From Rhizobium terricola (lineage in GTDB: Bacteria > Pseudomonadota > Alphaproteobacteria > Rhizobiales > Rhizobiaceae): a DNA stretch of 64,000 bases. Positions within the stretch are counted from its first letter, which is position 1. Every line of letters starts with the position of its first letter. Shown one piece after another: positions 1 through 64,000 of the stretch. The position numbers and the translations under genes are program-made. The notes beneath the pieces are model-generated. The model was not told where the DNA came from, did not search any database, and saw nothing but the letters and a program-made list of their open reading frames with translations. Where the stretch lies: positions 1,296,649 to 1,360,648 of the forward strand of contig NZ_JABBGK010000001.1 of NCBI RefSeq assembly GCF_012927355.1, written 5' to 3'.

Positions 1-1065
1 CGACTTGATCTTCTCGACGATGAGCGCGCCGTCGGACCCGGCGGCGGCCAGCGCCGCGCCTTCCGCGACACCATGGCAGCCAACCTCGGCGAACACCACG
101 TCGGACGGGTTCTTCAGCCGCGGCGTCTCCTCTTCCAGCCGGGCGGCAGTGAAGAAGCGCGCCGGCACGCCGAAATGCTGTGCAACCGCATGGATGGCGG
201 TCTCGTCGGCCTTCAGATCAATCGAGCAGACGGCAGCGAGCGCCAGCGGTGAGAGGTTCGCGCCGGCCAGCGCCTGCTCGGCAAGCGCAATCGCTTCCTC
301 CGGGCTCGCATGGCGCTCGCAGCCCATGCCCAGTACCAGCGTCTTCGGGTGATAGACGAGTTCCATCTCGCCGGCGGTCTTGTTTTCTGGGGTCACAGTT
401 AGCGTCACGCGGGCCTCTTGATGGAATGGAAGTCTGGATTGGATGAGCCAGGCGGCTGCACTCCCTCTCCCCGCCTGCGGGGAGAGGGCTGGGGTGAGGG
501 GCTCGTCTTGCCGCCCCTCATCCGCCCTGCGGGCACCTTCTCCCCGCAAGCGGGGAGAAGGGAAATCAAGCCGCACCCCCGCCCCTGCCACCAGCTCGGC
601 CATGACGGCCTTGGCGGCAGGCGGATTGGCAAGGACGATGCCGGCCGGCGGCTGGTCGAGGGCGATGCCGAACTTGAGGTCGCCGGCGGTGGTGATCGCG
701 GCATGGGCGCCAAGGACAGCGGCGATGCGGCGGGCCAGATCATTGGCGCCATGATGGCCGCCGAGAAGCGGTACCACGCTCGCGCCGTCGTCGGACACGG
801 CAAGCACCGGCGGTTCCGAATGCTTGTCGGCCAGAAGCGGCGCCAGGATCCGGATGACCGCGCCGGATGCCATGACGGCGACGATCGGCCGGCCTTCGGC
901 AAACAGGGCCTGCACGTGTTCCTTGACCGAGGCGAAATGCCGGTCGGCCGCCGTCACGCGCGCCGCTGCGCCGTGCACCTCGCCACCGATCTCGGCGGCA
1001 ATCCGGCCGGCAAGCGGCAGGGTCGCGTCGCTGAGGATCACGACGGCTGGAACGGGCTCACTCAT
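1..1065 (-). CDS. CbiG-type cobalamin biosynthesis protein (partial; may be fused to CobJ beyond the edge)
   Basis: About 355 codons are visible, with no stop before the window edge. The start ATG at 1065 overlaps the cobI stop (ATGA). Residues 1-165 look like the CbiG N-terminal domain (motif MASGAVIRILAPLL around residue 65, then GGHHGAND). After a repeat-derived stretch comes a CbiG C-terminal/CobE-like domain beginning near MELVYHPKTLVLGMGCERH and continuing with EVGCHGVAEGAAL. CbiG-family proteins open the delta-lactone and remove the C2 fragment at the (cobalt-)precorrin-5 stage; CobE is the C-terminal counterpart in the aerobic pathway. In related bacteria this module is often fused to CobJ (precorrin-3B C17-methyltransferase), so the missing part may be CobJ; that is inference. 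Roughly 37 codons (571 to 461) are palindromic repeat read in frame between the two domains. Confidence 0.8.
   Translation of the reverse strand, partial: MSEPVPAVVILSDATLPLAGRIAAEIGGEVHGAAARVTAADRHFASVKEHVQALFAEGRPIVAVMASGAVIRILAPLLADKHSEPPVLAVSDDGASVVPLLGGHHGANDLARRIAAVLGAHAAITTAGDLKFGIALDQPPAGIVLANPPAAKAVMAELVAGAGVRLDFPSPRLRGEGARRADEGRQDEPLTPALSPQAGRGSAAAWLIQSRLPFHQEARVTLTVTPENKTAGEMELVYHPKTLVLGMGCERHASPEEAIALAEQALAGANLSPLALAAVCSIDLKADETAIHAVAQHFGVPARFFTAARLEEETPRLKNPSDVVFAEVGCHGVAEGAALAAAGSDGALIVEKIKS
461..571. repeat. Family-B palindromic repeat pair, in frame inside the CbiG-type gene
   Basis: Two palindromic units lie back to back. One spans about 461-503 and is centred on CTCCCCGCCTGCGGGGAG. 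The other spans about 514-571, begins CCCCTCATCCGCC and is centred on CTCCCCGCAAGCGGGGAG. The stretch is 111 nt, a multiple of three. Read on the minus strand it stays open, including residues such as PSPRLRGEGARRADEG. It sits between the two CbiG-like domains, where a linker insertion would be tolerated. Confidence 0.85.
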
Positions 1066-1802
1066 GACGCGCCGTCCATGGTGGTGCGCGACAGCGCGGC
1101 GTTCCAGCCCTCGCCGCCCTTGTAGATCAGGATCATCGAAAAATAGGGGGCCGCACTTTCCGGCACGGCGGAGAGCGGCATGACGCGCTGTTCGGGCAGG
1201 CTGACGCGCTCGACATAACCGGCGCAGGCCGTCAGCCCCATGGCCTCGATCAGCGCGCGGATACGGGCAGAATGACGCCCGACCTTGATGATCGCGACCG
1301 CTCCAGCGGCCTCGATGCGCGTCCGCATGGTCTCGTCGTCGAGCGGTCCCGGCACGATGGAGAGCACGTCGTTTCGCGCGGCAAGCGGGCGCCCGAGGGC
1401 GGCGGCCGCCGCCATCATGGACGACACGCCCGGCACGACCTCGGTCTCGTAGCGGCCGGACAGACGCTCGAAGAGATACATGAAGGAGCCGAAGAAGAAG
1501 GGATCGCCCTCGCACAGCACCGCTACGTCGGAACCGGCATCGAGATGGCGCGCCAGCGTTTCCGCCGCCTCGTCATAGATCTCCTGCGCGGGAAACCGCT
1601 CGACGCGCATCGGCACGACGATTGGCACCTCCAGCTGGTCGGCCCTGAGATAGGGGGCCGCGATCTGGCGGGCAAAGCTCGGACCGGTATCCGGGGCCGG
1701 ATAGGCTACGACCGGCGCACCGGTCAGGATACGGTGGGCCTTGAGGGTGAGAAGCTCCGGGTCGCCGGGGCCGAGGCCGAGGCCGTAGAGTTTACCGGTC
1801 AT
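1062..1802 (-). CDS. cobI: Precorrin-2 C20-methyltransferase
   Basis: A 246-residue SAM-dependent tetrapyrrole methylase that converts precorrin-2 to precorrin-3A in the cytoplasm. The N-terminus GLGLGPGDPELLTLKA is the family's first glycine-rich motif, and EGDPFFFGS (about residue 95) and VPGVSSMMAAAA follow the CobI pattern. ATG 1802 is chosen because it gives the family-typical MTGKLYGLG start and has AGGAG upstream; the in-frame ATG at 1826 would add eight unconserved residues. The stop overlaps the next gene's start (ATGA). A family-B repeat pair separates it from cobL upstream. Confidence 0.93.
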   Translation of the reverse strand: MTGKLYGLGLGPGDPELLTLKAHRILTGAPVVAYPAPDTGPSFARQIAAPYLRADQLEVPIVVPMRVERFPAQEIYDEAAETLARHLDAGSDVAVLCEGDPFFFGSFMYLFERLSGRYETEVVPGVSSMMAAAAALGRPLAARNDVLSIVPGPLDDETMRTRIEAAGAVAIIKVGRHSARIRALIEAMGLTACAGYVERVSLPEQRVMPLSAVPESAAPYFSMILIYKGGEGWNAALSRTTMDGAS

Positions 1803-1828
1803 GTGTACTGCTCCTCGCATGTACATCG

Positions 1829-1946
1829 CCCCTCATCCGGCTGCTGCCACCTTCTCCCCGCAGGCGGGGAGAAGGCCGAAGCGGCCGGCGTTCTGCCCCC
1901 TTCTCCCCGTTCACGGGGAGAAGGTCCCGGCAGGGGGATGAGGGGC
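1829..1946. repeat. Family-B inverted repeat pair between cobL and cobI
   Basis: The left arm (about 1829-1875) starts CCCCTCATCCGGC and contains the palindrome CTTCTCCCCGCAGGCGGGGAGAAG. The right arm (about 1899-1946) carries CTTCTCCCCGTTCACGGGGAGAAG and ends GGATGAGGGGC. The arms are inverted copies of each other around about 23 bases of unrelated core. In the minus-strand transcript the unit could fold into one large hairpin or two small ones in the cobL-cobI spacer. Confidence 0.88.
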
Positions 1947-1958
1947 TCGTTCGAAATG

Positions 1959-3206
1959 TCATTCTCCCCCACCCTTCACAACCGACCAGATCGTCACCGG
2001 CATCAGCGACTTCCAGCCGCAATAGCGGCCGACGGGCGCGGCGCGGGCGACCGAGAGGCGGATCAGCTCTCCGCCGAAAGCGCCACGGAGATCGGCGAGA
2101 CGCGCCTCGCCTTCGATGGTGACGGCATTGGCGACCAACTGACCGCCCGGGGCGAGCGCATCCCAGCAGGCCTCGAACAGACCTTCGTTGTTGATGCCGC
2201 CGCCGATGAACACCACGTCCGGCGGGTCGAGCCCTTCGAGCCCCTCCGGCGCCACCGCCTCGACGATTTCGAGATCGGGCACGCCAAGCGCGTCGGCATT
2301 GGCGCGGATCATCGCGACACGGTCCGCCCTGCCCTCGACCGCGATGGCACGCGTGCCCATGCCGGCGCGCATCCATTCGATGGCGATCGAGCCGCAACCG
2401 GCGCCGACATCCCAAAGCAGCGCGTTGGGAAACGGCGAGAGCTGGGCCAGGGTCACGGCGCGGATTTCGCGCTTGGTCAGCTGGCCGTCATGGCGGAAGG
2501 CCTCGTCCGGCAGGCCCGGAACCGGCGACAGCAGCGGCGATTCCGACGCGCAATCGATCGCCAGCGTATTGAAGTCGGAAAAGGACGGCCGGGTCTCGAG
2601 GATCTCCGTGGCGGTCATCTCAATGACACGCTCCGCCTCACCTCCCATGTGCTCCAGCACCGTCAGGACGGACGCGCCGAAGCCGCGACCGACCATCAGG
2701 GCCGCAGCGCCAGCGATCGTACCCGCATCCGAGGTGAGCGCCAGCATGCGGGCACGCGGAAGCAGATGACGGTTGAGATGGGTAAGCGGGCGGCCGTGCA
2801 GCGAGATCTGCGCCACCGACTGGAGCGGCCAGCCGAGGCGGGCCGCGGCCAGCGAAAAGGCGGAGGGCGACGGCAGGATCAGCATTTCGTCCGCCGCGAC
2901 ATAGCGGCGGAGCGTCGCCCCGATACCGAAATGCATCGGGTCCCCGGTCGCCAGAACCGTGACCGGCGACCCGCGCAGCTTCAGCACCTGCGATAGCGTC
3001 TCGCGGAAACCCGCGCCCCAGGTCAGGATCCGTTTCAGGCCCGGCAGATGACCGCCTTCGAGCACGCCGTCGAGCCGCTCGCCCAGCACGATGGTTTCGG
3101 CCTGCCAGAGCAATGCCTGCGCCTGCGGCGTCAGGCTGGCGAGCCCGTTGTCGCCGATTCCGATGATGGTGAGCCAGGGCGCGCCGACGGGTGTGGTATC
3201 AGTCAT
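1959..3206 (-). CDS. cobL: Precorrin-6Y C5,15-methyltransferase (decarboxylating)
   Basis: A 415-residue CbiE-CbiT fusion. The N-terminal CbiE-like methylase begins near GIGDNGLASLTPQA. The C-terminal CbiT half carries the SAM-binding motif DVGAGCGSIAIEWMRA (about residue 248) and later FIGGGINN. CobL methylates C5 and C15 of precorrin-6Y and decarboxylates the C12 acetate to give precorrin-8X. ATG 3206 is preferred over the in-frame ATG at 3233 because the added residues look unconserved; with 3206 the gene overlaps the cobH end by 8 nt, as expected for translational coupling. Confidence 0.93.
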   Translation of the reverse strand: MTDTTPVGAPWLTIIGIGDNGLASLTPQAQALLWQAETIVLGERLDGVLEGGHLPGLKRILTWGAGFRETLSQVLKLRGSPVTVLATGDPMHFGIGATLRRYVAADEMLILPSPSAFSLAAARLGWPLQSVAQISLHGRPLTHLNRHLLPRARMLALTSDAGTIAGAAALMVGRGFGASVLTVLEHMGGEAERVIEMTATEILETRPSFSDFNTLAIDCASESPLLSPVPGLPDEAFRHDGQLTKREIRAVTLAQLSPFPNALLWDVGAGCGSIAIEWMRAGMGTRAIAVEGRADRVAMIRANADALGVPDLEIVEAVAPEGLEGLDPPDVVFIGGGINNEGLFEACWDALAPGGQLVANAVTIEGEARLADLRGAFGGELIRLSVARAAPVGRYCGWKSLMPVTIWSVVKGGGE

Positions 3207-3843
3207 TGGTGCCGAGCCCCCCCGCGACCGCATTGACGGCGGCCGACGCCATGGCCGAGCCGCCGCGGCGGCCGCGAACCGCGATGAACGGCACGCCGCG
3301 GCTGTCGGCGATCAGCGCATCCTTGCTTTCGGCGGCGCCGACGAAGCCGACCGGGAATCCGAGGATCAGCGCCGGCTTCGGCGCGCCGGCATCGAGCCGT
3401 TCCAGCAGGCGGAAGAGTGCGGTCGGGGCATTGCCGATCACCACCACTGCACCGGCCAGGCGGTCGTCCCACAAATCGACCTGGGCGGCCGAGCGGGTAT
3501 TGCCGATCTCGACTGCCTTCGGGCGCACGCGCTCGTCATTCAGCAGGCACAGGACCTCGTTTTGCGCCGGCAGCAGGCGACGAATGATGCCGTGGCGAAC
3601 CATTTCCACGTCGCAGAGCACCGGCGCACCGCCGGCCAATGCCGCGGCACCGGCCTCGAAGGCGCCACCGGAAAAGACGATGTCATCGGCGAGATCGACC
3701 ATGCCGCAGGCGTGGATCAGCCGGATCGCCAGCTTTTCCATGCCACCGGCAAACCGCGACAGGTCCGCCTCGGTGCGGATCGTCTCGAAGGACTGACGGT
3801 AGATCTCGGCGGGATCGCGGATGTAGTCGAGCGGGATGGTCAA
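3199..3843 (-). CDS. cobH: Precorrin-8X methylmutase
   Basis: A 214-residue CobH/CbiC family protein that moves the C11 methyl group to C12, turning precorrin-8X into hydrogenobyrinate. It starts MTIPLDYIRDP and contains IHACGM at about residue 42, where the family's catalytic histidine lies. The start codon is TTG, with GAGGGGGG upstream; that purine-rich stretch is the outer end of a family-A repeat, so the repeat seems to supply the ribosome binding site. The TTG overlaps the stop of the preceding 97-codon ORF (TTGA). Confidence 0.92.
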   Translation of the reverse strand: MTIPLDYIRDPAEIYRQSFETIRTEADLSRFAGGMEKLAIRLIHACGMVDLADDIVFSGGAFEAGAAALAGGAPVLCDVEMVRHGIIRRLLPAQNEVLCLLNDERVRPKAVEIGNTRSAAQVDLWDDRLAGAVVVIGNAPTALFRLLERLDAGAPKPALILGFPVGFVGAAESKDALIADSRGVPFIAVRGRRGGSAMASAAVNAVAGGLGTND

Positions 3844-4133
3844 AGGTTACCCCCCTCTGCCCTGCCGGGCATCTCCCCCTCAAGGGGGGAGATCGATCCA
3901 CGGAGAAGCCTCGTCATAGCTTCAAGGTTATGAGCGAAGGCGCCCGCGATTCCAGAGACAATTACCGCAAGGACCATGGCTCCCCTGCTGACCGCAAGTC
4001 GGAAACAGACCCCCATGCCGAGGCCCGCCGCACGACCGTTGCCAGGACGAGGCGCGCGCCATTTTCCGATCTCCCCCCTTGAGGGGGAGATGCCCGGCAG
4101 GGCAGAGGGGGGTGTTGTGGCCGCGTGCCCCAT
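3840..4133 (-). CDS. Unrecognised 97-residue ORF built on a family-A repeat pair
   Basis: This frame starts at ATG 4133, overlapping the cbiX stop (TGATG), and ends with TGA overlapping the cobH TTG start (TTGA). About a third of it is repeat: PPSALPGISPSRGEIG near the N-terminus and SISPLEGEMPGRAEGG at the C-terminus. The unique centre contains a hydrophobic run, GAMVLAVIVSGIAGAFAH, that could be one membrane helix. No family was recognised. The tight overlaps suggest that it is translated, at least as a coupling frame between cbiX and cobH. Whether the peptide has a function is unknown. Confidence 0.45.
   Translation of the reverse strand: MGHAATTPPSALPGISPSRGEIGKWRAPRPGNGRAAGLGMGVCFRLAVSRGAMVLAVIVSGIAGAFAHNLEAMTRLLRGSISPLEGEMPGRAEGGNL
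3850..4112. repeat. Family-A inverted repeat pair (arms 3850-3894 and 4069-4112)
   Basis: The left arm reads CCCCCCTCTGCCCTGCC and then a palindrome CATCTCCCCCTCAAGGGGGGAGAT. The right arm is its inverted copy, ending GGCAGAGGGGGG. The core of about 174 bp is unrelated to the cores of the other pairs. Confidence 0.93.
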
Positions 4134-5488
4134 CACTTCTTCTTCTGCATCGACTTCGGGCCGAGCGGATGGTCAGCATGGGGGTAAGGGGCGTGATGAT
4201 GATCGTGGTGTGCATGATCATGGGAATGCCCGTGCCCATGGTCGTGATCGTGCCCATGATCGTGATGGTGGTGATCGTGGGCGTCGTGGTCATGGTGGTG
4301 GTGACCATGGTCGTGGTCGTGATGATGACCACAGCCGCAATTGGGCCCATGTTCGTGACCGTGGCTCTTGCCGCTTGAGGGCGTGTTCATCACGACATCG
4401 AGGCCGGCATCGGGAGCGGCGTTCAGGAGGTGACCGTATTTGCCGCCAAGCGTGGTCGAAGCGCCGTAGTCGAAGGCCGGTTCGAGGCTGTGCGGTTCGG
4501 CATGGGAATGAACAGGTGTCCAGGGCAAGCCATGCTCCTTGCAGAAATCGGGATCGCGACAGGAGGCATCGCAATCACCCTTGCACGGACAGTTTTCCAG
4601 GCCGCCGCCGATGCCTTCCACGTGATGGTGATGGCTTTCCTGCGGCTGACCGATATCGGCCTCGAAGCCGAGCACCTGCTCGCGGTACTTGCACATCTGG
4701 CAGTTCATCACCGCCGCACCTTCGAGGATTTCCTTGACCCGGTCCTGGAAGGCGTCGAGCACCAGCGGGTGGTCGTTGAGATAGCTCGCCTTGACGAACT
4801 GGATTTCCGGATGACGCGCGGCCACCTCGTCGGTGTAGGAATAGATGCGCTTCACCAGCACGCCGGTGAAGAGGAAGTACGGGAAGACGATGATGCGCGT
4901 GTAGCCGAGCTTGGCCGCATGGGTCAGGCCCGGCTCGACGAGCGGGAACGTAACGCCCGAGTAGCAGGTTTCGCCCCAGCCGAAGCCCATGCCTTCCCAG
5001 AGCATGCGCATGACCTTGGAGGCATTGGAATTGGCGTCGGGATCGGACGAGCCGCGTCCGACGACCATCAGCAGCGTGTCGTGCTTGTCGACGAAGCCGA
5101 GTTCGGCATTGGCCTCGTCGATCGCTTCCTGGATGCGGTCGCCGGCGGCGCGGATCATCTTCAGGTCGATGCCGAGTTCGCGGCCATAGTTGATCACCAT
5201 GCCCGGGTTCTGGGCCTGGTAGGTGTTGAGCACGGAAGGAATGTCGTTCTTCGCATGGCCGGCGGCAAACAACATGCCGGGCACGGCGAGAACACGCGTC
5301 ACGCCTTGCGCCCTGAGACTGTCGAGACCGGCCGAGATCACCGGGTTGCAGAATTCGAGATAACCGTATTCGACCGGCATGTCGGGGTTTCGCGCCCTGA
5401 GCGCCTCTGCGATGACGGCGAATTCCTTTGCCGCGTTCTGGTTGCGGCTGCCATGGCCACACACCATGATTCCGAGTTTTTCCGACAT
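4133..5488 (-). CDS. cbiX: CbiX-type cobaltochelatase with Fe-S motif and histidine-rich tail
   Basis: 451 residues. Two tandem class II chelatase domains cover about 1-125 and 135-260, with candidate catalytic or metal-binding His12 (GHGSR) and His78 (AGHAKNDIP), and PYFLFTGVL typical of CbiX. At 261-266 lies MNCQMC, the MXCXXC motif that binds a [4Fe-4S] centre in long CbiX proteins such as that of Bacillus megaterium. A second cysteine cluster (CPCKGDCDASC) lies near residue 300, followed by a His/Asp-rich tail from about 370 to 440. CbiX inserts cobalt into sirohydrochlorin, an early-insertion step. An AGGAGG ribosome site lies 8 nt before ATG 5488. It heads the run to cobH, cobL, cobI and the CbiG-type gene. 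In an organism with CobN the tail may serve cobalt storage or delivery; that is inference. Confidence 0.88.
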   Translation of the reverse strand: MSEKLGIMVCGHGSRNQNAAKEFAVIAEALRARNPDMPVEYGYLEFCNPVISAGLDSLRAQGVTRVLAVPGMLFAAGHAKNDIPSVLNTYQAQNPGMVINYGRELGIDLKMIRAAGDRIQEAIDEANAELGFVDKHDTLLMVVGRGSSDPDANSNASKVMRMLWEGMGFGWGETCYSGVTFPLVEPGLTHAAKLGYTRIIVFPYFLFTGVLVKRIYSYTDEVAARHPEIQFVKASYLNDHPLVLDAFQDRVKEILEGAAVMNCQMCKYREQVLGFEADIGQPQESHHHHVEGIGGGLENCPCKGDCDASCRDPDFCKEHGLPWTPVHSHAEPHSLEPAFDYGASTTLGGKYGHLLNAAPDAGLDVVMNTPSSGKSHGHEHGPNCGCGHHHDHDHGHHHHDHDAHDHHHHDHGHDHDHGHGHSHDHAHHDHHHAPYPHADHPLGPKSMQKKK

Positions 5489-5825
5489 GAATTGGCCTCC
5501 TGCTTCGTTTTCCGCATGTACGAAGCGCCGGAACCGTCACGCAACGCGCGGGGCTCCATGGCCTTTACGGACAGCTCCGGACTTGGCCCCCGGAATGGGT
5601 CGGCCGCACCGGACTATTTCCAGCCTGTCGAACAGGCGCCGTCGCACATGGACAAGAGCTTTAGCGAAGGCGACATGGGCGGTCAAATCCGTTTGCGCCG
5701 GATTGTGTGTGGGATGCGGCGAAGGTGGCAGGAAGCCACCCCTCGGGTGGGCCTGCCGTGTTGCTCCAGGCGGCGACATGGTGCAAGAGTGCCGCTCCTT
5801 GCACATCCGCCTTTCCGGGGTCATC
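5489..5825. promoter_or_regulatory. Divergent intergenic region with a strong two-stage hairpin (5727-5757)
   Basis: This 337-nt gap separates cbiX (minus) from the permease (plus) and holds no recognised gene. The arms GGCAGG and CCTGCC (5727-5732, 5752-5757) enclose a second stem, CCACCC/GGGTGG, with a CTC loop. No U-run follows on either strand, so it is not a simple terminator. It could be part of a structured leader for either gene. I found no B12-box sequence here. Confidence 0.45.
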
Positions 5826-6611
5826 GTGGTCGAACTCGCCTTCCAGAGCCTGCTTCTGCTCTTCCTCGCCGCCTTCATTGCCGGGTTCATCGATTCGATC
5901 GCCGGCGGCGGGGGCCTGATCACCCTGCCGGCCATGCTGATCGCCGGAATACCGCCGCTCCAGACGCTCGGGACCAACAAGCTGCAATCGATGTTCGGCG
6001 CCGGATCCGCAACGCTCGCCTATGCGCGCAAGGGCCATGTCGACCTGAGGAGCCAGCTGCCGATGGCCGCACTCGCCGGGCTCGGCGGTGCACTGGGCGC
6101 CGTTCTGGCGACCGTCGTGCCCGGCGACGTGCTGCGGGCGCTGATGCCCTTCCTGCTTGTCGCGATCGCCGCCTATTTCGCGCTGAAGCCCAATCTGTCC
6201 GATGTCGACCGCCACCAGCGCATGACGCCCTTTCTGTTCGGCATCACCTTCGTACCGCTGATCGGCTTCTACGACGGCGTGTTCGGCCCCGGCACCGGCT
6301 CATTCTTCATGCTGGCCTTCGTGTCGCTCGCCGGCTTCGGCGTGCTGAAGGCGACCGCGCATACCAAGCTCCTGAACCTCTCCTCCAACGTCGGCGCCTT
6401 CCTCGTCTTCCTGTTGAATGGAGTCGTGCTGTGGAAGGTCGGCCTGCTGATGGGGCTCGGCCAGTTCCTCGGGGCCCAGGCGGGCTCCAAGCTCGCCATG
6501 AAGAACGGCGCGAAGCTGATCAAGCCGCTCTTGATCGTCACCTGCGTGGCGCTCGCCACCAAGCTGCTGATGGACCCGACCAATCCGGTAAGGGTCTGGG
6601 CGGGGTTCTGA
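5826..6611 (+). CDS. TauE/SafE (DUF81) family membrane permease
   Basis: About 261 residues, almost entirely hydrophobic, with roughly eight predicted helices. The first helix ends in the family signature FIAGFIDSIAGGGGLITLPA, and a second internal repeat of the fold appears at FYDGVFGPGTGSF. Family members export sulfite, sulfoacetate or related organosulfur compounds, or have unknown substrates. GTG 5826 gives a start like those of homologues; ATG 5778 in the same frame would add 16 polar residues and cannot be excluded. The position between two halves of a cobalamin locus may hint at a linked substrate, but nothing in the sequence proves it. Confidence 0.82.
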   Translation: MVELAFQSLLLLFLAAFIAGFIDSIAGGGGLITLPAMLIAGIPPLQTLGTNKLQSMFGAGSATLAYARKGHVDLRSQLPMAALAGLGGALGAVLATVVPGDVLRALMPFLLVAIAAYFALKPNLSDVDRHQRMTPFLFGITFVPLIGFYDGVFGPGTGSFFMLAFVSLAGFGVLKATAHTKLLNLSSNVGAFLVFLLNGVVLWKVGLLMGLGQFLGAQAGSKLAMKNGAKLIKPLLIVTCVALATKLLMDPTNPVRVWAGF

Positions 6612-6678
6612 ACCAGACTTTGCTTTTGCGCCGTTTCAACCTATATTTGGATGGCGGCGCACAACTCCTTGGAGGAGA

Positions 6679-6939
6679 CTGGCCACGGCCAATACCAGCC
6701 TCAATCTCGGCAAGCACTGGGACGACTTCATCGAGGCCCAGGTGAATAGCGGCCGCTATGCGACAGCGAACGAAGTCGTACGCGACGCACTCGAAGGGCT
6801 CAAAGAACGCGAACGCAAGCTGGCGGAACTCCGTCGTGAGATCGACATCGGTCTGGAACAGGCGCGGCGCGGCGGATTTGCCGAGGATGATTTCCTCGAA
6901 AAGCTCCTTGACGAAGATATCGCGGACGCTACGCGGTGA
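6679..6939 (+). CDS. parD: ParD-like ribbon-helix-helix antitoxin, apparent CTG start
   Basis: The reading frame gives (L/M)ATANTSLNLGKHWDDF, then GRYATANEVVRDALEGLKERE, the ParD/CC2985 pattern of a DNA-binding RHH domain and a toxin-binding tail, about 86 residues in all. There is no in-frame ATG, GTG or TTG before the RHH domain. The codon where ATG is expected is CTG at 6679, closely preceded by GGAGGAGA. A start at GTG 6742 would remove the DNA-binding strand. Either CTG is used inefficiently or the start has mutated. The stop overlaps the toxin start (GTGA). Confidence 0.65.
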   Translation: MATANTSLNLGKHWDDFIEAQVNSGRYATANEVVRDALEGLKERERKLAELRREIDIGLEQARRGGFAEDDFLEKLLDEDIADATR

Positions 6940-7229
6940 AGCGCCGTGCGCGCCTCAGCAAGAGATCGGCAAACGATATGCGGTCCATCAACCGCTACAC
7001 CGCGTCGACTTGGGGCAATGAGCAGCGTCGCGCCTATATCGCTTAACTCAAATCGAGGATCGAGTGGCTGGCGGACAATCCGCGCCTCGGCAAGGCGCGA
7101 CCGGATATCAGAGACGGCCTCTTCTGCTTTCCCGAAGCGGAGCATGTCATCTTCTATGTTCACATTGCCGAAGGCATTCAGGTCATGGCGGCGCTACACA
7201 ATCGCATGTTGCCTCAGCACCGCCTGTGA
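6936..7229 (+). pseudogene. parE: ParE/RelE-family toxin with a premature stop
   Basis: GTG 6936 overlaps the antitoxin stop. The 98-codon frame gives KRRARLSKRSANDMRSINRY, then an in-frame TAA at 7044-7046, then LKSRIEWLADNPRLGKARPD and GLFCFPEAEHVIFYVHIAEG. Length and sequence on both sides of the stop match ParE toxins (97-98 residues), and no frameshift is needed. A single C-to-T change (CAA to TAA) explains the stop. The encoded 36-residue fragment should be inactive, which fits a toxin disabled together with weakened antitoxin translation. ParE toxins inhibit DNA gyrase. Confidence 0.8.
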
Positions 7230-7241
7230 CCATACTGCAGC

Positions 7242-7877
7242 CTAAAACTCCACGCCGATCTGCGCCTTGATGCCCGAACGGAACGGATGCTTGACCAGTT
7301 CCATCTCGGTGACGAGATCGGCGATCTCGATCAGTTCCTCCTTGGCGTTGCGCCCGGTCAGCACCACGTGCGTCATCTCCGGCTTCTCGCTTTCGAGGAA
7401 CTCGACGACTTCTGCAATGTCGATGTAGTCATAGCGGATGGCGATGTTGATCTCGTCGAGCAGGACCATCGAATTCGACGGATCGCGGATCAATTCCTTG
7501 GCCTTCTCCCAGGCCGCCTGAGCCATGGCAACATCGCGGGCCTTGTCCTGCGTTTCCCAGGTAAAACCCTCGCCCATCGTGTGAAACGCGCAAAGGTCGG
7601 AGAAGTGCTTCAGGATCAGGTCGCGCTCGCCAGTCGACATGGCGCCCTTGATGAACTGGACCACGGCGCATTTCTTCCCATGGGCGATATGGCGGAAGAT
7701 CATGCCGAAAGCGGCCGACGACTTGCCCTTGCCCTTGCCGGTATGAACGATGATCAGGCCCTTCTCGCCCGTCTTGGTCGCCATGATCTTCTCACGCGCG
7801 GCCTTCTTCTTCGCCATCTTTTCGGCGTGGCGGGCGAGATCAGCCTCGGACGAGGTGCCGGGAAGCTCTTCGGTCAT
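7242..7877 (-). CDS. cobO: Cob(I)yrinic acid a,c-diamide adenosyltransferase
   Basis: A 211-residue CobO/BtuR-family enzyme that adds the 5'-deoxyadenosyl group to the corrinoid cobalt. It has a P-loop variant, HTGKGKGKSSAAFG (about residue 46), a Walker-B-like MVLLDEIN, and the family's VVLTGRNAKEELIEIADLVTEM region. ATG 7877 is preceded by GGAGG at good spacing; the ATG at 7892 is an alternative. It is the last gene of the riboswitch-controlled cobP-cobW-cobN-cobO run and ends 12 nt from the convergent parE remnant. Confidence 0.95.
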   Translation of the reverse strand: MTEELPGTSSEADLARHAEKMAKKKAAREKIMATKTGEKGLIIVHTGKGKGKSSAAFGMIFRHIAHGKKCAVVQFIKGAMSTGERDLILKHFSDLCAFHTMGEGFTWETQDKARDVAMAQAAWEKAKELIRDPSNSMVLLDEINIAIRYDYIDIAEVVEFLESEKPEMTHVVLTGRNAKEELIEIADLVTEMELVKHPFRSGIKAQIGVEF

Positions 7878-7894
7878 GGTGTCATCCTCCATTG

Positions 7895-10800
7895 TTATTC
7901 TCGGGGCTCCCCGCCGGAGAGCCGCGTAAGATCGAACATCGCCGAATTGCTGCGCGGCGTCCACAAGCCACGGTTGATCGCCTCGATCAGACGTTCCGAC
8001 ATTTCCTTCAGGGCCGCCGGGTTCTTCTCCGCCATGAAGTCGCGCACGCGTTCGTCCAGCACGAAGGCCTGGTAGACGGCCTCGAAGTGATGGTCGCGCA
8101 CGGCGCCGGTCGTGGCGGAAAAGGCGAACATGTAGTCGACGGTAGCGGCGATCTCGAAGGCGCCCTTGTAGCCGTGGCGCATCACGCCCTCGATCCATTT
8201 GGGGTTGACGACGCGGGCGCGTACGACGCGGCCGATCTCTTCCTCGAGCGTGCGTATCACCGGCTTCTCGGGCCGCGAATGGTCGTTGTGATAGACGGTC
8301 GGACGGCTACCCGCGACATGCTCGATGGCCGCCGTCATGCCGCCCTCGAACTGGTAGTAATCATCGCTGTCGAGAAGGTCGTGTTCGCGATTGTCCTGGT
8401 TCTGCACCACGGCCTCGACGGTCCGCAAGCGTTCCTCGAACAGACCGCGTTCGGCCTTGCCGTCCTCGCCGGCGCCATAGGCATAGCCGCCCCAGACGAG
8501 ATAGGCTTCGGCGAGATCGCCGCGACGCTCCCAGCCCTTCTCGTCGATCAGCGCCTGGAGGCCGGCGCCATAGGCACCGGGCTTGGAGCCGAAGACACGG
8601 TAGCCGGCGCGGCGCAGGGCCGCCTTGTCGTCCAGCCCGCCGGACATCAGCTGCGCCGCTTCGGCCCGCACACGGGCGGCGATCGGGTTGTCGGTCTCGT
8701 CCTCGTCCAGGGCGGCCACCGCCCTCACCGCCTTGTCGTAGAGGGCGATCTGCTCGGGGAAGGCATCGCGGAAGAAGCCGGAAATCCGAAGCGTGACATC
8801 GACGCGCGGGCGTCCGAGGATCGCCTGGGGGATGATCTCGTAGCCGGTGACGCGGCGTGAGGCCATGTCCCAGAGTGGTTTCACCCCGATCAGCGCCAGT
8901 GCCTGGGCGATGTCATCGCCGCCGGTGCGCATGTTGGAGGTGCCCCAGGCGGTTAGGCCAAAGGAGGTCGGCCAATCGCCATGGTCCTGAACATAGCGCT
9001 GGATCAGCAGCTCCGCCGATTTCTTCCCGAGCTCGTAGGCCGCCGGCGTCGGCACGGCGCGACTGTCGACCGAATAGAAGTTGCGGCCGGTCGGCAGCAC
9101 GTCCGGACGCCCGCGCGTCGGCGCGCCGGAGGGACCGGGGGAAACGAAGCGCCCGGAAAGGCCGGTGAGGAGCCCTTCGATTTCGGCCGGGCCGGATCGG
9201 ACGATCGCGGGCTTGAGGCGCGTTTCGATCTCGTCGAGCACGGCGCGGGTGGCAGGCCAGCTTTCCGGGCATGCGACCTCGCCTGCGACCAGCCGGGAGG
9301 CCAGGAGTTCGATACGCTCGACGGTGTCGCCGGCTGTGCGCCAGGGGGTGTCGGTCAGATCGGCGAGGAGAGCCGGCTTCGGGCCGGCCCACGCGTCGGA
9401 CATGACGCAGTCGAGGGGATCGAAAGTCAACATCCGCCCGGTGGCGCCTTGGTGCGCAGGATCACCCCCCTCTGCCCTGCCGGGCATCTCCCCCTCAAGG
9501 GGGGAGATCGGGGAGGACGGCGCTCGGTCGCCATGAACGCTAGCATTTGCGGAACCCAGGCCTACGCGAGGCGCTTGCGACGTTCCAATCTCCCCCCTTG
9601 AGGGGGAGATGGCCGGCAGGCCAGAGGGGGGAACTTTCGCGCACCCCGCCGTCAATCCCGCGTCCCCTGCGATCGCCCGCTGCAGGCTGGCGTCGCCGCC
9701 CTCGCCCAGGCCGCGCGGCACGCGTGCGAGCGCCACGGTGAGATCGGTCAGCAGCCGGCCCTCCGGAGCAAGGCCGAAGATGTGCAGGCCGTCGCGGATC
9801 TGCATTTCCTTGAGGTCGCAGAGATAGGCGTCGAGCTTTTCGAGGGCCGTCTCCTCTGCCTCTCCCTTGGCGATCCCGGCGTCCTGGTCGAGGCCGATAT
9901 CGGCCACGAGGTCGAGGATCTGTTTCTTAAGCAATTTCAGGCGGCGTGGATCACCGCCCGACGCCTCGTAGTATTCGTCGACCAGCGCCTCGAGATCCTT
10001 CAGTGGGCCATAGCTTTCGGCGCGTGTCAGGGGGGGCGTCAGATGGTCGATGATGACGGCGGAGGTTCGGCGCTTGGCCTGGGTCCCCTCGCCCGGGTCG
10101 TTGACGATGAAGGGATAAAGATGCGGCAGCGGACCGAACACCGCTTCCGGATAGCAGGTCTCCGAAAGGGCCAGCGCCTTGCCGGGCAGCCATTCGAGAT
10201 TGCCGTGCTTGCCCATGTGGATCACCGCATGGGCATCGAACCGTTGGCGCAGATAGGCGTAGAAGGCCAGATAGCCGTGCGGCGGCACGAGGTCCGGCGA
10301 ATGGTAGGTTTCCTTCGGATCGATATTGTAGCCGCGCGCCGGCTGGATGCCGACCACGACATTGCCAAGACGCGACAGCGGCAGGGCGAACCGGCCGTCG
10401 AGGAAGAACGGATCGGTCTCCGGGGCACCCCAGCGCGTCGTGACTTCGTCCTGCACCTTCTTCGGAAGACTTTCGAAGAAGCTAATGTAATCGCTTGCTG
10501 ATAGCGTTTCGCGGATCTCGCGCCCGTCGGCCGCCGCGTTGGTCGGTCCGGCCATCAGGTGGGTCATCAGCGCGTCGCCGTCGGCGGGCAACGTGCCGAG
10601 CGCGTAGCCCTCCCCGGCCATGGCGCGCAGCACCTCGACGGTGCCGGCCGGCGTGTCGAGGCCGACGCCATTGCCGAGGCGGCCGTCGCGGTTCGGGTAG
10701 TTGGCCATGACCAGGGCCACGCGGCGATCGGAGGCCGGTGTTGAGCGCAGACGCGCCCAGGCGACGGCAAGCCTCGCGACGAAGGCGGCACGGCCATCGT

Positions 10801-12142
10801 CCGGCGCATGGCTGACGATATTGGCCTCGACGCGCTCGTCGTAGCGCGCGGCGGCCTTGAACGAGACGGCGCGCGTCATCACCCGGCCGTCGACCTCCGG
10901 CAGCGCCACGCCCATGGCGAGGTCGCGGGCCGAAAGCCCTTGCGTCGAGCCTTCCCAGGCTTGCCGGGTGGAAGACGAGAACAGCGCCTGCAGGACGACC
11001 GCACCCCCTTCGTCGAGCACGGTCGAAACGCGCTCGGCGCCGGGCGCGGACACGGCGAACCCGGTGGCGTTGATCACCACGGCCGGCGGCGCCTCGGCAA
11101 AGATCGCCCGCAGTGTCTCGACCGACACGGCATCCTTGAGACTGGAGACGAACACCGGCAGCGCTAGCAGCCCTTCAGCCGTCAGAGCCTCGATCATGGC
11201 CTCGACGGGCTTGGTCTCGCCGCTCTGGACGAGGGCACGGTAGAAGCAGAGCGCGACGACGGGCACGGGCTGGCGTTCACCCCCCTCTGCCCTGCCGGGC
11301 ATCTCCCCCTCGAGGGGGGAGATCGGACGCGGTAAGCCCGCCGGACCACCTCCTGAGTTGGGACTTCTGGAGAAGGTCTCAGAGGGCACGACGCCAGATG
11401 AACCCGCGGATACCTGCGGCGTGTCGATCTCCCCCCTTGAGGGGGAGATGGCCGGCAGGCCAGAGGGGGGTATCCCGGAATTCGGCCAAGCCGCCGCCGC
11501 ATTTCCCTTCTCCCCGTTCGACGGTGAGAAGGTGCCGGCAGGCGGATGAGGGGCATTGTTCGAAGCCTCTCGCCACTCCGTGACCCCGATCACGCCCCTG
11601 CCCGGCCACCAGATGCCGGCCTTAAGCAGCGGTGCCGCAGGTGCGGGTCTTTCGCCATGGCCGGCAAGGGCGGAGGCATAGTCGATGAACGCCAGTGCGT
11701 TGGCGTCGCCGCCCTCGATCAGATAGGTCCAGAGCGCGGCAAGGTCATCGGAGGCGACCGTTGAAAATTCGGCGAGCCCCGGGTCCGGCTTGTCGTCACC
11801 GGGTAGTACAGCAATTGCAGCGCCGGTCCGAACGGCCACGGCGTGCAGCGCCTCGAGCGCATAATGAAAATAGCTGGCGCCCCCCAGCGCCCGCACCACG
11901 ATCAGCTTGGCGTGGCGCGCGGTTCGCTCGACATAGGTGTCGACCGACATCGGATGCTTCAGGCTCATCAGGCTGGCGAGGCGGAAGCTTGGGCCGGCCG
12001 GCCGCGCGGCGACGGCCGCGGCGATCGCGGCAAGTTCCGTGTCGGCCGCCGACAGGAACAGGATGTCGCCCGGCGACTGGCCGAGATCGACCGCCTCGTC
12101 GCCATCGTTGATCGAACCTTTCTGGGCAAGGAGAAGGTGCAT
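7895..12142 (-). CDS. cobN: Cobaltochelatase large subunit, enlarged by in-frame repeats
   Basis: 1415 residues, against roughly 1275 for typical CobN. CobN is the corrin- and cobalt-binding subunit of the ATP-dependent CobNST complex that inserts Co(II) into hydrogenobyrinate a,c-diamide, the late-insertion pathway. Conserved blocks include HMGKHGNLEWLPGK, AWGTSNMRTGGDDIAQAL and GYEIIPQAILGRPRVDVTLR. About 93 residues (196-288) and 57 residues (836-893) come from palindromic repeats and their cores; both insertions keep the frame and contain no stop. ATG 12142 gives the family start MHLLLAQKGSI and has GGAGAGG upstream; an in-frame ATG at 12196 lies inside a repeat and is rejected. CobS and CobT are not in the window. 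Confidence 0.94.
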   Translation of the reverse strand: MHLLLAQKGSINDGDEAVDLGQSPGDILFLSAADTELAAIAAAVAARPAGPSFRLASLMSLKHPMSVDTYVERTARHAKLIVVRALGGASYFHYALEALHAVAVRTGAAIAVLPGDDKPDPGLAEFSTVASDDLAALWTYLIEGGDANALAFIDYASALAGHGERPAPAAPLLKAGIWWPGRGVIGVTEWREASNNAPHPPAGTFSPSNGEKGNAAAAWPNSGIPPSGLPAISPSRGEIDTPQVSAGSSGVVPSETFSRSPNSGGGPAGLPRPISPLEGEMPGRAEGGERQPVPVVALCFYRALVQSGETKPVEAMIEALTAEGLLALPVFVSSLKDAVSVETLRAIFAEAPPAVVINATGFAVSAPGAERVSTVLDEGGAVVLQALFSSSTRQAWEGSTQGLSARDLAMGVALPEVDGRVMTRAVSFKAAARYDERVEANIVSHAPDDGRAAFVARLAVAWARLRSTPASDRRVALVMANYPNRDGRLGNGVGLDTPAGTVEVLRAMAGEGYALGTLPADGDALMTHLMAGPTNAAADGREIRETLSASDYISFFESLPKKVQDEVTTRWGAPETDPFFLDGRFALPLSRLGNVVVGIQPARGYNIDPKETYHSPDLVPPHGYLAFYAYLRQRFDAHAVIHMGKHGNLEWLPGKALALSETCYPEAVFGPLPHLYPFIVNDPGEGTQAKRRTSAVIIDHLTPPLTRAESYGPLKDLEALVDEYYEASGGDPRRLKLLKKQILDLVADIGLDQDAGIAKGEAEETALEKLDAYLCDLKEMQIRDGLHIFGLAPEGRLLTDLTVALARVPRGLGEGGDASLQRAIAGDAGLTAGCAKVPPSGLPAISPSRGEIGTSQAPRVGLGSANASVHGDRAPSSPISPLEGEMPGRAEGGDPAHQGATGRMLTFDPLDCVMSDAWAGPKPALLADLTDTPWRTAGDTVERIELLASRLVAGEVACPESWPATRAVLDEIETRLKPAIVRSGPAEIEGLLTGLSGRFVSPGPSGAPTRGRPDVLPTGRNFYSVDSRAVPTPAAYELGKKSAELLIQRYVQDHGDWPTSFGLTAWGTSNMRTGGDDIAQALALIGVKPLWDMASRRVTGYEIIPQAILGRPRVDVTLRISGFFRDAFPEQIALYDKAVRAVAALDEDETDNPIAARVRAEAAQLMSGGLDDKAALRRAGYRVFGSKPGAYGAGLQALIDEKGWERRGDLAEAYLVWGGYAYGAGEDGKAERGLFEERLRTVEAVVQNQDNREHDLLDSDDYYQFEGGMTAAIEHVAGSRPTVYHNDHSRPEKPVIRTLEEEIGRVVRARVVNPKWIEGVMRHGYKGAFEIAATVDYMFAFSATTGAVRDHHFEAVYQAFVLDERVRDFMAEKNPAALKEMSERLIEAINRGLWTPRSNSAMFDLTRLSGGEPRE
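9464..9634. repeat. Family-A inverted repeat pair inside cobN
   Basis: Arms at 9464-9510 and 9588-9634 are inverted copies around a 77-bp core. The 171-nt unit equals 57 codons. In CobN it is read as PPSGLPAISPSRGEIG, then core residues, then ISPLEGEMPGRAEGG. It lies between LQRAIAGDAGL and MLTFDPLDCVMSDAW, two conserved CobN segments. Confidence 0.93.
11279..11470. repeat. Family-A inverted repeat pair inside cobN
   Basis: Arms at 11279-11325 and 11427-11470 enclose a core of about 101 bp. In CobN they give IPPSGLPAISPSRGEID and PISPLEGEMPGRAEGG, the same two peptides, in the same frames, as the pair at 9464-9634. The unit lies directly beside a family-B copy (11505-11553), so the two families make one compound insertion. 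Confidence 0.93.
11505..11553. repeat. Family-B single palindromic repeat inside cobN
   Basis: CCCTTCTCCCCGTTCGACGG and its partner arm GTGAGAAGG, followed by CGGCAGGCGGATGAGGGG, match the family-B consensus. In CobN the copy is translated as NAPHPPAGTFSPSNGEKG, straight after the conserved GVIGVTEWREAS segment. Confidence 0.88.
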
Positions 12143-12173
12143 CAGACGGTGCCTCTCCGGCGTCGAACAGACA

Positions 12174-12365
12174 TCCCCCTCTGCCCTGCCGGGCATCTCC
12201 CCCTCAAGGGGGGAGATCGGAATGCGGCCACGGCAATGTCGTCACCACCACCCCGCAGCCTTGTTGTTTCCTCAGAGGAAAAGGCAAGCCATCCTTTTGC
12301 CAAACGGCAACAGCCGGATCGTTCTCCCCCCTTAAGGGGGAGACGCCCGGCAGGGCAGAGGGCGG
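12174..12365. repeat. Family-A inverted repeat pair between cobW and cobN
   Basis: Arms at 12174-12219 and 12322-12365 enclose a core of about 102 bp, and the unit fills most of the 253-nt cobW-cobN spacer. It lies in the polycistronic transcript and could form a large hairpin between the two genes. The arm nearer cobN supplies a spurious in-frame ATG at 12196 upstream of the real cobN start. Confidence 0.92.
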
Positions 12366-12395
12366 TGGACGGCAGATTCATAGGCTCAACAAACC

Positions 12396-13469
<1,074 letters not shown>

Positions 13470-13473
13470 TGGT

Positions 13474-13998
13474 TCAACCCTTCATTCTGAGCGGCAGGCC
13501 GGCCGCAACGAAATAGACCTCGGCCGCAACCTGCGCGACCAGTTGATGCAGGCGACCGGCATGGTCGCGGAATTCTCTAGCCATCCGGTTTTCGGGCACG
13601 ATGCCGAGACCGACCTCGTTCGAAACCAGGACGACCTTTGCACGCAGCCCGGGCAGAGCCGCGCAGAGCTCGGACGACCGGGCGGCGACGTCTTCGTCCG
13701 CCATCATCAGATTGGTGACCCAGAGCGTCAGGCAGTCGACAAGAACGACTCGGTCCGGATCATCGATGCGCTGCAGGAGACCGACGAGATCGACCGGCTC
13801 CTCGTGGGTCGTCCAGCCGTCGCCGCGATCGACCTGATGTCGCCTGATCCTGTCGCGCATTTCATCGTCATAGGCGCGACCGGTCGCGACATAGTGGCGT
13901 TCGCGCGCGCAATCGACGACGAGACCTTCGGCGAAACGTGACTTGCCGGAACGGGCGCCACCGAGCACGAGAATGGATGTGGAGATATCAGCCGCCAT
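13474..13998 (-). CDS. cobP: Adenosylcobinamide kinase / adenosylcobinamide-phosphate guanylyltransferase
   Basis: A 174-residue bifunctional CobP/CobU enzyme that phosphorylates adenosylcobinamide and then adds GMP to give GDP-cobinamide during nucleotide-loop assembly. P-loop [17 protein letters not shown] is at residues 11-27. [12 protein letters not shown] and [15 protein letters not shown] are characteristic of the family. It is the first gene of the minus-strand run and follows the cobalamin riboswitch by about 190 nt, so the group should be repressed when adenosylcobalamin is plentiful. Confidence 0.95.
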
Positions 13999-14132
13999 GG
14001 TCAGGCATCACGCGAAAGCGCAGTATGCGGCGCCTCCATCGACTGAGGCAGCCAGCACCAAACGGTGGCTGTCGTTGCGGAATCGACGGATTCCGGCTTC
14101 TGATACGTCGCCACGACAACCTCCGTGCTGGC

Positions 14133-14153
14133 AACAAGGGGAGCCTCCCCTTT
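14133..14153 (-). promoter_or_regulatory. Short hairpin between riboswitch and cobP
   Basis: AAGGGGAG and CTCCCCTT form a near-perfect inverted repeat with almost no loop, about 30 nt downstream of the B12 box in the direction of transcription. No strong U-run follows. It is a candidate part of the riboswitch expression platform. Confidence 0.4.
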
Positions 14154-14180
14154 GCAAGGTGTGGGCATGATGCCCGGCAC

Positions 14181-14500
14181 GGTTGGCAGGTCTCCTGGCT
14201 CGCAGGTCGCGGCGCCCAATGGCGCCTGCGGATCTTCCTCGCCTTCCCGAAAGTGAATGCGGCGCGAAAGGGGGACGATTCGTAGACATAGAGGCGTCCG
14301 GCCCTGGCTGATCGCGCAGCCCTTCAGTGGCTTTTCCGTTCCTGCCGGGATCCGGACCGTTCACACAACGCGAACCGTCGCCCCTCACCTCGCAAGTCCG
14401 GACGGAAGACCCTCGCTGCTCTACAGTCGCGGGGTCGGCTGCGATTGACGGTTCCGGACTGGATCCCCGTCGTCGCATTCCCTTTTGTTTCCCGGGTCGC
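14181..14500 (-). ncRNA. Adenosylcobalamin riboswitch (B12 element) upstream of cobP
   Basis: On the minus strand the canonical pieces appear in order: AAAAGGGAATGCGAC near 14475-14488, CCGCGACTGTA near 14425, AAGCCACTGAAGGG near 14320, GGGAAGGCGAGGAAG near 14240, and the B12 box AGCCAGGAGACCTGCC at 14200-14185. The riboswitch binds adenosylcobalamin and lowers expression of downstream B12 genes. Core coordinates are approximate at the 5' end. The flanking stretches (13999-14180 and 14501-14607) contain no gene that I can support. Confidence 0.93.
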
Positions 14501-14607
14501 CAATCGTCGAACCGAGAACCATCCGTAAGCGATCTGATTAGGCGCAAGGACCGTTCAAGTCAATCGACGCGCAGACGTGGCGACGCGCAGACGTGACGAC
14601 GCGAACC

Positions 14608-15366
14608 TCAGGGCTTCGGCTGTTCGCAAGTCGGATCCTTGGCGGGATCGCAAGGTGCCGCCTTCTTTCCGAGCGCGACCGAACCGCTCGCGCCTTCCTC
14701 GACATTGGATTTCATGGCGGAAGCCGGTGCGACAGGAACAGCCCCAAGGTCCGGCACGGCCGGAACTTCGGCAACGGCGGGTGCCGGCACTTCTGCCGGC
14801 GCGGCTGCCACCGGCGCGGTTGGGGACGCCTGCGGGGCAACAGAGGCGCGCGGCGCCGGATCCGTCGTGAGCCGGGTCGAGGTGGTGCGCGGTGGGAGAA
14901 TCACCTTGCGGATAGTCGGCGAAGCCAGCGAGAAGGCGAAGCGCACCCGGCTCGCGATCTCTTCGGCAAGGCTTTCCTCGGCCATCACCGGATCGTCGGT
15001 CGGGCTGTTGACGGTGAAGTTACCGGTCGCGACCGGATCGCCGGTCTCGACGGAGGCCGCCGTCACGGTGAATGTGGCAGACTGGAGCCTGCGTCGGGCA
15101 TTGAAGCCGTAGCCAAGCTTATCGATGCGGACCACCACCACCACCCGCTCGGCGCCGGCCGGCGGGCGGGTCGCCCGGATCGCTGCGGAGACCCGGCGGT
15201 CGACGCCCTCGACGATGCGCAGGGGCACATTGGCGTTCGCGATCACGGTGGCCTCGCGCACGTTGTAGACAAGCGGCCTGGTAATCGGCCGGTTCATCCA
15301 GCTGCACGAAGCGAGGATGCCGACAACGAACAATGCTAGGGCGAGCTTGAAAGGGCGCGCGAACAT
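14608..15366 (-). CDS. Putative lipoprotein, Ala/Pro-rich C-terminus
   Basis: 252 residues. A basic N-terminus and hydrophobic run end in the lipobox LASC (Cys21), so it is probably a lipoprotein anchored in the envelope. Residues of about 25-165 form a compact region with VVVVVRIDKLGYGFNARRR, followed by a segment rich in Ala, Pro and Val (about 175-230) that should be unstructured. The end, CDPAKDPTCEQPKP, has two cysteines. No named family was recognised. It is transcribed alone; the cobalamin riboswitch begins just beyond its stop. Confidence 0.72.
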   Translation of the reverse strand: MFARPFKLALALFVVGILASCSWMNRPITRPLVYNVREATVIANANVPLRIVEGVDRRVSAAIRATRPPAGAERVVVVVRIDKLGYGFNARRRLQSATFTVTAASVETGDPVATGNFTVNSPTDDPVMAEESLAEEIASRVRFAFSLASPTIRKVILPPRTTSTRLTTDPAPRASVAPQASPTAPVAAAPAEVPAPAVAEVPAVPDLGAVPVAPASAMKSNVEEGASGSVALGKKAAPCDPAKDPTCEQPKP

Positions 15367-15429
15367 GGGAAACCCCGGACGGATGATTCTGATCCGTCAA
15401 AGATTTCCATTGTTATGGTTAGCGAAGGG

Positions 15430-16233
15430 TTAACCTCGAGCCTGTTGCGCCTCGAACACCGCGGCGGCAGCGGCAAAGTCGATGTAGCGACGAGCGCGAC
15501 GGGCCTGTGCCTCCAGGTCGACGCCCCAGTGCTCCTCAGTCCAGTCCTCGTCGAGATGGGCAAGCCCCCAGGCGTCATCGACCGAAAGGAAGCGGTCGCG
15601 GAAGGCGAGCGCCAGGATCGCCGACCCGGTGAGGTTGGTGATCACATGCAGGCATGCCAGCGCCAAGGGCGACTTGTCCACCGAAAGGGCAGCGGCGAAG
15701 GCCTCGATCGCCTCGGCCGGCTGTTCCTGATGGATCACCCCTTCGATCAGGATGAAGCGGGCTTTGTGGGCGGACGCCGCCCAGCCCAGGACCGGATCCC
15801 AGCGCAGGCGCTGGCGCTCGACGAGCGCTTCGGGGCCGTCCGCTCGGTAGCACAGCATGTCGGAGCCACTGTAGCGCACGATGTCGTCGAAGACCTCGTC
15901 GGCCTGGTCCGCCACCGCGTCGATCGCGGTATTGGCAAGGCGGGTCGCCGGCATGTTCTCCGGGTCGATGGTCTCGACCTGCGCGCGCCATTCGGCTGCG
16001 ACCAGTTCCGCGGCTGCGTGGGTCGGAAGGGTCAGGGGACGCTTGCCCGGAGTCTTGACGCCCTTGCCATCGAGTTTCACCGAGAACCCTTCGCCCTCCG
16101 GCTCGACCGTGACCGTGGTGTAGAAGCGCTTCGCCTGAGGCCGTTTCATCTGGATCTGGGCCCGGCGCACCGGGTCCTCGTGGCTCGGCTCTGGCACGGA
16201 AGTGCCGAAGATGTCGCTCAGTTCGTCGCGCAT
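15430..16233 (-). CDS. ATP12-family F1-ATPase assembly chaperone
   Basis: 267 residues. The region RFYTTVTVEPEGEGFSVKLD and later RWDPVLGWA and LDEDWTEEHWG match ATP12 proteins, which bind the F1 alpha subunit before alpha-beta assembly and are typical of mitochondria and alphaproteobacteria. ATG 16233 (MRDELSDIFG) is the family-like start; the frame stays open further upstream, but that part runs antisense-like across the HAD gene. The gap to the HAD gene is 10 nt, so the genes are probably co-transcribed. Confidence 0.9.
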   Translation of the reverse strand: MRDELSDIFGTSVPEPSHEDPVRRAQIQMKRPQAKRFYTTVTVEPEGEGFSVKLDGKGVKTPGKRPLTLPTHAAAELVAAEWRAQVETIDPENMPATRLANTAIDAVADQADEVFDDIVRYSGSDMLCYRADGPEALVERQRLRWDPVLGWAASAHKARFILIEGVIHQEQPAEAIEAFAAALSVDKSPLALACLHVITNLTGSAILALAFRDRFLSVDDAWGLAHLDEDWTEEHWGVDLEAQARRARRYIDFAAAAAVFEAQQARG

Positions 16234-16243
16234 GACGGTGTCC

Positions 16244-16897
16244 TCAGTGAATGTAGGCGAGAATGTCGGCCGGGCGATCGACGACAGCGTCGGCACCAGC
16301 CGCCCAGAGTTCCTCGACGGAGGCGTAGCCCCAGGAGACGCCGATCGCGCGGGCGCCAGCGGCCTTGGCCATCTGCATGTCGTAGATCGCATCGCCGATG
16401 ACCACGGTCTCCGACGGCGCGATTCCGGTATGGTCGCAGCATTCGCTGACCATCGCCGGATGCGGCTTCGAGGGACAATCGTCCGCCGTTCGGGAAACGA
16501 AGAAATGGGAGGTGAAGCCGTGGGTTTCAAGCACCATGTCGAGGCCACGGCGCGACTTGCCGGTGACGGCGCCGATCAGCACGTCCTCGCGGGCGGCCAA
16601 GGCCGCGATCAGTTCGGCAATGCCGGGGAAAAGCGGCTCATGGAAACCGAGTTCGCTGCGGACGCCGAGGAAGATGTCCTTGTAATGCGCCATCATCGCA
16701 ACGGCTTCCGCGTCCGCATGTGGCTTGCCGTCGATACGGGCGATCGCGATATCGAGGGTGAGCCCGATGATCGCCTTGGTGGCGCTAACCGTGGGCTCGG
16801 CCTTACCGAAGTGGCGGAAGGTCCGCACCATGACCGCGTGGATCAGGGCGACGCTGTCGACCAGCGTTCCGTCGCAGTCGAAGAGTACCAGCTTCAT
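16244..16897 (-). CDS. HAD-superfamily hydrolase, phosphoglycolate phosphatase-like
   Basis: 217 residues. The nucleophile motif DCDGTLVDS is at residues 8-16, motif II threonine lies in GAVTGKSRRG, and the acidic motif IV is VIGDAIYDMQMAKAAG. An alpha-helical cap after residue 17 places it with the Gph/PGMB-type HAD phosphatases. The substrate cannot be read from the sequence; phosphoglycolate or a related sugar phosphate is a guess. Its ATG overlaps the stop of the upstream pseudouridine synthase (ATGA). Confidence 0.88.
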   Translation of the reverse strand: MKLVLFDCDGTLVDSVALIHAVMVRTFRHFGKAEPTVSATKAIIGLTLDIAIARIDGKPHADAEAVAMMAHYKDIFLGVRSELGFHEPLFPGIAELIAALAAREDVLIGAVTGKSRRGLDMVLETHGFTSHFFVSRTADDCPSKPHPAMVSECCDHTGIAPSETVVIGDAIYDMQMAKAAGARAIGVSWGYASVEELWAAGADAVVDRPADILAYIH

Positions 16898-17883
16898 TCC
16901 TCGTCCTTGTTTCCGTCGGCCTGATCGAAACCCAGCAAGTTCCAGCTCTGCACCATGTGCGGCGGCAGAGGTGCCGTCACCTGCAGGCGGCCACCGTTCG
17001 GATGCGGGATGTCGATGTGGCGCGCATGCAGATGCAGCCGCTTCTGGATGCCGCCCGGGAAATCCCAGTTCGGATCGTCGATGAAGTATTTCGGATCACC
17101 GATGATCGGATGGCCGATATGCAGCGCATGGACGCGCAACTGGTGGGTACGGCCGGTATAGGGTTCCATCTCCAGCCATGCGAGGTTCTGCGCGGCGGTG
17201 TCGATGACGCGATAATAGGAGACGGCGTGGTCTGCTCCCTCCTCGCCATGCCTGGCAATCCGCATGCGGTCGCCTTCGTCGGTCTGGTCCTTGACCAGCC
17301 AGGTGGAGATCTTGTCCTCGTGCTTGCGCGGCACGCCCTTGACCAGCGACCAATAGGTCTTCTTGGTATCGCGTTCGCGGAAGGCGGCGGCGAGCTTTTG
17401 GGCCGCGCCGCGCGTGCGGGCAACCACCAGTACGCCGGAGGTGTCTCGGTCGAGGCGATGAACGAGACGCGGCTTCTCGCCCTTCCGGCTGGTCCAGGCC
17501 TCGAGCATCTTGTCGATATGGCGGGTCAGACCCGAGCCGCCCTGCACGGCAAGCCCGGCCGGCTTGTTGAGCACGAAAACCTTCTCGTCCTCATGCAGCA
17601 GCATGCGCGACAGCAGCTCGTGATCGTCGCCATGCTTCAGGTCATGGGTTGCGATCGGTCCGGTCTTCTTGGCGTCGACATCCATCGGCGGGATGCGGAC
17701 CACCTGACCGGGTTGCACGCGGGTGTCGGTCTTGACCCGGCCGCCATCGACACGAACCTGGCCGGAGCGCAGGAGCTTCTGCAACGGTCCGAAGCCGAGG
17801 CCGGGGAAGTGCACCTTGAACCAACGGTCCAGACGCATGCCTGCCTCGTCGGACTCCACGGTGATGTGCTCGATGCCTGCCAT
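16894..17883 (-). CDS. RluA-family 23S rRNA pseudouridine synthase (RluC-like)
   Basis: 329 residues. An N-terminal S4 RNA-binding domain (MRLDRWFKVHFPGLGFGPLQ, then RSGQVRVDGGRVK) precedes the synthase domain, with the catalytic aspartate in HRLDRDTSGVLVVART and later EPYTGRTHQLRVH. The arrangement is that of RluC/RluD, which modify 23S rRNA. ATG 17883 is used; the in-frame start at 17928 adds 15 residues that look unconserved. It heads a three-gene group with the HAD phosphatase and ATP12 gene. Confidence 0.9.
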   Translation of the reverse strand: MAGIEHITVESDEAGMRLDRWFKVHFPGLGFGPLQKLLRSGQVRVDGGRVKTDTRVQPGQVVRIPPMDVDAKKTGPIATHDLKHGDDHELLSRMLLHEDEKVFVLNKPAGLAVQGGSGLTRHIDKMLEAWTSRKGEKPRLVHRLDRDTSGVLVVARTRGAAQKLAAAFRERDTKKTYWSLVKGVPRKHEDKISTWLVKDQTDEGDRMRIARHGEEGADHAVSYYRVIDTAAQNLAWLEMEPYTGRTHQLRVHALHIGHPIIGDPKYFIDDPNWDFPGGIQKRLHLHARHIDIPHPNGGRLQVTAPLPPHMVQSWNLLGFDQADGNKDEE

Positions 17884-17937
17884 TGCCACTCTTTCGGTCG
17901 GTCCAGCGGAAAAGCCCGCAATTCTCATCTATCGGAG

Positions 17938-17986
17938 CGCTTTAGAGCATTTCGATCGAAGATGGAAACAGGAAAACCGGTCAGAG
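17938..17986. repeat. Possible degenerate rhizobial AGAGCATTTC...CAGAGC repeat
   Basis: TTTAGAGCATTTCGATCGAA followed by GGAAACAGGAAAACCGGTCAGAGC resembles, from memory, an intergenic repeat common in rhizobia. It touches the crcB stop codon. Only this single degenerate copy was noticed. Confidence 0.3.
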
Positions 17987-18358
17987 CACCGAACGCATCA
18001 GGCCGATGCCGGCGACGGCGGCGGCGATCGAAGCGCCGATGCTCAGGACGAGATAGGCAAATCCGGCCACGGTCGCGCCCCGCTCGAAGAGTGTCACGGC
18101 GTCAAGGGCGAAGGCGGAGAAGGTGGTGAAGCCACCGAGAAAACCGGTGATCAGCAGGAGCCTCAGTTCGGCGGATGCACCGTAGCGGGCAACAATCAGT
18201 TCGGCGAGGACGCCGATCGCGAAGGAACCTGCCACGTTGACCACGAGCGTTCCCCACGGAAAGGACGGCCCCAGCAGCCTCAGGGCACCGACGCCGACCA
18301 GGTAGCGGCAGACAGAACCGACGGCGCCGCCGAGTGCCACGAGCAGAATCTGGTTCAT
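17981..18358 (-). CDS. crcB: CrcB/Fluc fluoride channel
   Basis: 125 residues with four hydrophobic helices. GTLVVNVAGSFAIGVLAEL and GFLGGFTTFSAFALD are the diagnostic Fluc motifs; the second holds the polar residues that line the fluoride path. Fluc proteins work as dual-topology dimers in the inner membrane and expel fluoride. The gene stands alone, with no fluoride riboswitch noticed upstream. Confidence 0.93.
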   Translation of the reverse strand: MNQILLVALGGAVGSVCRYLVGVGALRLLGPSFPWGTLVVNVAGSFAIGVLAELIVARYGASAELRLLLITGFLGGFTTFSAFALDAVTLFERGATVAGFAYLVLSIGASIAAAVAGIGLMRSVL

Positions 18359-18433
18359 CGGACGCCCCGAGCTTGTGCGGCGCGGCGCCGCGCGAAAAGG
18401 CCGCCGACCCGGTGGACCGGCGGAAGGTTCAGT

Positions 18434-18970
18434 TCACGCCTTGGCGGCAGCGACGAAGTCACGCGTGAAGGTTTCCAGAGCGGCCCAGTCGGTGAACTCG
18501 TGGATCTGCTTGACGTCGGTAGGAGCGCCCTCGCGCTCGGCCAGACGCTTGGCCATCCAGCGCTTGAAGAAGTCGTATTCGGTGTAGCGAAGCGCGCCGG
18601 CGGCGTGATGAACCATGCCGGGCGTCCAGCCGGTCTGGGCCATCAGCGCGTCGGGGAAGTGCATGGCCTCCTCGCGCTCCTCGGCAAACTCGCTGCGGAT
18701 GAACAAGGAAACGGACACGAAGGCGCTCGGAACCGACTTCAGCCAGTCCTTCTCGCGCTCGACGAAGTCGACGAAGGGTGCAGGATAGCGGCCTGCGTGG
18801 ATCGGTGCGCACAGGATGGCGGCCTGCGGATGATCGACGCCGAACTCCGCGCCGGTGACCACGTTGAACAGCACGGCACGGTCGCCGCCCTTTTCGATCT
18901 GCGCCGCGATCGTCTCGGCAATCTTGCGCGACTGACCTTCGATGCTGACGTAACCGACGAGAATAATCAT
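18434..18970 (-). CDS. hemG: Flavodoxin-type protoporphyrinogen IX dehydrogenase (HemG-like)
   Basis: 178 residues. The flavodoxin start MIILVGYVSIEGQSRKIAE holds the FMN phosphate-binding loop, and CAPIHAGRYPAPF and SVSLFIRS correspond to later FMN-contacting loops. HemG oxidises protoporphyrinogen IX to protoporphyrin IX using quinone. Longer in-frame starts exist upstream, but ATG 18970 gives the usual start. A role as a general flavodoxin domain protein is possible. Confidence 0.78.
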   Translation of the reverse strand: MIILVGYVSIEGQSRKIAETIAAQIEKGGDRAVLFNVVTGAEFGVDHPQAAILCAPIHAGRYPAPFVDFVEREKDWLKSVPSAFVSVSLFIRSEFAEEREEAMHFPDALMAQTGWTPGMVHHAAGALRYTEYDFFKRWMAKRLAEREGAPTDVKQIHEFTDWAALETFTRDFVAAAKA

Positions 18971-19258
18971 GCTTTCCTCCGTCCCAGGACCAGCGACATC
19001 CCCCGTCGCCGGAGCCCAAAAAATGTTGTCTGTCAAAATGATTGCGCCGGCGGCGAATTCAGCTGGAAAATGACAGATTGCACCGCAATTGCAAGCCGAG
19101 GAGACCCCTCGAAGCCCCCCGGAACGCAAATAATTCATCATTGAACAAATCGACGGGCGACCATTCAGATTTTACTAAAACGCCATCCTCCGATTTAAAG
19201 ATGCGGTCAGGCGCCTGCTGTAACATCCACCGATCTAAAGTCTATTGGTGAAGCCCAG

Positions 19259-19534
19259 ATGACCCAGGTCCTTACAGTCTCCGCCACCACGGCGGGCTAT
19301 GCGAGCGACAGCATCAAGCCGCCGCAACGCGCCTCCAAGGCCACGATGGTCGAGGAGAATACCCGCCTGCTCGCCGAGAAGGCAGCGGCCGGCGACGATT
19401 TCCAGCTCCGCGCCCTCGTGAGCGTGGTGCAGCCTCCCGCGCTCGCGCTCTATTTCCTGACGGCAAGCCAGAAGGCGCTCGGCCAGGCGAGCCTCAAGGA
19501 AACGATCGAGGCCTACAAGAGCTCGGCCACCTGA
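19259..19534 (+). CDS. Hypothetical small protein
   Basis: 91 residues, mildly acidic, beginning MTQVLTVSATTAGYASDSIK, with the hydrophobic segment VSVVQPPALALYFL near residue 56. There is no signal peptide and I recognise no domain. A strong ribosome site is not visible upstream. A good intrinsic terminator follows 30 nt after the stop, which supports a real transcription unit. The 288-nt gap to the divergent hemG should hold promoters for both. Confidence 0.55.
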   Translation: MTQVLTVSATTAGYASDSIKPPQRASKATMVEENTRLLAEKAAAGDDFQLRALVSVVQPPALALYFLTASQKALGQASLKETIEAYKSSAT

Positions 19535-19563
19535 TAAATTCCTCGCGTCTTACTCCCAAGACG

Positions 19564-19597
19564 AAGGGGCCGTGACCGATCTCCGGTCACGGCCCTT
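19564..19597. terminator. Bidirectional intrinsic terminator
   Basis: GGGCCGTGACCG and CGGTCACGGCCC pair around ATCTC, flanked by AAG and TT. It lies between two convergent genes (plus-strand small protein and minus-strand YcnI-PCuAC). Confidence 0.75.
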
Positions 19598-19620
19598 GCC
19601 GCATTCCAATCAGGCGGGCG

Positions 19621-20637
19621 TCACTTGCCCTTGGCCGGTCCGACCGGAAGCACGACCTCGACGGTGCCGGCCTTTGCGAAGGTCAGCTTGACCGTGACCT
19701 TGTTGCCTTCGACGAAGGGTTCCTTGACTTCCATGAACATCATGTGCAGGCCGCCCGGCTTAAGTTCGACCGTCTGACCGGCAGGGATCTGAATGCCGTC
19801 CTTGAGCGGACGCATTTTCATGACGTCGCCAACCATGGCCATCTCATGCAGTTCCATATGGCCTGCAACCGACGATTCGGCCGAAACGAGCGTGTCTTCG
19901 TGATGGCCGTTGTTGGTGATCGTGATGAAGCCGCCGCCCACGGGCTGACCCGGCAGCATCGCACGGGTAAAGCCGGCCGTCAGATCCAGATCGCCGACCT
20001 TGACCGGCTCCATGGTACCGGGATTGGCGCCAGCCATACCGGAGCCGTCCATGGCACCATGGCCCTGCATCTGGTGGCCGTCACCATGCATCGCGCCGTG
20101 CCCCATCATCATCTCACCTTCGGCGGCAGCGATCTTCAAGACCGGCGCGGGGCTCTTCAGCGAGTGCGGATCGACGCCTTCGCCGGCGATCTCGTCCCAG
20201 GCAACCTTTCCGTCAGCGCCACACAGCTGCACCGTCGGGAAAGCGAGACCGGACTGGCCGTCGACGCCCGAAATCTTACCGTAGACCGTGAACGTGTCGT
20301 AGAAGTCGTCCGGCAGCTCACCGCCCTTGAAACGGATCTCGACCGGGCCGGAGGTGATCTTCTTGCCGTGATTGTCGTAGGTCTTCTTGTAGTCGCCCTT
20401 GATGACCTCGATCTGCCAGCCGGGCTTCACCATGGGCTTTGCCGAGATGAAACCTTCCGGAAGCTTGATCTGCACTTCGTTGGTCGCCTTCCCGTCGCAG
20501 CCATGCGGCACCTGCAGGACGGCAGCGACATAGGACTCCGGCTTGGCCGGAGCATTGGCGAAAGTGGCATGGGCATGGGCCGAGCCTGCAGCGAGCGAGG
20601 CGACGGCAGCGGTCAAAAGCGAAGTGGTGATTTTCAT
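19621..20637 (-). CDS. YcnI (DUF1775)-PCuAC copper-binding fusion protein
   Basis: 338 residues. A signal peptide ends at SAHAHATF; after cleavage a histidine would lie at or near the mature N-terminus, as in the copper-binding YcnI fold. The YcnI domain spans about 23-170. A Met/His-rich linker (GHGAMHGDGHQMQGHG) leads to a PCuAC domain (about 225-335) with the Cu(I) ligand pattern GHMELHEM and GLHMMFM. PCuAC proteins carry Cu(I) in the periplasm, often towards the CuA site of cytochrome oxidase. The upstream neighbour is a DUF2946-like protein. Confidence 0.9.
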   Translation of the reverse strand: MKITTSLLTAAVASLAAGSAHAHATFANAPAKPESYVAAVLQVPHGCDGKATNEVQIKLPEGFISAKPMVKPGWQIEVIKGDYKKTYDNHGKKITSGPVEIRFKGGELPDDFYDTFTVYGKISGVDGQSGLAFPTVQLCGADGKVAWDEIAGEGVDPHSLKSPAPVLKIAAAEGEMMMGHGAMHGDGHQMQGHGAMDGSGMAGANPGTMEPVKVGDLDLTAGFTRAMLPGQPVGGGFITITNNGHHEDTLVSAESSVAGHMELHEMAMVGDVMKMRPLKDGIQIPAGQTVELKPGGLHMMFMEVKEPFVEGNKVTVKLTFAKAGTVEVVLPVGPAKGK

Positions 20638-20724
20638 GGGTCTTCTCCTGTCCGGTCCTCCGCCTTCGGAGGTGGCCGGCATGCGCCGCGATACGGCTGT
20701 TGATTCAATCGTCGAGAGAGGGAA

Positions 20725-21096
20725 TCAGGAGAAGGACGGCGGCGCGCGCGAGCGCGGACGCTCGATCGATGAGACGGAGATCTGTTCGATCTTGGAGACA
20801 GCGGCGTTTTCGAGGCTGGCAAAACGGGTGACCAGCCAGCTCTCAGCCGGCGGCACCGGCAGCATAGTCGCGGACGACAGCGCGCAGGCCTCGCAGAACC
20901 GGCTCATCGACGGGTGCTTCGTCGCCATGTCGTTCAGGCAGATGTCGGCATAGGTCCCGTCGGGCAGCTGGAGCTGCGCAGTCTGATAGACAGCCGCCAT
21001 CACTTGCGGCGGCTTGTGGGCGAAGGCGAGCGACAGCAGTGCGAAGGCGCAAAGCATGCGCAACAAGCCGCTTCCCTTCCATACTGCCTTCGACAT
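20725..21096 (-). CDS. DUF2946-like secreted protein
   Basis: 123 residues with an N-terminal hydrophobic export signal (LLRMLCAFALLSLAFA). The mature part has ICLNDM and FCEACALSS, a cysteine arrangement seen in small secreted proteins next to copper genes. ATG 21096 has GGAGG 6 nt upstream. It lies 87 nt upstream of the YcnI-PCuAC gene on the same strand, so a copper-handling operon is likely. The family assignment rests on pattern memory. Confidence 0.62.
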   Translation of the reverse strand: MSKAVWKGSGLLRMLCAFALLSLAFAHKPPQVMAAVYQTAQLQLPDGTYADICLNDMATKHPSMSRFCEACALSSATMLPVPPAESWLVTRFASLENAAVSKIEQISVSSIERPRSRAPPSFS

Positions 21097-21334
21097 ACCA
21101 ACCTCCGGTCCGGACGTCTGCTTATCGCCTTTCAAAGCGAAAATCAAAGCCGGTTTGAACCATGCGGCGACAATGCACCGTTCGGTCATGCCCTTCATTG
21201 ATGCACCGCAAACATCGGCGGAATTGCCGCCATCGGGATCCCATTCATGGCGCGAATTGGATGACAGCGACAATTATTTGCTCGGTGGCGACGTTTGCTC
21301 TTGCCAACAGCCCCTCTTCCCCGATAATTGCCGC

Positions 21335-21506
21335 CGACCCTGCAGGGAGAAACCGGTTCACTCCGGTGCCGAAGGAGCAACCGCCCCGGAAACTCTCAGG
21401 CAAAAGGACCGCAGGGCGTCGACTGGAACTCTGGAGAGAAACCTTCCCCCCAAGGGAAGGGTGCGCCGAAGGGATAACAATCTCAGGCAAACGGACAGAG
21501 GGGGCT
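21335..21506 (+). ncRNA. Tandem glycine riboswitch upstream of gcvT
   Basis: Two aptamers follow one another. Aptamer 1 (about 21335-21415) has CAGGGAGA, GCCGAAGGAGCAA and ACTCTCAGGCAAAAGGACCG. Aptamer 2 (about 21420-21503) has CTCTGGAGAGA, GCCGAAGGGATAACA and CTCAGGCAAACGGACAGAG. This is the classical double architecture that turns on glycine cleavage genes when glycine is high. The 238-nt stretch between the DUF2946-like gene and the riboswitch holds no gene but should contain both divergent promoters. Confidence 0.96.
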
Positions 21507-21535
21507 CATGACACCGGCACGACTGTGCCACGACT

Positions 21536-21573
21536 TGAGCCGGCGCGTTAGCGCCAAGAACCGGAGGCGCCTC
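21536..21573 (+). promoter_or_regulatory. Probable riboswitch expression platform and gcvT ribosome binding site
   Basis: GGCGC (21542-21546) can pair with GCGCC at 21551-21555 or with GCGCC at 21567-21571, which directly follows the CGGAGG ribosome site (21562-21567). The two pairings exclude each other. TTG 21574 follows the ribosome site by 6 nt. Confidence 0.5.
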
Positions 21574-22713
21574 TTGGACCAATCCGCTGAACTGCACAGA
21601 ACTCCCCTCTACGACCTTCACGTCGCGCTTGGCGCGCGCATGGTGCCGTTCGCCGGCTACGACATGCCGGTGCAATATCCGGCCGGCGTGCTGAAGGAGC
21701 ATCTCTACACCCGCACGCATTGCGGTCTGTTCGACGTCTCGCACATGGGACAGGTGACGATCCGGGCCAAGTCGGGCACTTACGAAGATGCGGCGCTGGC
21801 GCTCGAGACCCTGGTTCCGGTCGATATCCTCGGACTGAAGGAAGGCCGCCAACGCTACGGCTTCTTCACCGACGAGAACGGCGGGATCCTCGACGACCTG
21901 ATGTTCGCCAATCGCGGCGACCATCTGCTCGTGGTCGTCAATGCCGGCTGCAAGCAGGCCGACATCGCCCACATGAAGAAGCACCTTTCCGACCGGGTCG
22001 AGGTGACCTACCTGGAGGATCGTGCATTGCTCGCACTCCAGGGACCGAAGGCCGAGAAGGTCCTGACCGAACTCTGGGCCGGGCTCTTCGCGATGAAGTT
22101 CATGGACGTCCGCGAGGTCGCGCTGCACGACATTCCGGCCATCGTCTCGCGCTCCGGCTATTCCGGCGAGGACGGCTTCGAGATCTCCGTGCCGGCCGCC
22201 AAGGCCGAGGAGCTTGCCCGCATCCTGATCGACCATCCGGACTGCGAACCGATCGGGCTCGGCGCCCGCGATTCGCTTCGCCTGGAAGCCGGGCTCTGTC
22301 TCTACGGCAACGACATCGACACGACGACGTCGCCGGTCGAGGCGGGTCTCGAATGGGCAATCCAGAAAGCCCGCCGCAAGGGCGGCGCACGCGAAGGCGG
22401 TTTCCCCGGGGCGGCGCGCATTCTGGGCGAACTGGAGAACGGCACGGCCCGCCGCCGGGTCGGGCTCAGGCCCGAAGGCAAGGCTCCGGTTCGTTCCCAT
22501 GCCAAGCTTTATGCGGATGACGAAGGCAAGACGGAGCTCGGCGAAGTGACGTCCGGCGGTTTCGGCCCGAGCGTCGAAGCCCCTGTCGCCATGGGTTACC
22601 TGCCGACCGCCTTTTCGGAACCGGGTACCCAGGTCTTTGCCGAGGTTCGCGGCAAGTACCTTCCGGTCACCGTCGCAGCCATGCCTTTCATCACGCCGAC
22701 CTACAAGCGGTAA
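21574..22713 (+). CDS. gcvT: Glycine cleavage system T protein (aminomethyltransferase)
   Basis: 379 residues. GcvT releases ammonia and transfers the methylene group from lipoyl-bound aminomethyl to tetrahydrofolate. The N-terminal region HRTPLYDLHVALGARMVPFAGYDMPVQYP and the folate-site segment SRSGYSGEDGFEIS are family signatures. TTG 21574 is chosen because CGGAGG stands 6 nt upstream and homology begins here; the in-frame ATG at 21508 adds 22 unconserved residues and abuts the riboswitch. First gene of gcvTHP. Confidence 0.94.
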   Translation: MDQSAELHRTPLYDLHVALGARMVPFAGYDMPVQYPAGVLKEHLYTRTHCGLFDVSHMGQVTIRAKSGTYEDAALALETLVPVDILGLKEGRQRYGFFTDENGGILDDLMFANRGDHLLVVVNAGCKQADIAHMKKHLSDRVEVTYLEDRALLALQGPKAEKVLTELWAGLFAMKFMDVREVALHDIPAIVSRSGYSGEDGFEISVPAAKAEELARILIDHPDCEPIGLGARDSLRLEAGLCLYGNDIDTTTSPVEAGLEWAIQKARRKGGAREGGFPGAARILGELENGTARRRVGLRPEGKAPVRSHAKLYADDEGKTELGEVTSGGFGPSVEAPVAMGYLPTAFSEPGTQVFAEVRGKYLPVTVAAMPFITPTYKR

Positions 22714-22730
22714 ACCGATGACCGCGATTG

Positions 22731-22843
22731 CCCCTCATCCGGCTGCCGCCACTTTCTCCCCGTTCTGACGGGGAGAGGAACGCATGTCGCAAATGCCCGA
22801 CCGGTCCCCTCTCCCCGCCTGCGGAGAGAGGGTCAGGGTGAGG
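22731..22843. repeat. Family-B repeat pair between gcvT and gcvH
   Basis: CCCCTCATCCGGCTGCCGCC, then a palindrome CTCCCCGTTCTGACGGGGAG, followed about 25 bases later by CCCCTCTCCCCGCCTGCGGAGAGAGGG. This is the only copy of the two repeat families that I found outside the cobalamin locus. Confidence 0.85.
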
Positions 22844-22891
22844 AACAATCGGCAGAGCCAACCCAGACACGATACACGAGAGGAACATCAC

Positions 22892-23250
22892 ATGCTGAAA
22901 TTCACCGCTGAACACGAATGGCTGAAGCTCGAGGGCGATGTCGCGACCGTTGGCATCACCACGCATGCCGCCGAGCAGCTGGGCGACCTGGTCTTCGTCG
23001 AACTGCCGGAAGTCGGCGCGACCTTCGACAAGGGCGCCGACGCCGCGACGGTCGAATCGGTCAAGGCCGCGTCCGAGGTCTATTGCCCGCTCGACGGGGA
23101 GATCACCGAGATCAACCAGGCCATCGTCGACGATCCGTCGCTGGTCAATTCCGACCCGCAGGGCGCCGGCTGGTTCTTCAAGCTGAAGCTCAAGACCGCC
23201 TCCGATGCCGACGTCCTTCTCGACGAAGCCGCCTACAACGAGCTGATCGC

Positions 23251-23254
<4 letters not shown>
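22892..23254 (+). CDS. gcvH: Glycine cleavage system H protein
   Basis: 120 residues. The lipoyl-attachment lysine lies in [10 protein letters not shown] (about residue 58). GcvH shuttles the aminomethyl group between the P and T proteins. AGAGGAAC upstream of ATG 22892 is the ribosome site. Its stop overlaps the gcvP start (ATGA). Confidence 0.96.
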
Positions 23255-26115
<2,861 letters not shown>

Positions 26116-26143
26116 GCGTCGCGACACCTCTCCAGGAGCCTCG

Positions 26144-26172
26144 AAAGCCCGCCCCACCGGCGGGCTTTTTCT
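26144..26172 (+). terminator. Intrinsic terminator of gcvTHP
   Basis: AAAGCCCGCC and GGCGGGCTTT form a 10-bp stem with a short loop, ending in TTTTTCTT. The next 290 nt (to 26464) hold no gene; an AT-rich patch at 26255-26310 is the likely promoter region of the next gene. Confidence 0.9.
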
Positions 26173-26464
26173 TGTCCCCCTTTGTCTCGCCGGACTGATC
26201 GGGGCGCGGTGGCGCTGCGGCGAAGCGCTCGCAAGGGCCAAAAATGCCTATTCCCGATTTTCCTATTCTTCTATTTAGCTATTAAACTAATTACCTTGCC
26301 AAATTACGCAGACCGCTCCTGTAGGCTGCGATGCGTGAGGCGGCGTACTGTTTCGGGACAACTGTCCTCTCCCCGGTGAGCTCTCGTGAACCCAGCCCCT
26401 TCACCCTTCCCTAACAACGGCCGGGATAAGTTTGCGCCATTCGAACAAGCACCGAGGCAAAAGC

Positions 26465-26791
26465 ATGGGAATTTCCGCGATCATGGGCGTTGCCGCATCC
26501 GGCATGCAGGCCCAGACAACGCGTCTGTCGGCCGCCGCGAGCAATGTAGCGAACGCGCTGACGCCAGCCTATGACCGCCGCGTCACATCGTTTTCCACCA
26601 CCGAGAGCGGCGGCGTCTTCGCTTCCGTGCGCCCATCGGGCGAAGCCACGCCAGACGGCGGCTCGAATGTCGACCTCGCTTCCGAGATCATGGATGCGAC
26701 GAGCGCCGAGGTCGGCTTCAAGGCCAATGCCGCCGTATGGGAAACCGGTGCAGAGATCTGGGACGTTCTCATGAGCATCAAGCGCGACTGA
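26465..26791 (+). CDS. Short flagellar basal-body rod (FlgC)-like protein
   Basis: 108 residues. The N-terminus MGISAIMGVAASGMQAQTTR, then ASNVANALTPAYDRR, matches the coiled N-terminal motif of rod proteins. The C-terminus NVDLASEIMDATSAEVGFKA matches their C-terminal motif. The central domain is almost missing, so this is a minimal rod-like protein, with no flagellar gene beside it. It may be a paralogue with another role. Confidence 0.75.
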   Translation: MGISAIMGVAASGMQAQTTRLSAAASNVANALTPAYDRRVTSFSTTESGGVFASVRPSGEATPDGGSNVDLASEIMDATSAEVGFKANAAVWETGAEIWDVLMSIKRD

Positions 26792-26924
26792 GCAATCGCC
26801 GATCCGACGACAAGGCGCTCTCCTGACGCGCTGCCGCCAAAACGCAAGGCGACGGCTGAACCAGCTGCCGCATTTTCTGGCGCCTGATCGCACCCTACGC
26901 CAATTTCAATGCTGACGATCAGAC

Positions 26925-26943
26925 CGGGAGGTCGTGCCTCCCG
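26925..26943. repeat. Small inverted repeat between convergent genes
   Basis: CGGGAGG and CCTCCCG pair around TCGTG. There is no U-run on either side, so termination activity is uncertain. Confidence 0.35.
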
Positions 26944-26958
26944 ATCCCACGCAGACGA

Positions 26959-27756
26959 TCAACCGGCATCGCCCTCGTCGACGACTTCCTCGCCGCCGTC
27001 ATCTGCTTCACCATCGTCCGCAGCGTCATCGTCGGCACCGCCGTCATCGACATCCGCGTCATCTGCACCACCGTCGTCGACCTGTTCATCCTGGCCGTCA
27101 TCGACCTGGCCCTGGTCCTGGTCGTCCGCATCGTCCGGTTGGTCGGCATCGTCAACCTGCTGGTCATCGGACGTATCGACGAACCCGTCGTCGACGTCAT
27201 CGACCACGTCCTCGGCAAGCTGGTCACCTGCGGCATCTTCCGCCGACCCCTCGTCAAGGTCCGCCTCGACATAGTCCTCGACCTCCTCGTAGACCACCTC
27301 CTCGGTTTCCTCGTAAGTGACCTCGACATATTCCTCGGTAACAGAGATCTCCTCGGTGGTGATGACGGTGTAGCTTTCGTAGACCGACCATTCGATCGTG
27401 TAGCCGAAGCTGTAGCTCAGGTCGACGAAGTGGCGACCGCGCGAACCACCAGTAATCGCCGTCACCCCCTTGCCGAGCTTCAGCACCACAAGACCGATGA
27501 TTTCCGAACTGTAACCGTCGACGGCCATCAGCGCCTCGGTGCCGAAGCCGTCGGCAACGTGAAGGAAGTAGACCTGGGCCAAGCGGCGCATGTCGAGCAC
27601 CTTGATGCCGCGATGGTCGAGAGCGTCGACGATGAAATGCGGCGAACGCAGCTTGTGGACACGATGCGTCGCGGCGGTCGCCCCATTATACGGAATGGCG
27701 ACCAGCGCGCTGGCGAGTTGCAGGGCGATGGCGGTGGAGCACAAGAATTTGCGCAA
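26959..27756 (-). CDS. Exported protein with a long Glu- then Asp-rich tail
   Basis: 265 residues. The signal peptide MRKFLCSTAIALQLASALVA ends near ATAATHRVHK. Residues 30-130 form an ordinary domain (HFIVDALDHRGIKVLDMRRL, then YSFGYTIEWSVYES). From about 135 the sequence turns Glu-rich (VTEEYVEVTYEETEEVV), and from about 165 to the end it is almost all Asp, Glu, Gly, Ala and Gln. The tail should be disordered and highly negative, and could bind cations. No family was recognised. Confidence 0.7.
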   Translation of the reverse strand: MRKFLCSTAIALQLASALVAIPYNGATAATHRVHKLRSPHFIVDALDHRGIKVLDMRRLAQVYFLHVADGFGTEALMAVDGYSSEIIGLVVLKLGKGVTAITGGSRGRHFVDLSYSFGYTIEWSVYESYTVITTEEISVTEEYVEVTYEETEEVVYEEVEDYVEADLDEGSAEDAAGDQLAEDVVDDVDDGFVDTSDDQQVDDADQPDDADDQDQGQVDDGQDEQVDDGGADDADVDDGGADDDAADDGEADDGGEEVVDEGDAG

Positions 27757-27890
27757 GCGACTTTATCCTGGGGAGGGAGTGACGATCTAGCCCGCGTCCT
27801 CCCGAGCGCGGCCGGCTCGACGCTGCACCGGACGGAATTGGCTGTCATCGGCCAAAACCGGGCGGGTCAGGATCCTCCCGGAATTGGCCG

Positions 27891-28511
27891 TCAGCCGACG
27901 AGGTTGGGGAGCCCCATGGCAATCGCCAACACGCCGAAGACCAGCAGAACGACGCCCGAAACCCTCGATACCCAGAGAGAAAAGGCCGCTGGCAAACGAT
28001 GATGGAGCACCGCGACCAGCCCCGACAGGAAGATCCACCACGACATGGAACCCACGAAGACACCGGCAACCAGCATCCCCACGCCTTCTCCCTCTCCCGC
28101 GAGGCCGAGGCCGGCGAAGATCGCGGCGAACGAAAGGATCGTCGCCGGGTTGGCGATGGTCAGGACGAAAGTCGCTGCGGTCGTTGCCAAAAGCCCCCGC
28201 GCGCCGGTCCTCGCCGCGGTCACCTCGCCGCGCGGGCGAAAGCTCTGGAAGCCGAGCCACAGCAGGAAGGCGCCGCCGACGAGTTGCAGCGGCAGCGCGA
28301 TCGTGTCGAGGAGGACGGCAAAGGCCGCAAAGCCGGCCGCCGCCATCAGCGCATAGGCGCCGTCGGCCAGCGCCGTTCCGAGGCCGCCCGCGACACCGGC
28401 CCAGAAGCCGCGCTCAAGCGTGCGGGAAATGCAAAGGGCGCCGATCGGCCCCAGCGGAGCGGCGATGGCGAGGCCGAGCAGCATGCCCTTGCCGAAGAAA
28501 AGCAGGCTCAT
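27891..28511 (-). CDS. LysE-family amino acid exporter
   Basis: 206 residues with six hydrophobic helices. The N-terminal GLAIAAPLGPIGALCISRTL is the LysE/RhtB signature, and LTIANPATILSFAAIFAGLG repeats it in the second half. Such proteins expel lysine, arginine or other amino acids. Its ATG overlaps the stop of an Lrp/AsnC-type regulator (ATGA), a frequent pairing in which the regulator senses the exported amino acid. Confidence 0.9.
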   Translation of the reverse strand: MSLLFFGKGMLLGLAIAAPLGPIGALCISRTLERGFWAGVAGGLGTALADGAYALMAAAGFAAFAVLLDTIALPLQLVGGAFLLWLGFQSFRPRGEVTAARTGARGLLATTAATFVLTIANPATILSFAAIFAGLGLAGEGEGVGMLVAGVFVGSMSWWIFLSGLVAVLHHRLPAAFSLWVSRVSGVVLLVFGVLAIAMGLPNLVG

Positions 28512-28963
28512 GACCTCTCCTCCGCCGGGGTAAAGCCGCGCTCGACCGCCGTCGAAAGCGCGATCATGGTCTCGCTGCGGGCAAGGAAGCGATGCGCCTT
28601 CAGCTCGCCGAGAAAGGCCTCGAGCGCCGCCAGGTCGGGAATCCGGACCTTGAGCATGTAGGACCAACCTCCCGTAACGTGATGGCATTCCGCAACGGAG
28701 GGATGCTGCGCCACGAAAGCCTTGAAGGCCGGCTCACCCGCCTCGTAGTCAAGCGCGACCAGCACGAAAGCGGTCACGCCGAGGCCGAGCGCCGCATGAT
28801 CGGCATCGACGGTGAAACGCCGGATGACACCCGAGGTGGTCAGCCGGCGTATCCGTTCGTTGACGGCGGAAGCCGACAGCCCGACCGCTTCACCGATATC
28901 GGCGAGCGAGCGGCGGGCGTCTTCCGCAAGAAGGGCAGTGATTTTCTTGTCAATGATATCCAT
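28508..28963 (-). CDS. Lrp/AsnC-family transcriptional regulator
   Basis: 151 residues. The N-terminal helix-turn-helix (ARRSLADIGEAVGLSASAVN, then RIRRLTTSGVI) and the C-terminal RAM ligand-binding domain (VAECHHVTGGWSYMLKVRI) are clear. ATG 28963 gives the family start MDIIDKKI; in-frame codons upstream run into an AT-rich promoter region and are rejected. It probably controls the coupled LysE exporter in response to an amino acid. Confidence 0.92.
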   Translation of the reverse strand: MDIIDKKITALLAEDARRSLADIGEAVGLSASAVNERIRRLTTSGVIRRFTVDADHAALGLGVTAFVLVALDYEAGEPAFKAFVAQHPSVAECHHVTGGWSYMLKVRIPDLAALEAFLGELKAHRFLARSETMIALSTAVERGFTPAEERS

Positions 28964-29061
28964 GACCGCAAGATATGCGTCGAACCTCGCGTAATCAACA
29001 TATTTTGCTGAATATATGTAGTCAGCCACATTATTTTCTGTCGACACCCTCCGGAACCGCA

Positions 29062-29093
29062 CAAAAAAAGCCCGGTCAAAGACCGGGCTTGTG
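29062..29093 (-). terminator. Intrinsic terminator of the suf operon
   Basis: On the minus strand AAGCCCGGTC and GACCGGGCTT pair around TTT and are followed by TTTTTTTGTG. It lies just after the sufA stop. Confidence 0.9.
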
Positions 29094-29116
29094 CTTCCGA
29101 TTGGGTTCGATGTGAA

Positions 29117-29509
29117 CTAGCCGGCGAGCGCGGCGTCCTGTTTCTGGCGGGCGAGTTCCGCGAGATCGGCGGCCTTCAGCTCGACCGATTCGCCGCAGCC
29201 GCAGGCCGAGGTCTGGTTAGGATTGCTGAAGGTGAAGCCGGACCGCAGCTTGGTGGTCTCGAAATCCATCTGCGTTCCGAGCAGATAAAGGACTGCGGCC
29301 GGATCGACCCAGACGCTTGCGCCATCGCGCTCGATCAGGTCGTCCTTCGGGTTCGGCTCGGTCACCAGATCGATGGTGTACTCCATCCCGGCGCAACCAC
29401 CCTTCTTGATGCCGACACGCACACCCCTGGCGTCCGGTCCGGAATTTTCAATGATCGCGCGGACGCGGGCTGCTGCCGCATCCGTCATGGTCATCACCTG
29501 AAAGCCCAT
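29117..29509 (-). CDS. sufA: Fe-S cluster A-type carrier
   Basis: 130 residues of the HesB/IscA family. The three cluster-ligand cysteines lie in GGCAGMEY (about residue 39) and in ACGCGES (about 103-105). A-type carriers receive clusters from the SufBCD scaffold and pass them to target proteins. It is the last gene of the suf operon, followed by an intrinsic terminator. The N-terminal MGFQVMTMTDAAAARVR allows a later start at the second or third Met. Confidence 0.93.
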   Translation of the reverse strand: MGFQVMTMTDAAAARVRAIIENSGPDARGVRVGIKKGGCAGMEYTIDLVTEPNPKDDLIERDGASVWVDPAAVLYLLGTQMDFETTKLRSGFTFSNPNQTSACGCGESVELKAADLAELARQKQDAALAG

Positions 29510-29588
29510 TTCGTTTCTCCAATCGCCTCCGGGTTCAAGGCCCGTGGTTTCGCGAGTCTACCAAATGTAGTGGGCGACTTGTCTTCTA

Positions 29589-29969
29589 TCAATACCAGCC
29601 GACGGCGACCTGCGCTTCTTCCGACATGCGGTCGGGGGTCCACGGCGGATCGAAGGTCATCTCGACCTCGACGCCGGAAACACCTTCGACCGCACCGACG
29701 GCATTCTGCACCCAGCCCGGCATCTCGCCGGCGACCGGGCATCCGGGGGCCGTCAGCGTCATCATGATCTTGACCATGCGATCGTCGTCGATGTCGATCT
29801 TGTAGATCAGCCCGAGCTCGAAGATGTCGGCCGGAATTTCCGGGTCGTAGACCGTCTTCAGCGCCGCTATGATGTCGTCGCTGAGGCGTGCCACCTCGTC
29901 CTGGGGAATCGCAGTGTGGACGATCCCGTCGCGGACGTCCGGCTTCATTTCGCTTTCGTTGACGCTCAT
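29589..29969 (-). CDS. SufT-like MIP18/DUF59 Fe-S assembly factor
   Basis: 126 residues. The DUF59 core VYDPEIPADIFELGLIYKID and the conserved cysteine in LTAPGCPVAGEMP are present, followed by VEVEMTFDPPWTPDRMS. Members help mature Fe-S proteins and are regular neighbours of suf genes. A longer frame runs upstream into sufS; ATG 29969 is chosen to fit the 10-nt gap after that gene and the family length. Confidence 0.92.
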   Translation of the reverse strand: MSVNESEMKPDVRDGIVHTAIPQDEVARLSDDIIAALKTVYDPEIPADIFELGLIYKIDIDDDRMVKIMMTLTAPGCPVAGEMPGWVQNAVGAVEGVSGVEVEMTFDPPWTPDRMSEEAQVAVGWY

Positions 29970-29979
29970 CGACGTTTCC

Positions 29980-31224
29980 TCACGCGAAAAAGGTGCGGGC
30001 ATGGTCGAGCGCATCAGCGAGCGCATCGACTTCCGCACGGGTGTTGTAGAGACCGAAGGAGGCCCGGCAGGTCGAAGTGACCCCGAAGCGGGCGAGCAGC
30101 GGCTGGGCACAATGGGTTCCGGCGCGAACGGCAACGCCGCGGCGGTCGATCAGCATCGACACGTCATGGGCGTGGATGCCGGCAAGCTCGAAGGAGAATA
30201 TCGCGCCCTTGTCGGGGGCATTGCCGATGATCCGCAGGGAGTTGATCGCCGAAAGCCTTTCATGAGCATAGGCGCGCAGGCCTTCCTCATGGGCAGCGAT
30301 CGTGGCACGACCCAGACCTTCCATGTAGTCTAGCGCATAGCCAAGCCCGATCGCCTGGACGATCGGCGGCGTGCCAGCCTCGAAGCGATGCGGCGGGTCG
30401 TTGTAGGTGACATTGTCTTCCGTCACCTCGACGATCATCTCGCCACCGCCCATGAAGGGCCGCATCTCAGCCAACCGTTCCTTCTTGCCGTAGAGCACGC
30501 CGATGCCGGAGGGACCGTAGAGCTTGTGGCCGGTGATCGCATACCAGTCGCAATCGAGATCCTGGACGTCGACCGGCATGTGGACGGCACCCTGCGACCC
30601 GTCGACCATCACCGGAATGCCGCGTGCATGGGCGATCCGGCAGACTTCCTTGATCGGCACGACGGTGCCGAGCGCGTTCGACATGTGGGTGATCGCGACG
30701 AGCTTGGTGCGCTCCGTCAGGCATTTCTCGAAGGCCTCGAGATCGAAGGAACCATCGTCATGAACCGGAGCCCAGACCAGCTTGGCACCCTGCCGTTCCC
30801 GGATGAAGTGCCAGGGCACGATGTTGGAGTGATGCTCCATGATGGAGAGCACGATCTCGTCGCCCTCGCCGATATGGGTCATGCCCCAGCCATAGGCGAC
30901 CGTGTTGATCGCCTCGGTGGACGATTTGGTGAAGACGAGCTCGTCGAGCGAACCCGCGTTCAGGAAACGGCGCACCTTTTCGCGCGCCGCCTCATAGGCG
31001 TCCGTCGCGGCATTCGACAGGAAATGCAGGCCGCGATGAACGTTGGCATATTCGTTCGAATAGGCATGCGCCACCGCATCGATCACCAGCTTCGGCTTCT
31101 GCGCCGAGGCGGCATTGTCGAGGTAGACCAGCGGCTTGCCGTAGACTTCACGCGACAGGATCGGGAAGTCGCGGCGGACGGCCGCGACGTCATATCCAGC
31201 CTGTGCGGGCAGATGATCAGCCAT
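29980..31224 (-). CDS. sufS: Cysteine desulfurase SufS (group II)
   Basis: 414 residues. The PLP lysine is in AITGHKLYGPSGIGVLYG and the persulfide cysteine in VRAGTHCAQPLL, with the short active-site loop of group II enzymes. It takes sulfur from cysteine for the SufBCD scaffold, usually with a SufE-type partner, which is not in this window. ATG 31224 overlaps the sufD end by 8 nt. Confidence 0.96.
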   Translation of the reverse strand: MADHLPAQAGYDVAAVRRDFPILSREVYGKPLVYLDNAASAQKPKLVIDAVAHAYSNEYANVHRGLHFLSNAATDAYEAAREKVRRFLNAGSLDELVFTKSSTEAINTVAYGWGMTHIGEGDEIVLSIMEHHSNIVPWHFIRERQGAKLVWAPVHDDGSFDLEAFEKCLTERTKLVAITHMSNALGTVVPIKEVCRIAHARGIPVMVDGSQGAVHMPVDVQDLDCDWYAITGHKLYGPSGIGVLYGKKERLAEMRPFMGGGEMIVEVTEDNVTYNDPPHRFEAGTPPIVQAIGLGYALDYMEGLGRATIAAHEEGLRAYAHERLSAINSLRIIGNAPDKGAIFSFELAGIHAHDVSMLIDRRGVAVRAGTHCAQPLLARFGVTSTCRASFGLYNTRAEVDALADALDHARTFFA

Positions 31225-32494
31225 GATGTTCCAGCCAGTCGGTGATGAGCGCTTCAAGTGCTTCGACCAGCGCCTCGTCTTCCAGTTCCTCGACGATCTC
31301 GGCGACGAAACCGTTGATCAGCAGGGCCCGCGCCTTCTTCTCCGGAATGCCGCGCGACATCAGGTAGTAGAGGTGGGTCTTCTGAATATCGGCAACCGTC
31401 GCGCCATGGGCGCACTGCACGTCGTCGGCGAAGATTTCCAGCTCGGGCTTGACCGAGAACTCGGCATCGTCCGACATCAGCAGCGTGTTGCAGGCCATGC
31501 GGGCATCGGTCTTCTGGGCATCGGGCGCAACCCGGATCATGCCCTGGAAGACGCCGCGGGCGCGGTCGAACACGACGCTGCGGATGATTTCCGTCGAGGT
31601 CGTGTTCGGCACGTCGTGGCCGAGCGTCATCGTCACGTCGGTGTGGCTCTCGCCGCCGAGGAGGTTGACGCCGCGGAGCGTGAAATCCGCCCCCTCGCCG
31701 ACCGTCTTCACATGCACTTCCTGGCGCACCAGCTTGCCGCCGGCATTGATGACGAACAGCCGGAACTTCGCATCCGCGCCAAGATCGGCGCGGATCTGGC
31801 CGAGATGGCTGTCGGCATCGCCTTCGCCCTGGAGGATGATCCAGGTCACTTCCGCGCCGTCTTCGACCTTCAGGTCGGCAACGACGGAGGCGAGTGCGGC
31901 AGCGTCGCTCTGGCCGATGTGGCGCTCGATCACCGTCGCCTTCGAGCCCTTGCCGAACACGGTCGGGAAGCGCAGGTGGACGTGGCCGGCCGCGTGAACC
32001 GACTGCAATTCGATCGGAGCCTCGATCTCCGCATCGGCGGCGATGTCGAGAACATAGCCGTCGCGCACGAAGGCGCCGTTGATGCGGCCGATGGTGTCGT
32101 CACCGTTGAAGGCGGTCAGGCCTTCCGCCGCCTCACCACTCAACAGTGCGTCGCGGTAGAGCGAGACGCTCAGGCCTTCCGGCAGCGCGGCCGGCGCCTT
32201 GGCGACGCCCTGCAGGACCTGCAGCACGGTCGCTCCGGTAACGAGCGGGGAAACGCCGTCGGCCACGGCCTGCGGTGCGTCGGCCGGCAGAGCGCGCAGA
32301 AGCGTCTTCAGGTCGGTGTAGTGGAAGGTCTCGACGCGGCGCGTCGGCAGGCCCTGGCGCTTCAGCGCATCGAAGAGATCGTCTCGCTTCGAGATCACGG
32401 CGCCGTCGCCCGGCAGGCTGCCAATCTGGCTGGCATAGGCGTCGATGAGCTGGGTCTCGGCTGCGGTGAGCCGGTTGGCCGCTTGCAAGGTCAT
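31217..32494 (-). CDS. sufD: Fe-S assembly scaffold subunit SufD
   Basis: 425 residues. The C-terminal SUF core appears in ARGVFQGMIRVAPDAQKTDA, then CNTLLMSDDAEFSVKPELEI and DDVQCAHGATV, where the histidine is functionally important in SufD. It forms the SufBC2D complex with its neighbours. It starts 30 nt after sufC. Confidence 0.95.
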   Translation of the reverse strand: MTLQAANRLTAAETQLIDAYASQIGSLPGDGAVISKRDDLFDALKRQGLPTRRVETFHYTDLKTLLRALPADAPQAVADGVSPLVTGATVLQVLQGVAKAPAALPEGLSVSLYRDALLSGEAAEGLTAFNGDDTIGRINGAFVRDGYVLDIAADAEIEAPIELQSVHAAGHVHLRFPTVFGKGSKATVIERHIGQSDAAALASVVADLKVEDGAEVTWIILQGEGDADSHLGQIRADLGADAKFRLFVINAGGKLVRQEVHVKTVGEGADFTLRGVNLLGGESHTDVTMTLGHDVPNTTSTEIIRSVVFDRARGVFQGMIRVAPDAQKTDARMACNTLLMSDDAEFSVKPELEIFADDVQCAHGATVADIQKTHLYYLMSRGIPEKKARALLINGFVAEIVEELEDEALVEALEALITDWLEHHG

Positions 32495-32524
32495 CGTTGC
32501 AACTCCTTCAAACTCGGCCCGAAC

Positions 32525-33280
32525 TCAGGCGGCCTGCCCGGTGATGTCGGCATAACCATTGGCTTCCAGCTCGAGTGCCAGCGACTTGTCGCCGGTCTTG
32601 ACGATCTGGCCCTTGTAGAGGACGTGGACCGTATCCGGCACAATGTAGTCGAGCAGGCGCTGGTAGTGGGTGATCACGACGGTTGCGCGATCCGGGCGCT
32701 TCAGCGCGTTGACGCCGTCGGCGACGATCTTCAGGGCGTCGATGTCGAGGCCGCTGTCGGTTTCGTCGAGGATGCAGAGCTTCGGCTCGAGCAGCGCCAT
32801 CTGCAGGATCTCGGCGCGCTTCTTCTCACCGCCGGAGAAGCCGACGTTGAGCGGACGCTTCAGCATGTCCGGGTTGATCTTCAGTTCGGCAGCCGCTTCC
32901 TTGACACGACGCATGAATTCCGGCGTCGTCAGTTCGTCCTCGCCGCGGGCCTTGCGCTGCGAGTTCATCGCAACCTTCAGGAACTGCATGGTGGCGACGC
33001 CCGGGATTTCGACCGGATACTGGAAGGCGAGGAAGATGCCCTTGGCGGCGCGCTCGGCCGGATCGAGCTCGAGAATGCTCTCGCCGTTGTAGAGAATGTC
33101 GCCTTCGGTGACTTCGTAGTCCTCGCGGCCCGACAGGATGTAGGAGAGCGTCGACTTGCCGGAGCCGTTCGGCCCCATGATGGCAGCGACTTCGCCGGCC
33201 TTCACGGTCAGGTTCAGGCCGCGGATGATCTCGGTGCCGTCTTCGGCGATGCGGGCATGGAGGTTTCTGATTTCAAGCAT
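32525..33280 (-). CDS. sufC: Fe-S assembly ATPase SufC
   Basis: 251 residues. ABC ATPase motifs occur in order: Walker A GPNGSGKST (about residue 36), the signature LNVGFSGGEKKRAEIL, and Walker B LCILDETDSGLDIDALK. SufC powers conformational change of the SufBD scaffold in the cytoplasm and is not a transporter. Confidence 0.96.
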   Translation of the reverse strand: MLEIRNLHARIAEDGTEIIRGLNLTVKAGEVAAIMGPNGSGKSTLSYILSGREDYEVTEGDILYNGESILELDPAERAAKGIFLAFQYPVEIPGVATMQFLKVAMNSQRKARGEDELTTPEFMRRVKEAAAELKINPDMLKRPLNVGFSGGEKKRAEILQMALLEPKLCILDETDSGLDIDALKIVADGVNALKRPDRATVVITHYQRLLDYIVPDTVHVLYKGQIVKTGDKSLALELEANGYADITGQAA

Positions 33281-33295
33281 GTCTGTGTTCCTGTT

Positions 33296-33508
33296 TCAGG
33301 CAGCCGGATCACTTCGACCGCGTGTAAGAATGATGAGCAGCCCCCGCCAGATCATTTCCAACCAGTTGTTGGAATAGAAGGCGACGAAGAGAATTAGGAG
33401 GACCCAAGAAATCAGGAAAACCTGCGAGGATCGCCTGCCAATGGCCTGCATCCTCTTCTTGAGATACTTATGCTCCTGCTTCTTCGTCTCGGACGTCTCC
33501 GTTTCCAT
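33296..33508 (-). CDS. Small membrane protein inside the suf operon
   Basis: 70 residues. A charged N-terminus (ETKKQEHKYLKKRMQ) is followed by a hydrophobic helix (VFLISWVLLILFVAF) and a second short apolar run (MIWRGLLIILT). It lies between sufB and sufC, with gaps of only 21 and 15 nt, so it is co-transcribed with them. No family was recognised. Small hypothetical genes at this position occur in related genomes as far as I remember, but no function is known to me. Confidence 0.68.
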   Translation of the reverse strand: METETSETKKQEHKYLKKRMQAIGRRSSQVFLISWVLLILFVAFYSNNWLEMIWRGLLIILTRGRSDPAA

Positions 33509-33529
33509 CAGTGGCGTTTCAAGCCGACA

Positions 33530-34999
<1,470 letters not shown>

Positions 35000-35144
35000 T
35001 CGCGTTCTCCAATCTTGCCGGGTCAAAGTCCGGCAGCTTGTCAACGTTTGAAGCGGAAACCCGCCCTTATGTAGTCGCCAAAGGCGTGTTTTTCACCCCT
35101 TATGGCAAGGAGAAAATTGGGTTTTGCCAATTTTTCCCTGTCTT

Positions 35145-36311
35145 TCATGCCGCCGCGCCGGAAATCTTCCGGCGTGCGGCAATCCTTGTAAATATCTCGA
35201 CTGCGCGATCGATTTCCTCGACCGTGGTCGCAGCCCCCAGCGAGATGCGCAAGGCGCCGGTCTTGGCATCCTGGCCCATGGCGGTCAGCACATGGCTCGC
35301 ACCGACCTTGCCCGACGAACAGGCAGCGCCCGCCGAGAGGGCGACGCCTTCCAGATCGAAGGCGATCTGCCCGGTCTCCGCCTTCAGCCCCGGCAGGGTG
35401 AAAAAACTCGTGTTTGCCACCCGCGCTACACCCGCCCCGTGGACGACAAGGTCCGGAGCCGCGTTTCGCATGCCTGCTTCGAGGCGGTCGCGCAAGGCGC
35501 CGATTGCCGCATTCCGTTCGTCGAGGCCGTCCCGCGCCCAGGCGGCGGCGGCTCCGAAACCGGCGATCGCGGCCACGTTTTCCGTTCCGGCGCGATGACC
35601 CTTTTCCTGGCCTCCGCCGCGCACCAGCGGAGACGGCATCAGGGTCTCGCCACGGGCGATCAGGGCGCCCGCCCCTTTCGGTCCGCCGATCTTGTGGGCC
35701 GACAGGATGAGGAAATCGGCGCCGAGATCGTCGATGTCGAGGGCAATCCGGCCGGCGGCCTGAACGCCGTCGACGAGAATGAGACCGCCACGGGCGTGAA
35801 CGAGGCGAGCTGCCTCCCGGACCGGCTGAACGATGCCCGTCTCGTTGTTGACCGCCATGACGGCGACCATCGGAAGGCCGGCCGTGCCGTCATGGGCCGC
35901 GAGAAGCGCTTCGAGGGCCGCAAGATCGATAAGGCCCGAGGGCGTCACCGGGATCTCGCCGACCTGGCCCGGGGCGAAACGTCCACCTTCGCGAACCGCC
36001 GGATGCTCGATGGCCGATACATAAAGCCGGCCGATCGCCAGCGGCGCCTTGCCCATCCGGAACACCGGAGACAGCACCAGATTGGCCGCCTCGGTCGCGC
36101 TCGCGGTCAAGACGACATTGGGGGCCGTCGCGCCGACAAGTGCGGCGACCTCGCGCCGTGCCGCCTCGATCACCGCGCGGGCGGCGCGCCCCTCGGCATG
36201 GACGGAAGACGGATTGCCGGTCAAAGCCAGGGCGGAGATCATAGCCTGCCGCGCGCCCTCCAGAAGAGGGGCGGTCGCATTCCAGTCGAGGTAGATGCGG
36301 TCCTTGGCCAT
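35145..36311 (-). CDS. Cysteine desulfurase, IscS/NifS type (group I)
   Basis: 388 residues. It starts MAKDRIYLDWNATAPL, has the PLP lysine in ILSAHKIGGPKGAGALIARG and the catalytic cysteine in ALSAGAACSSGKVGAS, the longer loop of group I enzymes. It is therefore distinct from SufS in the same operon. It may supply sulfur for Fe-S clusters or tRNA thiolation. It is the first gene of the suf transcript, downstream of an ICE-like site. Confidence 0.93.
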   Translation of the reverse strand: MAKDRIYLDWNATAPLLEGARQAMISALALTGNPSSVHAEGRAARAVIEAARREVAALVGATAPNVVLTASATEAANLVLSPVFRMGKAPLAIGRLYVSAIEHPAVREGGRFAPGQVGEIPVTPSGLIDLAALEALLAAHDGTAGLPMVAVMAVNNETGIVQPVREAARLVHARGGLILVDGVQAAGRIALDIDDLGADFLILSAHKIGGPKGAGALIARGETLMPSPLVRGGGQEKGHRAGTENVAAIAGFGAAAAWARDGLDERNAAIGALRDRLEAGMRNAAPDLVVHGAGVARVANTSFFTLPGLKAETGQIAFDLEGVALSAGAACSSGKVGASHVLTAMGQDAKTGALRISLGAATTVEEIDRAVEIFTRIAARRKISGAAA

Positions 36312-36417
36312 GTCACACTAGCGACGCAGTCCCCGTCGCGGGAAAGCGCATTTTCCTTGAAATTTCCGTCGGGCTTGTCCTATGACACGTTCGACCATGG
36401 ATGGACAGCCAATCCAG

Positions 36418-36434
36418 TTTCGAACGGTTCTAAA
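36418..36434. promoter_or_regulatory. ICE-like operator for the iron regulator Irr
   Basis: TTTCGAACGGTTCTAAA matches the rhizobial iron control element TTTAGAA-N3-TTCTAAA in 13 of 14 defined bases. It is 107 nt upstream of the first gene of the suf run and 93 nt before the divergent hydrolase. Confidence 0.65.
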
Positions 36435-36449
36435 TTGCGTTTTATGAAA

Positions 36450-36473
36450 GTTGACTGGACTCGTCAAGTCAAC
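36450..36473. promoter_or_regulatory. Inverted repeat containing a TGA-N9-TCA (RirA IRO-like) motif
   Basis: GTTGACT and AGTCAAC form a 7-bp dyad (36450-36473). Inside it TGA-N9-TCA (36452-36466) fits the short consensus reported for the rhizobial iron-responsive operator. The core motif is low in information. Confidence 0.4.
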
Positions 36474-36526
36474 GAACTGAAATGCGTTTCGAAGAACCCC
36501 AAAAACCTGCAGGGACCGGAGTTTCA

Positions 36527-37204
36527 ATGCCCGAAGTGATTTTTAACGGCCCGGCGGGCCGCCTCGAGGGACGTTACCAGCCTTCAAAGGAAAAGAGCGC
36601 GCCGATCGCGATCATCCTGCATCCGCATCCGCAGTTCGGCGGCACGATGAACAACCAGATCGTCTACCAGCTCTTCTACATGTTCCAGAAGCGCGGCTTC
36701 ACGACGCTTCGCTTCAACTTCCGCGGCATCGGCCGCAGCCAGGGTGAATTCGACCACGGTGCCGGCGAGCTTTCCGATGCCGCGTCGGCGCTCGACTGGG
36801 TGCAGAGCCTGCATCCGGATTCCAAGAGCTGCTGGGTCGCCGGCTATTCCTTCGGCGCCTGGATCGGCATGCAGCTTTTGATGCGCCGTCCGGAGATCGA
36901 AGGCTTCATGTCGATCGCGCCGCAGCCGAACACCTACGACTTCTCCTTCCTCGCCCCCTGCCCGTCGTCCGGCCTCATCATCCACGGGGATTCGGACAAG
37001 GTTGCTCCGGAAAAGGACGTCCAGGGCCTCGTCGACAAGCTCAAGACCCAGAAGGGCATCCTGATCACGCACAAGACCGTGCCGGGCGCCAACCACTTCT
37101 TCAACGGCCAGGTCGAAACGCTGATGGCCGAATGCGAAGAGTATCTCGACCGCCGCCTCGAAGGCGATCTGGTCCCGGAACCGGCCGCCAAGCGGATCCG
37201 CTGA
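36527..37204 (+). CDS. Alpha/beta hydrolase
   Basis: 225 residues. The nucleophile elbow is GYSFGA (GxSxG type) near residue 107, the acid lies in IHGDSDKVAPEKD, and the histidine in GANHFFNGQ near the C-terminus. HPHPQFGGTMNNQIVYQL and FNFRGIGRSQGEFDHG place it with a widespread bacterial family of putative serine esterases of unknown substrate. ATG 36527 is used because the upstream extension (15 residues) overlaps the regulatory region. A terminator follows. Confidence 0.9.
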   Translation: MPEVIFNGPAGRLEGRYQPSKEKSAPIAIILHPHPQFGGTMNNQIVYQLFYMFQKRGFTTLRFNFRGIGRSQGEFDHGAGELSDAASALDWVQSLHPDSKSCWVAGYSFGAWIGMQLLMRRPEIEGFMSIAPQPNTYDFSFLAPCPSSGLIIHGDSDKVAPEKDVQGLVDKLKTQKGILITHKTVPGANHFFNGQVETLMAECEEYLDRRLEGDLVPEPAAKRIR

Positions 37205-37228
37205 GTGCCGTTCACCGAATGCTTGCTT

Positions 37229-37260
37229 AACGCCGTCCCCAAAGGACGGCGTTTCTTTTT
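37229..37260 (+). terminator. Intrinsic terminator
   Basis: AACGCCGTCC and GGACGGCGTT form a 10-bp stem with a CCAAA loop followed by TCTTTTTT. Confidence 0.92.
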
Positions 37261-37374
37261 TGGCGCTGGGCCAGCGGCTGCCCAAGACATTCCAGGCGTT
37301 GACAAAGGACGGCAGATCGTTCTGAGTTGAACAATTGATTTATTCCTTTCCGTCAGATTGTCGATCCGGTTGCC

Positions 37375-38238
37375 ATGTCCGACACCTTTTCCTTCGATGC
37401 GATCGGCTTTGCCGGCGGCGGCAACCGCTGCTACTGGCAGAGCGGCTTCTTCAAGGCCTTTACCGAACATCATCCCCAACGACCGGGCTATTACGTTGCG
37501 GTGTCGGCGGGCGCGTATCACGGCGCGATGAACCTCGCCGGCGTGGGCGACCGGGTGCGTGAGGCCGCCTTTACCTTTGCCGAACGCAACACGCCGGACA
37601 TCGACTGGTCGCAGTTGCGGCTTGGGCGTTCGCCGCTGGTCGTCGGTGGCCTTTTCCGCGCCTTTCTCACCCAGCAGTTCGGGGAGGCGGAACTCAAGGC
37701 GCTCAAGGCCGCGCCGCCGATGCTGATCCAGCTTTCCTGCCCGCCGGCGTGGATGCCCGGCGGGATCGCCGCGCTCGGGTCGATCGCGGCCTACCAGATC
37801 GAAAAGCGCCTGACCGGCGGGGCGCATTCCAAGGCCGGCCGCTATCTCGGACTGAAACCCGCCTGGGTCTCCACGCACGACCTTGCGACGGCAGAAGATC
37901 TCGTCGACGCGATCATGGCGACCTCGTCGGTCCCTCCCTTCATGCCGGTGGGCCGGCTTTCGGGGCGCACCCATCTCGACGGCGGCCTCGTCGACAACCC
38001 GCCGACGATCCGGCTCCGGCAGAGCGAAGAAGCCGGCAAGCGCACGCTGCTGATCACCACGCGGCCCGGCCGCCTGCCCCCGCCGTCACCCGGCCGGATC
38101 GTGATCGGGCCGAGCACGGACATCCCGGTCAACAAGTTCACGGTCGGCGATGCCGCCGGGCTTCGCCACGCCTACGAAACGGGCTTGCGCGACGGCGAAG
38201 CCTTCGCGAAGAAGTTGCCGGACCTGTTCGACGCTTGA
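37375..38238 (+). CDS. Patatin-like phospholipase family protein
   Basis: 287 residues. The oxyanion glycines are GFAGGGNRC (11-19), the nucleophile Ser44 lies in YVAVSAGAYHG, and the catalytic aspartate in HLDGGLVDNPP. The usual GxSxG is AxSxG here (Ala42 in place of the first Gly). Patatin enzymes hydrolyse acyl esters of lipids. A cytoplasmic or peripheral membrane location is likely because no signal peptide is visible. No functional link with neighbours is evident. Confidence 0.85.
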   Translation: MSDTFSFDAIGFAGGGNRCYWQSGFFKAFTEHHPQRPGYYVAVSAGAYHGAMNLAGVGDRVREAAFTFAERNTPDIDWSQLRLGRSPLVVGGLFRAFLTQQFGEAELKALKAAPPMLIQLSCPPAWMPGGIAALGSIAAYQIEKRLTGGAHSKAGRYLGLKPAWVSTHDLATAEDLVDAIMATSSVPPFMPVGRLSGRTHLDGGLVDNPPTIRLRQSEEAGKRTLLITTRPGRLPPPSPGRIVIGPSTDIPVNKFTVGDAAGLRHAYETGLRDGEAFAKKLPDLFDA

Positions 38239-38247
38239 CGCGAACAT

Positions 38248-38790
38248 TCAATTGGGCGTTCTGACCGGCATCCACATCGATCGGTCGATCTCAAATCGCC
38301 GGCAGGGAACGTCATCGATGACGATCGGCTCGCACTCCCGCATGCCGATCTTTTGCATCACGCGGATCGAAGCGCCGTTTTCGGCCTGGGCAAAGGCCGT
38401 GAATCGGTCGGCGAAACCCTTGTCGAAAAACCAGCCGGTGAGAGTTCTGGCAATCTCGGTCGCATAGCCCCTGCCCCAGGCCTCGCGGCAGAAGGAATAG
38501 CCAAGTTCGAAGCCTTCGGTTTCGGCAAACCAGGAGAAACCGGCCCGGCCGACAAAATCCCCGCTGTCGCGCGCGACCAGCTTGAACTTGGTGACGCCAT
38601 GCTGCCGATATTCTTCGATCCAGGAAGCGAGACGGGCTTCGGCCTTTTTCAGGTCCCACGGTTTTCCGCCCGACAGGTAGCGCGACGTCTCCGCCGTGCC
38701 GTGCAACCTCTGCACCAGACCGGCATCGTCTAACCGCCAGTTCAGAACGTCGAGCCGCGCGGACAACAGGATTGGCCCGTCGGCGCTCAT
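38248..38790 (-). CDS. GNAT-family N-acetyltransferase (RimJ/RimL type)
   Basis: 180 residues. The fold is recognised from the N-terminal strand [10 protein letters not shown] and the acetyl-CoA-binding segment [15 protein letters not shown]; the C-terminal part has [10 protein letters not shown], also typical. The acceptor is unknown. Its ATG overlaps the anmK stop (ATGA), so the two genes are translated together. Confidence 0.88.
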
Positions 38791-39920
38791 CGTCCCGCGT
38801 CGCCGGTCAGCCTAGGAGCCCGCGCCAGCACACCGCCGGTGACGGGTTCGCGGACGCCGGTCGTTCCCGGAAAGGTCAGCGGCAAGCGGCGAAGAGACCG
38901 CGCGGCGAGATAGGCCCAGGCCTCGGCTTCCATCGCATCGCCGTCGAAACCCGCCTGTTCGGCGGAGAGCACGACCGATCCGGAGCGAGCGGCCAGCGTT
39001 TCGAGGTCCTTCATGATTACCCGGTTGTGACGTCCCCCGCCGCAGATGACGAAGGTTTTGGGCATGTGTTCGAGATGGCCGGCGGAACGGATGATCGCGG
39101 CGGCCGTGACATAAGCGAGCGTGCGCGCGCCGTCGTGCAGTTCCGCCTCGTCGGACGCCGGCGGACGGAAGTCGTTGCGGTCCAGCGAGCGGCGCTTTTC
39201 CACGGTGAAGAAGGGATGGTCGAGATAACGTTCGGCGAGTGGCACCAGAACAGTGCCCTCCGCTGCGATCCGACCGCCCTGATCGTAGGGCACGCCGGCC
39301 TCGGCCTCGACCCACTGATCGATCAGCGTGTTGCCCGGGCCGCTGTCATAGGCCCGCAAGCCGCCCTCGTCGTCGATTGCCGTCAGATTGGAGATACCGC
39401 CGATGTTGACGAAGCAGATGCCACCCTCGCGGTCGCGAAGGGTTGCGGCAAGTGCCCGGTGATAGGCCGGCACCAGCGGCGCACCCTGGCCACCCCGGCG
39501 CATGTCTTCGGCCCTCATGTCAAAGACGACGTCGATCCCGGTTTCGCGCGCCAGCAGCGGCCCGTCGCCGATCTGGACGGTCAGGGCCTGTTCCGGCCGG
39601 TGCAACACGGTCTGGCCGTGGAAACCGACCACATCCACATCGCCGGAGGAAATGTCGAACTTCGCCAGGAATGTCTTGACCGCCTCGGCATGGCGGAGGG
39701 TCAGTTCGCGTTCCAGGTCCGCGAGGCTACCCGGCCGCTGGCTGCGCTCGGCAATCCCCCGGGCGTCCTCGAGACCCTTCTTCAGGCGATCGCGAAAGGC
39801 GGGCTCGTAGGGCACGGCGAGAAACGGCCCCCGCTCGACCAGAGCCTCCCCGTCCGTGGTCAACATCGCAACATCGATGCCGTCCATCGACGTGCCGCTC
39901 ATCAGTCCGATCACTCTCAT
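38787..39920 (-). CDS. anmK: Anhydro-N-acetylmuramic acid kinase
   Basis: 377 residues. The start [20 protein letters not shown] is the family signature, and NIGGISNLT and [10 protein letters not shown] are ATPase-fold elements. AnmK phosphorylates and opens 1,6-anhydroMurNAc during peptidoglycan recycling. ATG 39920 is chosen; the in-frame ATG at 40001 adds 27 residues without family character. It is divergent from tyrS, as in many alphaproteobacteria. Confidence 0.95.
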
Positions 39921-40061
39921 CCGCTGGCCCAAGGTCTCGCATCTCCGATTCGAATGATCCCGATGACCAACATTCATGGCCGAAACGGGTGCACTTTTCA
40001 AAAAACAATGCTAAAGCCCCGGCGATTTCCCGTTTTGCACGAGTAAGAAAGCCTGAAGGCC

Positions 40062-41318
40062 ATGACGAAGTTCAAGTCCGATTTCCTCCGCACCATGCAC
40101 GAGCGCGGCTTCATTCATCAGATCTCCGATGAAAGCGGCCTCGACGACCTGCTCGCCAAGGAAACCGTGACGGCCTATATCGGCTTCGACCCGACGGCCC
40201 CGTCGCTCCATGCCGGCGGCCTGATCCAGATCATGCTGCTGCACTGGTTCCAGGCGACCGGTCACCGGCCGATCTCGCTGATGGGCGGCGGCACCGGCAT
40301 GGTCGGCGATCCGTCCTTCAAGGAAGAGGCCCGCCAGCTGATGACGGTCGATACGATCGAGAGCAACATCTCCTCGATCAAGAAGGTCTTCTCCAACTAC
40401 CTCGACTACGACAAGGGCCCGAAGGGTGGCGCCCTGATGATCAACAACGCCGAGTGGCTGCGTTCGCTCAACTATCTTGAATTCTTGCGCGACGTGGGCC
40501 GTCATTTCTCCGTCAACCGGATGCTGTCCTTCGACAGCGTAAAGACGCGTCTCGACCGCGAACAGTCGCTGTCGTTCCTCGAGTTCAACTACATGATCCT
40601 GCAGGCCTATGACTTCGTCGAACTGGCCAAGCGCTACGACTGCCGGCTGCAGATGGGCGGTTCGGACCAGTGGGGCAACATCATCAACGGTATCGACCTC
40701 GGCCACCGCATGGGCACGCAGCAGCTCTACGCGATGACGTCGCCGCTGCTCACCACGTCTTCGGGCGCCAAGATGGGCAAGTCCGTCAACGGCGCCGTGT
40801 GGCTCAACCCGGACATGCTGTCGGCCTATGACTTCTGGCAGTACTGGCGCAATACGGAAGACGCGGACGTGGTGCGCTTCCTCAAGCTCTACACGACGCT
40901 GCCGATGGCGGAGATCGGCCGGCTGGCGCAGCTCGGCGGCTCCGAAATCAACGAAGTGAAGAAGATCCTCGCGACCGAGATCACCGCGATGCTGCACGGC
41001 CGCGAGGCAGCCGAGCAGGCAGCCGAGACCGCCCGCAAGACCTTCGAGGAAGGCGCGCTTTCGGAAAATCTCCCGTCGGTCGAGGTTCCCGCCGGCGAAC
41101 TCGACGCCGGGATCGGTCTCCTTTCGCTGATCGTCCGCGCCGGTCTTGCCGCTTCGAACGGCGAGGCTCGCCGTCACGTCCAGGGTGGCGCGGTCAAAAT
41201 CAACGATGCCGCGGTCAGCGACGAGCGCATGTCGGTCGGCACTGGGCAGATGTCCGCCGATGGCGTCATCAAGCTTTCGCTCGGCAAGAAGAAGCATATC
41301 CTGATCCGCGCGATCTGA
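40062..41318 (+). CDS. tyrS: Tyrosyl-tRNA synthetase
   Basis: 418 residues. The HIGH-type motif is HAGG (about residue 52), the KMSKS-type motif is AKMGKSVNG, and [12 protein letters not shown] is the tyrosine-site signature. A C-terminal S4-like RNA-binding domain ([20 protein letters not shown]) follows. GAAGG precedes ATG 40062. A strong terminator follows the stop. Confidence 0.97.
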
Positions 41319-41341
41319 TCCCGACGGAGCGATTTTTCAAG

Positions 41342-41371
41342 GCGGCCCGGCTTCATCCGGGCCGCTTTTTT
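41342..41371 (+). terminator. Intrinsic terminator of tyrS
   Basis: GCGGCCCGG and CCGGGCCGC form a 9-bp stem with loop CTTCAT, followed by six T. Confidence 0.94.
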
Positions 41372-41851
41372 GTGGCCTACCGTCCACCACTGGCCCAAAT
41401 TCGGACATTGCGCGTCCTTCGGCGGAAAAAAATGTACCTTCTCAAAAATTTTTTTGGCCTCGGAATCTGCAGTCTTGCGGCCGTCGGCGAGCGGAAACCA
41501 ACGGCTGATCGGTTCAAGCGAGGTCTTCCGGCGGACGTATCACGCCTTGCACGCGAAGCCTGAGCGATCACAGCAGCCCATCGGGCCAGGCCTCGAATGT
41601 TCAGATAAAATTACGCGATTCCAATGACTTGAATTGCGTTTTGTCGCCTCCCCACCAGAGAACCGGAAGCTGATCGGTAAAATTCGAGACAAATTTTCCG
41701 AGAATTTTCGCCAAATACAAATCTAATTTTATACTTGTTTTATTCTTGTTTTCCGTTGTTTTTACTCGATTAAAGCGCGTTTTTTACTTCGGTATTTTGC
41801 GAGCGATAAAAAGATCGATGGCAATGTCTCTCCAACACGGGGAGACGACCA
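41372..41851. other. Intergenic region, AT-rich in its second half
   Basis: 480 nt without a supported gene. A 43-codon frame from ATG 41432 (MYLLKNFFGLGICSLAAVGE) exists but has no clear ribosome site or homology. From about 41640 to 41820 the base composition drops sharply in GC, with runs such as TTTTATACTTGTTTTATTC, in contrast to the surrounding GC-rich DNA. It should hold the promoter of the following secreted protein and possibly binding sites for an AT-preferring regulator. Confidence 0.55.
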
Positions 41852-42463
41852 ATGACAACAAGAAAAACTCTGGGGATTGGACTCTTGACCATCGCACTGA
41901 CCGGCGCTCTTGCGCTGCCGGCGATGGCGGTACCGGCGAACATGCGTATCGTCGGCAAGGCCAATCCGCCCATCGGACATTATGAATTCTGCAAGACCTA
42001 TAGCGGCGAATGCGCCGCGAACGGTGGCGACGCCGGCCCAGCCGCGCTGGACGAACAGAACTGGAAGGCGCTGCTCGACGTCAACTACACGGTCAACAGT
42101 TCGATCACGCCGCTCACCGACCAGGACATCTACGGCGTGGAGGAACGTTGGGCCTACCCGCGCTCCGTCGGCGACTGCGAAGACTTCGCGCTATTGAAGC
42201 GCAAGATCCTCATCGACCGCGGCTTCTCGCCTTCCGACCTGCTGATGACGGTGGTTCTGCAACCCAACGGCGAAGGACATGCCGTGCTGACCGTCCGCAC
42301 CGACCATGGCGATTTCATTCTCGACAACATGCGCAACAAGGTGCTGCTGTGGTCGGATACCGAATACACCTATCTGAAGCGCCAATCGTCCGACGATCCG
42401 GGTCGATGGGTCAAGCTTCAGGACGGCCGCGCAACCGCAGTGGGTAGCGTCGGCACAAACTAG
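41852..42463 (+). CDS. Bacterial transglutaminase-like cysteine proteinase (BTLCP, DUF920)
   Basis: 203 residues. The signal peptide (TLGIGLLTIALTGALALPAM) ends near AMAVPAN, so the protein is exported. The catalytic triad pattern is visible: Cys in VGDCEDFALLKRKIL, His in GEGHAVLTVRT, Asp in FILDNMRN. BTLCP proteins are mostly uncharacterised; some act in adhesion-protein processing in other proteobacteria (LapG family). No LapD/LapA partner is in the window. A strong terminator follows. Confidence 0.88.
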   Translation: MTTRKTLGIGLLTIALTGALALPAMAVPANMRIVGKANPPIGHYEFCKTYSGECAANGGDAGPAALDEQNWKALLDVNYTVNSSITPLTDQDIYGVEERWAYPRSVGDCEDFALLKRKILIDRGFSPSDLLMTVVLQPNGEGHAVLTVRTDHGDFILDNMRNKVLLWSDTEYTYLKRQSSDDPGRWVKLQDGRATAVGSVGTN

Positions 42464-42542
42464 GCCTTCGCGACGTCGCGAAGACCGACAAGCTTCTGGC
42501 CCGGTCCGTCCCCCGCATACCCCGTCCCCGACCGGAGCCACC

Positions 42543-42582
42543 GAGCCGGTCCCGTCCAACCGGGACCGGCTCCTCTTTTTCT
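42543..42582 (+). terminator. Intrinsic terminator
   Basis: GAGCCGGTCCCG and CGGGACCGGCTC form a perfect 12-bp stem, loop TCCAAC, followed by CTCTTTTTCTT. Confidence 0.95.
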
Positions 42583-42751
42583 TCCCGCACGACCCGTCGG
42601 CATCCAGCACGCCAGAGCCACACGCCGCTTAACGCCACATTAACCATAATATCCGAGTTTCAGCCCTGTCGTGCGCGCTGGAATCGATCCGCGCGGTGCT
42701 TCGTGCCGCCGGCCGGAGCGCGGGATCTCACGGATCAACGGGAGCGGAGCG

Positions 42752-43543
42752 ATGCGGATGACAGATCAGGCAAGCAGCCCGAACGAGCATGCGCCCCTCA
42801 TCTCGAACCGTTTCATCACCATCGCCATGGCGGCCGTCGGCATGCTGGCGCTTCTTTCCGTCGGAATCAGCATCATCGGCCAGACCTTCGGCGAGCGGTG
42901 GTCGCTCGGAGGGCACACCGACAGCCCTTCCCCTCTCGACATCACCATCGGCCTCGACCGCCTGCAACTGCCGGCGAATACCGTCCGATTCGAAGAACAG
43001 CGCGCAAGCGGCCCGACGGAGCGGCTCGACCTCTCGCTCCTGTGGCCTGAGATGACCGGGTACACGAAGGAGAACCGGCGCCGGTTCGATGACGTCAGCC
43101 GCGCCGACACCCTCCTCTTCCTGCAGTTGTCGCAAAGCACCATGTCGCGCGATATGTCAGGCCGGCTCGATCCGATCTATTCGCTTCTCTTCGACGGCCC
43201 GCCGGAGCCGGGACCGCACGGCCTCAGCCTGCACCGTTTCAAGGCGGGGACCGGCTACGATGGAGAGGTCCTGCTTACCGCCACACGCGACGGAAAACCG
43301 GATTATGCCGTGCGCTGCATCCTGCCGAAATCGCCCGACGAGGCAAACGGCGGCGACTGCCAGCGTGATATTCATGTCGGACGGGACCTCACCGTGCTCT
43401 ACCGCTTCTCCAGCACGCTGCTTGGCGACTGGCAGGCTATCGACGCCGCCATCGAAGCCTATGTGAACGCCCGGGTCACCGGCGCTGCGCCGTCGAAACT
43501 GAAACAAATGCCGCCCAGTTCGGCAACGAAGCATTCATCATAA
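42752..43543 (+). CDS. Hypothetical single-pass membrane protein
   Basis: 263 residues. One hydrophobic helix (FITIAMAAVGMLALLSVGIS, about residues 23-42) anchors a periplasmic domain of about 215 residues. That domain begins with TIGLDRLQLPANTVRFEEQR and includes RCILPKSPDEANGGDCQRDI, where two cysteines might form a disulfide. No family was recognised. ATG 42752 has GGAG about 8 nt upstream. It precedes the D-Ala-D-Ala carboxypeptidase gene on the same strand by less than 100 nt, so an envelope role is plausible. Confidence 0.72.
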   Translation: MRMTDQASSPNEHAPLISNRFITIAMAAVGMLALLSVGISIIGQTFGERWSLGGHTDSPSPLDITIGLDRLQLPANTVRFEEQRASGPTERLDLSLLWPEMTGYTKENRRRFDDVSRADTLLFLQLSQSTMSRDMSGRLDPIYSLLFDGPPEPGPHGLSLHRFKAGTGYDGEVLLTATRDGKPDYAVRCILPKSPDEANGGDCQRDIHVGRDLTVLYRFSSTLLGDWQAIDAAIEAYVNARVTGAAPSKLKQMPPSSATKHSS

Positions 43544-43620
43544 ACCTCTTGGTAAGGCTGTTTCCGTATCTTCGCCTGAAGTGGTCGCGTGGGGGTGCGT
43601 CCGATCCGAAATTACAGCAT

Positions 43621-45126
43621 GTGAAGAGTCTCGCGGTGAAAAATACAATCCGACGCCTTAACCTCGCTTCCCAGATGCGCACACTGGCCGTCGCCGCTCT
43701 GGTACTGGTGACTGCATTGGGCATGAATGTCTCGACGGCCTCAGCAAAGCCGACCTACGGGGCCATCGTCGTCGACGCGAAGACCGGCAAGGTGCTCTAC
43801 AGCGACAATGCCGACTCGTTGCGCTACCCCGCATCTCTCACCAAGATGATGACGCTCTACCTGACCTTCGAAGCGCTCGAGGCCGGCCGTGTCCGCCTGG
43901 ACAGCAGGGTGCCGGTATCGAAGAACGCGGCGGCCGAACCTCCGTCGAAGCTCGGCGTCGGCGCCGGCCGTTCGGTCACCGTCGAACAGGCGATCCTCGC
44001 ACTCGTCACGCGGTCGGCAAACGACATGGCGACGGCCCTCGGCGAATATCTCGGCGGCTCGGAAGCGCGGTTCGCGCAGATGATGACGGCAAAGGCCCGC
44101 AGCCTCGGCATGACCAAGACGACCTATCGAAATGCGCATGGCCTGCCGAACACGGCGCAGATGACGACGGCTCGTGATCAGGCCCGCCTCGGTATCGCCC
44201 TTCGCCAGCACTTCCCGCAGTATTACGGTTATTTCTCCACCCGCAGCTTCAAGTTCGGCAAGCAGGTGATCGGCAACCACAATCGCCTGCTCGGCGTCGT
44301 GCGCGGTGTCGACGGCATCAAGACCGGCTACACCCGGGCCGCCGGCTTCAACCTCGTGACTTCCGCCCAGGCCGACGGGCGTTCGATCGTCGGTGTCGTG
44401 ATGGGCGCCCCGTCTGGCGCGAACCGCAATGCCAGGATGACCAAGCTGGTCGAAGCCTACCTGCCCAAGGCGTCCCGTTCGGGTGGTGGCGACCTGATTG
44501 CCAAGATGAACACCTCCGTTGCTCCCGCCGCAGCAGCAGAAGCCGCCGAGGCTCCTGAGGTCCCAGCGTCCGTCGCGTCCGTTTCCTCGCTGCCGTCGAC
44601 CGGCCCGCTGCCGGAAACCCGCTACGAGACTGCCCCGCTCGCCTCCGCCTATGCTGCACCGGCCAACGACAATGCCGCCGGAGCTGCGCTTAAGTCTGCG
44701 CGGGGCGAACCGCCGCGCTTGCTGACCGCGCCCGTTCCGCAGCCGGCCCCGGCATACATGCCCGACACCGAGGCGTCAGTAGCTCCGGCTGAATCCAGCA
44801 AGAACAAGAACGTCGAGACGGCGTCGGCTGCTCCTGTCGAAGTCGACGAAACGACGACGGCCTCCACCCCCGCATCCGCTTCCGGATGGGTCATCCAGAT
44901 CGGCACGTCGCCGGATCGGGACCAGGCCATGGACCTTCTGCGCAAGGCGCAGGACAAAGGCGGCAAGGTATTGCGTTCCGCCACCCCCTTCACGGTCGCC
45001 TTCAACACCGGTTCGGAGAAGCTCTACCGCGCCCGATTCGGTGGTTTCGACGACCAGAAGACCGCCGTCAATGCATGCAAGTCTCTGAAGAAAAAGGGAA
45101 TCGGCTGCTGGGCTGCTTCGCAGTAA
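43621..45126 (+). CDS. D-alanyl-D-alanine carboxypeptidase (PBP5/6 type) with SPOR domain
   Basis: About 501 residues from GTG 43621. The true start is uncertain: TTG 43549 and ATG 43675 are also in frame, and the signal peptide lies within MRTLAVAALVLVTALGMNVS. The three penicilloyl serine motifs are SLTK in RYPASLTKMM, SAN in RSANDMA, and KTG in GIKTGYTR. A Pro/Ala-rich linker of about 150 residues leads to a C-terminal SPOR domain (SGWVIQIGTSPDRDQAMDLL, then YRARFGGFDD). SPOR domains bind denuded septal glycan, so the enzyme may trim peptide stems at division sites. Confidence 0.88.
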   Translation: MKSLAVKNTIRRLNLASQMRTLAVAALVLVTALGMNVSTASAKPTYGAIVVDAKTGKVLYSDNADSLRYPASLTKMMTLYLTFEALEAGRVRLDSRVPVSKNAAAEPPSKLGVGAGRSVTVEQAILALVTRSANDMATALGEYLGGSEARFAQMMTAKARSLGMTKTTYRNAHGLPNTAQMTTARDQARLGIALRQHFPQYYGYFSTRSFKFGKQVIGNHNRLLGVVRGVDGIKTGYTRAAGFNLVTSAQADGRSIVGVVMGAPSGANRNARMTKLVEAYLPKASRSGGGDLIAKMNTSVAPAAAAEAAEAPEVPASVASVSSLPSTGPLPETRYETAPLASAYAAPANDNAAGAALKSARGEPPRLLTAPVPQPAPAYMPDTEASVAPAESSKNKNVETASAAPVEVDETTTASTPASASGWVIQIGTSPDRDQAMDLLRKAQDKGGKVLRSATPFTVAFNTGSEKLYRARFGGFDDQKTAVNACKSLKKKGIGCWAASQ

Positions 45127-45172
45127 GGCTCAGAAGCCAACCTCGATTTTTATCGCGTACGAGGTAATGAAC

Positions 45173-45445
45173 ATGGCATCGAACGAGAAGCACTACGAAC
45201 TCGCGCCGACGCAGGACAACGGCAGCAGCGGCGCGCCCTACGCGCTGCATCCGCTGCACGAGGCCGCCTACCGGATTGCCGATCTAGGCCTTAACCGGAA
45301 GCGCGGCTCGCGCACCAAGGATCTGATCGGCCTGCTGCTCAGCCACGGCGCGCGCGCCTGGCGCTATTCGCAGCCGGAGGCGAACATCCACCTGCACGTC
45401 TCGTCGCATGGTGGCCGTTTCCCCGTCGTCCTGCGGCTCCGCTGA
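45173..45445 (+). CDS. Hypothetical small protein
   Basis: 90 residues, basic in the second half ([20 protein letters not shown]) and ending [18 protein letters not shown] lies 7 nt before ATG 45173; ATG 45167 in frame is an alternative. No signal peptide or family was recognised. It lies 20 nt upstream of the gamma-carbonic anhydrase-like gene on the same strand and is probably co-transcribed with it. Confidence 0.55.
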
Positions 45446-45465
45446 AGCACTACCCGGAGCACCCG

Positions 45466-45993
45466 ATGCCTCTCTATTCGCTCGGCAACCTGACGCCGAA
45501 GACGCCGGCCGCCGACCGGTTCTGGATCGCACCCGATGCGCATGTGATCGGCCAGGTCGAACTCGGTCTCGATGTCGGCATCTGGTTCGGCGCCGTGCTG
45601 CGCGGCGACAACGAACCGATCGTGATCGGCGAAGCCACGAACATCCAGGAAGGCGTGATGATCCATACCGATCCGCGCTTTCCGGTGACCATCGGCAAGG
45701 GCTGCACGATCGGCCACCACGCCATCGTGCACGGCTGCACGATCGGCGACAATTCGCTGGTCGGCATGGGGGCGACGATCCTCAACGGCGCCCGCATCGG
45801 CAACAACTGCCTCGTCGGGGCGAATGCGCTGATCACCGAGGGCAAGGAATTTCCCGACAATTCGCTGATCGTCGGTTCACCGGCACGCGTCGTACGCACG
45901 CTCGACGACGTTGCCGCCGCCGGCCTCGGTCGATCGGCCGAGAGCTATGTGCGCAACTGGCAGCGCTTTGCACGCGATCTCAAGGAAATCTGA
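45466..45993 (+). CDS. Gamma-carbonic anhydrase-like hexapeptide-repeat protein
   Basis: 175 residues. Left-handed beta-helix repeats of the (I/L/V)GxxxxI type run from about 40 to 145. Zinc-ligand-type histidines are visible in MIHTD and [12 protein letters not shown]. Similar to YrdA/PaaY/CaiE proteins, many of which lack proven carbonic anhydrase activity. The function is therefore given at family level only. Confidence 0.9.
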
Positions 45994-46029
45994 GAGCGAC
46001 TCGGGCAGTTCCAACCGATCGCGCGTCGA

Positions 46030-46428
46030 TCAGGCAGCACACCCGGCGCAGAGCCCGCGGATCTCGATCGTCGTCTTTTCAGCCTTGAAGCGCCTACCCT
46101 TGGCCCAGTCGGCGAGACGGTGATCGATCGCGTGGTCGTGGAATTCCTCGACCTGACCGCACTTGTTGCAGATGGCGAAGGCGACCGTGCCATGGGCGCA
46201 GCAGTCGCTTTGCGGATGCGCGCAGGCGACAAAGGCATTGATGCTCTCCAGACGGTGCACGAGACCGAATTCCACCAGCTTGTCGAGCGCGCGATAGACC
46301 TGAAGCGGGGCGCGAAAACCCTTGTCCCGCAGTAGGTCAAGAATACCGTAGGCAGACAGCGGCGCGTGCGAGGCGGAAAGCGCGTCGAAGACGAGCGACT
46401 GGTTCTTCGTCAGTTGCGGCTGGGTCAT
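46030..46428 (-). CDS. zur: Zinc uptake regulator, Fur family
   Basis: 132 residues. The winged helix (YGILDLLRDKGFRAPLQVYR, then ALDKLVEFGLVHRLES) and zinc ligands ICNKCG and LCAGCAA are visible; the position after znuB supports Zur rather than Fur or Irr. With zinc bound it should repress the znu genes through the dyads described at 48333 and 49421. It lies 7 nt after znuB, so it is probably autoregulated with znuCB. Confidence 0.93.
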   Translation of the reverse strand: MTQPQLTKNQSLVFDALSASHAPLSAYGILDLLRDKGFRAPLQVYRALDKLVEFGLVHRLESINAFVACAHPQSDCCAHGTVAFAICNKCGQVEEFHDHAIDHRLADWAKGRRFKAEKTTIEIRGLCAGCAA

Positions 46429-46435
46429 GGCATCC

Positions 46436-47248
46436 TCATGCGGCAGGCTTGTCGTGCTGCTGTCGGCGCGGCGACGGCAGAAGACTGAACAGGAACAGGA
46501 TCAGGGCGGCGACGACGATCGAGGGTCCGGACGGCGTGTCGTAGGTCAGAGATCCGAAAAGGCCGATCACGACGGCGACGGCGCCGATCACGGCAGCAAG
46601 CAGCGCCATGACCTCCGGCGTCGCGGAAAAGCGGCGGGCGGCGGCGGCCGGGATGATCAGCAGCGACGTGATCAGCATGATGCCGACGATCTTCATGGCG
46701 ATCGCGATGACGAGCGCCATCAGCAGCATAAAGGCCAAGCGCGCCCGTTCGGGGTGCAGGCCCTCCGCCTCGGCGAGCTCGGCGTTCACTGTGGCTGCCA
46801 ACAAGGGACGCCAGAGCCAGGCGATCAGGCCAAGGACCAATGCGCCGCCGCCCCAGACGACCGCGATATCGGTTGACGTAACGGCAAGAATATCACCGAA
46901 CAGGAAGGCAATGAGGTCGATGCGTACCCAACTCATGAAGGCAACCAGCACGAGGCCGATAGCAAGCGTCGAATGGCTGAGGATGCCGAGCAGCGCGTCG
47001 GCGGACAGCGCCTGCCGCTTCTGAAGCACCAGCAGCAGCAGCGACACCACGGCCGCGACGACGAACACGCTGACCATGAGATTGAGCGAGAAGAGCAGCG
47101 AAAGCGCGACACCCAGCAAGGCCGAATGGGCCATCGTATCGCCGAAATAGGCCATCCGGCGCCAGATGACGAAGCAGCCCAGCGGGCCGGTGGTCAGCGC
47201 AAGGCCGATGCCGGCGAAGATGGCACGCAGGAAGAAATCGTCAAACAT
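46436..47248 (-). CDS. znuB: Zinc ABC transporter permease
   Basis: 270 residues with about eight hydrophobic helices. GLALTTGPLGCFVIWRRMAY and FGDTMAHSALLGVALSLLFS are typical of the ABC-3 permease family. It forms the inner membrane channel with ZnuC. Its start overlaps the znuC end by 8 nt. Confidence 0.94.
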   Translation of the reverse strand: MFDDFFLRAIFAGIGLALTTGPLGCFVIWRRMAYFGDTMAHSALLGVALSLLFSLNLMVSVFVVAAVVSLLLLVLQKRQALSADALLGILSHSTLAIGLVLVAFMSWVRIDLIAFLFGDILAVTSTDIAVVWGGGALVLGLIAWLWRPLLAATVNAELAEAEGLHPERARLAFMLLMALVIAIAMKIVGIMLITSLLIIPAAAARRFSATPEVMALLAAVIGAVAVVIGLFGSLTYDTPSGPSIVVAALILFLFSLLPSPRRQQHDKPAA

Positions 47249-48269
47249 CGCGCTCGGCTCCTGCCCCTGTCATCACGCCTTGCGCGGCCTTCTGCGGAGT
47301 GCCGTGAGCATGGTCGCCGGGTTCATGATGGTGATCTCCGGACGCGCCCGTCGCGTGAGCGTGAGCCGCATGATCGTGCGCGCCGTGGTGATCGTGGCCA
47401 CCCGCGTGGTCATGGGTCGCGTGATCATGGCCGTGGCTTCCATGATCGTGGTCGTGGTCGTGATGGTGGTGGCCGTCGTCGGGGTGACAGTGATCCGTGA
47501 TGGTTCCGTCGCCGTGGCGCACACGTCCGTCGGGCAGATGGGTGTGATCATGATCATGGCTGTAGACCGCGAGGGTTCGGCCGGCATTGGCTCCGAACAA
47601 CCGCATATATTCCGGACTGCGGCTGACGGATGCCGGCGTGCCGCGGCAGCAGACATGGCCATTGAGGCAGATCACGGTGTCGGTCTCGGCCATCACCACA
47701 TGCAGGTCGTGCGAGATCAGCAGGATGCCGCAGCCCGTCTTGTTGCGGATCGAGGTGATGAGATCATAGAGCGCAATCTCGCCGGTGAAGTCGACACCCT
47801 GGACCGGTTCGTCGAGGACCAGCAGGTCCGGCTTGCGGGCAATGGCGCGGGCCAGAAGCGCGCGCTGGAATTCACCTCCGGAAAGATGCTGCACTTCGGC
47901 GCCTGCCAGATGAGCAATGCCCACAGAATCCAAAGCTGCGGAAATCTCTGCATCGCTCAGCCGGACTGTCAGAGTCATCAGCCGCCGGACGGTGAGCGGC
48001 ATGGTCCAGTCGACCGAGAGCTTTTGCGGCACATAGCCAACGCGGAAACCGGAATGACGCTCCACCCTGCCCTCGTCCGGCGACAGCACGCCGATCGCCA
48101 TCTTGGCGCTTGTCGACTTGCCGGACCCGTTCGGTCCGATCAAGGTGACGATCTCGCCACGGCGGACGGAGAAGTCGACGCCGCGCACCAGCCAGCGGCC
48201 GTTGCGCCTTATGCCAGCATTGGAAAGGGTGACGAGGGGTGGCTGTGAACTGATCATCGGTTCGGTCAT
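47241..48269 (-). CDS. znuC: Zinc ABC transporter ATPase with a long histidine-rich C-terminal tail
   Basis: 342 residues from ATG 48269 (48257 and 48296 are other in-frame starts). Walker A LIGPNGSGKST, signature LSGGEFQRALLARA, and Walker B LLVLDEPVQGVD are complete, and the ATPase part ends near residue 236. The remaining 106 residues are rich in His and Asp (for example HHHHDHDHDHGSHGHDH) and should bind zinc in the cytoplasm. It may sense or buffer zinc near the importer; that is inference. Confidence 0.93.
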   Translation of the reverse strand: MTEPMISSQPPLVTLSNAGIRRNGRWLVRGVDFSVRRGEIVTLIGPNGSGKSTSAKMAIGVLSPDEGRVERHSGFRVGYVPQKLSVDWTMPLTVRRLMTLTVRLSDAEISAALDSVGIAHLAGAEVQHLSGGEFQRALLARAIARKPDLLVLDEPVQGVDFTGEIALYDLITSIRNKTGCGILLISHDLHVVMAETDTVICLNGHVCCRGTPASVSRSPEYMRLFGANAGRTLAVYSHDHDHTHLPDGRVRHGDGTITDHCHPDDGHHHHDHDHDHGSHGHDHATHDHAGGHDHHGAHDHAAHAHATGASGDHHHEPGDHAHGTPQKAAQGVMTGAGAERDV

Positions 48270-48332
48270 CGGAGACCCGGAAATTTGGTGTTGCATGATC
48301 CTATGGCACACGTTATAGCATTACGCAATTGA

Positions 48333-48347
48333 TGTAATATTATTACA
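48333..48347. promoter_or_regulatory. Zur-box candidate between znuC and znuA
   Basis: TGTAATATTATTACA is a perfect dyad, extended by A and T on its flanks. It is 28 nt before the znuA start and 63 nt before the znuC start, so it can control both directions. Confidence 0.75.
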
Positions 48348-48375
48348 TTACGATCGCAATAGGGAGCATCACACC

Positions 48376-49365
48376 ATGACACCACGCCGGTTCGGCCTCG
48401 CAGCCTCGACAGCCGCCCTTTTCCTTTCCCCGACACTGGCACTTGCGGCTCCGCAGGTCGTCGTGTCGATCAAACCGGTTCACTCCCTGGTGGCCGCCAT
48501 CATGCAGGGCGTCGGCGACCCGTCGCTCATCGTCGAAGGCGCAGCCTCCCCGCACACCTACAGCCTCAAGCCCTCCAATGCCCGCGCGCTCGAGAACGCC
48601 GATGTCGTGTTCTGGGTCGGTCCCGGCCTCGAGGCCTTCTTGGAAAAGCCGCTCGACGCGCTCGCCGGCAAGGCGAAGGTGGTCGAACTGGAGGATGCCC
48701 CCGGTCTCGTCCGTCTGCCGTTTCGCGAGGGCGGCGCGTTCGAGGCCCACGACCATGGGGACGAGCACGCCGAAGGTGAAGATCATGCGGGACATGACGA
48801 ACACGCGGCGGACGAGCATGCCGGCGAAGATCATGACCACGAGCATGGCGGCTTCGACATGCATCTCTGGCTCGATCCGATGAATGCAAAGGCGATGGCT
48901 GCGCAGATCGAGGCGACACTGGTTGCAGCCGACCCTGCCAATGCAGCCCGCTACAAGGCGAACGGTGCCGCGCTTGCGGCAGAGATCGACGCGCTCGACA
49001 AGGAGGTCGCCTCGATGGTGGCGCCGGTCCTCGACAAGCCTTTCGTCGTCTTCCACGACGCATACCAATATTTCGAAAAGCGCTACGATGTCCGGGTGGC
49101 CGGTTCGATCACGGTCAGCCCCGAGACGATGCCCGGGGCGGAGCGGATCGCCGAGATCCATGCCAAGGTGAAGGAGCTCAAGGCGGCCTGCGTGTTTGCC
49201 GAGCCGCAATTCGAACCGAAGCTGATCTCGGTCGTCACGGAGGGAACGGACGCCAAGTCCGGCGTGCTCGACCCCGAGGGGGGCGCACTTGATGCCGGCC
49301 CAGCCCTCTATCCAGCGCTGATGCGCAACCTGGCGAAGTCCCTGGCGGACTGCCTGCCGCGCTGA
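48376..49365 (+). CDS. znuA: Zinc-binding periplasmic protein of the ZnuABC importer
   Basis: 329 residues with a signal peptide ending near LALAAPQ. Zinc-site histidines lie in [19 protein letters not shown] and VFHDAYQYF, with the acidic ligand near the C-terminus. A flexible His/Asp/Glu-rich loop (about residues 120-160) precedes FDMHLW, the usual ZnuA charged loop. AGGGAG precedes ATG 48376. Confidence 0.95.
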
Positions 49366-49383
49366 AATCGCGTCACCTCTGAA

Positions 49384-49408
49384 GGCGGGCTCCTGCGCCC
49401 GCCTTTTT
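49384..49408 (+). terminator. Intrinsic terminator after znuA
   Basis: GGCGGGC and GCCCGCC pair around TCCTGC, followed by five T. Confidence 0.88.
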
Positions 49409-49420
49409 CAGATCGATCAA

Positions 49421-49435
49421 TGTAATACTATTACA
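49421..49435. promoter_or_regulatory. Zur-box candidate upstream of the CobW-family GTPase
   Basis: TGTAATACTATTACA has perfect dyad arms and differs from the box at 48333 only in the central base. It ends 21 nt before the start codon. Confidence 0.75.
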
Positions 49436-49456
49436 ACACAAAGAAAGGTTTGTTCG

Positions 49457-50647
49457 ATGAACAAGCTTCCCGTTACCGTGCTTTCCGGATTCCTCGGCGC
49501 CGGAAAAACCACGCTGCTCAATCACGTGCTTTCCAACCGCAGCGGCCTGAAGGTCGCGGTCATCGTCAACGACATGAGCGAGGTCAACATCGACGCGGCG
49601 CTGGTGCGTGGCGGGGAAGCGGCCCTTTCCCGCACGGATGAACAGCTGGTCGAAATGAGCAACGGCTGCATCTGCTGTACGCTGCGCGACGATCTGCTGA
49701 AAGGCGTGCGCGATCTCGCCGCGCAAGGCCGCTTCGACTACCTGCTGATCGAGGCGACCGGGATCGCCGAGCCGCTACCGATCGCCACGACCTTCGATTT
49801 TCGTGACGAGGAGGGTTTCAGCCTCTCCGATGTCGCGCGACTCGACACCATGGTGACCGTGGTTGACGCGGCAAATCTGCTGGCAGACTATTCGTCGGTC
49901 GATTTTCTCTCCGACCGCGGCGAGACGGCCGGCGAAGGCGATCACCGCACGCTGGTCGATCTCCTTGTCGAGCAGATCGAATTCGCCGATGTGGTGGTGC
50001 TCAACAAGGTGGGTACTGCCACGGCAGAACAACGCGACGCAGCCCGCAAAATCATCACAGGCCTCAATCCCGATGCCCGCCTGATCGAAGCGGATTTCGG
50101 TAACGTCCAGCCACGCGACATTCTCGGCACGGGCCTGTTCGACATCGCCAAGGCCGAAACCCATCCGCTGTGGTTCAAGGAACTGCACGGCTTCAAGGAT
50201 CACATTCCGGAAACCGAGGAATGCGGCATCCGCTCCTTCGTCTATCGCGCGAGGCAGCCCTTCGATCCGCAGAAATTCCAGGCATTCATCGATCGCGCCT
50301 GGCCCGGTGTCGTGCGCGCCAAGGGCTTCTTCTGGCTCGCAACGCGCCCGGACCATGTCGGCGAAATCAGCCAGGCCGGCGCGATCGTGCGTACCAGAAA
50401 GATGGGCTTGTGGTGGGCTGCGGTGCCTCGGCAGCGTTGGCCCGAAGATCCCGCTTTCCTCGACCTGATGCGTCCCTATCTCGATCCTGTGTGGGGCGAC
50501 CGCCGGCAGGAGATCGTGTTCATCGGCGCCGATCCGATGGACGAGGCGCGAATTCGCGGCGAACTGGACGCTTGCCTCGTCGCGGAGGACATGTTCGTTC
50601 CGGAAAGGTGGAAAGGCATCGCGGACCCGATGGCACCGTGGCGGTGA
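49457..50647 (+). CDS. CobW-family GTPase, likely zinc metallochaperone (ZigA/ZNG type)
   Basis: 396 residues. P-loop GFLGAGKTT is at 11-19, the CxCC metal motif in [11 protein letters not shown] at about 71, and the guanine motif near VVVLNKVG. The C-terminal CobW domain contains [19 protein letters not shown]. Zinc-regulated members deliver Zn(II) to client enzymes when zinc is scarce. A Zur-box candidate directly upstream supports zinc over cobalt, and it is clearly distinct from CobW of the B12 locus. Confidence 0.9.
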
Positions 50648-50678
50648 AGGTCCAGAGCATCTCCGATTCTACATTGCC

Positions 50679-51854
50679 CTAAAGCCGGCCCTTTTCGCGC
50701 AGCAGGTCGAGGAGGATCGACGCGCCCTTTTCGCCTGCCGAACGCTCGGTCTGCAGGCGTTGCCAGACGAGCTCATAGCCCTCCAGCATGGCCTGACGCT
50801 GCAGCGTGTCCGACGACAGGCGCTCGGCCATGCGCAGGAGATTGCCCGGGCGGAGATAGTCGTTAAGATATTCCGGCACGATCGGATAGTCGGCGATCAG
50901 GTTGGGAAGCGCGCCCGTCCACGTCTTGATGCGATGAGCGATCATCGTCATCAGCCAGTCGGTCTTGTAGGCCGACACCACCGGGACCGTGGCGAGCGCC
51001 AGTTCGAGGATGACCGTGCCTGATGCGGCGATCGCTGCGTCCGCCTCAGCAAAGGCCTGCCACTTCGCCTCTTCGCCGATCAGTACCTCGGGCCTGAGAT
51101 CCCAGCCCGCGATCATCTCGCGGACGCGGGCCTCCTGCCGCGGGACGGTCGGGAGCAGGAAGCGCGTCGCACCGTTGCGCGCGACGAATTCCTTCATCGC
51201 CTCGCCGAAGATCGGCAGCAGGGCCGAGATCTCCGCCCCCCGTGAACCGGGCAGCAGCAGGAGGGTGCGCGGCGCACCGGTCGCGGGGACGCCTCGCTCG
51301 ATACGCCGACGACGGGTCTCGATGATCTTGGCATGCGAGGCCAGACGATGGCCGACGAAATGGGTCGCCGGGCCGCCGAGATCACGCATCACCTTCGGTT
51401 CGAAGGGCAGGACCGCCAGAACCGCGTCGACATAGGCAAGCATCGCCTTGGCGCGATACTCCTTCCAGGCCCAGACGCTCGGGCAGACGTAATCGATCAC
51501 CGGGAGGTCGGGCAGCGCCTTGCGCACCTTCTTCGCTACGCGATGAGTGAAGTCCGGACTGTCGATGATCAGGAGCAGATCGGGCTTCGCTTCGACGATC
51601 GCCGCCGCCGTCCGACCGATCAGCCGGATGAAACGCGGCAGGCGCGCCAGCACCTGGGTCAACCCCATGACCGAGAGCTCGGAGAAATCGAAGAGCGAGC
51701 GCAGCCCCTGGCGCTCCAGCGCCTCCCCGCCGACGCCGACCAGCTCGATAGGGCCATCGTAGAGCCCCTTGAGCGCCTCGATCAGGTCGCCACCCAAAAG
51801 GTCGCCGGAGACCTCGCCGGCAATCACGGCGATCTTCAACGGCCTCGCGCTCAT
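50679..51854 (-). CDS. lpxB: Lipid A disaccharide synthase
   Basis: 391 residues. IAVIAGEVSGDLLGGDLIEA at the N-terminus and YVCPSVWAWKEYRAKAM are LpxB signatures. The peripheral membrane enzyme joins lipid X and UDP-2,3-diacylglucosamine. Its start overlaps the lpxI stop (ATGA). Confidence 0.95.
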   Translation of the reverse strand: MSARPLKIAVIAGEVSGDLLGGDLIEALKGLYDGPIELVGVGGEALERQGLRSLFDFSELSVMGLTQVLARLPRFIRLIGRTAAAIVEAKPDLLLIIDSPDFTHRVAKKVRKALPDLPVIDYVCPSVWAWKEYRAKAMLAYVDAVLAVLPFEPKVMRDLGGPATHFVGHRLASHAKIIETRRRRIERGVPATGAPRTLLLLPGSRGAEISALLPIFGEAMKEFVARNGATRFLLPTVPRQEARVREMIAGWDLRPEVLIGEEAKWQAFAEADAAIAASGTVILELALATVPVVSAYKTDWLMTMIAHRIKTWTGALPNLIADYPIVPEYLNDYLRPGNLLRMAERLSSDTLQRQAMLEGYELVWQRLQTERSAGEKGASILLDLLREKGRL

Positions 51855-52726
51855 GAACGCCCTCCCGACAGGCCGCGATCGATGCCGATCACAAACAGAC
51901 CCGCCTCGTTTGCCGCCTTGACCATTTCCTCCCGCTCGATCACCAAGGCACGACCGGCCTCGACGGCAACACCGGCAAGGCCTGCGCGCCTAGCGTTCTC
52001 GACCGTGGAGCGGCCGATGGACGGCAGGTCGGCCCGAACGTCCTGCTGAGGCTTGCAGAGCTTGACCAGCACGCCCTTGCGGCGCGCCGAAATCCGCCCC
52101 TCGGCCCTCAGATCGGCGACGCGGCCGAGCATGGCATCGGTCCCTTCCACGCCCTCAAGAGCAACAATCCGGCCCCCGACGCAGACCGCGCCCTGCCCGA
52201 CGTCGAGGCGGCCAAGGGTCTCCGCGGCATCGGCTGCGCGTTCGATATCCCGCCAGTCATCCGCCGACGGCTCGATCGCGCCCATCGGGCCGGTGGTCGC
52301 CAACAGATTCGGCAGGATCTCGTGGGCCCCGATGACGTGGCAACCCTGCGCCTCGATGAGCGAGATCACCATCTTCAGAACGGTGTCGTCGCCGCCGGCG
52401 AGCAGCGTGCGCACCGCCATCGGCAGCTTGAGGATGGACTTCCAGTTGACGTGGATCTCGTTGAAAGCGGGCCGTTTCTTGACCGCCCCGGACATGACGA
52501 CCCGATCGATGCGGTGTTTCTGGAAAAGGGCCGACAGCCCCGCCATGTCGCCGACGCCGATGACGGCGGATTCGAAACCGTCCCAGATCGGGTCAGCCTC
52601 GTTCTTGAGACGCAGGATGAATGGATCTTCGCCGGCAGAACGGGCCGCCTCGGCCAGGAAGAGCGGCAGCCTGCCGCTGCCGGCAATGATCGCCAGACGG
52701 CCGCCACCTGCCCCGGTCGGCACCAT
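51851..52726 (-). CDS. lpxI: UDP-2,3-diacylglucosamine pyrophosphatase, LpxI type
   Basis: 291 residues. Family (DUF1009) features include LAIIAGSGRLPLFLAEAAR and the C-terminal VEAGRALVIEREEMV. LpxI makes lipid X from UDP-diacylglucosamine in alphaproteobacteria, replacing LpxH. Its position directly before lpxB supports the role. Confidence 0.93.
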   Translation of the reverse strand: MVPTGAGGGRLAIIAGSGRLPLFLAEAARSAGEDPFILRLKNEADPIWDGFESAVIGVGDMAGLSALFQKHRIDRVVMSGAVKKRPAFNEIHVNWKSILKLPMAVRTLLAGGDDTVLKMVISLIEAQGCHVIGAHEILPNLLATTGPMGAIEPSADDWRDIERAADAAETLGRLDVGQGAVCVGGRIVALEGVEGTDAMLGRVADLRAEGRISARRKGVLVKLCKPQQDVRADLPSIGRSTVENARRAGLAGVAVEAGRALVIEREEMVKAANEAGLFVIGIDRGLSGGRS

Positions 52727-52731
52727 GGCGG

Positions 52732-53547
52732 TCAGCTCTTGCCACGGAACGGCGAAGACAGCGCGCGGTCGCTTTCGGCCGCGATGAAATCGAGAATTTC
52801 CATGACCTGCGGGCAGTCCAGATACTCATCGCGGATGGCCGCGGCGTTTACACGCGCCGAAGCCTCGCCCTCGAAGATCTGCTTGAAGGCGCGGCGAACC
52901 TGATGGATCACGGAGCGCTCGATGCCCGCGCGGGTCATGCCGACGACATTCAGGCCACCCAGCACGCCCGGATTGCCGTTGAGCATGCCGTAAGGAATGA
53001 CGTCATAGCTCACGGCGGACAGACCACCGATGAAGGCCTGACGCCCGATGCGGGTGAACTGGTGCACCGCGCAGCCGCCACTCAGGATGACGTGATCGCC
53101 TACCCGCACATGGCCGGCCAGCATCACATTGTTGGACAGGATGATGTTGTTGCCGAGAATGCAGTCGTGCGCCACATGCGAATTGGCGAGGAATAGGCAG
53201 TTGTCGCCGACACGCGTGATGCCGCCACCGCCGACGGTGCCGCAATTCATCGTCACGCCTTCGCGAATGGTGCAGTTCGCACCAACCACGAGGCAGGACT
53301 CCTCGCCCGCCTCATGAAGGCTCTGCGAGACGCCGCCGATCACCGCCATGGGATGGATCTTGGTGCCGGGGCCGATCTCGGTGAGACCGGTGACCACCGC
53401 ATTCGACAGGAGCTCGACACCGTCCTTCAACGTGACACGGGGTCCGACTCGGCAAAACGGTCCAATGCTGACGTTCTCACCGATCACCGCGCCGTCATCG
53501 ATGACGGCCATGGGATGGATCACGGCAGAAGCGGCGATCTTGCTCAT
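52732..53547 (-). CDS. lpxA: UDP-N-acetylglucosamine acyltransferase
   Basis: 271 residues. Hexapeptide-repeat beta-helix, with catalytic histidine in the [13 protein letters not shown] segment and the C-terminal helical part. It adds the first 3-hydroxyacyl chain in lipid A synthesis. ATG 53547 overlaps the fabZ stop (ATGA); a longer frame upstream is antisense-like within fabZ. Confidence 0.96.
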
Positions 53548-54011
53548 TTGTCTTCCTTGCGCATGATCATCGCGCCGATGTCGGCCTCGGCGACGAGCGA
53601 ACCGTCGACCTTGGCATCGCAATGGAACTTCCAGATGTTGCCGCGCTGCTTCTGCTTGACAACGTGATACTCGACACGGTCGCCGGGAACGACCGGCTTG
53701 CGGAAGCGGGCGTTGTCGATCGTCATGAAGTAGACGAGATTGCCGCCCTGCCCCTGGTTGCGGGCGCAGATGGCGCCAGCGGTCTGGGCCATGCCTTCGA
53801 TCAGCAAGACGCCCGGCATGATCGGTGACTCCGGGAAATGACCGGTGAAATGCGGCTCGTTGGCCGTGCAGTTCTTGATGCCGATCGCGGAATTGTCGCC
53901 ATCGATCTCGATGATCCGGTCCACCAGAAGGAACGGATAACGATGCGGCAGGAACTTCATGATTTCGAGAATATCGGCTGATCCCAGCTCACTCTTGACC
54001 TGATCAGTCAT
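53544..54011 (-). CDS. fabZ: 3-hydroxyacyl-ACP dehydratase
   Basis: 155 residues. The active-site histidine and partner lie in [20 protein letters not shown], and [13 protein letters not shown] is typical. FabZ draws 3-hydroxyacyl-ACP towards phospholipid fatty acids, competing with LpxA and LpxD for the same substrate. ATG 54011 overlaps the lpxD end by 8 nt. Confidence 0.96.
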
Positions 54012-55065
54012 TCTTTCCACCCTTCTGCTTGCGGCTCTCCGACTGGCTCAGCGCGGCCGCGACATCTTTGAGGAAGTCCTTCATCGGACGGGCAGGAACG
54101 CCGCCGTAACGCTCGCCCGGCGGGACGTCCGACAGAACGCCGCTCATGGCGGCAATCTGGGCGCCGTCGCCAATCGTGATGTGACCATTCACCCCGACCG
54201 CGCCGCCGATCATGACGCCGTCACCGACCTTGGTGCTTCCGGCGATGCCGACCTGGCTGACGATGCCACAATGGCGGCCGATCCGCACGTTGTGTCCGAT
54301 CTGGACCAGGTTGTCGATCTTCGTGCCCTCGCCGATGACCGTGTCGTCCATGGTGCCGCGGTCGATCGTGGTGTTTGCGCCGATCTCCACATGGTCCTGG
54401 ATGATGACACGCCCGATCTGAACGATCTTCAGCATGCCGCGCGAGCCCGGCGCATAGCCGAAGCCGTCCTGGCCGATGCGGGCACCGTTGTGAATGATGA
54501 CATTGTTGCCGACGAGCGCCGACTGCAGGGTCGCGCCGGCGGAAATGGTGCAGCCACGTCCGATCCTGACGCCCTCGCCGATCACCGCCCCCGCGCAGAT
54601 CCGGCTTCCCTCGCCGATCTCGACGCCTGCGCCGATCACGGCCATCGGCTCGACCAGCACGCCCGCCTCGAGCCGCGCCGTCGGATCGACATAGGCGGCC
54701 GGAGAAACGCCAGACAGAGTGGGCGAAACCGAGACAGGCTGCATCGCCTTTGGAAACAGGATCTGCCCGGCAAGGGCAAACGCAGTCGCGGGCGACGCCG
54801 CCAGCAGGACCGGGATATGATCAGGGATGAGGGATTTCAGGGCCTTGTCGCAAACGATGGCGGAAGCCTCGCAGGTCTTCAGCTCGTCCTTGCTCCGCCG
54901 GGACAGGATATAGCAGATCTCGCCCTGCTTGGCCCGGTAGACCGGCGCGACCGAGCGGATAACCCGCTCGCCCGCGCTCGCATCCAGAAGTTCCGCCCCG
55001 ATTTGCGCCGCAAGCGACGCTAAGGAGACCCCGTCACGGGGCGGAAAGAAGTGGTTATGCTCCAT
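54004..55065 (-). CDS. lpxD: UDP-3-O-acylglucosamine N-acyltransferase
   Basis: 353 residues. An N-terminal uridine-binding domain precedes a long left-handed beta-helix with many (I/V)G repeats (for example [20 protein letters not shown], where the histidine region is catalytic). It adds the second 3-hydroxyacyl chain. It lies 50 nt after bamA. Confidence 0.96.
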
Positions 55066-55115
55066 CAGCCAAAGCTCCAGAACGTGACTAAACGAGCAGC
55101 TCTGGACTGCAGATC

Positions 55116-57470
55116 TTAGAACTGGTTCGCCATGCTGAAGCGGAAGTTCTGAACTTCGTCATACGATTCCTTGGCAACCGGAACAGCATAGTCGAAGCGC
55201 AGCGGACCGAACGGCGACAGCCAGACGATGCCGGCACCAACCGACGAACGCCAGGTCATGTCGGTTCCGAGAGCACCCGCGCTGTTGGCAACTTCGTTAC
55301 CGTAGAGCGTGCCGGCGTCGGCAAAGACCGCACCGCGGATGTTGAGATCCTGCGGGAAGAGCGGCAGCGGGAAGCTGGCTTCCGCGGAAACCGTCATGTA
55401 GGTCGTGCCGCCGAGCGGATCGCCGTTCAGGCGCGGACCGATACCGTTGGTGTCGAAGCCGCGAAGCTCCTTGCCGCCGATCTGGAACTGGTCGAAGACG
55501 TTGAGCGAGTCACCCGTCGAGACGACGTGACCGGCGCTGGCCGCGACCGAACCAATGATGTCCATTTCATCCGACAGGGTGTGGAAGTAACGGAACTTGC
55601 CATACACCTTGTAGAACTCGGAATCGCCGCCGATGCCGGCATATTCCTGGGTGAAGGAAGCATAGATGCCGTCACGCGGCATCGTGCGATCGTCCAGCGT
55701 GTTGTAAACCAGCGAATGACCAATGATCGACTGCTTCCACGGGCTGCCGCTGATCATGTCGATATACGGCTGGGAAAGCGTGTCGTCGCCACCACCGGCA
55801 ACACCATTGGCACCAAAGGCACCATCGTCGGTGTACTTCAGTTCCTTGTAGGTGTAGCGAACGGTCGTCGCCAGATCCTCGGTGATCGGCGCCGTAAAGC
55901 GGAGCGTGCCGCCCTGTTCCTCATAGTCGTAATCGCTGTTGCTGCTGGTCTGGTTCTTGAACAGATCGAAACCGGCGGCAATGCGGTAACCGAGGAAATA
56001 CGGCTCCGTGAAGGAGAAGTTATAGGTGCGGCTGTCTTCCAGGCCGCCACCGGCAGCAACACGGATGAACTGGCCGCGACCGAGGAAGTTCTTTTCTTCG
56101 ACCGAAGCTTCGACGACGAGGCCGTCGCCACCAACCGAGTAGCCGGCACCGATACCGAACGAACCGGTCGGCTGATCCTCGACATCGACGATCAGGACGA
56201 CGCGGTCGGACGCACTGCCCGGCGCAGTCGAGATGTTGACCGTGGTAAAGTAGCCCAGAGCCTCAAGACGACGCTTGGCGCGCGAGACGACTTCCTGGTT
56301 GAAGGCATCGCCTTCGGAAATGTCGAATTCGCGGCGAATGACGTAGTCGCGCGTACGGGTGTTGCCGCGGATCTCAATGCGCTCGACATAGGCGCGCTCG
56401 CCCTGGTCGACCAGATAGGTCACGCCGATCGTGTTGTTTTCGAAGTTGCGGTCGCCGCGCGGGACGACGCGGGCGAAGGGATAGCCACCCGACGAAACGC
56501 GGCGGGAAATCGCTTCCATCGACTTCTGCACGTCACGAGCGCTGTAGGTATTGCCGGTACGGGATTCGAGCAGACGCTCAAGTTCCTTGCCATCGATACC
56601 TTCGACGGTCGATTCAACGGAAACGGCGCCGAACTTGTAGCGCTCGCCTTCGTCAACCGTGATGTTGATGGTGTATTCATTGCCGGCGTCGTTCATCGCA
56701 ACATCAGAAGAGACGATGCGGAAGTCGGCGTAGCCGTGATTGTAGTAGAACTGGCGCAGCGCTTCTTCGTCAGCGCGCAGCTTGTCCTCGTTGTAGACGT
56801 CCTTGCGGGTCAGGAACGACAGCATGTTCGAACGCTTCGTCTGGATGACGGCGGCCAGGCGGCTGTCGCTGTAGGCGTTGTTACCGACGAAATTGATCTG
56901 GTCGATCTTCGTGCGCTCGCCTTCGTTGATGACGAAAGCGAGGTTGACGCGGCCTTCGGCGACCGGAACGACCTGCGTCGTGACTTCGACGTCGCTGCGA
57001 CCGATGGCAGCATAGGCTTCCTTGATGCGCTCGATATCGGCTGCAACAAGGCTCTCGCTGTACGGACCCATGGCCTGGGTCTGCACGGCGCCGACGAGCT
57101 TGTCGTCCTTGATCTTGCGGTTGCCGTTGAAGACAACCTGGTTCACGAGCTGGTTTTCCGAAACGCTGACGACCAGCGTACCGCCCGAAACGGAGATACG
57201 GACATCCGAGAAGAAGCCGGTCGCGTAAAGACGCTTGACCGATTCATCGATGTCGGCATTGGAGAAGCTCTGGCCGGGCTTGATGGTGATGTTGGAGCGA
57301 ACCGCCTCAACACCCACACGCTGGGCACCGCGAACGTCGATGCGTTGGATCACAGCAGCTTCGGCGACTGCGGCCGATGCGAGAACAGCAACGCCTGCGC
57401 CCGAAGAAACAACACCAGCAGACAGCGCGACCGCCGACACCGCGTTCAAAAATCTTGAACCAGCCTTCAT
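55116..57470 (-). CDS. bamA: Outer membrane protein assembly factor BamA
   Basis: 784 residues with a signal peptide ([20 protein letters not shown]) ending near AVAEAAVIQ. Five POTRA domains span about 45-440, starting [20 protein letters not shown], and a 16-strand beta-barrel fills the rest. It ends with a C-terminal aromatic (NQF), as outer membrane proteins do, and carries the barrel motif VRGFDT-like [10 protein letters not shown]. BamA inserts beta-barrel proteins into the outer membrane. ATG 57470 is used. Confidence 0.97.
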
Positions 57471-57662
57471 GTGTATTCTCAACCTTCTTCCATTGCCCCG
57501 CAGTCGTCCCCGACTCCGACCCGTGTGTGGTTTTAACGGGTTTTACCCTACAAGCAAGGGCGGACGTTAATTTCTATTTACTTCATTTGCAGGAGTGGCC
57601 CAATCGCCACTATGAGTTTGAAACATCGTAAACAAATCCTTCCCAGATTATCAACCCGGGGC

Positions 57663-58796
57663 TCAACCTATTAACCGGCTGATGTCGTTCCATGTAGCGA
57701 ACACCATCAGCGAAAGGATCATGGCGAGCCCGATCCGGAAAGCGATCTCCTGCGCGGTCTGCCCGACCGGCTTCCCACGCACTGCCTCAAGCGCGTAGAG
57801 GACCAGATGGCCGCCGTCAAGGACCGGAACTGGCATCAAATTGAGAAGCCCCAGGGAAACGGAGAGAACGGCCGCAAGATTGAGGAGCGCCACAACGCCG
57901 AGCGTCGCCATCTGGCCTGAGGCCTGCACCACGCGGACGGGCCCGCCCAGCTGGTCGGCATTCATCCGGCCGGCCACCATGTTCGACAGATAGTCAAAGG
58001 TCCCGGTGACGATATGCCAGGTCTGGCGTGCTCCCTCGCCTACCGCCTGGAGCGGCGTCAGCTCGACGATGCGGAAATTGCCGCTCTGCTGGTTGGTCAC
58101 GATGCCGATCTGGCCGACTTCCATCTCGTTGCCAAAACGGTCGGTGGTGACCACACGGCGCGGCACCATGTCGAGGCCGATTTCGCTGCCCTCGCGGCGC
58201 ACGGTGACGACGACCGGGATTTCCGGCCGCATGCTGATGTAACGCACCACGTCATCGAAGGTCTCGACCCGCGAGCCATCGAGCGCGACGAGCACGTCGC
58301 CCGCCCGAACGCCGGCAACTTCGGCGGCGCTTCCGGCTTTGACCTCGGAGACGACCGGATCGGCAACCGGCTTGCCCTGCGTACCGAACAGCACGGCGAA
58401 GATGACGATGGCGAGCAGGAAGTTCGCGATCGGTCCGGCTGCCACGGTGACGGCGCGCTTCCACAGCTTGGCGCCGGCGAGCGTCTGCGCCCGTTCGGCC
58501 AGCGACAGCTCGGCAAGCTCATTGCCGTCGGCCAGGCTCGAGGCATCGGCATCGCCGAAGAAGCGGACATAGCCACCGAGCGGGATCGCCGAAATCTTCC
58601 AGCGCGTACCATGGGCATCGGTGAAGCCGATCAACTCGGGGCCGAAGCCGACGGAAAAAGCAAGCACGCGGATCCCCGACAGCCGGCCGGCGAGATAGTG
58701 GCCGAGCTCATGCACGAAGACGAGCAGCGAAAGCACCACCACGTAAGGCAGGATGTAGCCGGCCAGAAATCCGAAGAAGGCGGTCACGTGTTCCAT
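57663..58796 (-). CDS. rseP: Site-2 membrane metalloprotease, RseP type
   Basis: 377 residues. The zinc site HELGH is at 29-33 in the first helix, and the second zinc motif is LMPVPVLDGGHL near residue 318. One clear PDZ domain lies between (about 125-220, GSAAEVAGVRAGDVLVALDG). RseP performs regulated intramembrane proteolysis of anti-sigma factors and cleaves signal peptide remnants. The 192-nt gap to bamA is AT-rich and may carry a bamA promoter. Confidence 0.94.
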   Translation of the reverse strand: MEHVTAFFGFLAGYILPYVVVLSLLVFVHELGHYLAGRLSGIRVLAFSVGFGPELIGFTDAHGTRWKISAIPLGGYVRFFGDADASSLADGNELAELSLAERAQTLAGAKLWKRAVTVAAGPIANFLLAIVIFAVLFGTQGKPVADPVVSEVKAGSAAEVAGVRAGDVLVALDGSRVETFDDVVRYISMRPEIPVVVTVRREGSEIGLDMVPRRVVTTDRFGNEMEVGQIGIVTNQQSGNFRIVELTPLQAVGEGARQTWHIVTGTFDYLSNMVAGRMNADQLGGPVRVVQASGQMATLGVVALLNLAAVLSVSLGLLNLMPVPVLDGGHLVLYALEAVRGKPVGQTAQEIAFRIGLAMILSLMVFATWNDISRLIG

Positions 58797-58828
58797 CGTC
58801 CGATCCTATAGAGGGGCGCCAGGCGGTC

Positions 58829-59662
58829 CTAGAAACCGAAAAGGAAGGCGCCGAGAGAGTCGACAGCCCCCATGCCGACGGCGGAGAAACCTACCGCAAG
58901 AAAGAATGCGGCGAAACAGGCAAATACCAGTGCATCGACACGGTCCATCACCCCACCATGGCCGGGGATCAGATGGCTGGAATCCTTGACGCCGAAACGG
59001 CGCTTGATGAAGGATTCGAACAGGTCACCGATCTGGCCCGCGACCGAAAGGAAGAAGGCAACGAACGGAACCCAGAGGTCGACCGTCTGAAAATAGCACA
59101 GCGACACGCCGACACCGCCCAGCACACCGGCGATCGTCCCGCCGATCGCTCCGGACCAGGTCTTGCCGGGCGAGATGCGCGGTGCGAGCTTCGGCCCGCC
59201 GATCGCGCGGCCGACGAAATAAGCGAGGATGTCCGTCGCCCACACAACTGCGAAGACGAACAGCATGGCGGCAAAGCCGAGCTGGTCCTCGCCCCGGATG
59301 GCAGAAAGAGAAATGGCGCTGAGCCCCGAATAGAAAATGCCGCTCGGCTGCCACCAGCTCCAGCGCCCGGCGAGCGCCGGGAGTACCGCAGTCAGCACCA
59401 GACCGGCGAAGAGCGGAACCGTCATGTCCGGCGAACCGAACAGCAGGTTGGCGACGATCGCCACCATCGAGACCCACCCGAAGGCATGACCGCGGATGCT
59501 CTTTTCGGCCAGCCGCGTCATCGTCGACCACTCGTAATAGACGAGCAGGCCGATGCCGCCGGCAAGGATGCGGAAGGCCATGCCACCGAGCCAGGTCGCC
59601 ACCAGGACGACAGCGACCATGACGATGGCGGAATAGATGCGAAGCGTAAGTTCCCGGCTCAT
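58829..59662 (-). CDS. cdsA: Phosphatidate cytidylyltransferase
   Basis: 277 residues, with about eight hydrophobic helices. The C-terminal CDS signature KRRFGVKDSSHLIPGHGGVM, then DRVDALVFA, is clear. It makes CDP-diacylglycerol for phospholipid synthesis in the inner membrane. Confidence 0.95.
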   Translation of the reverse strand: MSRELTLRIYSAIVMVAVVLVATWLGGMAFRILAGGIGLLVYYEWSTMTRLAEKSIRGHAFGWVSMVAIVANLLFGSPDMTVPLFAGLVLTAVLPALAGRWSWWQPSGIFYSGLSAISLSAIRGEDQLGFAAMLFVFAVVWATDILAYFVGRAIGGPKLAPRISPGKTWSGAIGGTIAGVLGGVGVSLCYFQTVDLWVPFVAFFLSVAGQIGDLFESFIKRRFGVKDSSHLIPGHGGVMDRVDALVFACFAAFFLAVGFSAVGMGAVDSLGAFLFGF

Positions 59663-59671
59663 GATCCCGCC

Positions 59672-60418
59672 TTAAGCGCCGTTCGCCGCGGCCTTGGCGG
59701 ACGACAGGCCGCCAAAACGCCGATCTCGCGCACGGAAGCGCTCGAGGGCCGCAAAGAAGACGTCACGGCTGAAATCCGGCCACAGGTCCGGCACGAACAT
59801 CAGTTCGGAATAGGCTGCCTGCCAGAGCAGGAAATTGGACAGCCGCTCCTCCCCGCTGGTGCGGATGATCAGGTCCGGGTCCGGCATTCCGGCCGTGTCG
59901 AGGCGGTCGTTCAGTCTTTGGGCATCGATGTCGGACGGCTGCAGACGGCCGGCCGCGACATCGGCGGCGAGGCTCGCCGCCGCGCGGGCGATCTCGTCCC
60001 GCGCACCATAGTTGAAGGCGATGACAACCGTCAGCGACGTATTGTTGCGGGTGGTCTCTTCCGCTTCCTCCAGAAGGGAGCGGATGTCGTCGCGCAGGCT
60101 CGCGCGATCGCCAATGATGCGGATGCGCACATTCTCGCGGTGCAATTCCGCGAGGTCCCGGCGGATGAAGGACTTGAGCAGGCCGAAGAGATCGTTGATC
60201 TCGGCTTCCGGACGCCGCCAGTTTTCCGAGGAAAAGGCGAACAGCGTCAGGTAGCCGATGCCGGCCTCCGCGGCAGCACGCACCGTTTCGCGCACCGCCT
60301 CGACGCCCTTGCGGTGACCGAAGGTTCGCGGCAGGCCCCGCGCATTCGCCCAGCGACCATTGCCATCCATGATGATCGCAACATGCTCGGGTACGGCGCG
60401 GTTTTCAGCTGTCGACAT
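59672..60418 (-). CDS. uppS: Undecaprenyl diphosphate synthase
   Basis: 248 residues. [20 protein letters not shown] at the N-terminus contains the catalytic aspartate, and [20 protein letters not shown] is the second signature. It makes the C55 carrier lipid for cell wall synthesis. It is 9 nt before cdsA. Confidence 0.96.
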
Positions 60419-60467
60419 ATTCGGTCCGGTTCAAAGCGTCATCGGCGGGCAAAACGAAACGCGCGTC

Positions 60468-61028
60468 TTATACCTGCATGATTTCCTTTTCCTTCTCGAC
60501 GAGCAAGCGGTCGACATCGGAAATCGTGTCATCGGTCATCTTTTGCACCTTGTCGGACGTCGCGCGACTGATGTCCTGACCGATTACGCCATCCTTCTCG
60601 GCCTTTTTAAGGCCGTCCATGCCGTCGCGGCGAACGTGGCGAATCGCGACCTTCGCCTTCTCCGCATATTCGTGGGCAATCTTGACCAGCGACCTGCGGC
60701 GTTCCTCGTTCAATTCGGGAAGCGGGATGCGCAGATTCTGCCCGTCGATGATCGGGTTAAGGCCGAGATTTGCCTCGCGAATGGCGCGGTCGACGGCATT
60801 GACCATCGACTTGTCCCAGACGGAAATACCGAGCATGCGGGGCTCGGGCACCGTGACGTTGGCGACCTGGTTCAGCGGCATGCGCGAACCATAGGCTTCG
60901 ACCGTCACCGGGTCGAGAATGTTGGCCGATGCACGACCGGTGCGCAGCGACGCGATGTCGTGCTTGAACGCGTTGATCGCGCCGTCCATGCGGCGCTTGA
61001 GATCGTTGAGGTCGATACCTTCGCTCAT
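60468..61028 (-). CDS. frr: Ribosome recycling factor
   Basis: 186 residues. [22 protein letters not shown] and [19 protein letters not shown] are RRF signatures, and length matches the family. It splits post-termination ribosomes with EF-G. ATG 61028 gives [10 protein letters not shown]; the upstream in-frame extension is not conserved. Confidence 0.97.
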
Positions 61029-61080
61029 GATGAACTCCCTTTGATCCGGACTGGCGGCGGAATGTCTAGGCCGCTTGTCC

Positions 61081-61803
61081 TCAATTGTCACTGACGATGG
61101 TCATGCGGCCACCGCCTGAAAGAATTTCGCAGAACCCGCCCTTCTCGTGGATCGAGAAGACGATGATCGGGATGGAATTTTCGCGCGCCAGTGCGACCGC
61201 GGCGACGTCCATGACGGCCAGGCCCTTTTCCAGAACCTCGCCATGGGTCAGGCGGTCGAAGCGCGTCGCGGTCGGATCCTTCTTCGGATCGGCCGAATAG
61301 ATACCGTCGACCTGGGTGCCCTTGAAGATTGCCTCGGCGCCGATTTCGGCTGCGCGGAGCGCCGCGGCGGAATCGGTGGTGAAGAACGGATTGCCGGTGC
61401 CGCCGGCAAAGATCACGACCCGGCCCTGCCCGAGATGATGCAAGGTGGCGCGCTGCGAGAAGCTCTCGCAGATTTCCGGCATGGCGATCGCCGACAGGAC
61501 GACCGTGTCGATGTCGAGCTTGCGCAGCGAGGTTGCGAGCGCCAGAGCGTTGATGACGGTCGCCAGCATGCCCATGTGGTCGCCGGTCACCCGGTCGCCG
61601 CCCTTGGAGGCGACAGCCACGCCGCGGAAGATGTTGCCGCCACCGACCACGACGCCGACTTCGACGCCCATCGCCCGCGCTTCGGCGATGTCGGAGGCAA
61701 TCCGGTCGGCGACGGCGACGTCGATGCCGAAGCCCTGGCTGCCCATCAGGGCTTCGCCGGATGCTTTGAGAAGGACGCGCTTGTAGATGGGCTTGGAAGT
61801 CAT
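61081..61803 (-). CDS. pyrH: Uridylate kinase
   Basis: 240 residues. [20 protein letters not shown] and [12 protein letters not shown] are the UMP kinase motifs. It forms UDP from UMP and is regulated by UTP/GTP in the family. ATG 61803 is chosen (MTSKPIYKR); the extension to 61848 reads through an inverted repeat. Confidence 0.96.
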
Positions 61804-61842
61804 GCTTTTTCCTCGGGATATGTCTGAAGCCGGATACACGAA

Positions 61843-61868
61843 GGGCATCGCGTTGTCACGCGATGCCC
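61843..61868. repeat. Inverted repeat between tsf and pyrH
   Basis: GGGCATCGCG and CGCGATGCCC form a perfect 10-bp stem around TTGTCA. On the plus strand it is followed by ATTTTT; on the minus (transcribed) strand it lacks a U-run. It may weaken read-through from tsf into pyrH. Confidence 0.5.
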
Positions 61869-61906
61869 CGATTTTTCCCTAACAAGTCCGTGGACCGGAA
61901 AGGCGA

Positions 61907-62833
61907 TCAGCCCTTGGCGGCAGCAGCGACTTCGGCAGCGAAATCGCTCTCTTCCTTCTCGATGCCTTCGCCGAGCAGGAGGCGTGCCATGCCGGTGACT
62001 TCGATCGGTGCGCCGGCTTCCTTTTCGGCAGCCTTGACAGCGTCGCCGACAGTCTGGTCCGGGTTGATGACGAAGGCCTGGCTCAGCAGGGCGACTTCCT
62101 CGAAGAACTTGCGCATGCGGCCTTCGACCATCTTTTCGATGATGGCGTCCGGCTTGCCGGAAGCGCGCGACTGCTCGATGAAGACGTTGCGTTCGCGTTC
62201 GGCGACGGCAGCGTCGACTTCTTCGGCGCGGATCGCGAGCGGGTTGGTCGCTGCGATGTGCATGGCGACCTGGCGGCCGATTGCCGAGAGCACGTCCTTG
62301 TTGCCGGTCGACTTCAGCGCGACGAGAACGCCGAGCTTGCCGAGACCGTCAGCAACACCGTTGTGGATGTAGGTGGCGACGACGCCGTCCTCGACCGACA
62401 GCAGCGATGCCCGGCGGAGCGTCATGTTCTCGCCGATGTGGGCGATCGCGTCCTTGATGGTGTCGGAAACCGGCTTGCCGGAAGCCGGATAGGTGGCGGC
62501 AGCGATGGCATCGACCGAGCCGTCGGTGGTGAGGGCAACCGAAGCAACGCCGCGGACGAGTTCCTGGAAGGCGTCGTTACGGGCAACGAAGTCGGTTTCC
62601 GAGTTGACTTCGACGACGACAGCCTTGGTGCCGGCGCTGGCAATGCCGATCAGGCCTTCGGCGGCGGTGCGGCCCGACTTCTTGTCGGCCTTGGCGATGC
62701 CCTTGGCGCGCAGCCAGTCGATCGCGGCTTCGATGTCACCGTTGTTCTCGGTGAGCGCCTTCTTGCAATCCATCATGCCTGCGCCGGACTTCTCGCGCAG
62801 TTCCTTAACCAGTGCTGCAGTGATTTCAGCCAT
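61907..62833 (-). CDS. tsf: Elongation factor Ts
   Basis: 308 residues. The N-terminal [20 protein letters not shown] and [16 protein letters not shown] are EF-Ts signatures. EF-Ts recharges EF-Tu with GTP. It follows rpsB, as usual. Confidence 0.97.
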
Positions 62834-63105
62834 TGTGTGCCTCTTGTCGGTTCAATCGGTGCGCCAGCCTGATGCAACTGAGTGCGGCCTGCGCCCTGTT
62901 TTGGGGGACGAAATGTACCCGGAAATGTGACAGCGTGATGAAGCAGTGCCATCACGGAAACGGTCGGCCCGCTTTGCAGCTCGCCGCGCGGATGCGCAGG
63001 CAGATCTTCAAAGGGGCAAGGCCGCCAGAAAGCGCGTGGCTTCCGGGCGGCCGATCCCAATCGGGAAACACCGGCAGGACCTTACGATCCCGCCGGGCGG
63101 CGCCA
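62834..63105. other. rpsB-tsf spacer with a hairpin at 63020-63052
   Basis: 272 nt without a supported gene. GGCCGCC...GGCGGCC with extended pairing forms a stem at 63020-63052 on the transcript; it may act as an attenuator between rpsB and tsf. A T-run is absent. Confidence 0.4.
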
Positions 63106-63873
63106 TCAGGCGCCGGCTTCTTCTTCGAGAGCCGGCTCGATCGGAGCTTCGGCGGAAGCGCCGAGATCACGACCGGAAGCACCCTGCTGGCGCGCGATGC
63201 CGTCGATGGCAGCGCGGGCGATCAGGTCGCAGTAGAGCGAAATTGCGCGCGAAGCGTCGTCGTTACCCGGGATCGGGTAGTCGATGAGGTCCGGATCGCA
63301 GTTCGAGTCGATGATCGCGACGACCGGGATGCCGAGGCGCTTGGCTTCGTCGATCGCGATCTTTTCCTTGTTGGTGTCGATGATGAACATCAGGTCCGGG
63401 GTACCGCCCATGTCACGGATACCGCCGAGAGCCTTGTCCAGCTTTTCGCGTTCGCGCTCGAGGTTCAGGCGTTCCTTCTTCGAATAGCCCTGGGCTTCCG
63501 AGTTCAGGATCTCGTCGAGCTTGCGCAGGCGAGCGATCGAGTTCGAGATGGTCTTCCAGTTGGTCATCATGCCGCCGAGCCAGCGGGAGTTGACGTAGTA
63601 CTGGGCCGAACGCTTGGCCGAATCAGCGATCAGTTCAGACGCCTGGCGCTTGGTGCCGACGAACAGAACGCGGCCACCACGTGCGACGGTGTCGGACACG
63701 ACCTGAAGGGCGCGCGACAGCATCGGAACGGTCTGGGCCAGGTCGATGATGTGGATGTTGTTACGATCGCCGAAGATGTACGGCTTCATCTTCGGGTTCC
63801 AGCGGTGAGTCTGGTGGCCGAAGTGGACGCCTGCTTCGAGGAGCTGGCGCATAGAGAAATCGGGCAATGCCAT
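63106..63873 (-). CDS. rpsB: 30S ribosomal protein S2
   Basis: 255 residues. [20 protein letters not shown] and [13 protein letters not shown] are S2 signatures. It is the first gene of the translation and envelope cluster. The remaining 127 nt up to the window edge are the leader of this gene, without a recognised element. Confidence 0.97.
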
Positions 63874-64000
63874 GCCTTGTTATCCTTTCCGGTTGAACCC
63901 CCGCGAGACAAACAGCACCTCTTTCGAGGATGCCACCGGCGGAACCGGCCGGATTTCTCCCGGTCGCTCCCAAGCCTCGCGTGTGGAATGGTGCTGGCCT

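Follow-up and report, generated by a model that had tools for sequence, protein, structure and literature searches.

Intragenic invertons have reportedly been described by Chanin and others (Nature, 2024) and by Milman, Yelin and Kishony, and the original report of the Rickettsia palindromic elements (RPE) is said to be that of Ogata and others from 2000. In one account (PMC10969869), RPE lie in frame inside protein genes and are translated along with them, and inversion of the Correia element is treated as already published. A second account (PMC3733652) places REP repeats of the GTAG and CGTC families inside ORFs, including those of UvrD-type helicases, with hairpins that are often paired and mostly intergenic, and puts different REPs at about one site of Xanthomonas recB. 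The rhizobial palindromic repeats known as RIME, Sm-repeats and the AB and C palindromes of Sinorhizobium are described as intergenic in a third (PMC2573895).

The palindromic elements inserted in cobN of Rhizobium terricola resemble RPE in behaviour, being short, in frame and translated; the likeness to RPE drawn in the initial annotation is fair in that sense, since a palindromic element stands in frame inside a conserved protein-coding gene. Unlike RPE, the CobN inserts come from another order of Alphaproteobacteria, two sites of a single gene are used repeatedly by several families, and sister species differ in the orientation of the element. With REPs they share hairpin repeats that are often paired, mostly intergenic and in some cases within ORFs. 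With intragenic invertons and the Correia element they share a segment flanked by inverted repeats that occurs in both orientations; however, the CobN orientations differ between species, each represented by one genome, and the segment concerned is itself a repeat element that was inserted. The Sinorhizobium repeats are likewise rhizobial palindromes but are described as intergenic. Palindromic inserts read in frame and inversions within genes are both known on their own, and their combination is new; among the matches listed from the open-licence literature, mostly titles, palindromic inserts in CobN or turned within a gene are unreported, which is weak evidence of absence. The likely reading of the locus is that two disordered linkers of CobN accept palindromic elements, whose orientation is exchanged through their arms. 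About a hundred genomes form a natural series in which one enzyme gains, loses and turns such elements at two loops. This series allows protein tolerance to be measured and presents a route by which a protein stretch may change DNA strand in one step with the frame kept.

The stretch analysed (the window) comprises 64,000 nucleotides of the 4.93-Mb R. terricola genome (G000). The cobN gene, encoding cobaltochelatase subunit CobN (open frame; PDB CobN 9uk9, E = 0), occupies positions 7895..12142 on the minus strand. Its frame is unbroken from 12196 to 7895, and the open-frame translation counts 1433 residues from the first ATG; position 12142 is the start common to relatives (MHLLLAQKG) and gives a CobN of 1415 residues including inserts. 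The repeat listing and the open frame bear out the earlier observation of two family-A inverted pairs and one family-B copy in an uninterrupted CobN frame. The site-1 element (11279..11470, minus strand; repeat listing and comparison with relatives) has two inverted arms around an interior of about 100 nt, in orientation class F, and corresponds to the inverted pair I13, in which 11279-11325 pairs with 11425-11471 (47 nt, 94% complementary). Its interior (11326..11424, minus strand) has one match in its own genome and aligns, as the reverse complement, with the interiors of G030, G033 and C. lividus (L101). A family-B hairpin copy adjoining this element (11505..11553, minus strand; second-family match I18, 11501-11554) is translated FSPSNGEK. 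The site-2 element (9464..9634, minus strand; repeat listing) is also in frame. Its inverted pair I1 joins 9442-9511 with 9585-9654 (70 nt, 81% over the extended arms), and other rows of the listing give core arms at 9464-9510 and 9588-9631. As had been claimed, both A pairs use the same frames, and the peptides PPSGLPAISPSRGEI and ISPLEGEMPGRAEGG are present at both insert sites. The window further contains the family-A inverted pair I8 (3849..4113, unstranded; repeat listing), with arms 100% complementary. Rfam at gathering scores gave three riboswitch matches in positions 1-24000 of the window and zero on the repeats; a cobalamin riboswitch lies close to the cob genes (14168-14538, minus strand) and a tandem glycine riboswitch at 21333-21508 (plus strand).

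In the R. terricola genome the family-A pattern has 56 matches with at most three mismatches, against 0 for a backward control, and as RNA the two CobN inserts fold far below shuffled sequences (z -10.2 and -10.5; -145 and -131 kcal/mol). Thus, a chance origin of the repeats is excluded. Both inserts would form very stable hairpins in the mRNA. In the family-A list, 19 cases of a plus-strand match followed by a minus-strand match no more than about 210 bp away were taken as pairs, accounting for 38 of the 56 matches. These elements measure 124-267 bp, and their arms, each about 47 nt long, enclose an interior that varies. The arms are identical at 39-44 of 45 positions in 11 pairs but at only 31-35 in the other 8; the interiors are mutually unrelated, with 2 of 171 comparisons above z 4. 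Set beside MITEs, terminal inverted arms are present, the interiors within the genome are alike in those two comparisons only, and one second interior copy occurs in C. lividus. Pfam scanning of 20 of the 66 candidate ORFs over repeats yielded no match for 17; the remaining three are UvrD, where the repeat sits between two helicase domains, and DUF559 and CcmH, where it lies only ahead of the domain. The inserts probably represent short non-autonomous palindromic elements with many genomic places, mostly outside recognised genes. Mobilisation by a RAYT transposase was rejected because the own genome has no Y1_Tnp (PF01797) match; such matches occur in one (G001) of 23 same-genus relatives and in 6 of 40 relatives overall. 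Neither the GTAG nor the CGTC tetranucleotide is present in the family-A arm sequences as read by eye.

An in-frame family-A insert, in the ISP frame, also occurs near residue 302 of the UvrD/PcrA helicase (G000:C1:769674-772313; L193:3175-5814, minus strand). The same place holds another repeat-like insert in G008, G013 and G014, an insert of unrecognised kind in G023, G004 and G028, and just 15-54 nt in 23 of 30 loci. The idea that the own-genome UvrD insert is a turned version of the G008 insert is unsupported, the minus-strand z being 1.2 versus 7.8 on the plus strand, to which shared flank adds.

With an E threshold of 0.001, 55 of 60 related genomes gave a CobN-like match, and 80 of 587 candidate loci were kept. 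Of 109 CobN proteins built, 103 were distinct and intact. Excluded from the set were the frame-broken genes of G013/L160 (one genome), G014 and L127, the incomplete L114, gene fragments from G004, G008, G016, G018 and G029, and most same-order CobN, from which only G041, G052 and G053 are included; L172, truncated where its contig stops, and L175, which begins at a contig end, were retained. With the insert-free G023 as reference, inserts of at least 10 residues follow residue 196 in 51 of the 103 rows and residue 737 in 61, and 3 rows carry one elsewhere. A tally with other length thresholds, which explains site-2 counts of 61 in one case and 64 in the other, finds an insert in 72 of the 103 CobN (51 at site 1, 64 at site 2, 43 at both) and none in 31. 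The inserts comprise several repeat families and occur in multiple genera. When the alignment was inspected for the same residues in repeat-free species, they were not seen; among the rows listed, most insert-free CobN genes show 15 nt at the first site and 6-33 nt at the second. The length of about 1275 residues attributed earlier to CobN of relatives is roughly right, since rows without a listed insert span 1233-1273 residues; within the genus, CobN ranges from 1246 to 1527. On a 95-leaf core tree, the presence of recognisable family-A hairpins requires at least 20 gains or losses at site 1 and at least 22 at site 2. This recurrence at the same two sites over genera, and the turned orientation described below, both go beyond the initial annotation.

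Several CobN proteins show additional arrangements. At site 2 of L078 (G022) the whole element is duplicated in tandem, with interiors 96% alike, in a protein of 1527 residues. In L111, L112 and L115, the interiors at sites 1 and 2 of one CobN resemble each other (73-82%), suggesting that an element was copied from one site to the other, and similar interiors are found at both sites in R. sophorae, R. laguerreae and Phyllobacterium. The Rhodobiaceae MAG L170 carries a 14-residue insert, TSTNFVIAGLDPAI, at reference residue 796, perhaps another translated repeat.

In an AlphaFold model of CobN residues 1-1200, pLDDT stays below 50 and secondary structure is missing in stretches 201-289 and 833-904, which lie between better predicted elements, so the model supports the earlier proposal that the inserts reside in loops. 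In the alignment with the solved 9uk9 (E = 0), both insert sites fall in gaps separating aligned stretches. The model superposes on 7c6o with a TM of 0.49 and an rmsd of 15, too loose for domain placement, and thus the loop assignment is taken from pLDDT and secondary structure only. Interiors differ at codon positions 1/2/3 by 62/53/67 (320 codons, 11 same-orientation pairs), whereas the corresponding counts for the CobN core are 470/284/2259 (7 taxon pairs). The even distribution gives no support for peptide-level selection on the interiors, and the inserts therefore look like tolerated passengers. The elements had been proposed to be kept because of properties of the peptides that they encode. 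This part of the proposal, as worded, finds no support in the same counts, since for interiors without codon-position constraint it seems enough that the frame is kept, stops are absent and the loop is tolerant; the hydrophilic character itself holds mildly, the Kyte-Doolittle values of the inserts being -0.66 and -0.51 versus -0.11 for the core. Selection for turnability is likewise unsupported. Turned in silico, 29 of 40 hairpin pairs (including a few of mixed family) are stop-free, but so are 21, 10, 28 and 16 of 40 in the unused frames, and there is thus no sign of selection keeping the elements turnable. Judging from the observed recurrence and frame and from the modelled loops, CobN inserts would survive at two disorder-tolerant linkers if in frame and stop-free, and the codon-position counts indicate that their interior peptides are not selected for sequence. 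As a way of living inside a gene, this is unusual for repeats but probably harmless.

The reading frame of the arms is less variable. A single frame (ISP...) accounts for 123 of the 136 family-A hairpins in CobN inserts, the remaining 13 being read in others; this count is inflated by shared descent, yet the tree demands the repeated gains or losses given above. Five of the six frames of the arm, read by eye, are open; the three that are open but hardly used each contain a cysteine, and two of them are basic (+2, +4). The constant arm frame suggests some selection on frame choice. Three further genomes show a frame break at an insert site: in L127 the frame of cobN shifts inside the insert, adjoining an arm; in G013 it breaks at an arm remnant at site 2; and in G014 it breaks between core residues 194 and 199. 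The uvrD gene of G014 is also frame-broken at its insert, and breaks in both genes suggest, though do not demonstrate, sequencing indels.

The site-1 interiors of eight species constitute two reverse-complement classes, F (G000, L102, G022, G019) and R (G033, G030, L101, G013). When seven interiors were compared with the arms trimmed, all 12 comparisons between the classes matched on the minus strand, and all 9 within a class on the plus strand. Inverted arms that misled the assemblers could in principle have left an interior turned, as the arms are long near-perfect inverted repeats, most searched assemblies are in many contigs, and the G014 frame breaks fall at inserts in both cobN and uvrD. 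Nonetheless, such an artefact is very unlikely: all 21 comparisons are consistent with one two-class division, interiors of opposite class differ by 11-45% and hence are not copies of one read set, and the arms, at about 47 nt, are shorter than usual sequencing reads.

The clearest case is that of the sister species G022 and G030 (bootstrap 100), in which the whole site-1 element, including the interior, is in opposite orientation (93% over 195 nt, minus strand). Both site-1 inserts are 321 nt long, and they are 76% identical as they stand and 87% with the element turned. The G022 interior turned in silico yields GRGNHAASPPELAFVERVSEGAVPDEAGDACSES, and the actual G030 peptide is GRGNHATPPPELAFVERVSEGMVPDEAGNACRES. 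A rival account, independent insertion, in which related elements entered this site separately and in opposite directions and none turned there, is unlikely: the inserts of this pair share length, position and the upstream insert sequence (0.77 identity), and their interior identity (0.89) fits that of the core (0.91). In favour of independent insertion, both sites accept many different elements, and elements do move whole, as seen in the like interiors at both sites and in the second copy of C. lividus. A diverged donor copy is also conceivable given the short reach of the search: a G033-interior query against 16 genomes gave a single match in each of G033, G013, G022 and G030, two matches in C. 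lividus, where the second copy lies elsewhere and is 72% similar, and none in the other 11, but it missed the known elements of G000 and L102 (70-76% identity), so diverged second copies would escape detection. Under the preferred reading, exchange of orientation through the arms, the inverted arms would let the intervening segment be turned by recombination or template switching between them. The same locus might then encode the peptide of the other strand with the frame kept, the two orientations being observed in different species.

The Fitch minimum on the gene tree is four orientation changes, two of them at fully supported nodes; the interior's own tree gives three, at weak nodes with support of 35-80. 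One of the two fully supported changes separates L102 from its sister G033. The L102 interior has an identity of 0.78 to G000 and 0.76 to G033, whereas the adjoining insert sequence is 0.925 identical to G033, and replacement therefore fits this case better than a simple turn. Replacement, in which homologous DNA from outside enters by recombination at the arms, either way round, and exchanges the interior, is possible as a general account, although the odds are against it. It agrees with L102 and with the region upstream of cobN, where same-length pairs in G000 and G033 hold unrelated interiors, but for G022 and G030 the interior has diverged as much as the rest of the gene, and a foreign donor is unnecessary.

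Phase variation between two selected CobN isoforms would agree with the repeated changes and with both orientations being open in frame, in different species, but it is extremely improbable given interiors without codon-position constraint, no excess of turnable frames and the 31 of 103 CobN that have no insert; CobN, moreover, we take to be a biosynthetic enzyme. A bolder version of the preferred reading, that site 1 is a live intragenic inverton turning within populations without a dedicated invertase, such that the gene alternates two in-frame peptides from opposite strands, is unlikely; both orientations were found between species only, with one genome per species.

The intergenic family-A pair upstream of cobN (12171..12367, unstranded; repeat listing and comparison with relatives) is present in 5 of 12 genomes looked at: the own genome (G000), G033, L102, L101 and G013 (L160). 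No turned orientation was found in these five genomes. The interior length of the upstream pairs (window 12171-12367; L101-L103 and L160) is constant at 106-109 nt, and their interiors are alike in G000 and G013 and in G033 and L102, but not in other comparisons. Within cobN, weaker cases suggest further turned elements: the Sinorhizobium site-1 elements L107 and L108 match with z 5.5 on the minus strand and 2.6 on the plus strand, and two Rhizobiales (L116 and L117) show a similar relation between site 1 and site 2.
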